A stretch of DNA of 64,000 nt from Gammaproteobacteria bacterium (GTDB lineage Bacteria; Pseudomonadota; Gammaproteobacteria; Magnimaribacterales; Magnimaribacteraceae). The translations under genes were made by a program, and so were the position numbers. The DNA lies in contig SGZM01000001.1 of the NCBI GenBank assembly GCA_004214065.1, positions 1-64,000 on the forward strand, written 5' to 3'. The notes below the pieces were generated by a model. It had not been told where the DNA came from. It saw only the letters and a program-made list of their open reading frames with translations, and made no database searches. This document shows positions 1 to 64,000 of this stretch, piece after piece (the stretch's first letter is position 1; every line of letters begins with the position of its first letter).

Positions 1-197
1 TCAGTAAATATTCTACAATTAGAACATCTATCAACATTCTCCAATGCCAGTGAAAGTGTTTCAGCAAGCACTAATCCAGCATTTTTATTTCTTTCAAGTA
101 AATGAAGGGCCATCCTTTGTGCCGATTTGGGCCCTACACCTGGAAGGCATTGAAAGGCTTCAATTAAACTATCTACTAATGGACTGACTTTACTCAT
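1..197 (-). CDS. recR: Recombination protein RecR, N-terminal part (cut by window edge)
   Basis: About 65 residues are visible, starting [20 protein letters not shown]. RecR works with RecO/RecF to load RecA at gapped DNA. The visible part holds the helix-hairpin-helix ([16 protein letters not shown], residues 19-34) and the first two cysteines of the zinc finger (CSNC, near residue 58); the Toprim domain lies off the left edge. The ATG overlaps the dnaX stop as ATGA, so the two genes are translationally coupled. The ybaB gene that usually sits between dnaX and recR is absent here. Confidence 0.93.
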
Positions 198-1819
198 TTC
201 CTTGGTTCAATTGAAGATTCAATAACTTCTGCACCAAAAGCTTCAACTAAACTCCTAACATTTGGGTCATCTTCTATTGCTTTTTGGGCGTCTTCTAGTT
301 CTTTTCTTTTTTCTTGCTCTTTAATCTTATTAGGAGAATTTTCAGAACCCTCTCCACTCTCGAAAAAAAGATTGCAAGGCGTTCCAAAGTATTTGCTAAT
401 AGAGTCTTGAAATTGTTTCCTATGTTTTCCACTGAAGATATTTAATTTCTCTTCTGGCATAGATAAATATATTACTGTCTCATCTACTTTTACAAAGTAA
501 CAATGCGAAGCGAGTTGCTTAGTACCTGGATCTAGACTCAATGCATCAAATATGTCCTTCCAGTTTGACGGAGTTATGGGTAGTGTTTCAATTGGCTCTA
601 TAGAAGCAGGTTCTAATTCCTCAGTGATAGATTTCTCATCTACCTCAATTTTTTTAACACTTTTAATTTCATTGATCTTTGGAGAATGTTCTTTGTTTAC
701 TTCTTCTTTATGAACTTTTTTTTTATTCTCCAACTCTTTGGGAATAAAAGAAAGCATTCTAAGCATAGCCATATCAAATCCACTAGAAAGGTTTGGCGCT
801 AGCTCCATATCTCTCTTGGCAATCAACCCAATTTGATAAATTAACTGGAGATCTTCTTCAGAGAATAGATTCATTAAAGACTTAAAATCTTCTTTTTTTA
901 TTTCAATATCATCAAGAATGTCTTCTGATACTTTTGCAAAGGTCAGTAGCTGAATAGTTTCTAGGATCAAATCCATTAATCTAAAATAATCTATACTTTG
1001 CTCACCTATCTTTTTTAAGGCTTCTAGCAAAGAAACTGCATCTCCCTCTCCAATACAACTTATTAGATTAAATATATTATCTGAAGGTAAAGTACCGAGC
1101 ATATCAGATACTTCCTGGTCAGTTAATGCGCCATCACAATATGCAATTGCTTGATCTGTTATGGTTAAGGCATCTCTTAAACTTCCCCTTCCAGACATAG
1201 CTATTTGTTCTACAGCACTATCTTCAAATGAAATTTCTTCTTCATTGAGTATAAATTTCAATCTATTTGTGAGTTGTTTATTGGTTAGATTTTTTAGATT
1301 AAATTGTAGGCACCTTGATAAAACTGTAGCGGGAATCTTTTCAGGTAAGGTTGTAGCAAGAATGAAAATTACGTGTTCCGGTGGCTCCTCTAGAGTCTTT
1401 AATAACATATTGAAGCTCTGAGTTGATAGCATGTGCACCTCATCTAATAAGTACACCTTGTATCTAGAGGCGCTCGGCATATACATAACTGTTTCAAGTA
1501 GTTGCTTAGTGTCGTCTACTCCCCTACTAGAGGCAGCATCAATTTCCTGAAAGTCCATAAAGCTGCCTTCTGCTACTGACTCACAAGTAGAACATTTGTG
1601 GCAAGGTTTCGAATCTAAACTTTTTTCGCAGTTGAGACTCTTAGCTAAAATTCTTGCTATTGTAGTTTTGCCAACGCCTCTTGTTCCGCTTAAAACAAAA
1701 GCTTGATGTATCTTGTTCTGATCTAGACTATTACTAAGCGCCTGAACAACGTGTTCTTGGCCAACGACTTCAGAAAAGTCATTTGGTCTCCATTTTCTAG
1801 CTAAAACTTGGTAACTCAT
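194..1819 (-). CDS. dnaX: DNA polymerase III subunit gamma/tau
   Basis: Clamp-loader ATPase of 541 residues, which loads the beta clamp and couples polymerase cores to the helicase. Visible features are Walker A GTRGVGKT (45-52), zinc cysteines C64, C73, C76 and C79, Walker B VYLLDE (122-127), and sensor 1 around [17 protein letters not shown]. Domains I-III end near residue 365; a charged, low-complexity linker (365-415) and a tau-like C-terminal domain follow. The protein is shorter than the 643-residue E. coli tau. A run of nine A on the coding strand (716-724, codons 366-368) sits exactly at the domain III/linker boundary and may allow production of a short gamma form (see findings). The gene lies 36 nt downstream of recX and overlaps recR. 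Confidence 0.97.
708..727 (-). other. Candidate slippage site in dnaX (A9 run followed by a -1 frame stop)
   Basis: On the coding strand the codons read AAT AAA AAA AAA GTT CAT AAA. Slipping back one base, or adding one A during transcription, gives AGT TCA TAA, so termination follows two codons. The product would have about 370 residues, ending at the close of the clamp-loader core. Comparable slippery runs in dnaX are known in E. coli (ribosomal) and Thermus (transcriptional). The run and stop are seen directly; use as a frameshift site is inference. Confidence 0.5.
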
Positions 1820-1855
1820 CTTTTATGGGTAGTATAGTTGATGTAAATTGATCTT

Positions 1856-2317
1856 TTATAAATTTTCCTTATTGAGCATAGAAAAAGCTTTATCTATGTC
1901 TTCAAATTCAAACCCTCGATAATTTAAAAATTTTTTTAGCTTTAGAATTTCTTTCATTTCCTCTGGTTTTTTTCCATTTGTTTTCTTTTCTAAAACTTCC
2001 AGGGCGTAAAAAGACCATTCTGTATCTGCTTGAATGGAGTTAAAAATACTCTCCTTAACACCTCGCTGGATTAGTTCATTTTTAATTCTTAATGGACCGA
2101 AACCTCTGTTCTTCCTGCTCTGAAAATAGCTCTCTGCAAAACGTTCATCGCTTAATAATCCATCTTCTACTAATTCATTTATAGAATCTTCTAGCAATTC
2201 CTTTGACTCTACTCTTTGGGACATTTTTTGAAAAATTTCTTTTGAGGAGTGCTCTCTTCTGGATAGAAAATCCATTATCTTTAACCTAATCGCTTTGGGT
2301 TCATCTAAAATTTTCAT
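1856..2317 (-). CDS. recX: Regulatory protein RecX
   Basis: A 153-residue RecX-family protein, a modulator of RecA filaments. It has the tandem three-helix repeats of the family: LSRREHSSKEIFQKMSQR near residue 18, then LVEDGLLSDERFAESYFQSR (48-67) and RGFGPLRIKNELIQRGV (71-87). Its length matches E. coli RecX (166). It is the first gene of the leftward recX-dnaX-recR run and is divergent from the iron alcohol dehydrogenase across a 72-nt AT-rich spacer. RecX more often follows recA; here it heads a replication/repair group. Confidence 0.85.
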   Translation of the reverse strand: MKILDEPKAIRLKIMDFLSRREHSSKEIFQKMSQRVESKELLEDSINELVEDGLLSDERFAESYFQSRKNRGFGPLRIKNELIQRGVKESIFNSIQADTEWSFYALEVLEKKTNGKKPEEMKEILKLKKFLNYRGFEFEDIDKAFSMLNKENL

Positions 2318-2389
2318 TCTTTATAAGTATATTCTTTCTAAAATAAATTAAAAACATATAGAATTAGGACATTAAAAACAAAAAAAATT

Positions 2390-3520
2390 ATGCAATTAAA
2401 CTATTTAAACAAACCCTACTTTGAAAACGGTTCTATAAAAAATATATCTGAGGTCTTAAAAGCTCATGGGATAAAAAATCCTCTTATTTGCACCGATCCT
2501 GGTCTTGCTTCAATGGGAATGTCAGACAAAATTAGAAATCTCCTTTCCAATGAACTCTCGCCTTCTTTTTATGAAGAAACGCCCGCAAATCCAACAGAAC
2601 AAGCAGTAAATGACGCTTTGAAAGTTTACAAAGAAAATAATTGCGACGGGGTTATAGGTTTTGGAGGAGGTTCGAGTATGGATCTAGCCAAAGCTGTTGC
2701 TTTAATGGCTAATCATGAAGGGAATGTTGTGGATTATTCCGTGAATGAAGGGGGTGTTGGAAAAATTAATCAAACTATGCCGATGGTAGCTATACCTACC
2801 ACTTCAGGTACTGGCAGCGAAGTTTCATTAGGTGCAGTAATTATTATGAATGATGGCAGGAAACTTATTCTTGCAAGTGACCATCTTAGGCCTGATGCTG
2901 CAATATGTGATCCTGAATTGACCTTAGGTCTTCCTCCTGTTCTTACAGCAGGTGCAGGAATGGATGCACTGACACATTGTATAGAAGCTATACTTTCGCC
3001 AGTTATAGACCCTCCTGCTGAAGCGGTAGGTTTAGATGGTGTCGAGAAAGTGATTGGAGAAGAGAGCTTAGTTAGAGCTGTAAAAAATGGTCAGGATAAA
3101 GAAGCGCGCTGGAATATGATGATGGCTTCAACAGAAGGTGCGATGGCTTTCTCTAAGGGTTTAGGAGCAGTTCATTCAATGAGTCATGCCATTGGTGCAG
3201 ACCAAGAACTAAGATTACATCACGGAACGTTGAACGGTGTAATTTTACCTACCATTCTTAGGTTCAATAAAGATCATGTAGGTAATAAATATTCTAAGAT
3301 ATTAAGAGCGATGGGAAAAAATAGCTCAGTTGATCTGGCTGATGAAATTGAAATCTTAAATCAAGAGATTGGTCTACCAAATGGTTTAGGGGCAATGGGA
3401 GTTACCGAAGAAATGATACCAGGTCTTGTAGCTCATTCGATGACAGATCCAAGTAACGCAACTACACCTAGACTTCCTTCGCAAGATGAATGGGAGAGAT
3501 TATTCTTAGACGCTATGTGA
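2390..3520 (+). CDS. Iron-containing alcohol dehydrogenase (class III)
   Basis: NAD(P)-dependent oxidation of a primary alcohol or reduction of an aldehyde, in the cytoplasm; 376 residues, the usual family length. The dinucleotide motif GGGSSMDLAK is at 92-101 and the TTSGTGSEVS segment at 137-146. Metal ligands by alignment to FucO are D192 and H196 (MDALTHCIE), H262 (VHSMSH) and H277/278 (LRLHHG). All are present, so the enzyme should be active. The substrate cannot be read from the sequence. It stands alone, convergent with the small membrane gene that ends 2 nt away. Confidence 0.9.
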   Translation: MQLNYLNKPYFENGSIKNISEVLKAHGIKNPLICTDPGLASMGMSDKIRNLLSNELSPSFYEETPANPTEQAVNDALKVYKENNCDGVIGFGGGSSMDLAKAVALMANHEGNVVDYSVNEGGVGKINQTMPMVAIPTTSGTGSEVSLGAVIIMNDGRKLILASDHLRPDAAICDPELTLGLPPVLTAGAGMDALTHCIEAILSPVIDPPAEAVGLDGVEKVIGEESLVRAVKNGQDKEARWNMMMASTEGAMAFSKGLGAVHSMSHAIGADQELRLHHGTLNGVILPTILRFNKDHVGNKYSKILRAMGKNSSVDLADEIEILNQEIGLPNGLGAMGVTEEMIPGLVAHSMTDPSNATTPRLPSQDEWERLFLDAM

Positions 3521-3521
3521 G

Positions 3522-3734
3522 CTAAGAGAGAATAAAGTAATTAAGGAAATATAGAATTAAAAAGATAGCTAAAGCTACCGTTATACAGCTTCTAAAAGAA
3601 AATTTCCTTCCAGACCAGTCAATTCGATCGTCTCTGTCGGTCTGAGACTTTGAAGCTTTCATTTTTCCTAAATAGAAAAATACTGCAAAGGAGAGCAATG
3701 CTAGACCACCAAATATGATGGTATTGAAGTCCAT
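3522..3734 (-). CDS. Small two-helix membrane protein of unknown function
   Basis: A 70-residue protein with hydrophobic segments at about residues 5-23 and 50-68, joined by a basic/acidic loop (KASKSQTDRDDRIDWSGRKF). I do not recognise a family. Its ATG directly follows the stop of the Bax inhibitor-1-like gene with no spacer, so the two are very likely co-transcribed and translationally coupled. The open frame, dense context and clear amphipathic pattern support a real gene. Confidence 0.6.
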   Translation of the reverse strand: MDFNTIIFGGLALLSFAVFFYLGKMKASKSQTDRDDRIDWSGRKFSFRSCITVALAIFLILYFLNYFILS

Positions 3735-4493
3735 TTAGTTATTTCTTATTTTAGAAAGAAGTCTCAAAATCTCTAGATACAACCAAACCAAAGTGACCAT
3801 TAAGGAAAATGCCCCAAACCATTCCATGTGTTTGGGTAAGCCATTTTCTGACCCTTGTTCAATGAAATCAAAATCTAGTACTAAATTTAACGCCGCTATG
3901 GCAACTACAAATAAGCTGAAGCCTATGCCCATTAGGCCGCTAGAGTGAATAAAACCTATCCCCTCTCCACCACCAAACATTAGCATCCCTATGTTTACCA
4001 TATAAAGTAATCCTATTCCTGCTGTAGCACTAACTATCATTAGCTTGAAATTCTCAGTTGGTTTAATAATGCCTGTTTTATAGCAAACCAATAAAGAGGC
4101 TAAAGTTCCAAATGTTAATCCTATTGCTTGAATAGCAATCCCTGGGTACTGAGCTTCAAACATTACTGTTATGCCTCCTAAAAACAGTCCTTGCGATAAA
4201 GCGTAAAGAGGAGCTGTAAATCCCGCTGATTTGGGACGAAACATTGTAATTAAGGCCAAGACTAGACCACCTATAGCCCCAAACCCCATGAGCAAAGGAT
4301 TTGGCATATTCCAACTAATGGCAGCAGTAGCAAAGCAAAGAGTTAAAAGAATTCCAGTTTTATTTACTGTTCCGTCTAAAGTCATTTTTTGAGAAGTAGG
4401 AAGATCTCTAAACTGAGCATCTTCGTCAAATCTATTTCCAAAAACTGGGTTACCAGACCTTCCAAAGGTATTTAAAGCTTGATGTCTTGACAT
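3735..4493 (-). CDS. Bax inhibitor-1/YccA-like multipass membrane protein
   Basis: A 252-residue inner-membrane protein with about seven hydrophobic helices from residue 45 onward and a soluble N-terminus (MSRHQALNTFGRSGNPVFGN). The N-terminal NPVF motif and the FDFIEQGSENGLPKHMEW segment near the C-terminus are typical of the bacterial BaxI_1 group. Family roles suggested elsewhere include membrane protein quality control or calcium leak; none can be read from sequence alone. It lies 13 nt downstream of the DedA gene and abuts the small membrane gene at 3522. Confidence 0.85.
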   Translation of the reverse strand: MSRHQALNTFGRSGNPVFGNRFDEDAQFRDLPTSQKMTLDGTVNKTGILLTLCFATAAISWNMPNPLLMGFGAIGGLVLALITMFRPKSAGFTAPLYALSQGLFLGGITVMFEAQYPGIAIQAIGLTFGTLASLLVCYKTGIIKPTENFKLMIVSATAGIGLLYMVNIGMLMFGGGEGIGFIHSSGLMGIGFSLFVVAIAALNLVLDFDFIEQGSENGLPKHMEWFGAFSLMVTLVWLYLEILRLLSKIRNN

Positions 4494-4506
4494 AATTTAT
4501 AAAGTT

Positions 4507-5016
4507 TTAAAATAAGTTAATTATATTATCTATTCCTAAAATCAAAATAGCTAGTGCTAAAGACCAAATCACGCAGGCTAGAATGGAACTTACGATAAAT
4601 ATGATAGATTTCATTGAGGAAATACCTGCAATAAAAGGGATGAATGGTCTTATAGCTGGAATTAATCTACCTATCAAAATTCCACTCCAGCCATACTTAT
4701 TAAAGAAATTTTCTCCTCTAATAAAAATAGCTTCTCTTTTCTTTAAGAATTCTAAGTTTTTTAATTTAGGACCAAAAAATAGTCCTGAATAAAAGCTCAA
4801 AGTATCTCCTACCCAAGAGCCTATACCGGCTCCTATGCAGATATAGGCAAGTTTTATATCAGCTTCACTTAGACCGACGGCAAAAAGAAGTAAAATCACG
4901 CTAGGCCAAACCGCTCCAGAGATAAAGAATGATTCTAGAAAACCAATTAATAGCATCGCCAATCCAGCGTACTCGGGATTACTAATAATCCAATTTAAAA
5001 ACTGTTCTGAATTCAT
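4507..5016 (-). CDS. DedA family membrane protein
   Basis: A 169-residue SNARE-associated/DedA-type protein, a family implicated in recycling of undecaprenyl phosphate and other lipid carriers. It shows the re-entrant pattern with the SGAVWPSVILLLFAVGL helix, the conserved G-x-x-G-D-T-L-S-F-Y-S-G (near 87-98) and the signature GRLIPAIRPFIPFIAGIS (near 117-134) with conserved Arg and Pro. It is the first gene of the leftward run ending in the 70-residue protein, and is divergent from the Nudix gene across 46 nt. Confidence 0.85.
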   Translation of the reverse strand: MNSEQFLNWIISNPEYAGLAMLLIGFLESFFISGAVWPSVILLLFAVGLSEADIKLAYICIGAGIGSWVGDTLSFYSGLFFGPKLKNLEFLKKREAIFIRGENFFNKYGWSGILIGRLIPAIRPFIPFIAGISSMKSIIFIVSSILACVIWSLALAILILGIDNIINLF

Positions 5017-5062
5017 TTAAGTTAGGATAATTAAATAGAAAGCTCAATTTTAAGGGAAATTT

Positions 5063-5605
5063 ATGATAAAGAAATGGAAAAAGAACTCTTCGAAGTATTT
5101 ACTAGAGAATAAAATTTTTAAAATGAGAGAAGATTCAGTTACCTCCCCTAAACTTGGTACCGATCATAATGTATGGGTGATGGAGGTGCCCACTTGGGTA
5201 AATATAATTCCAATAACTCCTCAACAAGAGGTTGTTATGGTAAACCAATATAGATTTGGCTCTGAAAAAGCGTCTCTAGAAATACCAGGTGGTATGGCTG
5301 ATTTTGGAGAGGATCCTAAAGAAGCTGCAATCAGAGAATTAAAAGAAGAGACTGGTTTTGAAGGAAATAAAGTCATAGAAATAGGAAGAGTTGAATCCAA
5401 TCCCGCAATTATGTCTAACCACACCTATACATATCTTGTATTAGACTGTGAAAAATCAAGTAATCAAGATTTAGATGGCACAGAAGATATAGAGATTATA
5501 TTTAAAAAGATTAATGAAATTCCCTCCCTGATAAAAAACAGAGAGATTGAGCATGCTTTAGTTATAAGCGCTTTTTATTTTTATAATTTATATTTACAAA
5601 ACTAA
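5063..5605 (+). CDS. Nudix hydrolase, ADP-ribose pyrophosphatase-like
   Basis: A 180-residue hydrolase of nucleoside diphosphates linked to another moiety. The Nudix box (G-x5-E-x7-REU-x-EE-x-G-U) is complete at residues 77-99, with E92, E95 and E96 as metal ligands. The upstream QYRFGSEKASLEIPGG segment resembles ADP-ribose/ADP-sugar pyrophosphatases. It is followed after 4 nt by yqgE and then an SGNH hydrolase, so the three form a likely operon. The substrate assignment is inference. Confidence 0.88.
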   Translation: MIKKWKKNSSKYLLENKIFKMREDSVTSPKLGTDHNVWVMEVPTWVNIIPITPQQEVVMVNQYRFGSEKASLEIPGGMADFGEDPKEAAIRELKEETGFEGNKVIEIGRVESNPAIMSNHTYTYLVLDCEKSSNQDLDGTEDIEIIFKKINEIPSLIKNREIEHALVISAFYFYNLYLQN

Positions 5606-5609
5606 ATGT

Positions 5610-6173
5610 ATGGCGAAATCAGAAGAAGATTTAAAAGGAAAACTACTTTTCTTTGCTCCAAATGAAGAAGGATCCTCTTATTTTACTGATTCATTAATAT
5701 ATATTTGCGACCATAATGAAAATGGGTCGCTGGGATTAATTTTTAATAGGCCCTTAAATCTAGAACTTAATGACTTATTGAAGGGTATGCAGTTCACTGA
5801 TGTAAGCGATATAAATGGAAATGTATTTTTAGGTGGCCCTGTTAATCCTGGTGCCATCTTTATACTGCATAGTTCAGATAAATCTTGGACAGGAACACTA
5901 AAGGTTAGTAAAAATATATCAATGAGCACAGCCTATGAGGCAATTGAAGATATAGCGCATGGGAATGCCCCGAAAAACTATATTCTTACTTTGGGCTATA
6001 CAGGATGGTCACCTCATCAGCTACAAAGTGAAATTGCAGATAATGCCTGGATTAGCTTTGACGAAAACAGTGACTTAATCTTTAAAGTAGACCCAGAAGA
6101 TCAAATAAATGAAATATCTAAAATTGTTGGTTATGATATTAGGATGATAAGTCCTAATTTTGGAAATGCTTGA
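5610..6173 (+). CDS. YqgE/AlgH family protein (UPF0301)
   Basis: A 187-residue cytoplasmic protein of the YqgE/AlgH family, whose biochemical role is not settled. Family hallmarks are KGKLLFFAPN at the start, FTDSLIYICDHNENGSLGLI with the G-L-I-F-N-R-P-L motif (46-53), VFLGGPV near residue 72, and LGYTGWSPHQLQSEI near 128. Its length matches the family (about 187). It sits 4 nt after the Nudix gene and ends 2 nt before the ATG of the next gene. No Shine-Dalgarno sequence is evident. Confidence 0.9.
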   Translation: MAKSEEDLKGKLLFFAPNEEGSSYFTDSLIYICDHNENGSLGLIFNRPLNLELNDLLKGMQFTDVSDINGNVFLGGPVNPGAIFILHSSDKSWTGTLKVSKNISMSTAYEAIEDIAHGNAPKNYILTLGYTGWSPHQLQSEIADNAWISFDENSDLIFKVDPEDQINEISKIVGYDIRMISPNFGNA

Positions 6174-6175
6174 TA

Positions 6176-6943
6176 ATGAAAAATAGTTTAATAATCCTTT
6201 TAACTCTGACATGTTTGGGGTGCTCCGGAGATATGAAAATACTTGAAGAGCGAATCAAAGCCCAAGCGGAGAAAAATAATACAGAAATGTCGGCAGTTGA
6301 TATAAAGAAAACTGCTCTTTATTTAAATACTTGGAGTAAAGAAGACTTTTATCAAGAAGCAATTGATAAATTTCTAACAGATGACGAGTCAAACTTTCCA
6401 GAAGAAGTAGATGTTCTCTTTACAGGCAGTTCTAGTATTAGATTTTGGGAATCTCTGGATCAAGATATGAAACCCCTGAAAGTATTAAATAGAGGTTTTG
6501 GGGGAGCTCACATTACTCATGTTAATTATCATTTTGAAGATGTTGTGCTTCGTTATAATCCAAAAGCAATTGTATTTTTCTGTGGTACTAATGATATTAC
6601 TGCCCTAAAAACACCCGAAGAGACTGTAAATGATTTCAAGATATTTAAGCAAAAAGTAAGGAAGTCCTTACCTGACATACATATATTTGTTATTGGTATA
6701 AAACCTTCACCGGCAAGACTGTATTTGGAGAATGAAGAGTTGGCATACAACAAATTAATTGCTGAATTGTCCTCTGAAGATGATCTACTTACATTTATAG
6801 ATATTTGGGATGCCATGCTTACTGAAGAAGGAAAGCGTATTCCTGAACTCTTTGTCGAAGATGGACTTCATATTAATGCTGATGGTTACAAAATATGGAC
6901 TAGGTTGGTAAGAGATAGTTTGGGGAACTTATTTACTCTTTAG
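6176..6943 (+). CDS. SGNH/GDSL-type hydrolase lipoprotein
   Basis: A predicted lipoprotein esterase/lipase-like hydrolase of about 255 residues. The start is the ATG at 6176, two bases after the yqgE stop. A signal peptide ends in the lipobox LTCLGC. SGNH blocks are visible: FTGSSSIRFW (block I, catalytic Ser), NRGFGG (block II), FFCGTNDI (block III, Asn) and EDGLHINADGY (block V, Asp and His). Substrate unknown; family members deacylate lipids or sugars. The 3' end overlaps the convergent PhyH gene by 11 nt. Confidence 0.85.
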   Translation: MKNSLIILLTLTCLGCSGDMKILEERIKAQAEKNNTEMSAVDIKKTALYLNTWSKEDFYQEAIDKFLTDDESNFPEEVDVLFTGSSSIRFWESLDQDMKPLKVLNRGFGGAHITHVNYHFEDVVLRYNPKAIVFFCGTNDITALKTPEETVNDFKIFKQKVRKSLPDIHIFVIGIKPSPARLYLENEELAYNKLIAELSSEDDLLTFIDIWDAMLTEEGKRIPELFVEDGLHINADGYKIWTRLVRDSLGNLFTL

Positions 6944-7784
6944 GCAATAAACCCAACATTTTATAACCAATAAAATCATCTGAAATTCCCGCTACAGGTC
7001 TACTGGGGAGGTCTCTTATAGGATAGGCAAGTGGTGTCACATCACTTTCTATCTTTTGGCCAACTTTTATCTCTGGTCTGTCCACACTAAAATGAAATTT
7101 GTCATCTCCTCGCGTAGATCCGTCAGCAAAGAAAATAGCTGTATGAACTATTCGGTCTTTGTTAGATAGATTGGGTTTAGCTCGATGAAATGTTAAACCA
7201 TGATGAAAAGAAACATCTCCCGCTTTAAGTTCTTGATAACTAATTTCATCTGATTTTAAGTTGGATGTTTCTAAGAACTCTTTTTCGCTCACCTTTCCGG
7301 AAAAGATATCAATAAATTTCTTATCAGATAATTTATGAGAACCGGGATAAAACCCTAATTGCCCATTCGTTTTGTCAACATCACATAGAGGAATCCAAGC
7401 AGTGATAGTTTTAGCTTCTTTTATAGGCCAATAAGGCTGATCATGATGTGGATCTGTTTCTCTTCCGCCAGACTCCTTAACTAAAGCTTGATCGTGCCAT
7501 AAACGAATTGCATCTACATCTAAAAGTTCAGACGCTATTTTACAAATCCTTTGATCAAAAGTTAATTTTCTAATATCAATATAGTCTTCCCATAAATTCT
7601 GACACTGTGTGAAGGATTTCTCGTATTCTGATTTATCTTCTAAAGCTCTCTCATCAAACTGTTTTCTCTCTTTAATAGCTTCTTTTACAACTTCTCTGTA
7701 AAATTCTATTTCAGAGGGCTCAAATACATCTCTTATGACAATAAAACCTTCGTCATTAAACCTTTTTTTTAAATCTTCGTGCAT
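6933..7784 (-). CDS. Phytanoyl-CoA dioxygenase (PhyH) family protein
   Basis: A 283-residue Fe(II)/2-oxoglutarate-dependent oxygenase. The iron triad is visible: H-x-D in DPHHDQPYWPI (near residue 118) and the distal His in FHHGLTFHRAKPN (near 212); an Arg/Lys for 2-oxoglutarate follows. Substrates of bacterial members range widely, so none is assigned. Its ATG (7784-7782) interlocks with the ATG of the divergent dsbD-like gene (7783-7785), leaving no intergenic space. Neither start has a clear Shine-Dalgarno sequence. Confidence 0.88.
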   Translation of the reverse strand: MHEDLKKRFNDEGFIVIRDVFEPSEIEFYREVVKEAIKERKQFDERALEDKSEYEKSFTQCQNLWEDYIDIRKLTFDQRICKIASELLDVDAIRLWHDQALVKESGGRETDPHHDQPYWPIKEAKTITAWIPLCDVDKTNGQLGFYPGSHKLSDKKFIDIFSGKVSEKEFLETSNLKSDEISYQELKAGDVSFHHGLTFHRAKPNLSNKDRIVHTAIFFADGSTRGDDKFHFSVDRPEIKVGQKIESDVTPLAYPIRDLPSRPVAGISDDFIGYKMLGLLPKE

Positions 7785-9837
7785 GCTTAAAGAACTTCAA
7801 AATAATCTATATAAGAATATCATAAAGTTCTTATTTCTTTGCGCGGTTATCACATGCAACCCGTTTTTACATAGTGGAGAGCAATATTACGATAGTAATT
7901 CAAATATAACTTTAATAAGTAACACGCAATCTATTCAGCCTAACGGAAAACTCATTGTTGGCATTAAATTTGAACTTGAAGAAGGCTGGCACACCTATTG
8001 GAAAAATCCTGGAGATGCAGGAGAAGGGGCTTCCATCGCATGGGATTTATCTGAAGGGCTCACTGCCTCTAAAGTTCTTTGGCCAGGTCCTGAAAGGATC
8101 CCGGTAGAACCCTTAATGACCTTTGGTTATAACGATGAAGTCATATTGTTAACAGAAATTTCATCTGATGAGAACGTACAGTTTCCATTAAATATTCAAG
8201 CTCAGGTCGGTTGGTTTACTTGTAAAGAAATATGTATTCCTCAAGAAGGAATTGTTGAGCTTAAGATTGCAAATGGCGATTTTATTCCTTCAAAAAATAA
8301 TGAAGAAATTAATAATTACTTAGAGTCAGTGCCAACTCGCTTCAATCAGGAGTACAGAGTTGAAAAACTTGATGATAAATATTTTCTGCTGACAGACATA
8401 GATAATGGAAAGCATTTTGACGATATTTATTTCTTTCCAAATGAGTATGGATTAACCAGCTATACCGAAGATCAAATTTATGAAAAAAATCTTAATAGCT
8501 TTACTCTAGAGATTAAAGCCTCCAAAGCGAAACTAAATTTAGATAGATTTGAGGGTGTAATAGAAACATTAAACTCTGATGGTAAAAACTATTATGAAAT
8601 CTCTTTTCCACTACAAAATAAAGTTAAGGATGATAGTCAAAATATAGTTTTATTAATACTTTTTGCATTCATTGGAGGCTTAATTCTAAACATCATGCCG
8701 TGTGTATTTCCGATACTTAGTATCAAAATACTCAGATTTGTTGAATATAGCGAGAACTCTTCCAGCCAAACTTATAAATTTGGTTTATTTTATAGTTTAG
8801 GGGTAATCTTAAGTTTTCTACTAATTGCATTTACTCTATTAGCCTTTAAATCTAGTGGGGAAGTAATAGGTTGGGGATTTCAACTTCAATACCCACTTGT
8901 TATTGCAATACTCTTCTACTTATTTGTTGCTTTAGGATTTATGTTCATGAGCAATCTAGTATTTGGAAGTCAACTAGGACAATTAAGTGTTGCAGCTCAA
9001 GTTAAAAATGAATCCTTAGAGTCCTTTTTAACCGGTATCTTGGCAGTTGTTGTTGCCTCACCCTGTACCGCTCCTTTTATGGGTTCAGCTATAGGATTTG
9101 CTCTATTACAGCCTAGCTTAAACTCCATATTCATATTTTTAAGTTTGGGAATCGGTTTTGCACTCCCTTATTTAATTCTCAGTATCAAACCTGCACTACT
9201 ATCTTTTTTACCAAAGCCAGGTGCCTGGATGGAAACATTTAAACAATTCATGGCATTTCCAATGTGGGCTTCAGCTCTCTGGTTGCTTTGGGTCTTAAGT
9301 GGTCAAGTAGATCCCGATACAGTAATCCTTGTGTTGATTGGTGGTTTATCTATTAGCCTAGCTTTATGGTTACTGGAGAGGAATACTTCTGAAATACTGT
9401 TTTTTAAATGGTTAGTAAGACTTGCAGTTCTAGTTATATTTGCAGTTTCAATTTGGATCCTTCCAACTTCTTATAGCACTCAAACTTCACAAAATCAGCA
9501 GGATATAACTTATAGCGAGGAACTATTAACGGAATATAGAGATGATAATGAACTTATTTTCTTAAATTTCACAGCGGATTGGTGCATCACTTGTAAGGTC
9601 AACGAAAGTGTAGCTCTCAACTCAGAAGAAGTAAAAGCGTTGATAAAACAAAAGAATATCAAGTATTTAGAAGCTGATTGGACAAGAAAAAATGAAGCTA
9701 TAGCAAAAAAATTAGAGGAATTTGGTAGGTCTGGAGTTCCGTTATATCTGCTGTACCCTTCAACAGGAAAACCAATTATCTTGCCTGAAATTCTAACTGA
9801 GGATATTCTATTAAATTATTTAAATGAGTTAGGATAA
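7783..9837 (+). CDS. Thiol:disulfide interchange protein, ScsB/DsbD family
   Basis: A transmembrane reductase that passes electrons from cytoplasmic thioredoxin to the periplasm. The start is taken at 7783 because it opens a hydrophobic signal sequence (NIIKFLFLCAVITC). The ScsB-type N-terminal domain (GWHTYWKNPGDAGEG, WFTCKEICIPQ) covers about residues 30-270. Eight or nine membrane helices carry the redox cysteines MPCVFP and SPCTAPF. A C-terminal thioredoxin domain has ADWCITCK (codons near 9583-9594). All redox cysteines are present. The stop overlaps the next ATG (TAATG), linking it to the thioredoxin-like gene downstream. Confidence 0.92.
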   Translation: MLKELQNNLYKNIIKFLFLCAVITCNPFLHSGEQYYDSNSNITLISNTQSIQPNGKLIVGIKFELEEGWHTYWKNPGDAGEGASIAWDLSEGLTASKVLWPGPERIPVEPLMTFGYNDEVILLTEISSDENVQFPLNIQAQVGWFTCKEICIPQEGIVELKIANGDFIPSKNNEEINNYLESVPTRFNQEYRVEKLDDKYFLLTDIDNGKHFDDIYFFPNEYGLTSYTEDQIYEKNLNSFTLEIKASKAKLNLDRFEGVIETLNSDGKNYYEISFPLQNKVKDDSQNIVLLILFAFIGGLILNIMPCVFPILSIKILRFVEYSENSSSQTYKFGLFYSLGVILSFLLIAFTLLAFKSSGEVIGWGFQLQYPLVIAILFYLFVALGFMFMSNLVFGSQLGQLSVAAQVKNESLESFLTGILAVVVASPCTAPFMGSAIGFALLQPSLNSIFIFLSLGIGFALPYLILSIKPALLSFLPKPGAWMETFKQFMAFPMWASALWLLWVLSGQVDPDTVILVLIGGLSISLALWLLERNTSEILFFKWLVRLAVLVIFAVSIWILPTSYSTQTSQNQQDITYSEELLTEYRDDNELIFLNFTADWCITCKVNESVALNSEEVKALIKQKNIKYLEADWTRKNEAIAKKLEEFGRSGVPLYLLYPSTGKPIILPEILTEDILLNYLNELG

Positions 9838-10448
9838 TGAATAGACTACTGATATCTTTTGCTTCCCTTTTATTATTTTCTCAATCCTTTTATGGATACG
9901 TAAATAATGAAGAAGCTTCACCTAATTTCATGCTATCAAATAGTTATGGAGAAGAAATATCTCTGAATTCATTCAAAGGAAAAAAAGTTATTCTAGAATG
10001 GACAAACCATGGTTGTCCTTTTGTTGCAAAACATTATAAAACTGGAAACATGCAAGCTAGCCAAAGTTTTGCGTTAGAAGAAGATGTGATTTGGTTGAGT
10101 ATTATTTCTTCAGCTCCAGGGACACAAGGATATGTTTCTCCTGAAGAAGCAAATATATTGACTTCAACAAGAAATGCCTCTCCTTCTCATGTTCTTTTAG
10201 ATCCAACTGGATCAGTTGGTAAGATGTTTGACGCTAAAACAACGCCTCATATGTATATCATCGATGAAAAGGGATTAATGAAGTACCAAGGAGCTATTGA
10301 CGATGCTGGCGGAAGAGGCTTCATGTTCAAAGACCTCCTAAAAGCAAAAAACTATGTATTAGAAGGACTTAACGAGCTTAAGGCCGGTAAAGCAGTATCA
10401 TCTCCAATTACCAAGCCTTATGGTTGCTCCGTTAAATACGCTTCATAA
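9837..10448 (+). CDS. Exported thioredoxin-fold/redoxin protein
   Basis: A 203-residue AhpC/TSA-like thioredoxin-fold protein with an N-terminal signal peptide (MNRLLISFASLLLFSQSFYG). The active region is EWTNHGCPFVAKHY, with one cysteine in the CxxV position rather than CxxC, followed by TTPHMYIIDEKG with the cis-proline. Its overlap with the ScsB/DsbD gene suggests it is the periplasmic partner reduced by that protein. Whether it acts as a peroxidase or reductase cannot be told from the sequence. Confidence 0.8.
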   Translation: MNRLLISFASLLLFSQSFYGYVNNEEASPNFMLSNSYGEEISLNSFKGKKVILEWTNHGCPFVAKHYKTGNMQASQSFALEEDVIWLSIISSAPGTQGYVSPEEANILTSTRNASPSHVLLDPTGSVGKMFDAKTTPHMYIIDEKGLMKYQGAIDDAGGRGFMFKDLLKAKNYVLEGLNELKAGKAVSSPITKPYGCSVKYAS

Positions 10449-10453
10449 ATTTT

Positions 10454-10780
10454 CTATTCTGGCGCTTTAAATACTGAACCTAATTTCTGACCCAATCCCA
10501 TGTCTCCAGAAAATTTAACCTTGCCTTGCATGAAAGCCCCCATAGCGGCTTGTTGATCGCCAGAAAATACTTTCTCCATGGTCTCTTGGCTATCGAAAGT
10601 AAGGGTTAACCCAGGGTCATCATGATTACCTTCTTCTACTGCTAAAGCTCCGTCATTTATATCAACATAAAAGTTCGTTAGATCTTCGATATTAATTTGA
10701 ATTGTGGCTTCAATTCCTTTAGAACCATCTGAGTCGAATGCAGTTTCAAGTCCCGTTTTTAATTCTTCAAAAGTTGCCAT
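10454..10780 (-). CDS. SCP2 sterol-binding domain protein
   Basis: A 108-residue single-domain protein of the SCP-2 fold, a lipid or acyl-CoA carrier/chaperone. Typical features are DINDGALAVEEGNHDDPGLT in the middle and the C-terminal FSGDQQAAMGAFMQGKVKFS with the conserved M-x-G-K-x-K-x-x-G-D motif. It is convergent with the thioredoxin-fold gene (5-nt gap) and divergent from the second PhyH gene. The acyl-CoA enzymes elsewhere in the window make a lipid-handling role plausible. Confidence 0.88.
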   Translation of the reverse strand: MATFEELKTGLETAFDSDGSKGIEATIQINIEDLTNFYVDINDGALAVEEGNHDDPGLTLTFDSQETMEKVFSGDQQAAMGAFMQGKVKFSGDMGLGQKLGSVFKAPE

Positions 10781-10841
10781 ATTTACTCCATTTAATTTAT
10801 GTTGAGTAATCTTCTCAAATTAAGGACACTTAAACCACCTT

Positions 10842-11756
10842 ATGTTCAACAAAATTGGTAAAATTTTTATCATGGAAAGAAAAGATATAGATCAAGATTC
10901 AAAAAATGAATTTTCGAATAAGGTAAATGAGCAAGCAGGGAGAACTTCTCTTCATAAGATAGAAAATACTCAGTTCATGACAGAAGATCAGAAAAGAAGC
11001 TGGAATGAATGTGGATATATATTAGTTCCTAATTTTGTTGAAGAAGGTTTCTGTAATGAAATGAATGATGCTGTAATCGATATTATAAAATCTATAGTTC
11101 CTGAAGATGGAGCCTTTAGTCATGCCTACGCAGGAGATGGCCACATAGCTATAAGAGAAATGAAACCTAGTCCTAATGCTACAAAGATAGAAGATGAAAT
11201 CTCAAAGCTATTCCGAATACACTCTAAAGGTATTTTTAATCAGTTCATAAGAGGTGAAACTTTATGCAATTTATTAGAGGATATCTTAGGGCCAAATATT
11301 GACTGTTTCTTAAGCCAGTTTATTTTTAAGAATCCTGGGGCATGGGGTCAGCCTTGGCATCAAGATTCTTCTTATTTCCCTTTTGACAGAGAACCACAAG
11401 TAGCAGCTTGGCTTGCTACAAGTGAAGCAACATTGGAAAATGGATGCCTTGTTGTCCTACCTGGTTCACACCAAGAAAGTCTTCATGATCATCTCCCAGA
11501 TGAAAGAGAAGGATCAAACTACGGATATACTGAAATTAAAGATCATGACTTTAGTCAAGAAACACCTATGACCTTAAATAAAGGCGATCTATTGTTATTT
11601 CATAGTTTTTTAATGCATAAGTCATTTGATAATAAATCTAATTCAAGAAGAACTGCCATGGTTTATCACTTTGCTGAAACTGGAACAGGGTATGGAGAAG
11701 TAGACAGCCCAACAAATGAATGGATCTCAATAAGAGGAAGAGGTTTGAATGCTTAG
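10842..11756 (+). CDS. Phytanoyl-CoA dioxygenase (PhyH) family protein
   Basis: A second Fe(II)/2-oxoglutarate oxygenase, up to 304 residues. The iron ligands are H-x-D in QPWHQDSSYFPFD (near residue 176) and a distal His in LLFHSFLMHKSF (near 255), with RR following as the likely 2-oxoglutarate anchor. The start is uncertain: the ATG at 10842 gives an odd basic leader, and the ATG at 10872 (MERKDIDQ) is equally possible; neither has a good Shine-Dalgarno. It overlaps the DUF3604 gene by 8 nt, so the two probably act together. It is not closely similar to the PhyH protein at 6933. Confidence 0.87.
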   Translation: MFNKIGKIFIMERKDIDQDSKNEFSNKVNEQAGRTSLHKIENTQFMTEDQKRSWNECGYILVPNFVEEGFCNEMNDAVIDIIKSIVPEDGAFSHAYAGDGHIAIREMKPSPNATKIEDEISKLFRIHSKGIFNQFIRGETLCNLLEDILGPNIDCFLSQFIFKNPGAWGQPWHQDSSYFPFDREPQVAAWLATSEATLENGCLVVLPGSHQESLHDHLPDEREGSNYGYTEIKDHDFSQETPMTLNKGDLLLFHSFLMHKSFDNKSNSRRTAMVYHFAETGTGYGEVDSPTNEWISIRGRGLNA

Positions 11757-13839
11757 ATTTTTAAAGTGGACTGGAATAATCTTAAGTCCTTTCATTCTTA
11801 TTTTTCTTTATGTGTATATATCTTCTTCAGGCTTAATAGGTGAGCTACCTGAAGATGGAGAGTTGGTTTATTCACCAAGACCAATAGATGTTAATTCCCT
11901 TACCGAAAAGCAGATATTTTTTGGAGATCTACATGTTCATACTACCTTTTCTCAAGATGCTTTTCTCTTTAGCCTTCCAATGCTGCAGGGTGAAGGGGCC
12001 CACCCGCCTTCAGATGCATGTAATTTTGCTCGTTTCTGCTCGTCTTTAGATTTTTTTTCAATCACGGATCACGCTGAAGGCATGACAAAAAAAATGTGGG
12101 ATGACAGTATTGAATCTATAAGAAATTGCGATGCTATTTCAGAAGGTGTCAATAAAGATCTGGTGGTATTTGCAGGATGGGAATGGACGCAGATGGGCCT
12201 CTCACCGGACACTCATTTCGGTCATAAGAATGTTATCCTGAGAGACCTAGACAATGTCCCTGATGTCCCAATAGGAGCTGGCTTAACAGGTTTAGATTTA
12301 TTAATAGAAAATGATCTAACTCCCTTCTTACCTCTTGTAGCTGATTTTCCTCCAGAATCAATTGATTTTGATTTTCTTAAATTTAGAGAAGAAAGTTATT
12401 CAATTCCATTTTGTGATGAGAATATGCAGGAAGATCAAGAATGCAAAGAAAGGGCTAAAACTCCTAAAGAACTCTTTAGTAAAATTGATGAGTTGGGATT
12501 AGAGGCAATCGTAATACCTCATGGAACTTCTTGGGGAATACATTCACCACCTAATTCTAAAATGAGCTCGCAGCTTTCTAATGATAATCATGATCCTGAA
12601 AAACAAAGGCTCATGGAAGTCTATTCAGGTCATGGTAATTCTGAGATCTATAAAAATTTTAAACATTCTGAAGAACTGTCTTCTGGAAAGTTCAAGTGCC
12701 CTCTTCCTACTGATGGATTTGAACCATGCTGCTGGAGGGCAGGAGAAATTGTTAATGAACAATGTTTGAAAGAAACTGGTCTAGCCTGTAATGATAAGGC
12801 CGATCAAATAAGAGAGGAATTTGCTAATAATGCTTCTAGCTTATTAAGATTCGGACTGGTTAAAGATGCTACAGAAGAAGATTGGAAACAATGTGGACAG
12901 CTAAAGGACTCTTTCCTTCCAGCTTATACATATAGACCTGCTATGAGCGCACAAGCTGCATTAGCCTCTCAAGTTAGAACTGGAGATGTTTTAAATTCAT
13001 TTAAATTAGGCTTAATCGGCTCAACGGATAACCATAAAGCTAGAGCAGGTTCAGGTTATAAAGAATTTGCGAGAAAATCTATGGGAGATTCTTGGGGTGC
13101 TAAGGATCACCTTACTTGGATACTGCCTCCCGAGAGAGGAGCTTCTTTTTACTCTACAGGAGGCCTAGTAGCTGTTCATTCAGATAAACTTGAACGAAAC
13201 AATATCTATAATTCTTTGTACGAAAGAGAAGTATATGCAACATCTGGCGAGCGAATTCTTCTTTGGTTTAATCTTCTAGAAGATGACCAAGAAATACCTA
13301 TGGGTAGCGAATTTTCTACTTCTAATAATCCTAACTTTGAAGTTAGAGCAGTAGGATCTTATAAACAATTACCAGGATGTCCAGACTACGTTAATAACGC
13401 GATGCCTAAAGAGGAAATTTCAAGACTTTGCCTGAATGAGTGCTATAACCCGAGCAATGAGAGACATTTAATCGATAGAATAGAGGTAATTAAAATTAAG
13501 CCTTCTGAAGACTTAAGTTCTATAGATCAATCAATACAAGACCCCTGGCAGGTTTTTGAGTGTGAAGACAAAGGTCAAGGTTGTGCTGTTTCCTTTCAAG
13601 ATGAGTCTTATAAAAAAGACAAGGTAAGTTCTGTTTACTACGTCAGAGCTATTCAAGAGGAAACTGATGCAGTTGGAGGAGACCCATTACGTTGCGAGTT
13701 CAATGATCAAGGAGAATGTGTAAAAATTAAACCCTGTTACGCAAGCGGACCAGATTTTGAACCTACAGATGATTGTTTGGCACCTATTGGCGAGAGAGCT
13801 TGGTCATCACCAATTTTCTTAAATTATCTCAACCTCTAG
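11749..13839 (+). CDS. DUF3604 domain protein, membrane-anchored
   Basis: A 696-residue protein with an N-terminal hydrophobic anchor (residues 5-25) and a large extracytoplasmic domain. The FFGDLHVHTTFSQDAF motif (57-72) resembles the metal-binding DxHxH of PHP-type phosphoesterases, and later FSITDHAEG and GSTDNHKARAGSG are further conserved DUF3604 metal-site motifs. Many cysteines in the C-terminal half suggest disulfides and hence periplasmic exposure. Function is not established; it is probably a hydrolase. It overlaps the upstream PhyH gene by 8 nt. Confidence 0.85.
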   Translation: MLRFLKWTGIILSPFILIFLYVYISSSGLIGELPEDGELVYSPRPIDVNSLTEKQIFFGDLHVHTTFSQDAFLFSLPMLQGEGAHPPSDACNFARFCSSLDFFSITDHAEGMTKKMWDDSIESIRNCDAISEGVNKDLVVFAGWEWTQMGLSPDTHFGHKNVILRDLDNVPDVPIGAGLTGLDLLIENDLTPFLPLVADFPPESIDFDFLKFREESYSIPFCDENMQEDQECKERAKTPKELFSKIDELGLEAIVIPHGTSWGIHSPPNSKMSSQLSNDNHDPEKQRLMEVYSGHGNSEIYKNFKHSEELSSGKFKCPLPTDGFEPCCWRAGEIVNEQCLKETGLACNDKADQIREEFANNASSLLRFGLVKDATEEDWKQCGQLKDSFLPAYTYRPAMSAQAALASQVRTGDVLNSFKLGLIGSTDNHKARAGSGYKEFARKSMGDSWGAKDHLTWILPPERGASFYSTGGLVAVHSDKLERNNIYNSLYEREVYATSGERILLWFNLLEDDQEIPMGSEFSTSNNPNFEVRAVGSYKQLPGCPDYVNNAMPKEEISRLCLNECYNPSNERHLIDRIEVIKIKPSEDLSSIDQSIQDPWQVFECEDKGQGCAVSFQDESYKKDKVSSVYYVRAIQEETDAVGGDPLRCEFNDQGECVKIKPCYASGPDFEPTDDCLAPIGERAWSSPIFLNYLNL

Positions 13840-13877
13840 TAAAGGTGTTAATATGTCTCACTATAATTAATTAATAG

Positions 13878-14891
13878 ATGGATTTTAGCGGTAATCATAT
13901 CCTTTCTATAGATCAATTCGATCGTGCAGATATAGAAAAATTATTCTCCGTAGCGGACAATCTAGAAGCTTTTGCTTCAAAACAAAAAATAACCAGAGTT
14001 CTTGAAGGGGCTATATTAGGCAATATGTTTTTTGAACCAAGTACCCGAACCAGAATTAGTTTCGGGGCTTCTTTTAATCTTCTTGGTGGAAATGTTAGAG
14101 AGATAACTGAGGTTGGAAGCTCTTCTCTAGCAAAAGGAGAATCCCTTGCAGATACCGCTCAAGTATTAAGTGGATACAGCGATATTATTGTCATGAGGCA
14201 TCCAGAAAATGGATCGGTCCAAAAGTTTGCTGAAGCTAGCCGTGTTCCTGTAATCAATGCAGGTGATGGCTCTAATGAACATCCTTCGCAAGCCCTACTT
14301 GATCTTTACACGATTCAGAAAGAATTATCACAGAACAATAAATCTTTAGATAGTCTGAGAATAGCCCTAGTGGGCGATCTAAAGTATGGAAGAGCGGTCC
14401 ATTCTTTATGCAAAATTCTCTCTCTATATTCAAATGTTAAATTGAATCTGATATCACCTGAAGAGCTTAAACTTCCTAAAGATATTTTAAATCAGCTAAA
14501 CAATTCAGGAGCTAACGTTGTACAAACAGAAAACTTAGAAGAAGGAATTTCTGAAGTAGACATTATCTACGTAACTAGAGTTCAAGAAGAAAGGTTTAAC
14601 AATAAGCAAGATGCTAATAAATATAGGGGCCTTTTGAGTCTCAATCAGTCAATTTATACAGCAAATTGTGAGCCTAATACTGTGATCATGCACCCTCTTC
14701 CAAGAGATTCTAGAAGCGATGCCAATGAATTAGACAGTGACTTATATGCTAATCCAAATTTAGCTATATTCAGGCAGGCAGATAATGGAGTAGTTATTAG
14801 AATGGCTATGTTTGCCCTAGTCCTAGGAGTTGAAGAGAAAATAGAAGATACGTCTAAACCTGTTAATTGGAAAGTGGGTTTGAATTCTTAA
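13878..14891 (+). CDS. pyrB: Aspartate carbamoyltransferase catalytic subunit
   Basis: Makes N-carbamoyl-L-aspartate from carbamoyl phosphate and aspartate in pyrimidine synthesis. Visible are the carbamoyl-phosphate loop FEPSTRTRISF (S55-R59 core), the mobile lysine loop SSLAKGES, EHPSQALLDLYT and MHPLPRDSR. At 337 residues it is a little longer than the E. coli chain (311). No pyrI or pyrC is adjacent, so regulation by a PyrI-like subunit cannot be judged here. The 3' end overlaps the convergent cystathionine gamma-lyase gene by 4 nt. Confidence 0.94.
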   Translation: MDFSGNHILSIDQFDRADIEKLFSVADNLEAFASKQKITRVLEGAILGNMFFEPSTRTRISFGASFNLLGGNVREITEVGSSSLAKGESLADTAQVLSGYSDIIVMRHPENGSVQKFAEASRVPVINAGDGSNEHPSQALLDLYTIQKELSQNNKSLDSLRIALVGDLKYGRAVHSLCKILSLYSNVKLNLISPEELKLPKDILNQLNNSGANVVQTENLEEGISEVDIIYVTRVQEERFNNKQDANKYRGLLSLNQSIYTANCEPNTVIMHPLPRDSRSDANELDSDLYANPNLAIFRQADNGVVIRMAMFALVLGVEEKIEDTSKPVNWKVGLNS

Positions 14892-16054
14892 TTTAAAGCA
14901 CCTTCAATATCTTCAATTAAATCCTCAAGCGCTTCTATGCCAACAGACAGCCTAACCAGTCCATCACTAATTCCTATTTCTTCTCTGACCTCTGGAGGTA
15001 TAGATGCATGTGTCATAATCGCTGGATGTTCAATAAGACTTTCTACTCCACCTAAACTTTCTGCAAGAGAGAATATTTCTGTTCTTTCTAAGAATATTTT
15101 TGCGCTGTCTAACCCACCCTTCAATACAACAGAGATCATTCCTCCAAATTCTCTCATTTGCTTCTTAGCTATGTCGTGCTGAGGATGGCTCTTTAAACCA
15201 GGATAAATTACTTTTTCAATTGAATCATGAGATTCTAAGTAAGTGGCTATTTGAAGGGCATTCGAACAATGCCTTTCCATTCTCACGGGAAGCGTCTTTA
15301 AACTTCTCAATAATAAAAAAGAGTCAAATGGGTTCATAATTGATCCAACTGCATTCTGAAGATACAGTAATTCACTGGCTAGTTGTTCTTGTCTGTCAGA
15401 GCAAACAACTACCCCTCCAATAAGGTCAGAGTGTCCATTTAAATATTTAGTAGCTGAGTGCACAACGATATCAAAACCAAAATCTAGTGGGTTTTGAACA
15501 AATGGCGAACAAAAGGTATTGTCACAGACCGAAATCAAATCATTATCTTTTGCAAATTTAGCAATTACTTCTAAATCAGCAATTTTTAAAAGAGGATTAG
15601 TGGGTGTTTCTATCCATATCATCTTCGTTTTATCAGTAATTGAAGATTCCAAGGTTTCAGGATCACTTAAATCACAGAAGGTAAAATCAAGACCTGCAGA
15701 ACGTTTTCTTACATTTTCAAAAAGTCTATAAGTACCTCCGTACAGGTCATCCATGGCTATGACATGATCTCCTGAAGAAAGTAGTTCTAGAACTGTTGCA
15801 CTAGCTGACATACCTGATGCAAAAGCGAAACCGTAAGTACTGCCTTCTAGATCAGCTATACAAGCCTCTAGTGCTTTCCTGGTTGGATTGACACTTCTTG
15901 AGTAATCATAACCTTTATGTACACCAGGGCTTTCTTGTACATAAGTAGAACTAGTATAAATGGGGGTCATAATCGCACCAGTAGTGGGGTCTGGCTCTTG
16001 CCCGGCATGTATGGCTCTTGTTTCGAAACCTTGTTTGGTATTTTTTTTAGTCAT
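14888..16054 (-). CDS. Cystathionine gamma-lyase / gamma-synthase family PLP enzyme
   Basis: A 388-residue Cys/Met metabolism PLP enzyme. The PLP lysine is in HSATKYLNGHSD (near residue 207); the phosphate-binding tyrosine/arginine motif is YDYSRSVNPTRKALE. The adjacent cystathionine beta-synthase (4 nt upstream on the same strand) argues for cystathionine gamma-lyase in reverse transsulfuration, making cysteine from methionine-derived cystathionine. Gamma-synthase activity cannot be excluded because the two activities share motifs. Confidence 0.88.
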   Translation of the reverse strand: MTKKNTKQGFETRAIHAGQEPDPTTGAIMTPIYTSSTYVQESPGVHKGYDYSRSVNPTRKALEACIADLEGSTYGFAFASGMSASATVLELLSSGDHVIAMDDLYGGTYRLFENVRKRSAGLDFTFCDLSDPETLESSITDKTKMIWIETPTNPLLKIADLEVIAKFAKDNDLISVCDNTFCSPFVQNPLDFGFDIVVHSATKYLNGHSDLIGGVVVCSDRQEQLASELLYLQNAVGSIMNPFDSFLLLRSLKTLPVRMERHCSNALQIATYLESHDSIEKVIYPGLKSHPQHDIAKKQMREFGGMISVVLKGGLDSAKIFLERTEIFSLAESLGGVESLIEHPAIMTHASIPPEVREEIGISDGLVRLSVGIEALEDLIEDIEGALN

Positions 16055-16058
16055 AAAG

Positions 16059-17441
16059 CTAATTTAATTTATTTCTATAATAGTTGATTAAATCAACTTT
16101 GGTTATGAAGCCAATGAAGGTTTGTTCTTCATAAATAATTGCTACCTTCCCTTCAGATAGGATAGCAAGCAGCTCTTCTTCAGAAGCATCGGATTGCAAT
16201 ATATCTAGTTTATCTATCATATGCATGGAGACTTCACTTGAAAATTCTGCCGGGTCTTTACTTACACAAAAAAGTAAATCTTCTTCATCTAAAACACCTA
16301 ATAATTCACCTTCATTGATTACTGGGATTTGAGAGATATCAGAAGCTCTCATACGATTATATGCAACAAGCAAAGAGTCCCCAGAAGTCACAGTGATCAT
16401 TTCCCCTTTATCAGCTCGCCTATTGATTAAGTCTCTTAAGTCACCAAACTTTTCAAGATCAAGAAGATTATTGTCATGCAACCAGGATTTGTTAAATGCC
16501 TTAGATAAATATTTATTACCGGTATCACAAATAAAGGTAACGACATTTTTATGTTCTTTTTGCTTTCTACACCATTTCGCTGCCGCTGCAACCAACGTAC
16601 CGGTAGACGATCCCCCTAGGATGCCCTCTTCTTTTAATAAAACTTGAAGCACTTCGAACGCTTCTTTATCAGATACAGTCTCCGCATCATCCATAAGAGA
16701 TAGTTCAAAGTTATTGGGTATAAAATCTTCGCCAACTCCTTCAACCAACCAGCTACCGCCTTCATATGAATATTCTCCTTTAAGAATTGCATCAGCAACG
16801 ATTGAACCTTCAGGATCAGCAGCAACCATACTTATGGAAGGATCTTGAGATTTAAAATATTCCGCCAGTCCAGTAAGTGTTCCGCCGGACCCAACCCCAG
16901 CCACTACAGCATCTATATTGCCTCCCATCTGCTCCCAAATCTCTGGTGCAGTGCCTGTTCTATGCGCCAGTGGATTTGCAGGGTTTGAAAACTGATTAGC
17001 TAAAAAGGCACCAGGCGTTTCACTAAGAATTTTTCTAGCTAAGTCTTGATAATATTCAGGATGTCCTTCTGGAACATCTGATCGAGTTAAGACTATTTCA
17101 GCTCCAAGTCCTTCTAGGTGTAAGATTTTCTCTCTGCTCATTTTGTCAGGTATGACAAGAATAATCCTGTACCCCTTCAAGGCAGCAATTAGAGCCAAAC
17201 CAATGCCAGTATTGCCAGCAGTAGCTTCAATAATAGTTCCTCCAGGTTTTAGTTCTCCAGATTTCTCAGCTTCTTCAATGATTGAAAGTCCAATTCGATC
17301 TTTAATAGAGCCGCCAGGATTATTAGATTCTAACTTAACATACAAGTCGCATGGTCCAGTATCAAGTGACTTTAACTTAAGAATAGGTGTGTTCCCAATT
17401 AGATCAATTAGAGATTCTGTAATATCCATATCTTTTTTCAT
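16059..17441 (-). CDS. Cystathionine beta-synthase with C-terminal CBS pair
   Basis: Condenses homocysteine and serine to cystathionine. The start is the ATG at 17441 (MKKDMDITES), giving about 460 residues. The PLP lysine is K47 in NNPGGSIKDRIG; the phosphate cup GVGSGGTLTG and GGSSTGTL follow. A C-terminal Bateman module (two CBS motifs, about residues 325-455) suggests adenosyl-ligand control, as in eukaryotic enzymes. There is no N-terminal heme-binding extension. It pairs with the gamma-lyase gene 4 nt downstream. A plain cysteine synthase lacks the CBS domains, which favours this call. Confidence 0.9.
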   Translation of the reverse strand: MKKDMDITESLIDLIGNTPILKLKSLDTGPCDLYVKLESNNPGGSIKDRIGLSIIEEAEKSGELKPGGTIIEATAGNTGIGLALIAALKGYRIILVIPDKMSREKILHLEGLGAEIVLTRSDVPEGHPEYYQDLARKILSETPGAFLANQFSNPANPLAHRTGTAPEIWEQMGGNIDAVVAGVGSGGTLTGLAEYFKSQDPSISMVAADPEGSIVADAILKGEYSYEGGSWLVEGVGEDFIPNNFELSLMDDAETVSDKEAFEVLQVLLKEEGILGGSSTGTLVAAAAKWCRKQKEHKNVVTFICDTGNKYLSKAFNKSWLHDNNLLDLEKFGDLRDLINRRADKGEMITVTSGDSLLVAYNRMRASDISQIPVINEGELLGVLDEEDLLFCVSKDPAEFSSEVSMHMIDKLDILQSDASEEELLAILSEGKVAIIYEEQTFIGFITKVDLINYYRNKLN

Positions 17442-17501
17442 AATGTACAATTTTTACATTAAATTAAACAAAATGATACGCAGCAATATGGAGGTGAGAT
17501 C

Positions 17502-18347
17502 ATGGAAGATAAGAATCTAAAGCAAAAAGAATTCTGGTCAGGAGCTGGCGGGGATGTTTGGGTGAATAAACAAAGAGAAATGGATATTATGCTCAACCCA
17601 TTAGGCCAAAGGGCAATTGATAAACTAGCATTATCTCCCGACAAAATAATCTTAGACATAGGTTGTGGATGCGGAGCAACTTCATTAGAAATCGCAAAAC
17701 AAATTCCTCAAGGTAAGATAATAGGGCTTGATATATCAGTGCCTATGCTTGATCAAGCTTCTAAATTAGCTTCAGAGATGTCTCTTATGAATACAGAATT
17801 TCAAGTCAAAGATGTTCAAGTTGAAGAGTTAAAATCTGAGTATTTCGATATAGCTTTCTCAAGATTTGGAGTGATGTTCTTTGAAGATCCCTTCGAGGCT
17901 TTTAAAAATATACACAATTCTTTAAAACAAGACGGTCAATTAAGTTTCGTTTGCTGGCAAAATGCTTCACTAAACCCATGGCAAAGTTTATCAATGCAAG
18001 TAATTAAGCAATTTCTTGATTTACCTGCCCCTCCTCCACAGAGTCCAGGACCATTTGCATTTGAAGATAAAGAATATATAAAAGAAATTCTAGAAGTCTC
18101 AGGATTCCAGGAAATTGTCATAACAGACAATCAAGAAGATATTGTTATGTTTTCAGGTAAGTCAATTAGAGAAGCTAGTGAAGATTATTTAACTATTAAT
18201 CCGGTTGTTACTGAGATGCTAAAAAATTCTGGTGATGAATTAAAAGAAGAAATTTTAGAGGCATTAATAACTAAGTTTTCTGATTTTCATAAAAATGAGG
18301 GGCTTCTTTTTCCAAGTGCAACTTGGATTGTTACTGCAAAGAAGTAA
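17502..18347 (+). CDS. SAM-dependent class I methyltransferase
   Basis: A 281-residue methyltransferase. Motif I is LDIGCGCGATSLEIA (near residue 51), motif II GKIIGLDIS, and the post-motif SFVCWQNASLNPW resembles the UbiE/arsM-like group. It starts at an ATG after GGAGGTGAGATC, a strong Shine-Dalgarno for this window. It is divergent from the cystathionine beta-synthase gene, sharing a 60-nt spacer. The substrate is not identifiable. Confidence 0.85.
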   Translation: MEDKNLKQKEFWSGAGGDVWVNKQREMDIMLNPLGQRAIDKLALSPDKIILDIGCGCGATSLEIAKQIPQGKIIGLDISVPMLDQASKLASEMSLMNTEFQVKDVQVEELKSEYFDIAFSRFGVMFFEDPFEAFKNIHNSLKQDGQLSFVCWQNASLNPWQSLSMQVIKQFLDLPAPPPQSPGPFAFEDKEYIKEILEVSGFQEIVITDNQEDIVMFSGKSIREASEDYLTINPVVTEMLKNSGDELKEEILEALITKFSDFHKNEGLLFPSATWIVTAKK

Positions 18348-18451
18348 TTGAACTCCTTTTGAGACCAAAAGCCTTTATTTGCACCCTTTTAGGCTAAAAA
18401 GTAATAAATTGAGTAAAGTTTATTTGGCATGTGAATTGCATAAGTATATGC

Positions 18452-18571
18452 ATGAACAATAAAAAAACTTTAAAACTTAAAACTATTGGCAAGATAAGTA
18501 GAGAGATTAGTTACTTTATTCCATTATTTATGGGTGTGTATTTCGTAGCTAGCTTTGTGAGCTGGACTTAA
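18452..18571 (+). CDS. Small single-pass membrane protein, 39 residues
   Basis: A short open frame beginning MNNKKTLKLKTIGKISREIS and continuing into a hydrophobic helix (IPLFMGVYFVASFVSW). The pattern of a basic cytoplasmic tail followed by one membrane helix is typical of real small membrane proteins. A second small gene starts 4 nt after its stop. A TTGGCA box lies about 20 nt upstream, but the -10 spacing is poor. I recognise no family. Confidence 0.45.
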   Translation: MNNKKTLKLKTIGKISREISYFIPLFMGVYFVASFVSWT

Positions 18572-18575
18572 AAGC

Positions 18576-18710
18576 ATGTCAGCAGAAATAACTCCCAAAA
18601 AAATCAAGAAAAAATGGGGCATGGAGATGAGTGATTCGCTAAGAACCACCCTCGCCATTAGAATACTAGTTGTGTATGTAGTGTTCGATACTATTGCAGA
18701 CTTTTTATAA
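18576..18710 (+). CDS. Small single-pass membrane protein, 44 residues
   Basis: It starts MSAEITPKKIKKKWGMEMSD and ends in a hydrophobic helix (LAIRILVVYVVFDTIADF). It follows the 39-residue protein by 4 nt and ends 1 nt before the convergent VOC gene, so the two small frames fill the gap between larger genes almost exactly. Both have a basic N-terminal half and a C-terminal helix. Family unknown; a gene call rests on composition and packing only. Confidence 0.45.
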   Translation: MSAEITPKKIKKKWGMEMSDSLRTTLAIRILVVYVVFDTIADFL

Positions 18711-18711
18711 T

Positions 18712-19092
18712 CTAACCAAATTTACAAAAAGTAAGCTTATTACCATCTAGATCTCGCACGTAACAACCATAGAAAGTAGGAACTCTCTGTCCTGGTTCCC
18801 CATCATCTTTGGCTCCTAATTCAATAGCCTTTTTATATAGAGCATCCACATCTTCAGTTGTTTCTAAAGTTATCCCAACCATGCTTCCGTTTCCTACAGT
18901 AGCTTCTTCTCCATCATAAGGCACAAATACGGCAAAGTTTGTATCGTCTCCGGGTATAGTCCAGAAGAAACTTCTTTCGTTTGGTCCGAAACTAGTAACA
19001 CCTAAATCTTCAAATAATGCATCGTAGAACTTTTTAGCTCTCTCTAAATTATTAGTTCCAACAGTTACATATTTAGCGATCTTTCCCTTCAT
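18712..19092 (-). CDS. VOC (glyoxalase/bleomycin resistance) superfamily protein
   Basis: A 126-residue protein made of two beta-alpha-beta-beta-beta units of the vicinal oxygen chelate fold. The start MKGKIAKYVTVGTNNLERAK and the end YGCYVRDLDGNKLTFCKFG are typical. Substrate and metal use are unknown. Its ATG overlaps the stop of the Msr fusion gene (ATGA), with an AAGGAG Shine-Dalgarno inside that gene, so it is coupled to it. Confidence 0.85.
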   Translation of the reverse strand: MKGKIAKYVTVGTNNLERAKKFYDALFEDLGVTSFGPNERSFFWTIPGDDTNFAVFVPYDGEEATVGNGSMVGITLETTEDVDALYKKAIELGAKDDGEPGQRVPTFYGCYVRDLDGNKLTFCKFG

Positions 19093-20369
19093 ACCTTCTC
19101 CTTTATTTTAGTTTTATTAAATTCATTACGAGTTTTGAATTCTAAGACTGTAGCATTAATACAATATCGGGGTAAGCCATTTGGTCCATCAGGAAAAACA
19201 TGGCCTAGATGGATATCTGAAGATACGGACCTTATTTCGATTCTTCTCATCCCATAACTGTTATCAGCTCTTCTATAAACTGAACCTTCAACTGGCCTTG
19301 TAAAAGATAACCATCCAGTTCGAGAATTAAATCTATCTTGTGTATCAAATAGAGCGGCACCGCTTAACTTATCAATAAATACTCCATCTGGAGTATTTTT
19401 AAAAATTTCATATTCCTTACAGAATCTAGCATCGGTGCCTTCATTAAACGCTACTCTATAAGCCTCACTATCGCCTAACTTGAAAAAACCTAAAGCCTTA
19501 TAAAATTCTTTCGGTGTCAGGTATCCTTGATAACCAAAAACTTCGCTTCCATTCTCTAGAAATAAAATAGTTGGAGTGGCCCAAGTGGGGGTTTTGATAG
19601 AAAGGCCCTCTAAATTTGAAGCCTTCCTGTAGCTTAAAGGTATATTACCTGCATAGTTGTCAGATACATCTTCTCTAAATTTGTTGCAATAAGGACAAAA
19701 CCCCTCTGGCTCAATGACAACAATATTCTTACCGACTTTTAGAGGTTTATTGTCTGGCTTAAATTGATTACCTCCTCTTACAAACTTAACTCCTGTTGAG
19801 TGATCGGGGCAATATCCATTTGGATTTTTCTTTATATAGTCTTGATGATAGCTTTCTGCCTTGTAAAATTTATTTAATGGCTTAACGGCTGTTTTTATAT
19901 CTCCATACCCATCTTCGTTGAGTAATAATTGGTATTCCGAAATAAGTTCCAAGATTTGTTTTTCTTGAGAGATATCTGAATAGAGAACTATGGATCTATA
20001 TTGAGTTCCAATATCATTACCCTGTCTATTAAATTGCGTAGGATCATGAGATTCTAAATAGTGAATAATCAGATCCTCTAACGAGATTAAATTTTTATTA
20101 TAAGTAACTTCAACTACCTCAGCATGATTGTTAGGATTAAATTTATTCTTAAATTTTGTTATTTCCCTATAGCTAGGCTTAACACCATCACCATCAGCAT
20201 AACCAGATACAGCATCGACAACTCCATTTAGAGCCTCATAACCTTTTTCCGCACCCCAAAAACAACCAGAACCTAGAACTATTTTTTCTAAGTGAATTGT
20301 GGATTGTGTATCTTCTGAGGATATTAAGAAGCTGAAAGAGGCAACAATAACAAAAAAAATCTTTTTCAT
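19089..20369 (-). CDS. Exported MsrA-thioredoxin-MsrB fusion, methionine sulfoxide reductase
   Basis: A three-domain repair enzyme for oxidised methionine in exported proteins. The start is the ATG at 20369; a signal peptide (KKIFFVIVASFSFLISS) precedes MsrA (GSGCFWGAEKGYE, catalytic C36). A thioredoxin-fold domain in the middle (about residues 213-295) has EGFCPYCNKF and the cis-Pro ATPTILF. The C-terminal MsrB has HLGHVFPDGPNG and RYCINA (catalytic C403). The zinc CxxC pairs of E. coli MsrB are missing (GVFIDKLSGAALF, VSSDIHLGHVF), while C317 could be the resolving cysteine. Domain order differs from Neisseria PilB (Trx-MsrA-MsrB). Confidence 0.92.
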   Translation of the reverse strand: MKKIFFVIVASFSFLISSEDTQSTIHLEKIVLGSGCFWGAEKGYEALNGVVDAVSGYADGDGVKPSYREITKFKNKFNPNNHAEVVEVTYNKNLISLEDLIIHYLESHDPTQFNRQGNDIGTQYRSIVLYSDISQEKQILELISEYQLLLNEDGYGDIKTAVKPLNKFYKAESYHQDYIKKNPNGYCPDHSTGVKFVRGGNQFKPDNKPLKVGKNIVVIEPEGFCPYCNKFREDVSDNYAGNIPLSYRKASNLEGLSIKTPTWATPTILFLENGSEVFGYQGYLTPKEFYKALGFFKLGDSEAYRVAFNEGTDARFCKEYEIFKNTPDGVFIDKLSGAALFDTQDRFNSRTGWLSFTRPVEGSVYRRADNSYGMRRIEIRSVSSDIHLGHVFPDGPNGLPRYCINATVLEFKTRNEFNKTKIKEKV

Positions 20370-20375
20370 ACTCAA

Positions 20376-20786
20376 TTAGAAACCCCAGTTATTGTTAGCT
20401 AACCAATTCAGAGAAATTACTAGACCCCAGATAGATTGCACACTCAAGACTAAGATCGATCCTGCTGTCCCTATAGCCCGGAAAATACTTGTAGCTTCCG
20501 GTCTCGTAATTCCATAAGCATGGGAAATTCTAGATAGTAAAAAAATGTCTCCAAGGATCATTATAGAAATATTCGATATTTGCCCTACAGTCTCTAGAAG
20601 GAACAAAAGGATCAAGAAAAAAAGTGCATTTTCAAGAAGATTACCATGCGCCCTGGTAATCTGTAACATTTCAAAATTATCACCTAGACCTAAATTTGTT
20701 TTTGTTTCAAACCTTTTCCTACCTGTTAAAAAAGATAAGACTAAAGCTATTATCGTTAGTGCACATGCATAGAAAAGGGTAAGCAT
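20376..20786 (-). CDS. MAPEG family membrane protein
   Basis: A 136-residue protein with four hydrophobic helices. The conserved MAPEG pattern RAHGNLLENALFFLILLFLLE (from about residue 45) and SRISHAYGIT (near 87) is clear. Family members are glutathione-linked or eicosanoid enzymes in eukaryotes; bacterial roles are poorly known. It lies 6 nt upstream of the Msr fusion and probably heads that operon (MAPEG, Msr, VOC), which hints at oxidative stress or electrophile handling. Confidence 0.85.
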   Translation of the reverse strand: MLTLFYACALTIIALVLSFLTGRKRFETKTNLGLGDNFEMLQITRAHGNLLENALFFLILLFLLETVGQISNISIMILGDIFLLSRISHAYGITRPEATSIFRAIGTAGSILVLSVQSIWGLVISLNWLANNNWGF

Positions 20787-20852
20787 ATTAATTCCTATAA
20801 TTTAATCAAATAAGCATGTATTGTAATAAAGTTAGCAAAAATGGGGTAGCAA

Positions 20853-21029
20853 ATGAAATTCTTAACACTAATTGTAGCGATCATGCTTATTTCAGGATGT
20901 GCAGTAGCAAGTTTGGCTGGTACTGTGGTGTCAACAACCGTAAAAGTCGTCGAGGTTCCATTTAAGATAGTTGGAAGTGTAATAGATGACAATGATGAAG
21001 AGGAGAATGAAAAAGAGGATGATAATTAA
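20853..21029 (+). CDS. Small lipoprotein, 58 residues
   Basis: Begins MKFLTLIVAIMLISGCAVAS with a lipobox (LISGC), then a valine-rich stretch (AGTVVSTTVKVVEVPFKIVG) and a very acidic tail (DDNDEEENEKEDDN). This layout matches a family of small proteobacterial lipoproteins of unknown function. It is divergent from the MAPEG gene and convergent with tRNA-Val. A GGGG stretch lies 6 nt before the ATG. Confidence 0.7.
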   Translation: MKFLTLIVAIMLISGCAVASLAGTVVSTTVKVVEVPFKIVGSVIDDNDEEENEKEDDN

Positions 21030-21035
21030 GATAAA

Positions 21036-21113
21036 TGGTAGACACGAGTGGACTCGAACCACCGACCCCCACCATGTCAAGGTGGTGCTCTAACCAGACT
21101 GAGCTACGTGTCT
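21036..21113 (-). tRNA. tRNA-Val (GAC)
   Basis: The cloverleaf is complete with an encoded CCA. The acceptor stem pairs AGACACG with CGTGTCT, and the anticodon arm CCACC-TTGACAT-GGTGG gives anticodon GAC, reading GUC valine codons. The D arm (AGCTCAGTCTGGTTAGAGC) and T arm (GGTTCGAGTCC) closely match the E. coli tRNA-Val(GAC) pattern. Confidence 0.96.
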
Positions 21114-21207
21114 ATCGTTGATTTGAAGCATTATATAGACAAATTTATAAGTGTGATTACAAATTTTAAGGGCCAATTACGGGACGAAAAAGCATCTTTT
21201 GTTACCC

Positions 21208-23430
21208 TTACCAGCCAAGAGGGATCTGTTGCTGCGGATTGAATACCTTTGGACCAAATAACGGATAAGCTTTTGATGCCAAAGATATCTCGTCTAAGCT
21301 TAGATATTCACTTGGAAGTAGCTTAAAGACGTCAAGGCCTCTTGTAATTTCGGTCCCATAAATATAACCATTGTAATAGTATGCTGACCAATAACCCCCA
21401 GTGACAAGAACCTTCTCATCGATTGGACCTCTATCAAAATAAGCAATTTCTATTGGATCTGAAGAGTCAGTAAAATCAAGAATAGAAATTCCCCCTTGGT
21501 ACCAAGCTTGTACAAAAATATCTTTTCCAGAAACAGGAATTAAGGATCCGTTGTGGGCAACGCAGTTTTCAGTTTCTAATTGTGGTGCAGGCATTTTATA
21601 GTGACTTCTAAACTCTAACTTGTTATCGACAATATCGTAAATTGCATTGGCACCCCAATCTAGAGGATCCCATGCCCTGCATCGAGCCCTGCCTCCTCCG
21701 CCCCATTCATCCGTAAAAATAACTTTCGTACCATCATTATTAAATGTTGCTGAATGCCAATAAGCAAAGCCAATATCTGTAACTACATCAATTCTTTCTG
21801 GGTTATAGGGATCAGAGATATCAAACAATATTCCATTTCCTGAACATGCTCCAGCAGCTATATTTCCAGAAGGAAAAACTGTTATATCATGACATTGATC
21901 AGTTCTTCTTGTGTCTTGTGTTTCTTCGCCATGATCTCCTCCAGCCCATAATCCACCTAGGGCTCCTGTTTCAGGATCTGCAAAAACAGCAGGACTACTA
22001 ACAATTCTTGATAGAGATGGATCTGAGACTGGTATTTCAATTATGTCTATTCTAAAAAGCGCTGTACGACTGTCTCCAGGAACATTTCCTATACAACTCT
22101 CTAATTCTTCTTCGTCCCTTACGCTTGCAGTGCCAGAGTTATAAACAATAATTTTTCCTTCAGGTCCTGGTCCAGAAACTACAGAATGTGTATGCGAACC
22201 TCGGCAAGTTTGAACAGCACCAACTTGCTTCGGTTGATATAGGTTTGATATATCAAAAATTCTTAACCCTCTAAATCTATCAGCGCTAGCTTCCTTAGAA
22301 ACTCCTTCTAACCCGCAATCTAATCTACTTCGGGTCTGCTCAACTGACATAATGAGCAAATCTCCAACAATTGAAACATCTCCTTGACCCCCTGGACAGA
22401 CAACTGAAGATTGGAGTTCGGGAATTCCAATTTTATTGATCTTATAAAGATTAAAACCGTGATAACTTCCTGCAACCAGAATATCATCCCTAAAAGCCAT
22501 ATCGGTATTAGCAAAACTAAGTATGGGTGAACGAAGAGACCTGGATAAACTTTCTGTTGTCTTAACTTTGTTCTTTTGTTCTTCAACCGTAGGATCCTTA
22601 ATCCCTTTAGCCTTAGGATTAGTAGGGTCAAAGAATCCAACAGGTTTTTTTAGAGATGAGACCAGTTCCAGATTTAGTATTGCTTGTTCAGCATCATAAA
22701 GACCAGCTGCCAAACTTGATCTAGGATCATCTGATAAATTAACGGCTATCCCATTCATTCTCTCAATTTCAACACCTTGATCATTTACAAGCTCTGAAAT
22801 GAACTCATTGAGTATTGAGTCATAAGCAGTACCAGGATATTGTTTTAAATCTTTCACCATCTCAAGGGCACCATCATGGTGATTTATCATCAACTTCAAA
22901 AATAATTTATCAAATTCAGTACTGTCCGAATCTCTTAACTGTTGTAGATCTTCTTCAGAGGCCATGCCTACCATATTCATATGTTGATGATGCACATGCT
23001 CAATATCGGGTTTTTCATCTCTTGATTCCAACCAACTTCTCATAAAATCTATTTCATCTTCTTGAGAAGAGTCAATTCTGTTAGCCAAATCGATAATAGT
23101 TTTATTATTAGTTCTTTTCGCAGCCAGTTGAGACATAACAATTGCTTGTCGATGGTGCACTATCATGCCTTTAAGAAAATCAACATCAGCTTTTACGTAT
23201 TTAGTGCTAGCTATATTTGTGGCTTCAGTCTGACTAATAAGTTTTGAATTTTGCCCTGGAGCACCCGGCAAAATAATAGGGTGTTCAGTTTCCAGCAAAT
23301 TTATTCCGGAAAGTGTCTCTACGCAATCAACAGAATCTGAACATTGTGAATCATCTGGGTCAACCTGTTGAGTCTCACTGCAACTAATCAAGATACATAA
23401 AATTGTAAAAATATGAATATTCTTTGTCAT
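21208..23430 (-). CDS. Lipoprotein with DUF305 domain and LVIVD-type beta-propeller
   Basis: About 740 residues. The start is the ATG at 23430, preceded by GGGGAGAG. A lipobox LISC (C17) marks a lipoprotein. The DUF305 helical domain (about residues 60-215) carries the paired His/Met motifs DFLKGMIVHHRQAIVMS and LMINHHDGALEMV, as in proposed copper/metal-binding members. A region of about 460 residues follows with LVIVD-like repeats (LRIFDISNLYQPKQVG, GISILDFTDSSDPIEIAYFD), which fold as a beta-propeller. The combination suggests a surface metal-binding or adhesive protein; no function is proven. A tRNA gene lies 94 nt downstream. Confidence 0.82.
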   Translation of the reverse strand: MTKNIHIFTILCILISCSETQQVDPDDSQCSDSVDCVETLSGINLLETEHPIILPGAPGQNSKLISQTEATNIASTKYVKADVDFLKGMIVHHRQAIVMSQLAAKRTNNKTIIDLANRIDSSQEDEIDFMRSWLESRDEKPDIEHVHHQHMNMVGMASEEDLQQLRDSDSTEFDKLFLKLMINHHDGALEMVKDLKQYPGTAYDSILNEFISELVNDQGVEIERMNGIAVNLSDDPRSSLAAGLYDAEQAILNLELVSSLKKPVGFFDPTNPKAKGIKDPTVEEQKNKVKTTESLSRSLRSPILSFANTDMAFRDDILVAGSYHGFNLYKINKIGIPELQSSVVCPGGQGDVSIVGDLLIMSVEQTRSRLDCGLEGVSKEASADRFRGLRIFDISNLYQPKQVGAVQTCRGSHTHSVVSGPGPEGKIIVYNSGTASVRDEEELESCIGNVPGDSRTALFRIDIIEIPVSDPSLSRIVSSPAVFADPETGALGGLWAGGDHGEETQDTRRTDQCHDITVFPSGNIAAGACSGNGILFDISDPYNPERIDVVTDIGFAYWHSATFNNDGTKVIFTDEWGGGGRARCRAWDPLDWGANAIYDIVDNKLEFRSHYKMPAPQLETENCVAHNGSLIPVSGKDIFVQAWYQGGISILDFTDSSDPIEIAYFDRGPIDEKVLVTGGYWSAYYYNGYIYGTEITRGLDVFKLLPSEYLSLDEISLASKAYPLFGPKVFNPQQQIPLGW

Positions 23431-23569
23431 CTCTCCCCTATTAATCAATAATCTTCATAACAACTGATGTGTAGCATATCAAAAGAATATTAAAAATTAG
23501 ATGAATTGAATATTTCTTTTGTAATATGTAATATCAAATTACCCTTTAATTAGTCTGAACGGAGGTTTC

Positions 23570-24502
23570 ATGTATAAGTTAATTCTTTTGTCCTTTTTTC
23601 TAATTTCATTTAATTTAAGTTTTGCAGGTGAATGCGCACCCTCTAAATGGGGACAGGACGACGAAATAGGCAGTGCAAACCTAATTTCGCCAGAGTCAGT
23701 TCTTAAAGCAGCTAAGTTGATTAAATATGGCAAGACTTACAGCCTAGGCTTAACTATTGATGCAAATACACCTGCATATCCTCCAAGATCATTATCTTTG
23801 CAAGTAGTTCAACCCACTCAACAGTTTGGGACTTTAGGTTTACCTAATTCAACATACAATGATGATATTTTTCAAGGTTGGTTTGGTATTGGCTCTCAAA
23901 TAGATGGTCTTGGCCACATCGGTACAACTGAAGCAATCTTTTATAACTGCCATGACGGAAAGGAATTCGCACAGATTACTGGACTGACTAAATTAGGAAT
24001 TGAAAAAATTCCACCACTGGTTGCCCGTGGCCTAGTAATTGATGTTGCGAGTTATTTAGGGCGCAGTCACTTAGACGCAGGAGAAACATTTAGCCTGGAA
24101 GAGTTAAAAGGTGCCATTAAGTCACAAAATATCAAGATAGAAAAAGGCGATGTCGTTTTAATGCACACAGGATGGACCGATGCTAAATTCGAGTCAGATC
24201 CTGCATCATGGGGCTCAGGCGCTCCAGGTATAACTCCAGAAATAGCAGAGTACCTAGCTAGCAAAGAAGTATTAGCTGTAGGTGCTGATACATGGTCTTT
24301 GGATGTTGTTCCACCGATGATTGCAAATGAGCCTTACCCTGGACATGGTATATTACTTCAAGAAAATGGCATTTATATTCTTGAAGCCATGAATACCGGA
24401 CCTTTAGTCAAAGATAAAGTCAGCGAATTCTTATTCGTTCTAGGCCAAGCAAAAGTTCGAGGTGCAGTGCAAATGATCGTAAACCCCATAGGGATAAGGT
24501 AA
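23570..24502 (+). CDS. Exported cyclase family protein (kynurenine formamidase-like fold)
   Basis: A 310-residue metal-dependent hydrolase of the cyclase family with a signal peptide (MYKLILLSFFLISFNLSFA). Metal-site motifs are SQIDGLGHIG (near residue 112) and GDVVLMHTGWTD, with the ADTWSLDVVPP segment in the C-terminal third. The substrate is unknown; family members hydrolyse amides or lactones. GGAGG lies 7 nt before the ATG. The 3' end is convergent with the serine hydrolase gene, 10 nt away. Confidence 0.85.
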   Translation: MYKLILLSFFLISFNLSFAGECAPSKWGQDDEIGSANLISPESVLKAAKLIKYGKTYSLGLTIDANTPAYPPRSLSLQVVQPTQQFGTLGLPNSTYNDDIFQGWFGIGSQIDGLGHIGTTEAIFYNCHDGKEFAQITGLTKLGIEKIPPLVARGLVIDVASYLGRSHLDAGETFSLEELKGAIKSQNIKIEKGDVVLMHTGWTDAKFESDPASWGSGAPGITPEIAEYLASKEVLAVGADTWSLDVVPPMIANEPYPGHGILLQENGIYILEAMNTGPLVKDKVSEFLFVLGQAKVRGAVQMIVNPIGIR

Positions 24503-24512
24503 CCATAAACAG

Positions 24513-25724
24513 TTAACCTTTAATAATCTCAAATAATTTTGCGGTTATTGCATTCGATGTTTTATAGAGCTCTTGAGGTTGATGAATGCGATTACATAAA
24601 AAACCATATCCGAGTTGGTTTTCAACATCTCCAAAAGCAACACAACCTCCAATCCCGCAATGTCCGAAAATTGATTTAGGATGACCTGGCTGGCCTATAG
24701 TTGTCATGCCAAGTCCTAAATCAAAACCTACACCAATATTTATTTCTGCTCCAAATAAAACTGTATCTGGTCCTTTAGAAAGAGGAGTTAGGCATAAATC
24801 TAATGTTTCTTTTGAAAAAATATTCTTTCCATCTCTTTCACAACCTGTACTTAAAATACCAAATAACTTAGCTAATGACTCTGCTGTACCATGTCCATTT
24901 GCAGATGGAATTTCTGCCTGCCTCCATTCACTCGTGTTAGTAAGGTCTTGATCTTCAAATGATTGAAATGCCACTTGGTAATCCCCTCCTTTGAGTATAC
25001 CTTTAATTAATTTCAATTGGTCTGGAAGAAGGAAATCCGGCATATAAGGTAATAGTTTTAATATCATGGATTCAGATCTAGGGTCTGGAAGAATATCAGA
25101 GCACCTGTCAAGATCTTCATCGTTAAGACCAATCTTGAAATCTATACCAAAGGGTTGGGCAATTTCTTCTTCAAAGTATTTACCAACAGAACGTCCATCG
25201 ATTCTTCTGATTATCTCACCTACCAACCAACCATAAGTTAAAGCATGATAACCCTGAGATGTTCCTGGGACTCGGAAAGGAGCTTGTGATGCTAAAGCAT
25301 TCGTCCAACTATCCCAATCTGATAATTCAAAATCCGGCATACCTCCCTGAAAACCAAACATACCAGCACGATGACACATAAAGTCACTTACTTTTGTATT
25401 TTCTTTTCCTTCGCAAGCATATTCTGGCCAGTAATCAGAAACATTTTTTGAGAGATCTAGCTTACCTTGATCTACAAGGCGCGCAATACAAATAGCCGTA
25501 ACAGCCTTAGTTGTTGAAAAAACATTAAGTATTGTATTATTTGTCCAAGGATCGGTGCCTTCTCGATCTTTGTAACCTCCGATAAGATTAACAACCATTT
25601 TTCCTTGGTGCTCTATTGCTATATTTGCGCCTGTGTCAAAACCACTTGAAACAGCTTCCTGAAAAATATCTTGTATCTCAGAAAATTTAGGGTCGCATTC
25701 CCCAGTAACATTAATTTCACTCAT
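24513..25724 (-). CDS. Serine hydrolase, beta-lactamase class C/EstB-like
   Basis: A 403-residue penicillin-binding-protein-fold hydrolase without a signal peptide. The catalytic S-x-x-K is STTK (near residue 70) in NVFSTTKAVTAICIA, and the tyrosine motif is YHALTYGW (near 160). Similar cytoplasmic enzymes are carboxylesterases. It has a GGGGAG Shine-Dalgarno and lies 24 nt downstream of the DUF1330 gene, last in a four-gene operon starting at lpd. Confidence 0.87.
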   Translation of the reverse strand: MSEINVTGECDPKFSEIQDIFQEAVSSGFDTGANIAIEHQGKMVVNLIGGYKDREGTDPWTNNTILNVFSTTKAVTAICIARLVDQGKLDLSKNVSDYWPEYACEGKENTKVSDFMCHRAGMFGFQGGMPDFELSDWDSWTNALASQAPFRVPGTSQGYHALTYGWLVGEIIRRIDGRSVGKYFEEEIAQPFGIDFKIGLNDEDLDRCSDILPDPRSESMILKLLPYMPDFLLPDQLKLIKGILKGGDYQVAFQSFEDQDLTNTSEWRQAEIPSANGHGTAESLAKLFGILSTGCERDGKNIFSKETLDLCLTPLSKGPDTVLFGAEINIGVGFDLGLGMTTIGQPGHPKSIFGHCGIGGCVAFGDVENQLGYGFLCNRIHQPQELYKTSNAITAKLFEIIKG

Positions 25725-25748
25725 ATAAATCTCCCCATTTATAAATTC

Positions 25749-26048
25749 TTAAAAATTTAAGTTTTGCTCATCCAATAGATGTACTTCCCCTTTCGAATTA
25801 GCCAGCCTTATTGGTAAAATTTTCTTATATTCTGGACTATCGTACCAATTGTAAAAAGCTTCATCACTCTCAAACTTAATAACAACCATTCTCTGTTCTC
25901 TTGTTTCGCCTTCTATTGCCTTAGGCGAATCATCTACTGCCAATACTTCTATCCCCATTTCTAGAAACATTGGTAGAACAATATTTTGATACTCTAAATA
26001 ACCTTGCTCATTTTCAATATCAATCAATGCGACCATAATTTTACTCAT
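25749..26048 (-). CDS. DUF1330 domain protein
   Basis: A 99-residue ferredoxin-like dimeric alpha-beta barrel domain. The motif VVIKFESDEAFYNWYDSPEY, followed by a short C-terminal strand, is the DUF1330 hallmark. Function is unknown in the family. AAGGAG precedes the ATG. It sits between the PhlG-like hydrolase (19-nt gap) and the serine hydrolase (24-nt gap). Confidence 0.85.
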   Translation of the reverse strand: MSKIMVALIDIENEQGYLEYQNIVLPMFLEMGIEVLAVDDSPKAIEGETREQRMVVIKFESDEAFYNWYDSPEYKKILPIRLANSKGEVHLLDEQNLNF

Positions 26049-26067
26049 CTTATTTCTCCTTTTTTAA

Positions 26068-26844
26068 TTAAAGACTCTTGTCTAGATTAGAACTCGTCCC
26101 TATATCTTTGTAAAGCTCGGGTAAAAAACTAGCAAGATGATTCATTTCTTCATAACAATGCCTAAGAAGATCTTTAGCTAATTTATTATTGATAAATAAG
26201 CCCTTCAAAAAATGAATTTTGGAAAAATAAGTTAAGAAAGAGTTTATCAACTTATTATCATGCTCTAAATTATTTCCAAGCCAAAAATAACTTTGCATCT
26301 TGCTTCCGATATCATTATTTTCTACGTAATGAAGTAAGTTTGCTATTTTTACTCCAGTCTCCATGTCCGTTACTCTTGCACATATAGCTGTAGATGTATT
26401 TATATCGAGAGCGCCAAGACCAAACTCTTTTGGATCTAAAAAGGAGATACATAATTTGGAATACTTTTTCCCAATATATTCTTCAACGTAAGAGTTAATT
26501 CCTATATATCTTTCTTTATCGTTATTTAAATTTGATCTATCTTGAGTTAACTTTGAAGAGATATGATCTAGTGGATGCCATAGCTGATATCTTTCAGAAT
26601 CGGGTAAATGCCATGCAAACCACCAATCAATCATCAGAGGTCTCACTTCTTGCATTAAGGTTGTGCATTTTACAAAATATGAATTCTTTTTATCTTTATA
26701 AACGCCATCGAGAATATCTAATTTAACGATTTCGTCACTATGACTGGGATCATTGAATTCCATTAAAACAACTTCTTTTGAAAGGGAAGATGTAACTGAA
26801 GCAGATAAGGGAGATAAAGGTGTTTTATACTTAGATAAATCCAT
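26068..26844 (-). CDS. DAPG hydrolase (PhlG)-like protein
   Basis: A 258-residue protein resembling the 2,4-diacetylphloroglucinol hydrolase family, zinc-dependent C-C bond hydrolases. The WWFAWHLPDSERYQLWHPLDH stretch (from about residue 74) with several His and Glu is the most recognisable part; a C-terminal HCYEEMNHLASFLPELY may supply further ligands. Substrates of marine members are unknown. It lies 9 nt downstream of lpd. The assignment comes from motif memory and needs a profile search. Confidence 0.6.
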   Translation of the reverse strand: MDLSKYKTPLSPLSASVTSSLSKEVVLMEFNDPSHSDEIVKLDILDGVYKDKKNSYFVKCTTLMQEVRPLMIDWWFAWHLPDSERYQLWHPLDHISSKLTQDRSNLNNDKERYIGINSYVEEYIGKKYSKLCISFLDPKEFGLGALDINTSTAICARVTDMETGVKIANLLHYVENNDIGSKMQSYFWLGNNLEHDNKLINSFLTYFSKIHFLKGLFINNKLAKDLLRHCYEEMNHLASFLPELYKDIGTSSNLDKSL

Positions 26845-26853
26845 CTAATTTAT

Positions 26854-28254
26854 TTAAGTTTTTTTCTTATTACGTATATGTATAGCCTTAGAATTCATAG
26901 CTAAAGTTGCTTCGTGAAGAGCTTCTGAAACTGTTGGATGACTAAATATAGAGGAACTAAAACCTTCTGAGCTTATATCGGCATCCATTGCAATCAATCC
27001 TTGTTGCAATATCTCAGAAGCTGATGGCCCAAAAATTTGGATTCCCAATATCTTATCTGACTTTGAATCAGCAACTATATTAACCGAACCTACCGTTTCG
27101 GAGATTGCTAAAGCTTTACCACTCGCCGCAAAGGGAAATGATCCTGTTTTATATTCTATGTTTTCTTCCTTAAGTTGATCTTCTGTTTTTCCCACCCATG
27201 CTATTTCTGGATGTGTGTAAATAACATTTGGTACATGGTCATAATTAATATGAGTATTATCTCCGTATATTCTCTCAGCTATCATTACTCCTTCTTCAGA
27301 GGCTTTGTGTGCTAACTGAGGCCCTCTTACAACGTCTCCGATTGCCCATATGTTTTCTAACTTGGTCTGACAAAATTCATTTACCTCTATAAATCCATTA
27401 TCAGTAAGTATTGAAGGGTCATCAAAACTTAAATGATTTGTATTAGGTTCTCGACCGATGGCAATAATAACTTTATCGCTATGGATAATTTGTTCTGAAT
27501 CATTAGATGAAAACTTTATCTCGGCGCAACTGTTTTGGTTCTTTATTTCAGAAATATCACATCCCAAATTTATATTTAAACCTTGGCTTTTAAATTCTCT
27601 TGCTATCTGACGAGACAACCTTGAATCTAGCATTGGCAGAAAAGTCTTCTCTGATTCTAAAATCGTAACCTCTGATCCTAATCTAGACCATATACTTCCG
27701 AGCTCTAAGCCAATGACTCCAGCCCCAACAACTACTAATCTTTTAGGAATAGTTAAAAATTCTAACGCCCCTTCACTATCAAAAATGACTTGATTATCTA
27801 TTTCTAGACCTGGAAAATTTCTTGGAGATGAACCAGTAGCTATAATTATGTTCCTAGCTTCGATCTCTTGGTTTCCATTGTCACCTATTACTTCAATACT
27901 ATTTTTTTTTATAGTTGTAGCTCTACCTTTTATCAAATCAACCTTATTTGTTTTGAGTAAGGCGGAAACTCCTTGAGTAAGTTGATCAATAACCACATTT
28001 TTTCGTGACATCATCTTTTCTAAATCAATACTTACATTTTCAACTCTTATACCATGCTCTGAGTAATCGTTATTTAACTGATAATGCTTCAAAGAAGAAT
28101 CCAGCAATGACTTAGAAGGAATGCAACCTATATTTAAGCAGGTACCTCCAACAGGTCCTTCTTCTATGCAGCCCACTTTTAAGCCTAGTTGACCTGCCCT
28201 TATAGCTGCCACATAACCTGCTGGACCGCTGCCTATTACTAAAATATCGTACAT
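26854..28254 (-). CDS. lpdA: Dihydrolipoyl dehydrogenase
   Basis: E3 component of 2-oxoacid dehydrogenase or glycine cleavage complexes; 466 residues, the family length. FAD motif VIGSGPAGYVAAIRA, redox disulfide GGTCLNIGCIPSK (from about residue 36), NAD motif VVGAGVIGLELGS, and the C-terminal HPTVSEALHEA with the catalytic His-Glu pair are all present. No E1/E2 genes are nearby, so its partner complex is elsewhere. It heads the operon lpd, PhlG-like, DUF1330, serine hydrolase. Confidence 0.93.
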   Translation of the reverse strand: MYDILVIGSGPAGYVAAIRAGQLGLKVGCIEEGPVGGTCLNIGCIPSKSLLDSSLKHYQLNNDYSEHGIRVENVSIDLEKMMSRKNVVIDQLTQGVSALLKTNKVDLIKGRATTIKKNSIEVIGDNGNQEIEARNIIIATGSSPRNFPGLEIDNQVIFDSEGALEFLTIPKRLVVVGAGVIGLELGSIWSRLGSEVTILESEKTFLPMLDSRLSRQIAREFKSQGLNINLGCDISEIKNQNSCAEIKFSSNDSEQIIHSDKVIIAIGREPNTNHLSFDDPSILTDNGFIEVNEFCQTKLENIWAIGDVVRGPQLAHKASEEGVMIAERIYGDNTHINYDHVPNVIYTHPEIAWVGKTEDQLKEENIEYKTGSFPFAASGKALAISETVGSVNIVADSKSDKILGIQIFGPSASEILQQGLIAMDADISSEGFSSSIFSHPTVSEALHEATLAMNSKAIHIRNKKKT

Positions 28255-28320
28255 ATCTTGATAAATACAATCATAACACTTCTAAGTATAACGATAGATA
28301 TTACTGACTAAGTATTATAA

Positions 28321-28346
28321 AAAAAGGGCCATAAAAGGCCCTTTTA
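28321..28346 (-). terminator. Intrinsic terminator after the acyl-CoA dehydrogenase gene
   Basis: A perfect 9-bp stem (AAAAGGGCC with GGCCCTTTT) around a 6-nt loop. On the minus strand it is followed by a T5 run, placing it 16 nt downstream of the acyl-CoA dehydrogenase stop and separating that gene from lpd. Confidence 0.85.
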
Positions 28347-28361
28347 TTATTGAGAATTCCT

Positions 28362-29609
28362 TTAATCTCTTGTTACTACAACCTCAGAAGATTGATCACT
28401 ATATTTAGACAGTTCTTCTCTCGCTATAACTCTTCTGTGAACCTCATCTGGACCATCTGCCAATCGCAAAGTTCTCATATGAGCGTACATACTGGCTAGA
28501 GGGAAATCTTGACTGACTCCGCCTCCGCCGTGCATTTGGATAGCTCTATCAATTAACCTACATGCTACTATAGGTACATGTACCTTTATTTGTGCAATTT
28601 CACTTCTAGCAACCTTATTGCCCACTGTATCCATCATATGAGCTGCATTAAGAGTAAGTAATCTAGAAGTTTCAATGTCTATTCTACTTTCTGCAATGTA
28701 GTCATAGTTGGCTCCCAAAGTTGAGATTTTCTTTCCAAAGGCTACTCTTTCTTCAGATCTTTTAATCATCAATTCCAGTGCTCTTTCCATAACACCAATA
28801 GTTCTCATGCAATGATGAATTCTACCTGGCCCTAATCTGCCTTGAGATATCTCAAACCCTCTTCCTTCACCTAGAAGAAGATTTTCTTTTGGAACCCTAA
28901 CATCTTTAAATGAAACTCTACCGTGTCCATGAGGAGCATCGTCGTAACCAAAGACATGCATCATTTTCTCTATTTTAATGCCCGGAGTATCCATTGGCAC
29001 AATGATTTGTGATTGTCTTTGATGCTTTGGATTGTCTGGGTTTGTCATACACATGAAAATTAATACCTTACACCTAGGATCACCTGCACCAGAAGTCCAC
29101 CACTTCTCTCCATTGATAACATATTCATCTCCGTCTAAAACTGCTGAAGAACATATATTAGTGGCGTCTGAAGAAGCCACAGCTGGTTCTGTCATTGCAA
29201 AAGCAGATCTTATTTCTCCATTCAGCAATGGCTTAAGCCATCTCTCTTGTTGCTCTTCATTTGCGTACCTGGCTAATACTTCCATATTTCCGGTATCCGG
29301 AGCAGCGCAATTAAATATTTCTGAAGCAATTCCTGATCTTCCCATAATTTCTGCTAAAGGAGCGTAATCAAGATTACTCATGCTCTCACCCATTGGATTT
29401 TCAGGAAGAAATAAGTTCCACAGACCTTCGGATTTAGCGATTTCTTTTTTATCTTCAATTATTTGAGGGATTTGCCACCTATCTCCTTGTTGAGTAAATT
29501 CTTCCATTTGTTGCGCGTATATTGCTTCAGCTGGATAAACGTGATCGTCTAAAAACTTAGAAATACGTAATTGCAGATCTTTAGATCTTTCAGAAAATTC
29601 AAAACCCAT
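28362..29609 (-). CDS. Acyl-CoA dehydrogenase family protein (ACAD10/11-like)
   Basis: A 415-residue FAD enzyme that desaturates acyl-CoA. Visible parts are the FAD/substrate loop [54 protein letters not shown] and the C-terminal [35 protein letters not shown] (split here between the glycine-rich and FAD-binding parts). The ADGPDEVH ending matches the ACAD10/11 group, which in eukaryotes acts with a phosphotransferase domain; a phosphotransferase of that type is encoded at 57022. AAGGAG precedes the ATG; a terminator follows. Confidence 0.92.
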
Positions 29610-29763
29610 TTTTTTCTCCTTATAATTTATATAAATACCTAAATAAGGTATTATAAGTATCAGTTATATCGTTTATTTAGTAATTATTGAATCATAAACC
29701 ATCTGTCCAGTTAGTCCATTAAACTTCTTACTTCTAGTAAATTAACCCACAGTAAAATTTGAA

Positions 29764-30672
29764 ATGAATCTTAAAGAAACTGACCTAAATCTCTTCATAG
29801 CTTTTGATGTTATCTATACAGAGAAAAATTTAACCAAAGCAGGGCAAGTTTTAGGTATAACCCAACCAGCAGTTAGTAATGCATTATCAAGACTAAGAGA
29901 ACTCTTTGATGATGAGCTTTTTATAAGAACTTCTAAAGGAATGATTCCAACTCCTGTTGCGAATCAAATTATAAATGATGTTAGAAGTGCGTTATCTCTT
30001 ATACAGAATACAATTTCTGAAGCTGAGAAATTTGACCCTTTTACAGCTGAAATGACATTCAAGATTTCTATTGGAGACAGCTCAGAATACAGACTACTTC
30101 CGCTACTAATTAAAGAGTTAGCAGAAGTTGCACCTAAGATAAAAGTAGAAACATACTTAACTCCTAGAAAAGATGCCCCTAGGGAACTAGCCTCAGGCAC
30201 AATAGATTTCAGTATCGATCCTCCGGTTCACAGCGACCCACACCTTAAACATGAAAAGATCTATGAAGAAGACTATGTAATGATCGTAAGGAAAGATCAT
30301 CCTATACTTGAAAAAAAGGAAATAACAATTCAAGACTATCTTGACCTCTCTCATATACATATTTCTAATCGAAAAACTGGATTAGGGCACGTAGACATGA
30401 CACTTTATAGACTGGGCTTGTCTAGAGATATCTCTTTAAGAGCTCAGCATTTTTTGGTTGCACCTTATATTGTAGAGCAATCGGACCTCGCAATTACTAC
30501 AACAAAAGGATTTGCAGTTGACAGAAATCTAGCGTGGAGAGAATTGCCCTTCGAAATAGACCCTCTAGTTCTGCACTTGTATTGGCATGAAGCCAAAGAC
30601 TCTGACACCTCATCTAAATGGATGAAGGAATTAATGCTGAAGACCTACGGTAAACTGCAAAAGGTTATCTAA
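29764..30672 (+). CDS. LysR-type transcriptional regulator
   Basis: A 302-residue regulator with an N-terminal winged helix (DLNLFIAFDVIYTEKNLTKA, QPAVSNALSRLRELFDD) and a periplasmic-binding-like effector domain from about residue 90. The N-terminal pattern is of the NodD/NahR-like type. It is divergent from the acyl-CoA dehydrogenase across a 154-nt AT-rich spacer, which makes that gene its likely target by the usual LysR logic. tRNA-Leu follows on the opposite strand 3 nt after its stop. Confidence 0.9.
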   Translation: MNLKETDLNLFIAFDVIYTEKNLTKAGQVLGITQPAVSNALSRLRELFDDELFIRTSKGMIPTPVANQIINDVRSALSLIQNTISEAEKFDPFTAEMTFKISIGDSSEYRLLPLLIKELAEVAPKIKVETYLTPRKDAPRELASGTIDFSIDPPVHSDPHLKHEKIYEEDYVMIVRKDHPILEKKEITIQDYLDLSHIHISNRKTGLGHVDMTLYRLGLSRDISLRAQHFLVAPYIVEQSDLAITTTKGFAVDRNLAWRELPFEIDPLVLHLYWHEAKDSDTSSKWMKELMLKTYGKLQKVI

Positions 30673-30675
30673 AGT

Positions 30676-30760
<85 letters not shown>

Positions 30761-30798
30761 GAGAGCGAGTATTATAAGCATAAAAGAAATAATGTAAC

Positions 30799-31473
30799 CT
30801 ATTCGTTTGAAGTATCTGAAACAACCAACTCGAGTTGGTTAATTTTTTCCTTCATAGTAATGAGAGACTTATTGACCTGGAGACGATAGACATTAAAAGA
30901 ATCAAGTGTGTCCTGAATGTCCTTCAGATCTTCAGAAGTAGCCTCTGACGCGACCTGATTAACATCTTGCATAGTTTGATTTGCTTTTTCTTGAATCTTT
31001 GCAATCTTCGCTAATTCCAATGACATAGCCCTTTGCTGCGCAGAGAGGGTTTTATTTTTCTTAATGAGATCATCTATCTTTGCAGATAAGTCTTCAATAG
31101 AGTTTAAGTTCTCAGTTATATTTTTCCTATTTCTCTTATTACTTAAATCCCACAACTTTCTAACCTCTTTATTAACAAATTTTAATTCTGAGTCTAGGCT
31201 TTGATTTAAGTCTTTTATGGTGTCGACTTGCTGATCATAACTCTCTTCTAAGCTACTGATTCTCTCAATGAAATTTTGGCCTGCTTGTTGTTGATTACCG
31301 GAAGTATTAAAAAACCATAGATATAAAACTATTAAACCAACTAGATTTAATATGGTGAGAATTGAAGAAAATAGAAACCCTCCCCCTTTGATTCTTCGAT
31401 TGCCTTTTTTAGATGAAGCTTCAGGTCTAACAGGTTTTATATCCTTTTTTTTATCTTCTAAGTTTTCGTTCAT
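30799..31473 (-). CDS. Single-pass coiled-coil membrane protein of unknown function
   Basis: A 224-residue protein with a basic, proline-containing cytoplasmic tail (1-31), one membrane helix (about 33-55, FLFSSILTILNLVGLIVLYL) and a long periplasmic region that is mostly coiled coil (about 66-220, rich in E, K, Q, N, with LSSLEESYDQQVDTIKDLNQ-type heptads). The arrangement resembles HemX-like or divisome scaffold proteins, but no conserved motif allows a name. It is divergent from the acyl-CoA dehydrogenase at 31580. Confidence 0.65.
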   Translation of the reverse strand: MNENLEDKKKDIKPVRPEASSKKGNRRIKGGGFLFSSILTILNLVGLIVLYLWFFNTSGNQQQAGQNFIERISSLEESYDQQVDTIKDLNQSLDSELKFVNKEVRKLWDLSNKRNRKNITENLNSIEDLSAKIDDLIKKNKTLSAQQRAMSLELAKIAKIQEKANQTMQDVNQVASEATSEDLKDIQDTLDSFNVYRLQVNKSLITMKEKINQLELVVSDTSNE

Positions 31474-31579
31474 TGTTCAATTTTGCCCTTTCATTCTATT
31501 TGATCGTATATACAATAGATCCTAAAATTAAGTTTAACAATTAATCTAAAATAGGATTAGATTTAAATAGAGGAATATT

Positions 31580-32683
31580 ATGAATTTTGAATTTTCTGCT
31601 GATCAAATGCAATTAAAAGATATTGCTAGAAAATTTCTGGAGAAAGAAGAATCAGTTAAAAGAGCTAGGAACATACTAGAAGGAGACGCCTCTTATGATG
31701 AAGATCTATGGTCTCAAGTCATTGAAATGGGTTTTACAGCAACTGCTATTCCAGAAGAATATGGTGGTCTTGGACTAGGTTATCTCGAGCTATGTGTCAT
31801 AGCTGAAGAGCTTGGAAGAAGTCTTGCACCAACACCTTTCTCTTCAAGTGTATATCTTGCTACAGAAGCGATCTTAAATTTTGGTGATGACTCTGTAAAA
31901 CAAGCTATGTTACCGGCATTTGCTTCAGGTGAAAAAATAGGTGCTTTTGCACACAGCGAATCTAATACATCGCCTACTGAAGCCAATATCAATTGCACAT
32001 ATTCTGATGGCACTTTATCTGGAACGAAAATTGCTGTTGTAGATGGAGATGTAGCAAATACCTTTATAGTTACCGCGAAAAGTGGTTCATCAGTGGGTCT
32101 GTATTTAGTTGATGGGGCTTCAGAGGGTATAGAAATTACTCCTCAATCAACTTTAGATCCCTCTAGGTCTCACGCATCTATAACTTTCAATAACACTGCT
32201 GCGATAGAACTTAAATCAGATTGGTCAGATGTTCTCAATCTATTAGACAGAGCAGCTGTTTTGTTCTCGTTTGAACAATTAGGTGGGGCTGAAGCTTGTA
32301 TGGATATGGCTAAAGAATACGCAATGGGTAGATATGCTTTTGGAAGGTCCATCGCATCATTCCAAGCTATAAAACATAAGTTAGCTGATATGTTTATTGC
32401 TGTTGAGCTTGCTAGATCTAATTGTTATTACGGGGCATGGGCTTTAAGTACTGATGCTCCTGAATTACCTACTGCTGCAGCAACTTGCAGAGTAAGTGCT
32501 AGCCAAGCCTTTCATGAATGTTCAAAAGAGAATATTCAAACTCATGGAGGCATGGGTTTCACTTGGGAATTTGACTGTCACCTTTATTACAGAAGATGTC
32601 GTCAGCTTGCAGCCAATATTGGCAGTCAAGCAATTTGGAAAGATAAACTAATAGGCTCTTTAGAAAGAGCTAATCAAATATAG
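31580..32683 (+). CDS. Acyl-CoA dehydrogenase
   Basis: A 367-residue flavoprotein of the acyl-CoA dehydrogenase fold. The N-terminal helical domain (MNFEFSADQMQLKDIARKFL), a divergent middle beta domain, and a C-terminal region with YAFGRSIASFQAIKHKLADM and IQTHGGMGFTWEFDCHLYYRR are present. The middle-domain S/T motif is less conserved than in the partner at 32693, as often seen in the FadE28/29-like heterodimeric enzymes. A GAGGAAT Shine-Dalgarno precedes the start. It is followed after 9 nt by a second acyl-CoA dehydrogenase, suggesting an alpha2beta2 enzyme of the steroid/side-chain type (inference). Confidence 0.9.
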   Translation: MNFEFSADQMQLKDIARKFLEKEESVKRARNILEGDASYDEDLWSQVIEMGFTATAIPEEYGGLGLGYLELCVIAEELGRSLAPTPFSSSVYLATEAILNFGDDSVKQAMLPAFASGEKIGAFAHSESNTSPTEANINCTYSDGTLSGTKIAVVDGDVANTFIVTAKSGSSVGLYLVDGASEGIEITPQSTLDPSRSHASITFNNTAAIELKSDWSDVLNLLDRAAVLFSFEQLGGAEACMDMAKEYAMGRYAFGRSIASFQAIKHKLADMFIAVELARSNCYYGAWALSTDAPELPTAAATCRVSASQAFHECSKENIQTHGGMGFTWEFDCHLYYRRCRQLAANIGSQAIWKDKLIGSLERANQI

Positions 32684-32692
32684 GAGAAAGAT

Positions 32693-33922
32693 ATGGATTT
32701 TAATGATACTCCCGAAGAAGCTAAATTTAGAAAAGAAGCTTACGAATGGCTCAAAGCAAATGCAGAGCTAAAAGATGGACCAAAAGATGGCTGGAGAGCT
32801 TCTTCAGAAGAAGAAGGTCTGAAAGAAGTCAAAGTTTGGCAAAAGAAACTTCATGAAAGTGGTTGGGCTTGCTTGCATTGGCCAAAGATGTACGGTGGAA
32901 GAGAGTCTACACCCATAGAAAGAGTTATTTGGGGTCAAGAAGTTTCAAAATTTAAAGTGCCTGGTGGTTACTTAGAAATTGGACAAGGAATGGCCGGACC
33001 AGTCATGATGATGTATGCCACTGAAGAGCAAAAGGAAAGATATCTCCCCCCTCTTGCAACTGGTGAAGAAATCTGGTGTCAGTTATTCAGCGAACCTGCA
33101 GCTGGCTCTGATGTTGCAGGTATAAAAACAAAAGCAGAGTTAGACGGAGATACTTGGACTATTAACGGACAGAAAGTTTGGACTTCCGGAGCACATTTTA
33201 GTGATTACGGTATTCTTGTTACGAGAAGTGACCCTTCAGCACCAAAACATAAAGGTTTAACCTTCTTCTTTGTAGATATGAAATCCCCGGGTATAGAGGT
33301 CAAACCAATCAAACAGATTTCAGGTGGTGCAAATTTCAATGAAGTCTATTTCACGGATGTAAAAATTCCTGATAGCCAAAGACTGGGTGCCGTTGGAGAT
33401 GGATGGAAAGTATCTCTTACTACTTTAATGAACGAAAGACTAGCCGTAGGTGATGCTTCTGGACCAGACTTTGAAGAGGCTTTCTCTTTGGCAAGAGGTC
33501 AAGACTTAAATGGCAAATTAGCAATTGAAAATGATGCAGTAAGAGAAAAACTAGCAGATTGGTACTGCCAGCAAAGTGGATTGAAATACGCTAAGTATAG
33601 AAATATTTCAGCACTCTCCAGAGGGGAAACTCCAGGCCCACAATCTTCAATAACCAAAATTGTTAGTGGTAATAAACTGCAGGAAATTGCTAATTTTGGT
33701 CTAGATATATTAGATTCTGCAGGAATATTAAGAACTGATGAGGAAGGAGCAGAACAATCTATGTATCAGTATGGATTTTACGGAGCTGCGGGTATAAGAA
33801 TTGCTGGTGGAACTGATGAGATCTTAAAGAATATTATATCTGAACAGGTACTTGGGATGCCTCAAGACATGAGAGCTGATAAAGGTCTACCTTTCAACGA
33901 AATACCTACAGGAAATAAGTAG
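32693..33922 (+). CDS. Acyl-CoA dehydrogenase, second subunit or paralogue
   Basis: A 409-residue acyl-CoA dehydrogenase. The FAD loop WCQLFSEPAAGSDVAG (near 123-138), KVWTSGAHFSDYGILVTRSD and the C-terminal RIAGGTDEILKNIISEQVLG are clear. Its start has the Shine-Dalgarno TAGGAGAAAG overlapping the upstream gene's end. Together with the 367-residue partner it forms a two-gene operon closed by an intrinsic terminator at 33939. Confidence 0.92.
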   Translation: MDFNDTPEEAKFRKEAYEWLKANAELKDGPKDGWRASSEEEGLKEVKVWQKKLHESGWACLHWPKMYGGRESTPIERVIWGQEVSKFKVPGGYLEIGQGMAGPVMMMYATEEQKERYLPPLATGEEIWCQLFSEPAAGSDVAGIKTKAELDGDTWTINGQKVWTSGAHFSDYGILVTRSDPSAPKHKGLTFFFVDMKSPGIEVKPIKQISGGANFNEVYFTDVKIPDSQRLGAVGDGWKVSLTTLMNERLAVGDASGPDFEEAFSLARGQDLNGKLAIENDAVREKLADWYCQQSGLKYAKYRNISALSRGETPGPQSSITKIVSGNKLQEIANFGLDILDSAGILRTDEEGAEQSMYQYGFYGAAGIRIAGGTDEILKNIISEQVLGMPQDMRADKGLPFNEIPTGNK

Positions 33923-33938
33923 ACAAGCAGATACTAAC

Positions 33939-33983
33939 AAAGGCGCCAACTCGTTTATAAATAGTGAGTTTGCGCCTTTTTCT
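33939..33983 (+). terminator. Intrinsic terminator of the acyl-CoA dehydrogenase pair
   Basis: Stem AAAGGCGC (33939-33946) with GCGCCTTT (33972-33979), extended by AACTC with GAGTT after a single C/T mismatch, a 13-nt loop, then TTTCTTT. It lies 16 nt after the acyl-CoA dehydrogenase stop. Its 3' arm overlaps the coding region of the mnmC N-terminus. Confidence 0.85.
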
Positions 33984-35735
33984 TTAAAAAACGATTCCCT
34001 CTTCTCAGCGGAGTTTGATGATTTATATTCTTCATCTAAAGGTGCTGTTGAAGAATGTCAGTATGTATTTATAAAAGGCAATAACCTTGAGGAAAGATTT
34101 TGTAATCTTGAATCCAACTCAAATTTTTTTATTGGGGAGATAGGCTTTGGCATAGGAATTAATTTCCTTACAACTTGCAAAACTTGGTTAAGTTTCACAA
34201 AAAATAATCAGGTTCTTGAGTTTTACACTTTTGATAGATATTTATTTCAATTAAAAGATTTCAAAAAGCTACTAGCCTCTTTCCCAGAATTAAAGGAATA
34301 CAGCATAGAATTGGAAAAGAAATACCCAAAGAATATTGAAGGTATTCAAAAAATATCCTTATTTGAAGGAAGAGTTTCACTAAATCTAGTAATCGGCGAA
34401 ATTAACAAGACTCGTGAATATATCGATTTAATCAATCAAGTCGATGCTTGGTTTTTTGATGGTTTCTCACCTTCAAAAAATCCTGATCTCTGGTCACAAG
34501 AATTGTTTATAGCTATTAATAATACCTGTCATGAGCAAAGTACTTTCTCCACTTATACTTCGTCAGGACTTGTAAAGAATAATCTAAAGGAGTCTGGCTT
34601 TGATTATATAAAAACAAAAGGATTTTCAAAAAAGAGACATATGCTTTCGGGTAATGCAGTCTCTAAAATAAAAAGAAATTCCTTAAATAAAAAAGTAGCC
34701 GTAATAGGTACGGGAATTACAGGATGTACATTGAGCTATATGCTGGCAAAAAAAGGTATTGAAGTAGACTTATTTGAGCAGTCAGAATCTATATGTTCAG
34801 GGGCATCGTCTCATGAATTATTAGTCACCTACCCAAGACTTTCTGCACATGATTCACCTTTTGGGCGTTTCAATCTTCAGTCTTATATTTACGCAACGAA
34901 TTTTTACGATAATTTAGAAACTGCTGCGTGGAAAAAAACTGGAGTCATTCTCCTTAATCACGATGAATCAACCCAAAAAAGACAATCCTCCCTTTTAGAA
35001 AAGAGATCAGATGGAGAGATATATCAGTATCTTAATTCTGATGAAGCTTCGAAGATATCTGGAATTGAACTTAAATTTAATGGTCTACTTTACAAAGATG
35101 CCGGATACATTCTTCCTAATGATCTATGCAGATCTTTAATTGACTCTCCTAAGATAAATCTTTTTACTTCTGCAGAAGTAAAAAATATCTCAACAATGCA
35201 AGATGTAACGAGCTTTAGTGTTGATGAGAAAATTTATGAGTATGAAGATGTATGTTTATGTACTGGCAGCGATACATCTAAACTTCTTAAAATTGAAGGT
35301 TTCAATATAAAGAGAGGACAAGTAACCCATATAGAAACCCAGGATAGCATCCTCAATATCAATTTACCTATTTGTGCAAAAGGTTATATTTCTCCTCAGG
35401 TTAATGACCTTCATATTGTGGGCTCTAGTTACAGTAATGAGGATCATACAAAGTTAACCGAAGAAGAACATTTATCCAATCTAAAAAATCTTAAATTAAT
35501 TTCTGATGGAGATATGGTAATTAATTCCGGAAAGGCTGGTCTAAGAGCGGTAGCAAAGGACCACATGCCTATAGTAGGTAAAAAAAATGGTTTATACATA
35601 AGTACATGTCATGGTTCAAGGGCATCAGTTACGGCCCCAATAAGTGCAGAAATCATATCAAATCTTATTGCCAATGAAGCACCTCCTTTGATGAAAAGAG
35701 AACTGGAACACTTATCTCCTGAAAGATTTAGTTAA
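33957..35735 (+). CDS. mnmC: Bifunctional tRNA 5-methylaminomethyl-2-thiouridine enzyme MnmC
   Basis: Finishes mnm5s2U at the tRNA wobble base: an N-terminal SAM methyltransferase and a C-terminal FAD oxidoreductase. Translation of the frame upstream of the TTG at 34311 gives family sequence (SAEFDDLY, ECQYVFIKGNNLEERF, and the SAM motif IGEIGFGIGINFLTT), so the gene begins before that TTG. No ATG, GTG or TTG exists in frame between the stop at 33870 and 34311. An ATA at 33957 is used here as a notional start. The FAD motif VAVIGTGITGCTLSYMLAKK and GKAGLRAVAKDHMPIVG are intact. It overlaps the convergent DUF4136 gene by 8 nt. Confidence 0.8.
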   Translation: MNSEFAPFSLKNDSLFSAEFDDLYSSSKGAVEECQYVFIKGNNLEERFCNLESNSNFFIGEIGFGIGINFLTTCKTWLSFTKNNQVLEFYTFDRYLFQLKDFKKLLASFPELKEYSIELEKKYPKNIEGIQKISLFEGRVSLNLVIGEINKTREYIDLINQVDAWFFDGFSPSKNPDLWSQELFIAINNTCHEQSTFSTYTSSGLVKNNLKESGFDYIKTKGFSKKRHMLSGNAVSKIKRNSLNKKVAVIGTGITGCTLSYMLAKKGIEVDLFEQSESICSGASSHELLVTYPRLSAHDSPFGRFNLQSYIYATNFYDNLETAAWKKTGVILLNHDESTQKRQSSLLEKRSDGEIYQYLNSDEASKISGIELKFNGLLYKDAGYILPNDLCRSLIDSPKINLFTSAEVKNISTMQDVTSFSVDEKIYEYEDVCLCTGSDTSKLLKIEGFNIKRGQVTHIETQDSILNINLPICAKGYISPQVNDLHIVGSSYSNEDHTKLTEEEHLSNLKNLKLISDGDMVINSGKAGLRAVAKDHMPIVGKKNGLYISTCHGSRASVTAPISAEIISNLIANEAPPLMKRELEHLSPERFS

Positions 35736-36255
35736 AATCAGATAAGACTTCTTGTATGAGAGAATCTACACCAGCTTGGTTGTATTGATCACTAGGTCGT
35801 TTAAATCTCGTGAATGCATACCAAACTACATCATTTGTATTCGTATCATGAAACCTTATAGAAATCTCGTCTTTTTCTGACCTGATGTATCTCTGATCTC
35901 TGGAATCAAGATATCTATAGCCATAATAACCATAACCTCCAAGGTCCGAAGATCTTTCAATTTCACGTTTTGTACCCAAGTAAAATCTTACGATCATATC
36001 TGATTTATCAGACTTGCTGAGGCCTTTTTGATTTAAAACTGAATCCAGTGATCTTGAAATTCTCTGAATGAGAATGGGATTTATACTGATCATTTCGTCT
36101 TTATCTTCCAAGGATGGAGAAATAATCTTGTATGTCTTATACGAAGATAGATCATACTGTGTATCAGAATCAGACTGAACAGCCAGTGAACTTGCACAAG
36201 AAGTAAGGTAAATAAGAAAGAAAGTTAGAGTTATAAGTCTATTTTTAGATTTCAT
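35728..36255 (-). CDS. DUF4136 domain lipoprotein
   Basis: A 175-residue lipoprotein with a lipobox (LTSC) after a hydrophobic leader (LITLTFFLIYLTSC). The body reads as DUF4136: FDLSSYKTY-like SSYKTYKII near residue 37, a middle ISRSLDSVLNQKGLSKSD segment, and a Tyr/Gly-rich loop (YGYYGYRYLDSRDQRYI). Function is unknown. It is 9 nt downstream of the transglycosylase-like gene on the same strand. Confidence 0.75.
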   Translation of the reverse strand: MKSKNRLITLTFFLIYLTSCASSLAVQSDSDTQYDLSSYKTYKIISPSLEDKDEMISINPILIQRISRSLDSVLNQKGLSKSDKSDMIVRFYLGTKREIERSSDLGGYGYYGYRYLDSRDQRYIRSEKDEISIRFHDTNTNDVVWYAFTRFKRPSDQYNQAGVDSLIQEVLSDFN

Positions 36256-36264
36256 GTATTGATT

Positions 36265-36867
36265 CTAGAAAAAAATGAATCTTTTTCCTAACTTTTTCTT
36301 ACAACCTTGGTATTGAATCTTATATCTATCAGCTTGCCTTTGAACTTTATCGGCCACTGATAGAAGCCAGGGTTTAGTTCTATAACTCCCTCTCTTATAT
36401 CCCCCCCTGCCTTCGTGATAAGCCAAGTAAAGTGCCCGAGCATTTGTTAGTGATATTCCTAACTGTTTATGAGTTTTGTAGTTATACCAACCCACAAAAT
36501 CTACAGAATCTTCAAAATCATTTCTGCTTACAAACCAGCCACCTCTATCGTTTAAATACATTTCCCATGTTCCATCTACAGCCTGCGCATATCCTCTTGC
36601 GCTTGTTACGCGCTTCCATGGGATGAAGCCCAAGAGCTTAGTTCTTTCTGGTCTGGCATCAGCTCTAAAACTCGATTCTTGTTTAATGATAGCCATAGAG
36701 ACGTAAACAGGGATTTTCCATCTCTTTTCTGTTTTTTTAGCAGCCTTGTACCAGCTATACCTTTCTTTAAAGATTTTGCATACATCTGTTGTCGTGCTTG
36801 GAGGACTATTAGAAGCACAAGCACTCAATAGTAAGAGTATAAATATGCTTGTTACAACTTTATTCAT
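36265..36867 (-). CDS. Lytic transglycosylase-like lipoprotein
   Basis: A 200-residue predicted outer-membrane lipoprotein (lipobox LSAC) with an SLT-type lysozyme fold. The catalytic glutamate is in AIIKQESSFRADARP (near residue 63), followed by SARGYAQAVDGTWEMYLND and a family-like ARALYLAYHEGRGGY. It probably cleaves peptidoglycan glycan strands. It directly abuts the ligA stop, so it is the next gene of the smc-zipA-ligA run. Confidence 0.82.
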   Translation of the reverse strand: MNKVVTSIFILLLLSACASNSPPSTTTDVCKIFKERYSWYKAAKKTEKRWKIPVYVSMAIIKQESSFRADARPERTKLLGFIPWKRVTSARGYAQAVDGTWEMYLNDRGGWFVSRNDFEDSVDFVGWYNYKTHKQLGISLTNARALYLAYHEGRGGYKRGSYRTKPWLLSVADKVQRQADRYKIQYQGCKKKLGKRFIFF

Positions 36868-39566
<2,699 letters not shown>

Positions 39567-39567
39567 T

Positions 39568-42036
39568 TTAGCTTGCTGCCATTTCCACAGCCTGATCTAC
39601 ATCAACTGCTACCATTCTTGAGACACCTGGTTCTTGCATTGTCACTCCCATAAGATGCTTACTCTTTTCCATGGAAATCTTATTATGTGTAATATAAACA
39701 AATTGGACTCTATGGGACATTTCATCAACTAAATCTATAAACCTCATTGTGTTTAGGTCATCTAGAGGTGCATCTACTTCATCAAGCAAGCAGAAAGGTG
39801 CTGGATTTAATTCAAAGAAAGCAAACACAGTGGCTATGGCAGTTAAGGCCTTTTCCCCACCAGATAATTGTGAAACACTTGCATTCTTTTTACCTGGAGG
39901 CCTTGCTGAAATACCTATTCCACAAGTAAGAAGATCATCTCCAAGCATGACCAGTTCAGCATGACCTCCTCCAAATAATTTTGGAAAAGATTGAGACAGA
40001 CTGTTATTTAACTTATCAAAAGTATCTTTAAAGGTAGTTCGAGTTTCTTTATCAATTTTTGTAATTGCCTTTTCCAGAGTTTCAAGGGCTTCCATAAGTT
40101 CATTATGTTGCTCATCGAGTAAGTCCTTCCGTTTGGATTCCTGATCATACTCTTCCATGGCAGCTAAATTAATAGCGCCAAGTCTAGAAATCTTCAACTC
40201 AATTGACTCTAGATCAGAAGAATAGGTCTCTACAGACTTATCTTGCTCTAAATCTTCTCTTATTTTAGAGAGGTCTCCTTGAAGATCTTTAACCTGTTCC
40301 TCAATATTACTTTGTTCTATCTTGGAAGCCTGCCTTTCTAATCTTAGATTTTCTAGAAGTTCTCGCAAAGTGATTGCTGCCTGTTCTTTTTCTATTTTTT
40401 CTCTCTCTATTTTATGGATCGAAGCATTGCACTCTTCTATTGCCTTTCTGGACTCTAATAACTTGTTTTCGACTTGTAACCTATCTGATAACAATTTATC
40501 TAAAGTTTGCTGAATTTCATTGATAGGTTGCTTTAGCTCCTGAGATTCTTTTTCTAATGAAAGGTTCTCTTTATTTAAATCCTGAAGCTTATTATTAATA
40601 TGAGAATCTTCAGAGTTAAGAGATGCTAACTTTGCCTGCAGTTCAGCATACTGATCAGTTTTATCAATTAAGTTTATACGTTGTTGCTTAGCTCCTTCAG
40701 AGGCATTAATTAAAAAGTCTTGCGTGAGTTTAGTCAGTCTTACGGGTTCCTTCTCAAGATCATTAAGTTCTTTGCTTAGGGACTCAAGCTTGTTAACTGC
40801 CTCTTCGACTGGCTCATTTTTAGAGAGTTTGGTTTTAATTGTTTTGATAGAGTCAGACAGATTAGAAAGAACATTCTTTGACTGAGTGATAAAAACAAGC
40901 CAAGAACCTTCTATTTTTTCAGCTTCGACTTTATTTGGTTCTTCATCTGCTCCCTCTTTAAGTGACTGTAATTCATTTTCAATACTTGTTAATTCTTTCA
41001 ATGTTAGAGATTTATTATTTTCTAAACCTTCAATTTCTTTAGCTCGTGAACCTATTTGAATATTGTTAGTTGTAATTTTTTCACTTATCTCCTGCACTCT
41101 GCCTTTTTTTAATGAAATTTCTTGTTCTGTTCTAGAAATATCTGCCCCAAAACTGTAAAACTCTTGTTGAACCTTATCTAAATTAGTTTGCAGCTCAATT
41201 TGTTGTGCTCTTAGTTTAATAATCTCACTATCTGAAGTATTTTTTTCAGAATTTATCTCTTCAACCTTGAGTTCTTGGTCTTTTACTTCTTTTTCTTTGG
41301 TTTGAAGTATTAAAGAAACATCCCTCCATTTAGACCCTAAAAGCATTAATTGAGCTTTTGTCTCTTCTTTCCTTAGCTCATGATATTTTTCAGCAGCTTT
41401 TGCTTGCCTTTGCAATTTGAAAAGCAATCTAGAAATCTCTTCCCTAAGATCTTCTAATCTAGATAGATTTTCTTTAGTTCTTTTAATCCTTGATTCAGTT
41501 TCCTTTTTTCTTTCTAGGTAGCGAGATATACCTGCCACTTCCTCTATATAACCTCTCATCTCTTCTGGTTTAGCACTTACTAATTGAGAAATCATACCTT
41601 GCTCAATAATGGCATAAGACCTTGGCCCTAAACCTGTTCCTAAAAAGACATCAGTAATATCTTTTTTTCTGCAACTCGTTCCGTTTAAGTAGTAGTTAGA
41701 TTGACCGTCTAGCTCCAAACTTCTTCTGACTGAAATCTCACTATAACTCGAAAATTCCCCTCCAATCCTCCCCTCTTTATTATCAAAAAATAATTCAACA
41801 GATGCCTTAGAAACTGGTTTCCTTGAAGAAGAGCCATTAAAAACGACATCTGTCATAGAATCGCTTCTTAAATTTTTAGCTGAGCTTTCTCCCAATACCC
41901 AACGAACAGCATCTATTACATTAGATTTACCACACCCGTTAGGGCCAACAATACAAGACATACTTGAAGGAAAAGTGACTGAAGTGGGGTCTACAAAAGA
42001 TTTAAAACCAGAGAGCTTTATTGAATTAAGTCTCAT
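39568..42036 (-). CDS. smc: SMC-family chromosome segregation ATPase, short form without hinge
   Basis: An 822-residue SMC, against about 1160 usually. The N-terminal head has Walker A GPNGCGKS (31-38) and SYAIIEQGMISQ; the C-terminal head has LSGGEKALTA (from 724) and Walker B FCLLDEVDAP (D752, E753). Between them lie a coil (about 172-360), a linker with proline and SWLVF (361-445) and a second coil (about 450-600). I see no SMC hinge fold and no CxxC zinc hook, so each arm is about 200 residues. The frame is intact and both heads are complete, so it should be an ATPase; dimerisation must use something else. Followed by zipA and ligA. Confidence 0.9.
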   Translation of the reverse strand: MRLNSIKLSGFKSFVDPTSVTFPSSMSCIVGPNGCGKSNVIDAVRWVLGESSAKNLRSDSMTDVVFNGSSSRKPVSKASVELFFDNKEGRIGGEFSSYSEISVRRSLELDGQSNYYLNGTSCRKKDITDVFLGTGLGPRSYAIIEQGMISQLVSAKPEEMRGYIEEVAGISRYLERKKETESRIKRTKENLSRLEDLREEISRLLFKLQRQAKAAEKYHELRKEETKAQLMLLGSKWRDVSLILQTKEKEVKDQELKVEEINSEKNTSDSEIIKLRAQQIELQTNLDKVQQEFYSFGADISRTEQEISLKKGRVQEISEKITTNNIQIGSRAKEIEGLENNKSLTLKELTSIENELQSLKEGADEEPNKVEAEKIEGSWLVFITQSKNVLSNLSDSIKTIKTKLSKNEPVEEAVNKLESLSKELNDLEKEPVRLTKLTQDFLINASEGAKQQRINLIDKTDQYAELQAKLASLNSEDSHINNKLQDLNKENLSLEKESQELKQPINEIQQTLDKLLSDRLQVENKLLESRKAIEECNASIHKIEREKIEKEQAAITLRELLENLRLERQASKIEQSNIEEQVKDLQGDLSKIREDLEQDKSVETYSSDLESIELKISRLGAINLAAMEEYDQESKRKDLLDEQHNELMEALETLEKAITKIDKETRTTFKDTFDKLNNSLSQSFPKLFGGGHAELVMLGDDLLTCGIGISARPPGKKNASVSQLSGGEKALTAIATVFAFFELNPAPFCLLDEVDAPLDDLNTMRFIDLVDEMSHRVQFVYITHNKISMEKSKHLMGVTMQEPGVSRMVAVDVDQAVEMAAS

Positions 42037-42146
42037 GTTTGTAATTCCTTTAGAGGGTAAGAAACCAATGCCTTGTGGGAAAGCATTAATGAAACAAAAT
42101 TAACTTTCATTTGTAATAAAATTTTAGTCTATCTAAGGATTAGAAA

Positions 42147-42812
42147 CTACTGATTTTTTCCTTTTTTTACTGCCTCTATCAGGGCAGTTAAATCGTTTTT
42201 TTCCTTTTCAGTATTTAAAAGTGGTATTGCTCTATTCCATAATTCAATGGTTAAACTAGGATTATTATTTTCAAGCTCAGCAAGGCCAAGTAAGGTTAAT
42301 GCAGAGGGGTTATTAGGGCTTTTCTTTAAAGCTTCTTTTAATAAGACATAAATGGAATCATCAAGCTTTCTTCCTTTGCTTATGAACAGGACTTGAGCGT
42401 ATTCTGCTATGACATCTCCATCCAGATCATCACCAAACCTCCCATAAATCTCTTCATAAATATCTTCAGAAAGTATGTATTCATTAGCGTTCTTTAATTT
42501 TCTAGCAAGGATATACAATTCACCTGCTTCAGCATCTTTTTTTTTAATTAGCTGTTCCACTAAACCTATTACATCCTGTCTTTTACTTTCTTTTCTCTCA
42601 GGATCACCTGCTAAGAAAATTTCTAAGGATTGTTTTTGATAAACTTGTTGCAACGAACCTTCAGACAGTAAGTTTTTGTAGATAAATACAGAAGATAGAG
42701 CAATAAGAACAGAGGTTAGAATATTTACATTAGGTTTAAAGAAATTTTCTTTACTAGCCAATACTAAATACACCGCAAAAAATAAAAAAATAAATAAATA
42801 CAGATAACTCAT
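42147..42812 (-). CDS. ccmI: Cytochrome c biogenesis protein CcmI
   Basis: A 221-residue TPR protein that presents apocytochrome c to the ligation machinery. Two N-terminal membrane helices (3-19 and 31-48) are followed by a conserved loop and TPR-like repeats (about 85-210), with SPNNPSALTLLGLAELENNN typical of CcmI. In E. coli this part is fused to CcmH; here it is separate. It overlaps ccmH by 4 nt and is the last gene of the ccm operon. Confidence 0.85.
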   Translation of the reverse strand: MSYLYLFIFLFFAVYLVLASKENFFKPNVNILTSVLIALSSVFIYKNLLSEGSLQQVYQKQSLEIFLAGDPERKESKRQDVIGLVEQLIKKKDAEAGELYILARKLKNANEYILSEDIYEEIYGRFGDDLDGDVIAEYAQVLFISKGRKLDDSIYVLLKEALKKSPNNPSALTLLGLAELENNNPSLTIELWNRAIPLLNTEKEKNDLTALIEAVKKGKNQ

Positions 42813-43219
42813 TTAGTTACTCTTTTTCTAATGACAAGAATTATTAAACTAGCTATGAATACCAAGATAAAGGGTCCAAACCACAAAACATAGGTAGCAG
42901 GTTCAACAGGTGGATTGTAGATGATGAAATTGCCATATCTTTTTACCAAATGAGATTTGATTTGCTCAGAAGAGTTACCTTCTAGTACCAATTCATAAAC
43001 TTCTCTCTTAAGATCGTTAGAAATAGGTGAATTTGAACCTGAAAGATTTGAGCTTTGACACTTAGGACACCTTAATTCTATTAATAATGAGTAGAATAAT
43101 AATTCCTTCGTTTCACTCTCAAATGGGTATGCATCATTATTAAAAATTATTTTCTCATCATTGGAACTGATGGATCCTATAGAAAAAAATAAAAGAGCTA
43201 AAAGTATTAATCTATTCAT
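42809..43219 (-). CDS. ccmH: Cytochrome c maturation protein CcmH
   Basis: Thiol reductant of apocytochrome c in system I. Starting at the ATG at 43219 (MNRLILLALLFFSIGSISS) gives a signal peptide and 136 residues. The redox motif is LRCPKCQSSN, followed by ISNDLKREVYELVLEG and a C-terminal helix after YNPPVEPATYVLW. The ATG overlaps the ccmG stop (ATGAATAG), which supports this start over the upstream in-frame one at 43261. Confidence 0.92.
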   Translation of the reverse strand: MNRLILLALLFFSIGSISSNDEKIIFNNDAYPFESETKELLFYSLLIELRCPKCQSSNLSGSNSPISNDLKREVYELVLEGNSSEQIKSHLVKRYGNFIIYNPPVEPATYVLWFGPFILVFIASLIILVIRKRVTK

Positions 43220-43733
43220 CAAGGTACTTAGCAAATTTAGTTTCCCAAACCTTTTCGTCAATAACCCCTACATGTCTCTCACGGATTACGCCTCTTTTAT
43301 CAATAAAGAAAGTTTCTGGAGCACCGTAAACCCCTAAGTCTATAGCTAGTCTGCCTTCAAAGTCATAAATTGAAAATTCAAATGGATTTCCATCTCTCTT
43401 TAAGAGCTCTAAGGCTTTATTTTTATCATCTTTATAATTTAAACCATAAATTTTAAGAATTGACTCTTCTTTTAATTTCATCAGAAAAGGATGCTCAACT
43501 CGGCAAGCTATACACCAAGTGGCCCAGACATTTATTAATGCAGGCAAGTCAGAAATATCATCTTTAGACAATATCCTAGAATCATCTGATAAAGCTTTTA
43601 AAGAAAACTCAGGGAATGAACTATCGATCAAAACTGTTTCTAGCTGATCATCTTTTTCAGAAAGAAATGAAAAGAGGACAACTACTAGCCCAATAAAAAT
43701 AGCCAGAGGAAGCACATCTATAATTTTTTTCAT
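43212..43733 (-). CDS. ccmG: Thiol:disulfide interchange protein CcmG/DsbE
   Basis: Periplasmic membrane-anchored thioredoxin that keeps CcmH and apocytochrome reduced. An N-terminal anchor (ILPLAIFIGLVVVLFSFL-like) precedes the thioredoxin fold with VWATWCIACRVEHP (CxxC near residues 73-76) and the cis-Pro region YGAPETFFIDKRG. At 173 residues it is of usual length. It overlaps ccmF by 4 nt and ccmH by 8 nt. Confidence 0.93.
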   Translation of the reverse strand: MKKIIDVLPLAIFIGLVVVLFSFLSEKDDQLETVLIDSSFPEFSLKALSDDSRILSKDDISDLPALINVWATWCIACRVEHPFLMKLKEESILKIYGLNYKDDKNKALELLKRDGNPFEFSIYDFEGRLAIDLGVYGAPETFFIDKRGVIRERHVGVIDEKVWETKFAKYLDE

Positions 43734-45640
43734 GCCAATCGCCTTATCTGCTTTATGCCTGCCAAAAAGCTACCTAATGAAATCAAAAGAGCACCGAGCC
43801 AAATCCATCTTATAAATGGTTTTATTTGAATTTTAAAAGACCAAATATCGTCTTCTAAATTATCACCCATAGATATGTAGAGATCTTTAAAAATTTCAGT
43901 TTCTATTCCTGCTTCTGTTGTTAGTTGCCCTGAAGGAGAATATGTTCTTTTTTCTGTAATTAAATTAGAAACATCTTTACCGTCATCAAAGGAAATAACC
44001 GCTTTTTTCGAAAAGTAGTTTGGCCCTAACGAATCTTCAATAGACTCAAATTTAACGACTTGGTCTCCGAATTTAATAGAATCATCTGGAGCTAAGATAA
44101 TCTCCTTCTCAAGGGAATAACTAGACACCACCCCTACTCCCAAAACAAGGATTGCCATTCCAAGATGAGCCAAGGTGACTGATAATCTTTTTCTTAAGAA
44201 ATCCCAATAACCTAAATTTCTTTTTTTACTTACCTGAAGAGTCCCAACTGCTATCCATGAAGCTAAAAATATAGTTGCAAAAGAGTTTAGGTATAAATTA
44301 TCAAAAAGAACAAATAAAACGAGAACTATTAAGGCAAAAATTGAAGTTGATTCAATTAACAACCTTGACACAAAATCAAAAGAAGTAGATTTTTCCCAAG
44401 AAAGGTACAAAGCCACTCCTTGTAATAAACCTAATCCAATAGCAAAAGGAAAAAGTATGATTTCAAAGTAAGGAGCACCAACCGATATTTGTTTTCCATT
44501 AGTGACGGCCTCGTAGATCAGAGGAAAAATTGTTCCAAATAATATCGATACGGCCAAAACCACTAACAATAGATTATTTAAGAGAAATCCAAATTCTTTT
44601 GATGTTAAGGCATAAGCTTTATCTTCCCCATGTTCAAAATCTTTTATCGAGTAGATCATGAGACTTCCAATAATAAAAAAAGCCAGAATTCCTAAAATAA
44701 ATAAACCTCTTTCGGGATCTAGGGCAAAAGCATGAACGGAAGTAAGTATTCCAGATCTAACTAAGAAAGTGCCTAATAGACTTGTGGCAAAGGCGAAGAT
44801 TGAAAGAAGAATTGACCACTTACCAAATATCCCTCGGTTCTGGCTTGTTATCAGAGAATGAAATAAGGCAACAGATAAGAGCCAAGGCACAAATGCTGCA
44901 TTTTCTACTGGATCCCAAAACCACCATCCTCCCCATCCTAATTCATAATAGGCCCACCAACTTCCTAGTCCTATTCCCAAAGTTAAAAAACTACATGAAA
45001 ATAAAGTCCAAGGCCTTGAGTAAGCAGCCCATTCTTTAGTTTCTTTACTGAATAACATTGCAGAGACTGCTATTGCAAAAGGAATAAGTAAACCTGAATA
45101 ACCAAAATAAAGTAAAGGTGGATGTACAGTAAAAGCAAAGTCTTGCAACGAAGGATTAAGGTCAGCTCCATTTAATGGTGGTATTGGTAATATTCTTTCA
45201 AAGGGGTTGGAGGTAAAAAGAGTAAATAATGAAAACGCAAACATAACCTGGCATGAAATAGAAAATACCGAGGCCAAGAAATCCCTATCTTTAGCATGAG
45301 TAAAAAATAGAAACCCCACTATCCAAGCATTCATTGCAAGAATCCAAAGGACTAAAGAACCTTCGTGAGCACCCCAAGTTGCTGCAAACTTATAGTAATC
45401 AGGTAAGTTTATATTTGAGTTTTGAGCCACATAAGCAACTGAAAAATCATCCACTAAGAAAGAGTAAACTAACGAAAGAAAAGAAATACTGATTAATAGA
45501 AATAAAAAAACTGATAGTTTCTTTATGGGGATTTGAAAGATTTTAAGCCCAGTATACTCAGCCAAAAGAGGCATAGTCCCACCTATCAAGCAAAGAATCA
45601 GGTGAGTAATTAGTATGATATGACCTAATTCAGGAATCAT
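43730..45640 (-). CDS. ccmF: Heme lyase subunit CcmF
   Basis: Core of the cytochrome c heme ligation complex; 636 residues with many membrane helices. The WWD domain GWGGWWFWDPVENAAFVPW is clear, flanked by conserved His (GAHEGSLVLW, FTVHPPLLYFGY). The C-terminal periplasmic domain (ALTSKEF onward to LIWLGALLISLGSF-type end) is complete. It overlaps ccmE by 4 nt and ccmG by 4 nt. Confidence 0.95.
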   Translation of the reverse strand: MIPELGHIILITHLILCLIGGTMPLLAEYTGLKIFQIPIKKLSVFLFLLISISFLSLVYSFLVDDFSVAYVAQNSNINLPDYYKFAATWGAHEGSLVLWILAMNAWIVGFLFFTHAKDRDFLASVFSISCQVMFAFSLFTLFTSNPFERILPIPPLNGADLNPSLQDFAFTVHPPLLYFGYSGLLIPFAIAVSAMLFSKETKEWAAYSRPWTLFSCSFLTLGIGLGSWWAYYELGWGGWWFWDPVENAAFVPWLLSVALFHSLITSQNRGIFGKWSILLSIFAFATSLLGTFLVRSGILTSVHAFALDPERGLFILGILAFFIIGSLMIYSIKDFEHGEDKAYALTSKEFGFLLNNLLLVVLAVSILFGTIFPLIYEAVTNGKQISVGAPYFEIILFPFAIGLGLLQGVALYLSWEKSTSFDFVSRLLIESTSIFALIVLVLFVLFDNLYLNSFATIFLASWIAVGTLQVSKKRNLGYWDFLRKRLSVTLAHLGMAILVLGVGVVSSYSLEKEIILAPDDSIKFGDQVVKFESIEDSLGPNYFSKKAVISFDDGKDVSNLITEKRTYSPSGQLTTEAGIETEIFKDLYISMGDNLEDDIWSFKIQIKPFIRWIWLGALLISLGSFLAGIKQIRRLA

Positions 45641-46062
45641 TTTTTATTATCAATTAACTTAGCTACTTCTGGGGGCATATAATTTTCATCATGTTTAGCA
45701 AGAACTTCAATTGCATTGAAGTTTCCGTCTGATCCTAGATTCCCTCTGACAACCACACCAGCATTCTCTGCAAATAAATCTGGCAAGATACCTTGATAAT
45801 TTATAACGAGTTCATTCTGGTAATCTGTAACTATAAAACTAACATTCAACGATTCTTTACTTTTTATTATTGAACCTGGTTTAACCATTCCACCTGCTCT
45901 AATCAAAACATCTTGATTAATATTGGCTTCCTTCATTTCAGTAGGTGAATAGAATAAATTCATATTTTCCGACAATGCCGAAACAACTAACCAAGTAGCT
46001 AACAGTGATCCTAGTAAAATAGCTATTAAAGCGTAAAGTCTTTGTTTTCTTATCGGATTCAT
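45637..46062 (-). CDS. ccmE: Heme chaperone CcmE
   Basis: Carries heme covalently between CcmC and CcmF. The 141-residue protein has an N-terminal anchor (RLYALIAILLGSLLATWLVV), an OB fold and the heme-binding H124 with Y128 in LAKHDENYMPPE, matching E. coli H130/Y134. Its ATG overlaps the ccmD stop (ATGA). Confidence 0.95.
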   Translation of the reverse strand: MNPIRKQRLYALIAILLGSLLATWLVVSALSENMNLFYSPTEMKEANINQDVLIRAGGMVKPGSIIKSKESLNVSFIVTDYQNELVINYQGILPDLFAENAGVVVRGNLGSDGNFNAIEVLAKHDENYMPPEVAKLIDNKK

Positions 46063-46208
46063 TTGTTCTTGATTGATTTCACAATTTTTAGTCTTCTTCT
46101 ATATGAGAAAATTATGTTTAAAGTGAGTACAAGTATAAAAAAAATTAAACAAAACCATACGAAGAGGCCATTACCATCCATTAATATTAATTCTTTAAGA
46201 TTTTCCAT
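46059..46208 (-). CDS. ccmD: Heme exporter protein CcmD
   Basis: A 49-residue membrane peptide, easily missed because of its size. It starts MENLKELILMDGNGLFVWFC; a single helix (FVWFCLIFFILVLTLNIIF) is followed by the basic tail SYRRRLKIVKSIKNK. Both are CcmD hallmarks. The ATG shares one base with the ccmC stop (TGATG), and its stop overlaps the ccmE start (ATGA), so it is locked into the operon. CcmD helps release holo-CcmE from the CcmABC complex. Confidence 0.92.
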   Translation of the reverse strand: MENLKELILMDGNGLFVWFCLIFFILVLTLNIIFSYRRRLKIVKSIKNK

Positions 46209-46963
46209 CATGAGTTAAAATTTTGTTTTACCCAGGCCTTAGATCTTTCCCGATCGAGAACTTCGTTTCTTAGATTTAAGGTCAAAGAAAATGCAAAAAA
46301 CATATAAAAACCTAATAAACAAATTAAAAGTGGAAGATACATTTCAGGTGACATGCTTGGTGAAGAAGTTATTGTAAAAGTTGAAGGTTGATGGAGAGTT
46401 TGCCACCAATCTACTGACTTTTTTATGACCGGAATAATGGCTACACCGACGATTGATAAAATTGATACCGCCCTGTCAGCCTTGGTTTTATCTTCGATGG
46501 TAGAATGAAGACCAATAAGAGCAGCGTAAATAAAAAATAAGATTAAGGTTGAAGTAAGACGCGCATCCCAAACCCACCAAGTTCCCCAAGTAGGTTTTCC
46601 CCAAACAGACCCAGTAACCAATACTAGAAGTGTAAAGCTCATCCCAATAGGAGCCGCAGCCTTCAACATCATTCCTGAAATTTTAGCTCTCCAAATTACA
46701 TTTATAAATCCGCAAATAGCCATAAATATAAAAATGGACTCGCCTAAAATTGCTGATGGGACATGAATATATAGAATCCTGTAAACATCCCCTTGTTTAT
46801 AGTCAATGGGAGAAACGAATAAGCCCCAATAAATTCCAAGAGATAGTAGAACTAAAGTTGTAATCCCTAACCAAGGAATTATCTTGGAGGACCAATTATA
46901 AAATAATGGAGGTGAGCCCATTTCAATAAACCACTGTTTTAATATTTTCCAGATCCTAGTCAT
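46208..46963 (-). CDS. ccmC: Heme-handling protein CcmC
   Basis: Attaches heme to CcmE. The 251-residue, six-helix protein carries the WWD motif GTWWVWDARLTS and conserved His (YIHVPSAI, GLHSTIEDK). It overlaps ccmB by 8 nt and ccmD by 1 nt. Confidence 0.94.
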   Translation of the reverse strand: MTRIWKILKQWFIEMGSPPLFYNWSSKIIPWLGITTLVLLSLGIYWGLFVSPIDYKQGDVYRILYIHVPSAILGESIFIFMAICGFINVIWRAKISGMMLKAAAPIGMSFTLLVLVTGSVWGKPTWGTWWVWDARLTSTLILFFIYAALIGLHSTIEDKTKADRAVSILSIVGVAIIPVIKKSVDWWQTLHQPSTFTITSSPSMSPEMYLPLLICLLGFYMFFAFSLTLNLRNEVLDRERSKAWVKQNFNS

Positions 46964-47630
46964 AATTTAAAAGTAAAGCTTCGACTGTTAACAAACATAA
47001 AAGTGGGATACCTATTGCAAGCATTGCCCCCATGATCATTAGGAAACCAAAATAATCTTGACTATTGATAGAAGAAGTAATTACGGAAGTACCCATTAGT
47101 AAAGTTGGAATAGAAAAAGGTAATACAATGATTGCGCTAAGAATGGCCGATTTCCCTAAAGACAAGGCTGCTCCTAAAGCCCCTAATAAACTCATAAAAG
47201 AAGTTCCTAAAATAAGACTAAGAAGAATAGGTAGAAAACTATCAAATGGTAAGTATAGGACTATGGCTGCAATTATAGACGCAGCCATGATTGGCAAACC
47301 TGTAATCAGCCAATGAATTAAAACCTTGGCAAATACCAAGACGAAGGATGGTTCTAAAGATATGAAAAAATTATCTAAAGTTCCATCCCTAAAATCTTCA
47401 CTAAAGATTGATTCCACTGCTAATAAAGAAGCTAAAAGTGTAGCAATCCAAATGACACCCGGAGCTAAAGAACTTAATAAGCTTTCTTGAGGTCCTAAAG
47501 CCAATGGGAAAAACGTAACTACAATTAAGAAGAAAATAAGAGGTGTTATATAAGTAGCAGATCTTCTAAAAGCAATTAATAAGTCTCTTCTGAGAATGAT
47601 AGTTAACCAGCCAAATATTGAATTACTCAT
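46956..47630 (-). CDS. ccmB: Heme exporter membrane subunit CcmB
   Basis: Permease subunit of the CcmAB ABC transporter that powers release of holo-CcmE. The 224 residues form about six helices; ILRRDLLIAFRRSATYITPLIF-type N-terminus (split for length) and SEDFRDGTLDNFFIS with LPIMAASI are family features. It begins 1 nt after the ccmA stop and overlaps ccmC. Confidence 0.92.
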   Translation of the reverse strand: MSNSIFGWLTIILRRDLLIAFRRSATYITPLIFFLIVVTFFPLALGPQESLLSSLAPGVIWIATLLASLLAVESIFSEDFRDGTLDNFFISLEPSFVLVFAKVLIHWLITGLPIMAASIIAAIVLYLPFDSFLPILLSLILGTSFMSLLGALGAALSLGKSAILSAIIVLPFSIPTLLMGTSVITSSINSQDYFGFLMIMGAMLAIGIPLLCLLTVEALLLNYD

Positions 47631-47631
47631 A

Positions 47632-48231
47632 TTAAATCTCTATACGACTCGCGTTGACTTGAGAGGGCCTGTGCCCGGTCATCACAAAAGAACATCCTTC
47701 AGTATTAAGTTCTATAATTAACCTCTCGATCAAATTTGTAGCTTCATCATCTAAAGCTGAAAAGGGTTCATCTATGAAATAAATTTTAAAATCTTTTAAT
47801 AACCATCTAGCAATAGATATTCTTTTTCTTTGGCCAACGGATAGGCTAGAAGCAAGGTCATTTATATTACTGAGCCCTACCCTCTCTAAACACTTATATA
47901 TCTTCTCTTTTTTCAATCCTTTAGCGTTATGAGTCAAATTTAAATTCTCAAAAACGGTCAATAAATTCTTAATTCCAAGCTGATGGCCCTGATAAAAACA
48001 GTCATACGTTCTGTATTCATTAAAGTTATTGTCATCATCAAGCCATCTTATAGTGCCGTTTTCGGGTCGTATCAGGCCCAAAATTGCTCTCAATAAGGTG
48101 GTCTTACCAGATCCATTAGAGCCGATAATTTCTATATTTTGACCAGGAAAAACATCAAAATTTAAATTCTCGAAAATAGCTTTTTCTGATCGAACACAAG
48201 ATAGGTTCTCTACTTTTAAATTTGGAAGCAT
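47632..48231 (-). CDS. ccmA: Heme exporter ATP-binding subunit CcmA
   Basis: ABC ATPase of the CcmABCD complex; 199 residues. Walker A GSNGSGKTT (near 37-45), signature LSVGQRKRISIARW, Walker B FKIYFIDEPFSALDD and the switch His in VMTGHRPS are present. It heads the nine-gene leftward operon ccmA-ccmI and is divergent from hisI across 105 nt. Confidence 0.94.
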   Translation of the reverse strand: MLPNLKVENLSCVRSEKAIFENLNFDVFPGQNIEIIGSNGSGKTTLLRAILGLIRPENGTIRWLDDDNNFNEYRTYDCFYQGHQLGIKNLLTVFENLNLTHNAKGLKKEKIYKCLERVGLSNINDLASSLSVGQRKRISIARWLLKDFKIYFIDEPFSALDDEATNLIERLIIELNTEGCSFVMTGHRPSQVNASRIEI

Positions 48232-48336
48232 TGATATGATCTATTTTATCAAAAAACTCCTTATAACTGAATTGAATGGATAATAGCTTGGAAGAAATTA
48301 GTTCTGTTAAAATGTAATTATTTAAAAGGACAAAAC

Positions 48337-48810
48337 GTGGAAAAAATTAATTTTGCTGAAAGATCATCTATAGAGTTTGTAGAAGAAGGAAATCTGCTTG
48401 CCCCTAAATTTAATTCTGAAGGAATAATCCCTGTTGTAGTTACGGAAACTGACTCTGAACTTGTTTTAATGCTAGGTTATATGAACAAAGAAGCCTTAGA
48501 TCAAACTATACATACTAAAGAAGCTCACTACTGGAGCAGGAGTAGAGAAACTTTGTGGAAAAAAGGTGAATCTAGTGGCATGGTCCACAAAGTTGATGAA
48601 ATTCTAATTGATGATGATCAAGATTCTGTCTGGTTAAAAGTGACTATAGAAGGGCTAGGTGCAAGTTGCCATGTAGGATATAAATCCTGCTTCTATAGGG
48701 CAATTGATTCAATTGAAAACGGAAAGGTAAGCCTTAATTTTACTGAGTTAGAAAAAGTTTTTGATCCAGAAGTTATCTATCCTGGAGCAGAAAATCCAAC
48801 TAAGCTTTAA
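48337..48810 (+). CDS. hisI: Phosphoribosyl-AMP cyclohydrolase
   Basis: Third step of histidine synthesis, opening the purine ring of PR-AMP; 157 residues, HisI domain only (no HisE fusion). Signature segments are MLGYMNKEALDQT, AHYWSRSRETLWKKGESSG and the zinc cysteine loop GASCHVGYKSCFYR. It uses a GTG start at 48337 preceded by AAAGGAC. No other his genes are nearby. Confidence 0.93.
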   Translation: MEKINFAERSSIEFVEEGNLLAPKFNSEGIIPVVVTETDSELVLMLGYMNKEALDQTIHTKEAHYWSRSRETLWKKGESSGMVHKVDEILIDDDQDSVWLKVTIEGLGASCHVGYKSCFYRAIDSIENGKVSLNFTELEKVFDPEVIYPGAENPTKL

Positions 48811-48812
48811 AG

Positions 48813-48840
48813 AAAAAGGCCAGATTTTACTCTGACCTTT
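48813..48840 (-). terminator. Intrinsic terminator after metY
   Basis: Stem AAAGG/CCTTT plus CAGA/TCTG with one internal mismatch and a 6-nt loop. On the minus strand it is followed by TTTTTCTTT, so it fits as the terminator of metY; it may also slow transcription leaving hisI, whose stop is only a few bases away. Confidence 0.65.
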
Positions 48841-48892
48841 AAAGCAACCTAGATTGGGGCTAGGCGCTATCTTAACGGGATGTTAAGTATCC

Positions 48893-50191
48893 TTAACTAG
48901 CTTTTTTTATCGCTTGATCTATGTCTGCAAGAATATCTTCAATGTTCTCGATCCCAATAGAAAGTCTTACATAACCGGGGGTCACTCCTGCCGAAAGTTG
49001 TTCTTCTGAAGAAAGTTGACTATGAGTAGTTGATGCTGGATGTATTGCTAAAGACCTGGAATCTCCAATATTAGCAACGTGGTAAAGTAATTCTAGCGAA
49101 TCAATAAACTTTCTACCTGACTCAAGCCCGCCAGGTAACTCAAAACCAATTAATGCACCATAACCTCCTGAGAGGTAAGCATCTGCTCTATCTCTTTCAA
49201 GACCTTCAGCAATTCCAGGGTAAGTTACCGAAGATACGAGATTATTCTCTTTAAGATACTGGGCAACCTTTAAGGCATTACTGCCATGTTCTCTCATTCT
49301 TAGAGGTAAGGTTTCTAGACCTTGAATAAACGCCCAAGCATTAAAAGGACTCATAGCTCCGCCTAAGTCTCTCAGTAAAGTAGTTCGTGCTTTCATAATA
49401 TAAGCTATAGGTCCCATTGGTTTGATGGCCTCTGTCCAAACAACACCGTTATAGCAAGGATCTGGTGTATTCAAGCTTGGTTGTCTTTCAACTCCTGCCT
49501 CTTCCCAATCAAAATTTCCGCCATCGATAATTAGTCCACCTATTGAAGTACCATGGCCTCCTATGTATTTAGTAGTGGAGTAAGTAGTCACAGCAGCACC
49601 ATGATCAAAAGGCCTACAGAATACAGGTGCAGCAGTATTATCAACTATGAGAGGAATCCCTAAAGATCTTCCTATTTCAGATACTTCTTTTATGGGAAAA
49701 ACCTGTAGCCTTGGATTGGGCAAAGTTTCTCCAAAATATGCTCTGGTCTTATCATCAGTAGCTGCCCTAAAATTTTCAGGGTCTGTAGGATCGACAAACC
49801 TAACTTCTATACCCATCTCAGAAAGATTATTTTTAAATTGATTATAAGTTCCTCCATATAAATGGGAAGATGAAACAATATTATCTCCAGCTCTAGCTAA
49901 ATTTTGAATCGAGTAAGCAGAAGCAGTTTGTCCAGATGCAACCGCCAAGCCTGCAGCACCGCCATCTAGAGCTGCCATTCTTTCTTCTAAGACAGCTGTG
50001 GTCGGATTCATGATTCTTGTATATATATTTCCCAATTCAGCTAAAGCAAAAAGACTTGCAGCTTTCTCGGTACTCTCGAATTGATAACTTGTTGTTTGAT
50101 GAATCGGGACTGCTACCGAACCTGTAGTCTCATCTGCTCTCCATCCAGCATGCAAAGCAATAGTTTCTATATTCTTACCTTCGTAACTCAT
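48893..50191 (-). CDS. metY: O-acetylhomoserine sulfhydrylase
   Basis: PLP enzyme that makes homocysteine (or methionine) from O-acetylhomoserine and sulfide or methanethiol; 432 residues. The start MSYEGKNIETIALHAGWRAD, YTRIMNPTTAVLEERMAALD and the PLP lysine K208 in YSTTKYIGGHGT are diagnostic of the 430-residue MetY group, distinct from the 388-residue paralogue at 14888. AGGAG precedes the ATG. The leader carries a promoter, a SAM-II/SAM-V type aptamer and an intrinsic terminator, so expression is expected to fall when SAM is high. Confidence 0.94.
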   Translation of the reverse strand: MSYEGKNIETIALHAGWRADETTGSVAVPIHQTTSYQFESTEKAASLFALAELGNIYTRIMNPTTAVLEERMAALDGGAAGLAVASGQTASAYSIQNLARAGDNIVSSSHLYGGTYNQFKNNLSEMGIEVRFVDPTDPENFRAATDDKTRAYFGETLPNPRLQVFPIKEVSEIGRSLGIPLIVDNTAAPVFCRPFDHGAAVTTYSTTKYIGGHGTSIGGLIIDGGNFDWEEAGVERQPSLNTPDPCYNGVVWTEAIKPMGPIAYIMKARTTLLRDLGGAMSPFNAWAFIQGLETLPLRMREHGSNALKVAQYLKENNLVSSVTYPGIAEGLERDRADAYLSGGYGALIGFELPGGLESGRKFIDSLELLYHVANIGDSRSLAIHPASTTHSQLSSEEQLSAGVTPGYVRLSIGIENIEDILADIDQAIKKAS

Positions 50192-50203
50192 TTTATTTCT
50201 CCT

Positions 50204-50237
50204 AAAAAAAAACCTGCCAGCTTTCGCTAAACAGGTC
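50204..50237 (-). terminator. Attenuator hairpin of the metY leader
   Basis: On the minus strand ACCTG pairs with CAGGT, with an inner AGC-GAAA-GCT tetraloop hairpin, and nine T follow directly. It lies between the SAM aptamer and the metY Shine-Dalgarno, as expected of a transcription-terminating riboswitch expression platform. Confidence 0.8.
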
Positions 50238-50251
50238 TGATATAAAAGAAG

Positions 50252-50304
50252 CCTATTTAGCAGTATTTATAAAGCACCCGCAATCTGGTTCAAATCGGTG
50301 CTCG
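50252..50304 (-). promoter_or_regulatory. SAM-II/SAM-V type riboswitch aptamer upstream of metY
   Basis: On the minus strand, stem P1 pairs AGCACC (50302-50297) with GGTGCT (50278-50273). The loop carries GATTTGAACC and AGATTGC, and the 3' side carries ATAAAT, GCTAAA and AGG. These are the invariant stretches of SAM-II and of the related SAM-V class common in marine bacteria, whose pseudoknot binds S-adenosylmethionine. Position before metY is the expected context. I assign it by eye; a covariance search (Infernal, RF00521 and RF01826) would decide which class. Confidence 0.85.
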
Positions 50305-50308
50305 ATAA

Positions 50309-50336
50309 ATAATAGCCAAAGAAAATTTAAAATCAA
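50309..50336 (-). promoter_or_regulatory. Sigma-70-like promoter of the metY leader
   Basis: On the minus strand TTGATT (-35, 50336-50331) and TATTAT (-10, 50314-50309) are 16 nt apart. Transcription would begin within a few bases of the aptamer's 5' stem. Confidence 0.65.
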
Positions 50337-50363
50337 GACTAAATTGTTAAAATAAAAACAAAG

Positions 50364-50440
50364 GCCCCGTTAGCTCAGTCGGATAGAGCGCTGGATTCCT
50401 AATCCAGAGGCCATAGGTTCAAATCCTGTACGGGGCACCA
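50364..50440 (+). tRNA. tRNA-Arg (CCT)
   Basis: Complete cloverleaf with encoded CCA. The acceptor stem pairs GCCCCGT with ACGGGGC; the anticodon arm CTGGA-TTCCTAA-TCCAG gives anticodon CCT, reading AGG arginine codons. The T loop is GTTCAAATCC. The next gene starts 6 nt after the CCA. Confidence 0.96.
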
Positions 50441-50446
50441 GTAGAT

Positions 50447-51985
50447 ATGAATTGGAAAAAAGAAACAGTAGAAATAAACAAAAGAAGAAAACTTGCAAAA
50501 GCTCAAGGCGGTAAAGATGCCATTAAGCTTCAACATGCAAAGGGCAGATTAACTTTAAGAGAAAGGATTGAACTTCTCTTAGATAAAGACTCATTTCAAG
50601 AGCAAGGAGAAATTGCAGGAGGTTCAGAAGTTAGTGACGAGGGCAAGCTAGAGTCACTTACACCTGCAAACTTCATTCTAGGATTTGGAAAAATTAATAA
50701 TCGAGAAGTTGTTGTAGGAGGTGAAGACTTTACAGTAAAAGGAGGTTCTCCAAATGCTGCCGGTTTAAGAAAGAGTGTTTATACAGAAGAATTAGCTCTT
50801 AAATACAAGATCCCTCTTATTAGGCTTCACGAAGGTGGTGGTGGATCTGTTGCCGGTCCAGGAAAAAAATCAGGAGGCTATGGGGGAGACCCTGTCTTCT
50901 CAAAGTCAAGGTTTAGATCTATCGCAGATACATTAAGGGAAATACCTGTAGCCTCAGCTGCTTTGGGCCCAGTAGCAGGCATGCCTGCAGCTAGATTTGT
51001 AGGATCGCACTTTAGAGTTATGACCAAAGAAACTGCCCAAATACTCGTTGCAGGCCCTGCAGTAGTAGAGAGAGCCTTTGGAAAAAAGATGTCTAAAGAG
51101 GAATTGGGCGGATCAGAAATTCATAAGCTTAATGGAGTTACGGATAATGTAGCTTCTTCCGAAGAAGACGCATTCTTACAAATACAGACATTTTTATCAT
51201 TCTTTCCTCAAAATAAATATGAACTTACAGAAAGGATAGAGTGCGATGACCCCATAGAAAGACAAGAAGAAGAATTAATTTCCATTATTCCAAAAGATAG
51301 AAAAAGATCTTATGAAATGAGAGATATAGTAAATTTAGTTTTCGATAAGAATTCTTTCTTTGAAATGACTAAATATTTTGGCCGAGGAATAATCACAGGC
51401 TTTGCAAGAATTAATGGTTACTCAGTAGCAATTTTTGCTAATGATTCTAACTTTTATGCTGGATCAATGTCAGCGGAAGGTGCTCAAAAAACCACTAGAT
51501 TCATTCGACTATGCGACACTTTCAATATACCAATTGTAAGCTTAGTAGATGAACCTGGATTCTTGATAGGGCCAGATGCGGAAAAGGCAGGAACTATACT
51601 TCACGGTACTGAAGCTGTCCTGGCGACTACAGAATCTTCTGTTCCATGGACAACTATTATGATTAGAAAATCATTTGGAGTAGCTGCTGCTGCTCATTAT
51701 GGACCGGACGGTTATGTTCTTGCTTGGCCATCTGCCGAATCAGGCCCCCTTCCCTTGGAAGGAGGAGTAGCGGTAGCGTTTAAAAAGGAAATCGCGGAAG
51801 CTAAAGATCCGGAAGCTAAAAGAAAAGAGTTAGAAGAAAAAATGGCTAAAAATCAAAATCCCTTTCCAAGGGCTGAAGCTTTTTCAGTGCACGAGATAAT
51901 AGATCCAAGAGAAACAAGAAAGTATATTTCTTTATGGGCTGAGAGAATACAAAGCCAATTAAGAGCTAATTTAGTCAACAGATAA
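50447..51985 (+). CDS. Acyl-CoA carboxylase carboxyltransferase subunit
   Basis: Transfers carboxyl from carboxybiotin to an acyl-CoA (propionyl-, methylcrotonyl- or similar); 512 residues, the usual PccB/MccB length. N-terminal HAKGRLTLRERIELLLD, the GGSVAGPGKKSG oxyanion loop and the C-terminal LVDEPGFLIGPDAEKAGTI and SFGVAAAAHYG are characteristic. The extended acyl-pocket type cannot be decided by eye. No biotin carboxylase is adjacent. The ATG lies 6 nt after tRNA-Arg and lacks a Shine-Dalgarno, so it may be co-transcribed with the tRNA. Confidence 0.9.
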   Translation: MNWKKETVEINKRRKLAKAQGGKDAIKLQHAKGRLTLRERIELLLDKDSFQEQGEIAGGSEVSDEGKLESLTPANFILGFGKINNREVVVGGEDFTVKGGSPNAAGLRKSVYTEELALKYKIPLIRLHEGGGGSVAGPGKKSGGYGGDPVFSKSRFRSIADTLREIPVASAALGPVAGMPAARFVGSHFRVMTKETAQILVAGPAVVERAFGKKMSKEELGGSEIHKLNGVTDNVASSEEDAFLQIQTFLSFFPQNKYELTERIECDDPIERQEEELISIIPKDRKRSYEMRDIVNLVFDKNSFFEMTKYFGRGIITGFARINGYSVAIFANDSNFYAGSMSAEGAQKTTRFIRLCDTFNIPIVSLVDEPGFLIGPDAEKAGTILHGTEAVLATTESSVPWTTIMIRKSFGVAAAAHYGPDGYVLAWPSAESGPLPLEGGVAVAFKKEIAEAKDPEAKRKELEEKMAKNQNPFPRAEAFSVHEIIDPRETRKYISLWAERIQSQLRANLVNR

Positions 51986-52056
51986 TCCTATTAAATTTAG
52001 GTTAACTTTGTTGAATCCTAATATATACTTACGAGTCATAAATATGGAGAGTAAAA

Positions 52057-53487
52057 ATGAAAACTTATGAACAATTTTACATAAATGGAGAATGGGTTGA
52101 TCCTGCAGAAGGAAAAAACATGTTTGATGTTTTGAACCCTTCTAATGAAGAAGTTCTTGGACAAATAGCTATGGGTAGTGCAACAGATGTTGATAACGCT
52201 GTAAAAGCTGCTTCCAAAGCTTTTGATAGTTTCAGTCAAACAACGGTTGAAGAAAGATTGGCTATCCTAGGAAAGATAGTAGAGGTATATCAAACTAGAT
52301 ATGATGAGATGGCAGAAACGATTTCCAGTGAAATGGGTGCCCCTCTGTCACTTTCTAAAGCAGCTCAGGCAGCAACTGGACTGGGTCACTTTGCTCAAGC
52401 AATTGAAGTTTTACAAAACTTTGAATGGGAAGAAACTAGAGGAAAAACGGTACTTAGAAGAGAACCAATAGGAGTAGTAGGAATGATTACTCCTTGGAAT
52501 TGGCCTATCAACCAAATCTCTTGCAAAGTGGCACCTGCAATAGCAGCAGGTTGCACAATGGTTTTAAAACCAACTGAAATGGCTCCTTTTAACGCCATGA
52601 TTTTTGCAGAAATACTTCATGAAGCTGGTGTTCCAGCCGGAGTATTCAATCTAGTTAATGGAGACGGTCCTACTGTAGGTGAAGCGATGTCTTCACATCC
52701 AGGTATAGATATGATGTCGTTTACCGGATCAACTAGAGCAGGAATTGCAGTTGCTAAAGGTGCAGCAGATACAGTCAAAAGAGTTGCGCAAGAGCTTGGT
52801 GGTAAATCTGCAAATATCATTCTAGATGATGCTGATTTTGAATCTGCTATAACTGGAGGTGCTAAACACTGCTTCAATAATAGCGGCCAATCATGTAATG
52901 CACCCACTCGAATGTTAGTTCCTGAAGCACGACATGACGAAGCTAAGGAAATTGCAAAGAGAGCAGCAGAAGCTACAAAAGTCGGAGATCCTTTTGCAGA
53001 AGACACTGGTATAGGTCCCGTTGTAAGTGATGTTCAGTTCAATAAAATACAAGGTCTTATTGAAAAGGGTATTGAAGAAGGAGCAGAACTAGTTGCTGGT
53101 GGCCCAGGGAAACCTGAAGGATTGAATGCCGGGTACTATGTTAGACCTACAGTATTTGCCAATGTAAATAATGATATGACTATTGCAAGAGAAGAAATCT
53201 TTGGTCCTGTATTATCAATTCTTCCTTATAAGACTGAAGATGAAGCAGTTGAAATTGCTAACGATACTGAATATGGACTATACGGCTATGTTTCTTCCGG
53301 TGATGTTGAGCATGCAAAACAAGTAGCAAATAAAATAAGAGCTGGAAGCATTGCTATCAATGGAGCTGGTGCTGACTTCACAACCCCTTTTGGCGGTTAT
53401 AAACAGTCAGGAAATGGAAGGGAATGGGGTCCATTCGGATTTGAAGAATTCCTAGAAGTAAAAGCAGTTGTAGGTTTTACCAGTTAA
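52057..53487 (+). CDS. Aldehyde dehydrogenase family protein
   Basis: A 476-residue NAD(P)-dependent aldehyde dehydrogenase. The cofactor site ITPWNWPINQI, catalytic Glu in VAQELGGKSANI and catalytic Cys in FNNSGQSCNAPTRM are present, as is the C-terminal FGGYKQSGNGREWG. Its profile resembles broad-range ALDH or betaine aldehyde-type enzymes, but the substrate is not readable. TGGAGAG precedes the start; a strong bidirectional terminator follows. Confidence 0.93.
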   Translation: MKTYEQFYINGEWVDPAEGKNMFDVLNPSNEEVLGQIAMGSATDVDNAVKAASKAFDSFSQTTVEERLAILGKIVEVYQTRYDEMAETISSEMGAPLSLSKAAQAATGLGHFAQAIEVLQNFEWEETRGKTVLRREPIGVVGMITPWNWPINQISCKVAPAIAAGCTMVLKPTEMAPFNAMIFAEILHEAGVPAGVFNLVNGDGPTVGEAMSSHPGIDMMSFTGSTRAGIAVAKGAADTVKRVAQELGGKSANIILDDADFESAITGGAKHCFNNSGQSCNAPTRMLVPEARHDEAKEIAKRAAEATKVGDPFAEDTGIGPVVSDVQFNKIQGLIEKGIEEGAELVAGGPGKPEGLNAGYYVRPTVFANVNNDMTIAREEIFGPVLSILPYKTEDEAVEIANDTEYGLYGYVSSGDVEHAKQVANKIRAGSIAINGAGADFTTPFGGYKQSGNGREWGPFGFEEFLEVKAVVGFTS

Positions 53488-53500
53488 ACCGTTCAAAATA

Positions 53501-53526
53501 AAAAGGCCGCACTTAAGCGGCCTTTT
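53501..53526. terminator. Bidirectional intrinsic terminator
   Basis: Perfect 10-bp stem AAAAGGCCGC/GCGGCCTTTT with a 6-nt loop and T/A runs on both sides. It closes the aldehyde dehydrogenase gene on the plus strand and the D-2-hydroxyacid dehydrogenase operon (stop at 53528) on the minus strand. Confidence 0.9.
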
Positions 53527-53527
53527 T

Positions 53528-54484
53528 TTATACTTGATTCAGTAACTTTTTTCCTTCTTGCAGGCGTTTGTAATTATCTATAAAAAGTTCTACCGCTCTT
53601 AATGGAGCCCTAGGACCCCAAGCAGAGTCATGAGGAGTTATAAAACAATTTTCTAGGGTCCATAGTGGAGAATTTAAGTCTAAAGGTTCTGGATCTGTTG
53701 TGTCCAGGGCAGCACATAATATATCTTGTTCCAATAAAGCTTTTGCTAGACTTTCTTCATCTACCGACTCTCCTCTACCTACATTTATAAACATTGCTGA
53801 CGATTTCATTGCATTAAATTGTGCTGCAGAAAATACTTTTTGAGTATCTGGACTAGAAGGTAGGCAATTAACAACGAAATCACACAAGGGAAGCATTTCA
53901 TCTAATTCACTAGGCTTGAAAAGTTGGTCAAGGTTATCTGATAAGACAGGCGATCTCTTTGTAGCATAAACTGTCATGCGAAATGCCTTAGCTAGTCTAG
54001 CTACTTCTTGGCCTATTCCACCAAAGCCAGTTATTCCTATTGTCATGTCTGTGAGTTCACCAACAGACATCATTTGCTTCCAATTCTTTTCTTTTTGAAG
54101 AGCAATATGCGCATCAATTGACTTTATTGACCTTAATATCTGAGCAAATATATATGTAGCAATTGGAATTGCATGTAATCCTCCCCCATGTGAAAAGACT
54201 TCAGCACGGTCAATCAATGCTTGAGCTTGCGGGGTCTCAATTCCTGCCCACGAGCCCTGAACATATGAACATCCTTCAATTAGAGATAAATATTTTTCAA
54301 AGAAATCTTCTGATTTCAAAGCTTTGAACATAAGTTCATAGGAAACTAAAGCTGCATCAGGCTTACCTTCACCGCTTATTATATTTGCCTCTGAATCAAT
54401 GAGAATAAATTCATCATTCTTAAAATTCTCACTGAGCAAGTCTTTAAATGCCTCATATGTAAACTCGCTTAAGCAAATCTTCAT
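53528..54484 (-). CDS. D-isomer-specific 2-hydroxyacid dehydrogenase
   Basis: A 318-residue NAD-dependent dehydrogenase. The Rossmann motif is GFGGIGQEVARLAKAF, the conserved FINVGRGESVDEESLAKAL contains the usual Arg, and the catalytic His is in FITPHDSAWGPRAPLR. The N-terminal domain is less conserved. It is the last gene of a tight leftward group after the nucleotidyltransferase (3-nt gap). The real substrate is unknown. Confidence 0.88.
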   Translation of the reverse strand: MKICLSEFTYEAFKDLLSENFKNDEFILIDSEANIISGEGKPDAALVSYELMFKALKSEDFFEKYLSLIEGCSYVQGSWAGIETPQAQALIDRAEVFSHGGGLHAIPIATYIFAQILRSIKSIDAHIALQKEKNWKQMMSVGELTDMTIGITGFGGIGQEVARLAKAFRMTVYATKRSPVLSDNLDQLFKPSELDEMLPLCDFVVNCLPSSPDTQKVFSAAQFNAMKSSAMFINVGRGESVDEESLAKALLEQDILCAALDTTDPEPLDLNSPLWTLENCFITPHDSAWGPRAPLRAVELFIDNYKRLQEGKKLLNQV

Positions 54485-54487
54485 AAT

Positions 54488-54880
54488 CTATTTCAAGTCT
54501 CCTTCTTCTCGCATCTTTTTCCTTATTTTAGTGGCACTTATCTCGGTCACTGAGTTATCAAATACCTCTTCTTCAAAGACATATCCTACACCTCTTCCGT
54601 AGGTAATATTTACGACATTAGGAACCATCATGATTTCATAATGTACCCCTCTTTCGAAACCATCTTTTATTAATCCATCGGCAATATTCATACACACTTG
54701 ATCCCAATCAAAGGGGTTATCGTCTTGTCCTTCACCACCTGATGCTCCATGAACATCCCTAACTTGAATGATAACTTGTCCAGTTTTTTGAATAGCCCTT
54801 TTAAAGAGCTCTTGATGTCCATCATGCCAGGGTTGCCATCTACCTAACATTTGAACTGTGGGTTTTTTCCAATCAAACAT
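54488..54880 (-). CDS. Minimal HxGH nucleotidyltransferase (cytidylyltransferase-like)
   Basis: A 130-residue single-domain adenylyl/cytidylyltransferase. The HxGH motif is GRWQPWHDGH (13-22) and the ISxTxIR motif is EISATKIRKKMREEG near the end. Such proteins transfer a nucleoside monophosphate to a phosphorylated partner, with NMN adenylyltransferase as the nearest well-known shape. It overlaps the APS-kinase-like gene by 8 nt, so the two are coupled. The substrate is unknown. Confidence 0.8.
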   Translation of the reverse strand: MFDWKKPTVQMLGRWQPWHDGHQELFKRAIQKTGQVIIQVRDVHGASGGEGQDDNPFDWDQVCMNIADGLIKDGFERGVHYEIMMVPNVVNITYGRGVGYVFEEEVFDNSVTEISATKIRKKMREEGDLK

Positions 54881-55283
54881 TTTCTTTTATCCTTTTTGCC
54901 ACATCAATATGGTTGTGATCATTCCACTCTGTAATATGAAAATCTACTTTTTCAGGAGGTTCAAATAAAGCATTTGTATCTTCAAAGCGACCTTCTTCAA
55001 TCGTATCAAGCCAAATAGTAATGTCGGCATCAAAAATTTCTCGGGTCTCTTTTGTAGGACATACAAAGTCGCATATAACAGTCCTGTTATGTAAGGATTC
55101 AAAATCTGCAATGGATTTCATTCTCAAGCTTTGTCTAAGTCTACCTTCTTCACTAAAGTCCCAGTCTCCAGCCATAGTTCTCACTTTATCGGCATTAAAC
55201 CAAGCCGATTCCAACAAGGGCTGTAGTCTTTCTGATAAGTAAGTTTTGCCACTACCTGGTAAGCCCATAACTAAAATTTTCAT
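54873..55283 (-). CDS. APS kinase-like P-loop protein
   Basis: A 136-residue P-loop kinase. Walker A is GLPGSGKT (7-14). The following FNADKVRTMAGDWDFSEEGR closely follows the adenylylsulfate kinase pattern (DGDNVR, then DLGFSxExR), and TVICDFVCPTKETREIF the region after it. It is short against the usual 200 residues and may phosphorylate something other than APS. It sits 14 nt downstream of the sulfotransferase gene. Confidence 0.78.
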   Translation of the reverse strand: MKILVMGLPGSGKTYLSERLQPLLESAWFNADKVRTMAGDWDFSEEGRLRQSLRMKSIADFESLHNRTVICDFVCPTKETREIFDADITIWLDTIEEGRFEDTNALFEPPEKVDFHITEWNDHNHIDVAKRIKENV

Positions 55284-55297
55284 ATTTAAGAAGGTTA

Positions 55298-56392
55298 TTA
55301 AGAAAAATTGAGCTTATTATGAACATCCTGTAGATCAAGTCCATAATCTTCTAAAGAATAATCATGCTTTGCTTTTGCTTCTTTTGATCCCTCTTCAACG
55401 TAATTATTCATTTTTTCTAAAGTTATTTCGTTTAGTGGGAATTGAAATTTTGTATAAATATCTTGAATTAAATTAATGGGATCGTTTACTAAATCTGTAT
55501 ATTGAATTTGCATATAACTCTCAGATGGAATTTTTTGTTTTTGGGCTTCATTTTTAGAGTTAGAGCTAGACCAAAATTCTAAAGATCTCGTACCTAGATC
55601 TTTTAAATCAACAGAATCAGTAAAACCTTTTCTTACTTGAGAAGTTAGACTGCATATAGAAGGTAAGGTTTCTGCAGGATCACGACAAATATGAATAAAA
55701 CAGGCATCCGGATAAAAACTTAATATTTCCTCTAAATTTCCAAGATGACTAGGGTCTTTAAGTAACCATCTCTCAGGTTTATGTGTCTCTTCAAGCACCC
55801 TAAGAAACTTATGGTGCCATTTATAACTTACTCTAGAGTCAGACTTAGAAAGGTAGTCTAAATAGCTTGGAGTATTGGCCATATAGAAATAAAGAATACT
55901 TTGCAAAGCAAATACTTTTATAAGTAAACATTCTTCAGGACTCTTTGATCTAATTCTATGAAGGTCATCTAATTTTGGAATAAATCTTTCTTTAAAAAAT
56001 AAAATTGCATCGGATCGGATCACACGGCTTAATTCAGAAATAGAGTCTTTTTTAACTAAAGGGAGTGGTTTCATCATTTCCCAGAACAAAGGACTGCGAT
56101 TAGACTCATCTTTACTCAATAAATTAAATAAGAATGTGGTTCCAGATCTAGGCAAGCCAATAACTATTATTGGTTTAGAGACTTTCTGTGAGTCCAGTGT
56201 TTTGTAAGTTTTTTGTATTAAAGAGCGGTTATTTAAATGTTGCCTAATCTGATATTGTGCAGCCAATTCACCAAAATAAGTTAGGTTTCCTTCTTTATTG
56301 ATCGATTCAATAAGGACATCAAGAGCCTCCTCGCAGTCCGTGTCTACAATTTCTTGCTCTACTCCTAGAACAATATTAGATTTCTCTAGCAT
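55298..56392 (-). CDS. Sulfotransferase family protein
   Basis: A 364-residue PAPS-dependent-type sulfotransferase. The 5'-phosphosulfate loop is GLPRSGTTF (79-87), and the 3'-phosphate site is in FIHICRDPAETLPSICSL, preceded by WLLKDPSHLGNLEEIL. Acceptor unknown; family members sulfate small molecules, lipids or sugars. The gene heads an operon with an APS-kinase-like protein and a nucleotidyltransferase, which suggests the cluster may make its own activated donor (inference). Confidence 0.85.
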   Translation of the reverse strand: MLEKSNIVLGVEQEIVDTDCEEALDVLIESINKEGNLTYFGELAAQYQIRQHLNNRSLIQKTYKTLDSQKVSKPIIVIGLPRSGTTFLFNLLSKDESNRSPLFWEMMKPLPLVKKDSISELSRVIRSDAILFFKERFIPKLDDLHRIRSKSPEECLLIKVFALQSILYFYMANTPSYLDYLSKSDSRVSYKWHHKFLRVLEETHKPERWLLKDPSHLGNLEEILSFYPDACFIHICRDPAETLPSICSLTSQVRKGFTDSVDLKDLGTRSLEFWSSSNSKNEAQKQKIPSESYMQIQYTDLVNDPINLIQDIYTKFQFPLNEITLEKMNNYVEEGSKEAKAKHDYSLEDYGLDLQDVHNKLNFS

Positions 56393-56401
56393 CTAATGTT
56401 T

Positions 56402-56953
56402 CTAGTTTCTCCAAATTCCCTGATTTACTGACATAGTCTTATCTACATCTTCGTATTCACCTGTATAAGCTACATGTTCTCCTTGAAGAGAGGTTATTTT
56501 TGTTAATTTTCCTTCAACTTTGAGTGGTTCAAAATTAGTTTTAGCTGTAAAACTTTGAAGGTATTTATAAGATTCTCTTTTATTCATAACCCCTTTAGAT
56601 GAAATTACATTGATATCTTTAATTTTTCCCTTAGTGTTTATTGAATAAGTAAAATTAATTCTTGTTTTTCCAGATTGGACATTATCAGGCTTCTTGAAAA
56701 ACTTTGATACATAACTAGGTGTGCAGTATAAAATTTTACATACTGTCTCATCACCTTTCTTGTCCTTAGGCCATGCCTTCAACTTACAAGAGTCAGACGT
56801 GCATTTTAAGCAAGTATTAATTGTTTGATTTCTAACCTGGCTTAATTTACTTACTGTCTCACTATTCAATTCTTGGTTTATAGAACAAATAGGTGCTGAG
56901 AATAATGACAAACCAAAGAAAGAAAAAGCAAAGATAAAGAAATATTTCTTCAT
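56402..56953 (-). CDS. Exported TonB C-terminal-like domain protein
   Basis: A 183-residue protein with a signal peptide (KKYFFIFAFSFFGLSLFSA) and several cysteines (four in CLKCTSDSCKLKAWPKDKKG-like region, near residues 48-56). The C-terminal half (about 88-165) with VNFTYSINTKGKIKDINVIS-like periodicity and FEPLKVEGK resembles a TonB energy-transducer C-terminal domain, but it has no membrane anchor apart from the signal. It is 9 nt upstream of the sulfotransferase gene. The family call is tentative. Confidence 0.55.
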   Translation of the reverse strand: MKKYFFIFAFSFFGLSLFSAPICSINQELNSETVSKLSQVRNQTINTCLKCTSDSCKLKAWPKDKKGDETVCKILYCTPSYVSKFFKKPDNVQSGKTRINFTYSINTKGKIKDINVISSKGVMNKRESYKYLQSFTAKTNFEPLKVEGKLTKITSLQGEHVAYTGEYEDVDKTMSVNQGIWRN

Positions 56954-57021
56954 AAGAAAGTCCCCATTTTTTTATTAGAATACCATTTCCTTCTACTAAT
57001 AAACAATGAGCGAAATTAAAC

Positions 57022-57921
57022 TTAAACGTAGTTTTTTATTTTATTGAATTCCTCTTCTATGGTTGAAGTTGCTTCTTTTATCATTTTTTTCTTTCTTTTA
57101 TTAGGAAGTTTCCATTCATCAATAAAATGAAGTGTAGATGAGGCAACAAAAATTAACCAAAGAGAAAGTCGATATTCATCTATATCCAGAAAATTACTAT
57201 AAGTATATTTAAAAATATCTACACCCTCTATTCCGGCTTCGTATCTTACCTCTAGGCATGCAACAGCGAGATCAGATAAAGGATCTCCTATAGCAGCATA
57301 TTCCCAATCTAAGACTCCAACAATTAAAGAATCTTTCCACAGTAAGTTTCCTAACCAGAAATCGCCATGAAGAAAGACCTTCTCTCCTTCGAATTTTTCT
57401 TTATTTAAACCCTTTATGAAAGAATTCAGTTCATCCCATCGGGATTCCTTAGGTAAATAAGAGATTAATTCATCTAATGGATCAATCCTTACAGGTAATT
57501 CTGGAAGATAGGTAATGTCGGTCTGATGTATATAAATAAGCTGTTTAGCCATAATTTCTAAAAAAGAGAATTCCCCTTCTTTGGGTTCGAAGATCTGCCC
57601 TTCAAGGAAAGACATGACCATAAATGGCTTATCTAAAATTTCGCAACTATTATCAAAATAAAAAGCCTCTGCAGTGGGTACTTGTTTATTTGAGATTGAT
57701 TTTAATAGGTAAAATTGAGTCTCAACAGTATTCTCAGACATAGGTAGTCCTTCCGTTCTAACTACAAATTTTTTTATTTTTGTTCCTTCTCTTACCTTTA
57801 AAAGAACAACATCACAAGACACTCCCCCTTCAAGTCTGCTGAAATCAATTAGAGCTCCTTCAGGGGATAAAATTTCTGTGATCTTTAGAAATCTTTCCTT
57901 ATCTGTTTTCATTCCAAACAA
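57022..57921 (-). CDS. Phosphotransferase family protein (APH/ACAD10-11-like)
   Basis: A 299-residue protein-kinase-fold phosphotransferase. The catalytic loop is FLHGDFWLGNLLW with the Asp, and the metal motif is VLDWEYAAIGDPLSDLA. This is the type often found with acyl-CoA dehydrogenases of the ACAD10/11 group, where the acyl chain is first phosphorylated; a matching dehydrogenase lies at 28362. It stands alone here, with a 69-nt gap to nfeD. Confidence 0.85.
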   Translation of the reverse strand: MFGMKTDKERFLKITEILSPEGALIDFSRLEGGVSCDVVLLKVREGTKIKKFVVRTEGLPMSENTVETQFYLLKSISNKQVPTAEAFYFDNSCEILDKPFMVMSFLEGQIFEPKEGEFSFLEIMAKQLIYIHQTDITYLPELPVRIDPLDELISYLPKESRWDELNSFIKGLNKEKFEGEKVFLHGDFWLGNLLWKDSLIVGVLDWEYAAIGDPLSDLAVACLEVRYEAGIEGVDIFKYTYSNFLDIDEYRLSLWLIFVASSTLHFIDEWKLPNKRKKKMIKEATSTIEEEFNKIKNYV

Positions 57922-57990
57922 TTATGCACAAACTTTATGACCGAAGGGTATAAAAAGTATATGAATTACGATGTGAGCTTTAAGTTGATT

Positions 57991-58281
57991 CTAATACTTA
58001 TTTATATCTTCAGATTTATCTTTCAACCTCATAAATCTATTTAGAATTAAAGACAATCCCAAAGCTAGAATAGCCCAAATCGTTGCCGTCCAAGCCCAAT
58101 CGGAGAGAAGAATTGGTAAGTTTTCAGACTCTTGAAGTTTCAATATCAAACCAATTAAAATACCAGATACACCCATTGGTAAAAAGAATACTAGATTGCC
58201 ACTGGATAACTCGAGGATACAAAGCACGATGCCAATAATTAGCCAGGCATTACCATTAAAGAGAATGAATTCAATTAGCAT
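57991..58281 (-). CDS. NfeD family protein
   Basis: A short 96-residue NfeD with two or three membrane helices (FLPMGVSGILIGLILKL near residue 30, and TIWAILALGLSLILNRFM). The soluble OB domain of longer NfeD proteins is missing. It overlaps the SPFH gene by 11 nt, the standard pairing for membrane microdomain proteins. Confidence 0.8.
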   Translation of the reverse strand: MLIEFILFNGNAWLIIGIVLCILELSSGNLVFFLPMGVSGILIGLILKLQESENLPILLSDWAWTATIWAILALGLSLILNRFMRLKDKSEDINKY

Positions 58282-59182
58282 CTTTCTTGATATTATCCAT
58301 TAACACCTCCAGGGTCCCAAGTGCTTTGGTTACATCAGAAGGTACGATAAGAGTTTTTGTTTGATTTGACGAAGCAAGTTGAGTAATTCCATCCACTTGT
58401 CTCTTCATAATTTCGAAATCAATCGCTGATTGACCATCTTCATTTATCGCGCTCGATACCAATCTAGTCTGTTCAGCATCTGCTTCCGCTTTAATTTTTA
58501 CAGCATAAGCTTCTGCGTCAGCAGTTACCTTGACTGCTTCGGCCTGCTTTTCAGCCTGATATAATTCTGCTTCGGCATTTAACTCTACACTCTTTTTATC
58601 GCCTTCCGCTATAGCAATTGCAGCCCTTCTTTCACGTTCAGCATTTAACTGTTGTCTTTGTGAGTCTTTAGTTTGCTCATCAATCAGAACATCCAATATT
58701 TCAGTTCTGGTAACTTCAACACCCCAAACTTCAGCTGCTTGAGTTAAACGTTCAGCTATCTCTTGGTTCATAGACTCTCTACTCGACTGAAGGTCATCGA
58801 GCTCTAATTTACCTGCGGCAGATCTAATAACAGAAATAGCGGTATTCTGAATAGCAGCATTAACATCTCTTATTCTGTAAACAGACTTAGCTGCATCGAG
58901 CACTCTAAAGAAAACCGTTGATTCTAAGCCAACCTCAACATTATCTTCTGTAATTACAGATATTTTAAAAGCTGGCAATTGCCTTTCAAGAATATCTACC
59001 TTAAAGGCAACCCTATCAACAAAAGGAACAATTAAAGATAATCCAGATTCCAAAGATTTTGTAAATTTTCCAAACCTTTCTATAACAAACACTTTGGATT
59101 GAGGAACGATTTTTATTCCTAGATAAACTATATATAGAATAAGTAAAACTAAGAAGACTAGTACTGAATTTGTAATCATCAT
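58271..59182 (-). CDS. SPFH/stomatin family membrane protein (QmcA-like)
   Basis: A 303-residue membrane-anchored SPFH protein. An N-terminal helix (VLVFLVLLILYIVYLGI) is followed by the stomatin domain with VIERFGKFTKSLESGLSLI and AERLTQAAEVWGVEVTRTEI, then a charged coiled coil (AERERRAAIAIAEGDKKSVE, AEAYAVKIKAEADAEQTR). Such proteins form oligomers at the membrane with NfeD partners, which follows directly. Confidence 0.92.
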   Translation of the reverse strand: MMITNSVLVFLVLLILYIVYLGIKIVPQSKVFVIERFGKFTKSLESGLSLIVPFVDRVAFKVDILERQLPAFKISVITEDNVEVGLESTVFFRVLDAAKSVYRIRDVNAAIQNTAISVIRSAAGKLELDDLQSSRESMNQEIAERLTQAAEVWGVEVTRTEILDVLIDEQTKDSQRQQLNAERERRAAIAIAEGDKKSVELNAEAELYQAEKQAEAVKVTADAEAYAVKIKAEADAEQTRLVSSAINEDGQSAIDFEIMKRQVDGITQLASSNQTKTLIVPSDVTKALGTLEVLMDNIKKDAN

Positions 59183-59253
59183 CTAATAGTATATTAATAA
59201 TGCGTCTTAGCAACGACCAATATTATACTGTCATAAACAATCTATAAGCTCCT

Positions 59254-60081
59254 CTATAATTTTAAATTATCTATCAATCTGACTTTATTTAGAGTAGCTG
59301 CACACAGGAGAATGATATTATTTGGATCTGAGGACTCTTTTAATGTATAACGATCTCTTGCCTCTAGATACTCAACATTAAAATCATTCTTTTCTAAAGA
59401 TTCTTTAGCTTGCTGAATCACAGAATCTATTCCATTAAAATCCAGTAACAATTGCTTTAAATTAATCAAGGTTTTATGAATTAAAGCAGCCTTCTTTTTT
59501 TCTTCTCCACTTAAATAACTATTTCTGCTGCTTTTTGCTAACCCAGACAATTCTCTTTCCGTAGCTACTCCTTCAACAGCAATTTTCAATTTTTTCCTTT
59601 CTACAAACTCCTTTATTATCATAAGTTGCTGATAATCCTTTTCTCCAAAGAAAGTTATCTTTGGTTGAAATAACTCAAATAACCTATTAACAATAGTTAC
59701 AACACCATCAAAATGATTGTGCCTTGTCTTTCCACACATGATAGAACTAAGAAAAGGGTCTGCTTTCTGTTGTTTAATCCCAAAAGTCATATCGTCAACC
59801 TTTGGAGCAAATACAAGAGAGCAGTTAGTCTTTTCTAACTTTGAAAGATCTTCACTCAAGGTTCTAGGATAAGAGCTAAAATCCTCTTCAGGACCAAACT
59901 GCAGAGGATTCACAAAAATTGAAACGCAAACAAAATTAGAAACACTACCAGCCTGTTCAACAAGCTTGAGATGACCTTCGTGTAGGTTACCCATAGTCGG
60001 AACTAATGTTAATTTAGTTGACTTGAAAGGTTTCTCATTTAAAAAATTTGTAAGGTCTTTTTGATCAGAAATTAAAATCAT
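59254..60081 (-). CDS. panC: Pantothenate synthetase
   Basis: Joins pantoate and beta-alanine with ATP; 275 residues. VPTMGNLHEGHLKL carries the HxGH nucleotide motif, and FFGEKDYQQLMIIKEF and SSRNSYLSGEEK are family signatures. It overlaps the panB stop by one base, forming a panBC operon. Confidence 0.94.
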   Translation of the reverse strand: MILISDQKDLTNFLNEKPFKSTKLTLVPTMGNLHEGHLKLVEQAGSVSNFVCVSIFVNPLQFGPEEDFSSYPRTLSEDLSKLEKTNCSLVFAPKVDDMTFGIKQQKADPFLSSIMCGKTRHNHFDGVVTIVNRLFELFQPKITFFGEKDYQQLMIIKEFVERKKLKIAVEGVATERELSGLAKSSRNSYLSGEEKKKAALIHKTLINLKQLLLDFNGIDSVIQQAKESLEKNDFNVEYLEARDRYTLKESSDPNNIILLCAATLNKVRLIDNLKL

Positions 60082-60896
60082 TACTCAAAGCTATGCTCAG
60101 CACCTGGAAATGTTTTTTCTTTAACAGCTTTTACATATCCATCTATGGCGCTTTCTATAGAGTTATTTTCTAAAAGGAAATTTTTAACGAACTTAGGAGC
60201 TTTTTCCATTTGAGTTATTCCAATCAAATCATAAATTACCATTATTTGACCATCTACATCAGGACCGGCTCCAATTCCTATCACAGGTATTTCTACAGAT
60301 TCACAGATAGTTTTTGCCAATTCTCTTGGGACACATTCAAGTAAAAGGATACTAGCTCCTGAATTTTCTAGTAACTTTGCCTCTTGAATTAATTCCTCTG
60401 CTTTATTAGGGTCTCTGCCTTGCACTATGTAACCGCCTATTCTATTGACAGATTGGGGAGTTAAACCCATATGCGCACAAACAGGAATACCCCTTTCCGC
60501 TAGAAGTTCTGTTGATTTGCCTATCCATGCAGTACCTTCTAACTTTACACAATTTGCACCGGCTCGCATAAGTGAGGCAGCATTTTCAAGTGTTTGCTCT
60601 TCCGAGGCATAACTCATAAATGGCATATCTGCCATAATTAATGAGCCTCTATTGGTGCGTTTTACATTTGCTAAATGATAAATAATATCTTCCATAGTTA
60701 CAGGTAAGGTACTATCGTGACCTTGCAAAATCATTCCTAAAGAATCTCCAACTAAAATTACCTCTACTCCATTTAAACTCTCAATGGCTGAAAAAGTTGC
60801 ATCATAAGCGGTAAGGCAAACAATTTTTTCACCTCTAGTCTTCATGTCATTAAGATGCGAAATTGTTATTGGGTTGGACTGTGATTGAATACTCAT
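60081..60896 (-). CDS. panB: 3-methyl-2-oxobutanoate hydroxymethyltransferase
   Basis: First committed step of pantothenate synthesis; 271 residues. CLTAYDATFSAI, VGDSLGMILQGHDSTLPVT, the ligand region ANCVKLEGTAW, and AHMGLTPQSVNRIGG with VPVIGIGAG-like IPVIGIGAG are all present. It lies 29 nt downstream of tRNA-Ser on the same strand and overlaps panC. Confidence 0.95.
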   Translation of the reverse strand: MSIQSQSNPITISHLNDMKTRGEKIVCLTAYDATFSAIESLNGVEVILVGDSLGMILQGHDSTLPVTMEDIIYHLANVKRTNRGSLIMADMPFMSYASEEQTLENAASLMRAGANCVKLEGTAWIGKSTELLAERGIPVCAHMGLTPQSVNRIGGYIVQGRDPNKAEELIQEAKLLENSGASILLLECVPRELAKTICESVEIPVIGIGAGPDVDGQIMVIYDLIGITQMEKAPKFVKNFLLENNSIESAIDGYVKAVKEKTFPGAEHSFE

Positions 60897-60925
60897 AAAA
60901 CCTCCATGTATTGAGTAGTTACGTC

Positions 60926-61016
60926 TGGCGGAGAGGGAGGGATTCGAACCCTCGATAGGGGATTACCCTATACTCCCTTAGCAGGGGAGCGCTTTCAACC
61001 ACTCAGCCACCTCTCC
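60926..61016 (-). tRNA. tRNA-Ser (GCT)
   Basis: Class II tRNA with a long variable arm and encoded CCA. The acceptor stem pairs GGAGAGG with CCTCTCC, the discriminator is G as in serine tRNAs, and the anticodon arm CTCCC-CTGCTAA-GGGAG gives anticodon GCT, reading AGC/AGU. Confidence 0.96.
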
Positions 61017-61041
61017 GGGATCGTCTATTCTAAGGTTATGT

Positions 61042-62664
61042 TTATGATTGTCTAATGGTATCTGCCGCCTTCTCAGCAATCATTATAGTAGGTGCGTTTG
61101 TGTTACCACCAATCAAAGTAGGCATGATAGAAGCGTCTACAACTCTTAATCCTTGAATGCCATGGACTTGCAAATTGCCATTCACAACCGCCATGTCATC
61201 TTCCCCCATCTTGCAAGTTCCAACAGGATGATACAAAGTCTCTCCTGTCTCTCTGATCCATTCATCCAACTGATCATCATCATCCACATCTACTTCTGCA
61301 CCAGGTTTAGTTTGCTCTCCTCTAAAGGGGTCGAAAGCCTTTTGATGAAAAACTCTCCTAGTTTCACGCAGAGCATTTCTTGTATCAATCATATCTTGCT
61401 CCTCTGATAGATAATTTGGGTACATAAGTGGAGCTTCACTAGGATCAGAACTCTTTAATGTTATGTGGCCCCTGCTTTGAGGTCTACAAATATAAATAAC
61501 AGCAGTAAATCCATGTTTGTCATCAATTCCTAGCCTTCCATGTAAATCTGGAGTTTGTATGGCTGTGAAATGCAGCTGAGTATCAGGAATATCCTTATCA
61601 GGACTAGATTTAAAAAAAGCACCTGCACTTGTTGGAGGATAGGCTGCATCTCCATTTCCAAGTAATAAGTATCTAATTCCGGCTATTCCAGTTTTTAGAA
61701 GTCCTGCTGATCTATGTAGAGTTATTGGCTGAGTGGAATAGAAAGAATTTAGAACTCCATAATGATCTTGGAGATTTTTGCCAACTCCCTTCAATTCATG
61801 AATAACATCTATGCCGTGACTACTCAGTTCTTGTGCATCTCCAATACCACTATTCATAAGAATTTGGGGACTATTAATCGCGCCAGCAGAGATAATAATT
61901 TCTTTATTACATTTAAAAATTTGAATCTGACCATCTTTGGAATACTCAACTCCAATGGCTTTTTTTCCTTCAAATAGTATTTTATTAACCTGAACATTAG
62001 TCTCTGTGTAAAGATTTTGTCTCTTTAAGGCCGGGTGAAGATAGGCTCGAGCAGAACTCCACCTTCTTGGACCAAAACTTGTATCTTTCATTGTGTGTTC
62101 ATATCTAGAAAAACCCTCTTGTTCTTTTCCATTAAAATCATCAGTTAGAGGGAAACCCGCCTGAGCGCCTGCTTCTAAAAAAACATCCAATAGAGGATCA
62201 TCAGTTCTTGAAGATTTCTTTACACTTAAGGGCCCATCAAATCCGTGATAGTCTTCGTCTCCATCTCCCTGAAAACTCTCAGCTTTCTTAAAATAAGGCA
62301 AAACATCCTCGTAAGACCATCCTGAATTACCTAACTGTCTCCATAAATCATAGTCATATGCATGACCTCGAATGTATACCATTGCGTTGATAGAAGACGA
62401 GCCACCCCAAACCTTTCCTCTTGGCCAGTAAAGTGAACGATTGTTTGTAGTCGACTCAGGTTGAGTCTCAAAACCATAATTAAGGTTACTTTTCGTTGGA
62501 ACAATTTGGGAATAACCAGAGGGCATATGGATGAAGAAGTTCCTATCTTTTCCTCCAGCTTCAATACTTAAAACTGTATCTCTACCATTCTCTGAAAGCC
62601 TATTAGCCATAACACAGCCGGCGCTTCCTGCTCCTATAACAATATAATCAAATGTCTGTTCCAT
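61042..62664 (-). CDS. GMC family FAD oxidoreductase (choline dehydrogenase-like)
   Basis: A 540-residue glucose-methanol-choline oxidoreductase. FAD motif VIGAGSAGCVMANRLSENG, GGSSSINAMVYIRGH, SAGAINSPQILMNSGIG and the C-terminal catalytic region YHPVGTCKMGEDDMAVV and GGNTNAPTIMIAEKAAD are all present. It oxidises an alcohol; choline is one possibility, but no betaine aldehyde dehydrogenase or transporter gene is adjacent. The downstream side holds tRNA-Ser. Confidence 0.92.
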   Translation of the reverse strand: MEQTFDYIVIGAGSAGCVMANRLSENGRDTVLSIEAGGKDRNFFIHMPSGYSQIVPTKSNLNYGFETQPESTTNNRSLYWPRGKVWGGSSSINAMVYIRGHAYDYDLWRQLGNSGWSYEDVLPYFKKAESFQGDGDEDYHGFDGPLSVKKSSRTDDPLLDVFLEAGAQAGFPLTDDFNGKEQEGFSRYEHTMKDTSFGPRRWSSARAYLHPALKRQNLYTETNVQVNKILFEGKKAIGVEYSKDGQIQIFKCNKEIIISAGAINSPQILMNSGIGDAQELSSHGIDVIHELKGVGKNLQDHYGVLNSFYSTQPITLHRSAGLLKTGIAGIRYLLLGNGDAAYPPTSAGAFFKSSPDKDIPDTQLHFTAIQTPDLHGRLGIDDKHGFTAVIYICRPQSRGHITLKSSDPSEAPLMYPNYLSEEQDMIDTRNALRETRRVFHQKAFDPFRGEQTKPGAEVDVDDDDQLDEWIRETGETLYHPVGTCKMGEDDMAVVNGNLQVHGIQGLRVVDASIMPTLIGGNTNAPTIMIAEKAADTIRQS

Positions 62665-62750
62665 TTTGTTACTTGTGATAAAGATTTAATATCCGTGAGA
62701 CTTTAGTTTAAGTCTAAATGGAATACATTAGAAGAAGAAAGGTAAATGAT

Positions 62751-63302
62751 TTAAGTAGAATATCTATCTGCAAAAGAATGATTAACTTCACTGTGTTTTT
62801 GCTCATCTCTTCTGACAGCTTTTATTAGATCTGAGAGTTGTGCATTGCGATCTAAGTTGTAGTATTTAATAGCGAGCAAAGGTGCTTGAAAATTTTCTAA
62901 ATCCCCTCTTTCAACCTTTTTTAAATATTCTGTATAACTTTTTACTGCCTCATCTTCAAAGTAACCTATCATTCTGTGAGCAGTTCTAGTAAAAAAGATA
63001 TACATAAATAAGTAGAATAAGCCAAAGATTGCCTGAGCAAATAAAACCAATAACCTTTCCATCCAATTAGGTTTAGCTATCTCAATAAAAAACATGAGGT
63101 GCATCCTTTCATTTTCTGCCTCAGCTAGCATCTCTCTGATGTTTTCACCGTAACCTGTTTTCATGCTTCTTAAGCTTTTAAAATGCATTAAAACGCCAGC
63201 GACCATACCTGGAACTCCTGCAACAGTCTCCAGCACAACGGCCCTATGACCGTATCTATTCACAAAAAAGGTATCCGCTATGAATCTAAAGAAAAGAGTC
63301 AT
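62751..63302 (-). CDS. aox: Alternative oxidase (ubiquinol oxidase, di-iron)
   Basis: Non-proton-pumping quinol oxidase that reduces oxygen to water at the inner membrane. Di-iron ligands by alignment are E25 (LETVAGVPGM), E65 and H68 (NERMHLM), E116 (FEDEAVKSYT) and E167 with H170 (RRDEQKH). The 183 residues from the first ATG are fewer than usual. Upstream in frame, codons read FPGFLSDKFAFS before a TAG at 63383-63381, resembling the family's N-terminus, but no ATG, GTG or TTG occurs there. The true start may be an unusual codon upstream, or the protein may be slightly shortened. Confidence 0.88.
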   Translation of the reverse strand: MTLFFRFIADTFFVNRYGHRAVVLETVAGVPGMVAGVLMHFKSLRSMKTGYGENIREMLAEAENERMHLMFFIEIAKPNWMERLLVLFAQAIFGLFYLFMYIFFTRTAHRMIGYFEDEAVKSYTEYLKKVERGDLENFQAPLLAIKYYNLDRNAQLSDLIKAVRRDEQKHSEVNHSFADRYST

Positions 63303-63459
63303 AGAAAAGGCGAACTTGTCCGATAAAAAACCCGGAAAGGTGGTTAAAAGAGTTTTAATATAAATATAACTTATGATTGTCTATAAACTGAAATTATATA
63401 ATGAATATCTTATGGAGTAAATACAGAAAGATATGTTCTGCTGAACTACGCATTACAAA

Positions 63460-64000
63460 TCAAGTTAATTTTGATAAATAATCATCTATATTTAACTCTG
63501 GGATTGCTTTTTCTTTTCTGGAAGGTGTGCCGATGTATAAGTAACCTATTATCTCGTTGGTCTTTGGTAGCCCCAGTGACTCCACAATTTGAGGATTAAA
63601 AGCCATTTTACCTGTTCTCCAAACAGCTCCGTAACCTAATGAGGTTATAGATAAAAGGATATTTTGAGCAGATGCCCCTAAAGATAATAGTTGCTCAACT
63701 TTCGGTACTTTGGGATGCTCTTTTATGTCGGCCACTAGAATGATAATCATCGGTGCCCTGAATGGTGCATTAAGAAGCTTTGCTTTGTATTCTTCAGTTA
63801 CATCTTCATCCGATAAATAAGCCGCATCAAGAAAAGAATCCGCTAATTTCTGTCTGCCCTCACCTGTTACTTCTATATATTTCCAGGGTCTTAACCATGC
63901 ATGATCGGGGGCCCTTAAGGCCGCTCTATAAACCTCTTTCATTTCTTCTTCCGTTGGAGCAGGCTCCTCAAGAAAAGGAATTGAGTTTCGAGTTTGAATT
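63460..64000 (-). CDS. Nitroreductase family protein (YdjA-like), cut by window edge
   Basis: FMN-dependent oxidoreductase. The ATG at 63942 is internal: the frame continues upstream to the window edge with IQTRNSIPFLEEPAPTEEE, matching the N-terminal region of YdjA-type proteins, so the gene starts beyond base 64000. The visible part includes MRAPDHAWLRPW-like LRAPDHAWLRPW, NAPFRAPMIIILVAD, and GYGAVWRTG near the flavin site. It ends in IDDYLSKLT. Confidence 0.88.
   Translation of the reverse strand, partial: IQTRNSIPFLEEPAPTEEEMKEVYRAALRAPDHAWLRPWKYIEVTGEGRQKLADSFLDAAYLSDEDVTEEYKAKLLNAPFRAPMIIILVADIKEHPKVPKVEQLLSLGASAQNILLSITSLGYGAVWRTGKMAFNPQIVESLGLPKTNEIIGYLYIGTPSRKEKAIPELNIDDYLSKLT

Follow-up and report, generated by a model that had tools for sequence, protein, structure and literature searches.

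The window, that is, the whole stretch of 64,000 nucleotides analysed here, carries an smc gene whose product of 822 amino acids (aa) is a hinge-less derivative of Smc and not an SMC protein of canonical architecture. The loss of the hinge is fixed throughout the SAR86 order. The protein probably acts as a core-only Smc-ScpAB motor, from which the outer arms and the hinge have been lost and in which the arms are joined by a family-specific helical tip. Textbooks give the hinge as the site at which SMC proteins dimerise; it was long thought to be essential, and its function is under debate.

The smc gene and its product

The first-pass annotation of this DNA described an open frame encoding complete N- and C-terminal ATPase heads, placed in the normal smc-zipA-ligA order and devoid of a CxxC zinc hook. 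All of these statements were borne out. The gene is an intact ORF with an ATG start, open throughout, and the Walker A (G31-S38), signature (L724-E728) and Walker B (D752-E753) motifs lie where they had been placed, in columns that are invariant among 30 aligned sequences. No CxxC motif occurs anywhere in the 822-aa protein, and no MukB family was present among its Pfam matches or among the NCBIfam matches listed. The features of the locus are collected in Table 1.

Table 1. Features of the smc locus in the window
Feature	Position	Strand	Evidence
smc, hinge-less Smc ATPase, 822 aa	39568..42036	-	ORF; TIGR02168 825 bits; no hinge
N-terminal ATPase head, residues 1-165, Walker A 31-38	41542..42036	-	bacterial Smc heads as nearest solved structures
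N-terminal coiled-coil arm, residues 170-361, 192 residues	40954..41527	-	AlphaFold helix 170-361
Mid-arm contact region, residues 290-321, motif QxxFYxxGADI at 290	41074..41169	-	motif match, B. subtilis 4N
Helical tip at hinge position, residues 362-446	40699..40953	-	AlphaFold, purifying selection, family-specific sequence
C-terminal arm, residues 447-640, joint motif LGAINLAA at 619	40117..40698	-	AlphaFold, L217 alignment
C-terminal ATPase head, residues 641-822, signature 724, Walker B 752	39571..40116	-	alignment, solved-head matches
zipA-like gene, same-strand neighbour	38904..39566	-	conserved order; named by position and first-pass annotation
ligA, NAD-dependent DNA ligase, after zipA-like gene	36868..38895	-	ORF; L042 homologue Pfam-confirmed

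The protein scored 825.5 bits, in two stretches, against TIGR02168, the NCBIfam Smc equivalog (cut-off 567.35). In a family profile search, solved bacterial Smc heads were matched with E-values of ~1e-130, while Rad50 reached only 1e-6 to 1e-5, and the best Foldseek match of the AlphaFold model was an Smc head from Pyrococcus that includes coil and joint.

The order smc-zipA is conserved in the SAR86 loci examined. In several genomes of one SAR86 family (f3), an ATP-dependent DNA ligase gene (PF01068, PF14743) follows smc-zipA, replacing the NAD-dependent ligA (L039:2437-3723, L043:1828-3114, L046:8980-10263 and L044:7680-8965); in L044 this gene is broken into two ORFs that overlap.

Absence of the hinge

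No match to PF06470 (SMC hinge) was found by Pfam in the window Smc at E<=1, nor was there any above the cut-off in the 203 genomes of the SAR86 order, 40 of which are at least 90% complete. The six weak matches in the order's genomes (E 0.03-0.16) come from frames of 44-290 aa and are well below the cut-off. Outside SAR86, 182 gammaproteobacterial genomes were sampled; 154 of them contain PF06470, for the most part in open frames of ~1150-1250 aa. A missing PF06470 match alone is not proof of hinge loss: three full-length gammaproteobacterial Smcs of 1157-1170 aa (L216, L220 and L223, from G217, G254 and G359) gave no match even at E<=5. Because of such misses, the hinges of 15 gammaproteobacterial Smcs were used to make a custom HMM limited to the globular hinge columns. 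This profile gave 22-202 bits on most hinged Smcs and recovered two of the three hinges missed by Pfam (L220 was still missed), and every SAR86 sequence scored at most 4.1 bits, with 1.4 bits for the window protein. The first-pass annotation had claimed that the hinge is absent and had named a profile search as the means of refuting this; Pfam and the custom HMM agree with the claim, no hinge being detected in the window Smc.

Alignment with a hinged Smc (L217) revealed where the two architectures part. Residues 1-323 of the window protein correspond to 1-323 of L217 and residues 504-822 to 851-1169, both without gaps, and between these blocks L217 has 527 residues (outer arms and hinge) versus 180 in the window Smc. 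The heads, neck, joint and mid-arm contact are collinear with those of hinged Smcs, with zero gaps. An alignment of the EGSWL segment of the window protein with the end of the hinge was rejected as chance, as its glycine is not kept in relatives. It is barely credible that a very diverged hinge is still present and was overlooked by the profiles: PF06470 does miss L216, L220 and L223, and the custom HMM L220, but these Smcs keep their 1157-1170 aa, whereas the window protein has 180 residues against their 527, and its AlphaFold model shows only helices there.

Distribution within the SAR86 order

The relatives of the window Smc that were identified by name are encoded by SAR86 cluster bacteria, represented by single-cell genomes (SAGs) and MAGs from many projects. 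An Smc match was obtained in 179 of the 203 genomes of the order, and all 97 distinct full-length SAR86 Smc sequences retrieved are short (727-996 aa versus the canonical ~1165 aa), the intact hinge-less ORF being found across four families and 22 genera. The comparison with related marine genomes that the first-pass annotation had proposed yielded the same short form of Smc throughout SAR86. The lengths fall into discrete classes: 821-827 aa in the family of the window (f1), 809-810 aa in f2, 727-733 or 995-996 aa in f3 and 732-736 aa in f4. An assembly deletion was ruled out, as independent SAGs and MAGs encode the same short form; deletion or gene decay would be next to inconceivable given one architecture in 97 distinct sequences of such independent origin, open frames and a low pN against a saturated pS.

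Retained core and partners

Residue 290 is the first position of the motif QxxFYxxGADI in each of the SAR86 length classes tested, as it is in the G343 lineage (see below) and in most hinged Smcs. The distance from the head to this contact is therefore exactly kept between SAR86 and most hinged gammaproteobacterial Smcs. In Bacillus subtilis, the 4N arm-to-arm contact at about residues 290-320 governs arm opening (PMC13186564). The cut in the SAR86 Smc lies just outside the mid-arm, and the joint motif INLAA of the C-terminal arm is kept. This would set the core needed for function at residues up to ~323 and from 504 on.

Of the 203 SAR86 genomes, 171 gave ScpA and 172 ScpB, with matches in all 22 genera and in 39 of the 40 near-complete genomes. 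A search for scpA and scpB elsewhere in the genome of the window, which had also been proposed, located both, adjacent to each other and encoding proteins of 279 and 196 aa. ParB was present in all 40 near-complete SAR86 genomes searched and was not found in the window's own genome, which is 73% complete.

The helical tip

The window Smc was modelled with AlphaFold as a single chain from 30 sequences (mean pLDDT 71.5, the heads being poorly modelled at that depth). The model shows long coils joined via a small helical tip (368-442): a helix at 170-361 is followed by short helices at 368-405, 411-428 and 430-442 and by a helix at 447-584, with zero strands between residues 123 and 691. The pLDDT of the tip is mostly 70-82 and falls to 49-54 at its edges. 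A linker had been placed at 361-445 in the first-pass annotation, and the predicted tip helices show this placement to be correct. In the model of the f3 form, which is shallow (26 sequences), the coil turns at 339-342 with almost no cap.

Among near relatives, pS was near saturation, and pN rose from 0.01-0.04 in the heads through 0.11-0.19 in the arms to 0.21-0.34 in the tip. These values indicate that the tip is under purifying selection, but loosely constrained, and that selection is strong on the heads and arms. The tip sequences differ between SAR86 families and are among the least conserved parts of Smc; the SWLVF motif is only partly kept even within the window's own family. The length of the tip is tightly kept within each family.

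Arm lengths

The N-terminal arm of the window Smc comprises 192 residues, compared with ~340 in hinged Smcs. In the f3 Smcs of 995 aa (L040, L041, L045, L046, L057, L140, L142 and L143), the inner arm is repeated in tandem on either side of the coil: the second copy has ~120 residues in the N arm and, with the joint, 143 in the C arm, which gives two joint motifs; in L045 the joint motif differs. In pairwise segment alignments of two sequences, the arm copies of L040 were identical at 64/132 and 58/130 positions, far above shuffles, while self-BLAST of the 995-aa forms did not detect the arm repeat. In a tree, the outer arm copies are monophyletic (100/99), and the inner ones fall with the 732-aa forms. 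Long and 732-aa forms occur side by side in the same f3 genera. This pattern suggests one arm duplication, followed by losses or exchange. A link of the SAR86 arm lengths to the ~91-residue period (PMC5344682) was considered and dropped, since the arm ends are too imprecise.

A 1.5-Mb genome (G205) encodes a 1000-aa Smc (L215) that keeps the hinge (PF06470, 33.7 bits) on shortened arms, and arm shortening without hinge loss is therefore possible.

Proposed mechanism and alternatives

In the proposed scheme, the ancestor of the SAR86 order would, on the simplest view, already have lost the outer arms and the hinge, and a short family-specific helical tip would have joined the two arms. The Smc heads would bind and hydrolyse ATP, ScpA-ScpB would bridge the neck and head of two protomers, and ParB would load the complex. 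We infer that the dimer is closed in the hinge's stead by pairing of the arms at the helical tip, at the retained mid-arm contact or at both, and that the SAR86 Smc extrudes loops on clear DNA but has lost hinge bypass, there being no hinge gate for stepping past tethered obstacles.

This core-only reading has a parallel in an engineered Wadjet without the hinge, which acts on DNA when its dimer is closed (PMC12647877). In that complex the part from elbow to hinge was replaced by nine residues and DNA cleavage, the readout of extrusion, was intact with an engineered disulfide, whereas reducing the disulfide abolished activity and obstacle bypass was lost (PMC12647877). Liu et al. (2025) proposed that the hinge is there for obstacle bypass and that extrusion itself can do without it, and suggested that loss of hinge bypass accompanies longer arms (PMC12647877). 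Some observations speak against the core-only reading. A family-specific and, judged by its sequence, poorly conserved tip is odd for a dedicated dimerisation domain, a role that the first-pass annotation had suggested for the linker; the coil of the f3 form is predicted, in a shallow model, to turn back with almost no cap; and the arms of SAR86 are mostly shorter, whereas bypass loss was suggested to go with longer ones (PMC12647877).

Alternatively, the tips may stay unjoined, like those of open tongs, the protomers being held only by ScpA bridging and ATP-dependent head engagement. Such an arrangement would fit the low conservation of the tip from one family to the next and its near absence from the f3 model, as well as the retention of ScpA and ScpB. 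It is nevertheless unlikely: the core-only Wadjet complex is inactive once the bond of its dimer is broken (PMC12647877), and the tip is still under purifying selection, with its length tightly kept within each family. A partner encoded elsewhere might instead join the two tips in trans and take the place of the hinge, and a tip that has to match only its own partner could explain the family-specific sequence; this is quite improbable, however, with zero PF06470 matches above the cut-off in 203 genomes, no candidate beside smc and nothing positive in its favour. Finally, a head with arms and without a hinge resembles Rad50 in outline, and the protein might have left the Smc-ScpAB pathway to become a Rad50/RecN-like repair ATPase. 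The TIGR02168 score far above the cut-off, the match to Smc heads at E ~1e-130 against 1e-6 to 1e-5 for Rad50, the missing CxxC hook and the retained joint motif, ScpA, ScpB and ParB make this highly improbable.

Other hinge-less lineages

Hinge-less Smcs, with longer arms, were also found in two other gammaproteobacterial lineages with small genomes (~1 Mb). One of them is G343 (L213) and its order (L228-L250; 25 genomes searched), with complete hinge-less Smcs of 929-950 aa, and the other is G240 (L214), with a hinge-less Smc of 936 aa. ParB was present in 4 of 4 genomes tested of these lineages. A head tree limited to gammaproteobacterial Smcs places SAR86 in one clade (99/97) and the G343 group in another (100/100). 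The best tree requires three changes of hinge state, and zero bootstrap trees have one; the backbone is poorly supported and the starred branches are compatible with a single change. From these trees, the hinge losses are likely, although not proven, to have been independent. It seems to us an even bet that at least three small-genome gammaproteobacterial lineages (SAR86, the G343 order and G240) are hinge-less, at least two of them independently and with Smc-ScpAB-ParB kept, and that core-only extruders without hinge gating would thus be natural and evolutionarily stable.

Relation to known systems and significance

The SAR86 Smc shares with bacterial Smc-ScpAB (TIGR02168) the heads, neck, joint motif, residue-290 motif and the partners ScpA, ScpB and ParB, and differs from it in the missing hinge and outer arms (822 versus ~1165 aa). 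Like Rad50/SbcC it is a head-coil-tip ATPase without an SMC hinge, but its head is of the Smc type and it has no CxxC zinc hook. MukB, MksB and JetC are likewise SMC-kleisin motors, and no hinge channel exists in MukB, Wadjet-II or Wadjet-III (PMC12647877), yet these proteins retain a hinge domain and have other partners. The core-only Wadjet JetC is similar in that a short linker replaces the part from elbow to hinge, with heads and inner arms kept; it belongs to an engineered JetABCD with an added disulfide (PMC12647877), whereas the SAR86 protein is a natural Smc-ScpAB component with an 85-residue tip. In B. subtilis, a Rad50 zinc hook in place of the hinge allowed normal growth on rich medium (PMC5344682). 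The zinc-hook Smc and mini-Smc of Burmann et al. (2017) show that the hinge fold is exchangeable and that certain shorter arms work, but those constructs retain a replacement dimerisation domain (PMC5344682), of which none is known in SAR86.

Hinge-less SMCs are not wholly new, given that Sussfeld et al. (2025) reported oceanic ones annotated as Actinomycetes and lying near actinobacterial SMCs (PMC12153180). These are also marine proteins with heads and coils, without a hinge or CxxC and with no second normal SMC reported, and the section describing them does not mention partners, arm-length classes or a preserved core (PMC12153180). SAR86 belongs to the Gammaproteobacteria and forms one clade in our head tree of gammaproteobacterial Smcs. 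The SAR86 case thus concerns a different class, with order-wide fixation and with documented partners and core. In the open-licence PMC papers searched, SAR86 does not come up in connection with hinge-less SMCs, and neither order-wide fixation nor intact partners, a preserved core or discrete arm lengths in SAR86 were found there.

The SAR86 Smc raises the question of how a chromosome is organised when roadblocks cannot pass through a hinge. It also offers a minimal SMC motor for structural work, and the SAR86 order, abundant in the ocean, provides a ready natural test of the claim that the hinge is dispensable for extrusion.
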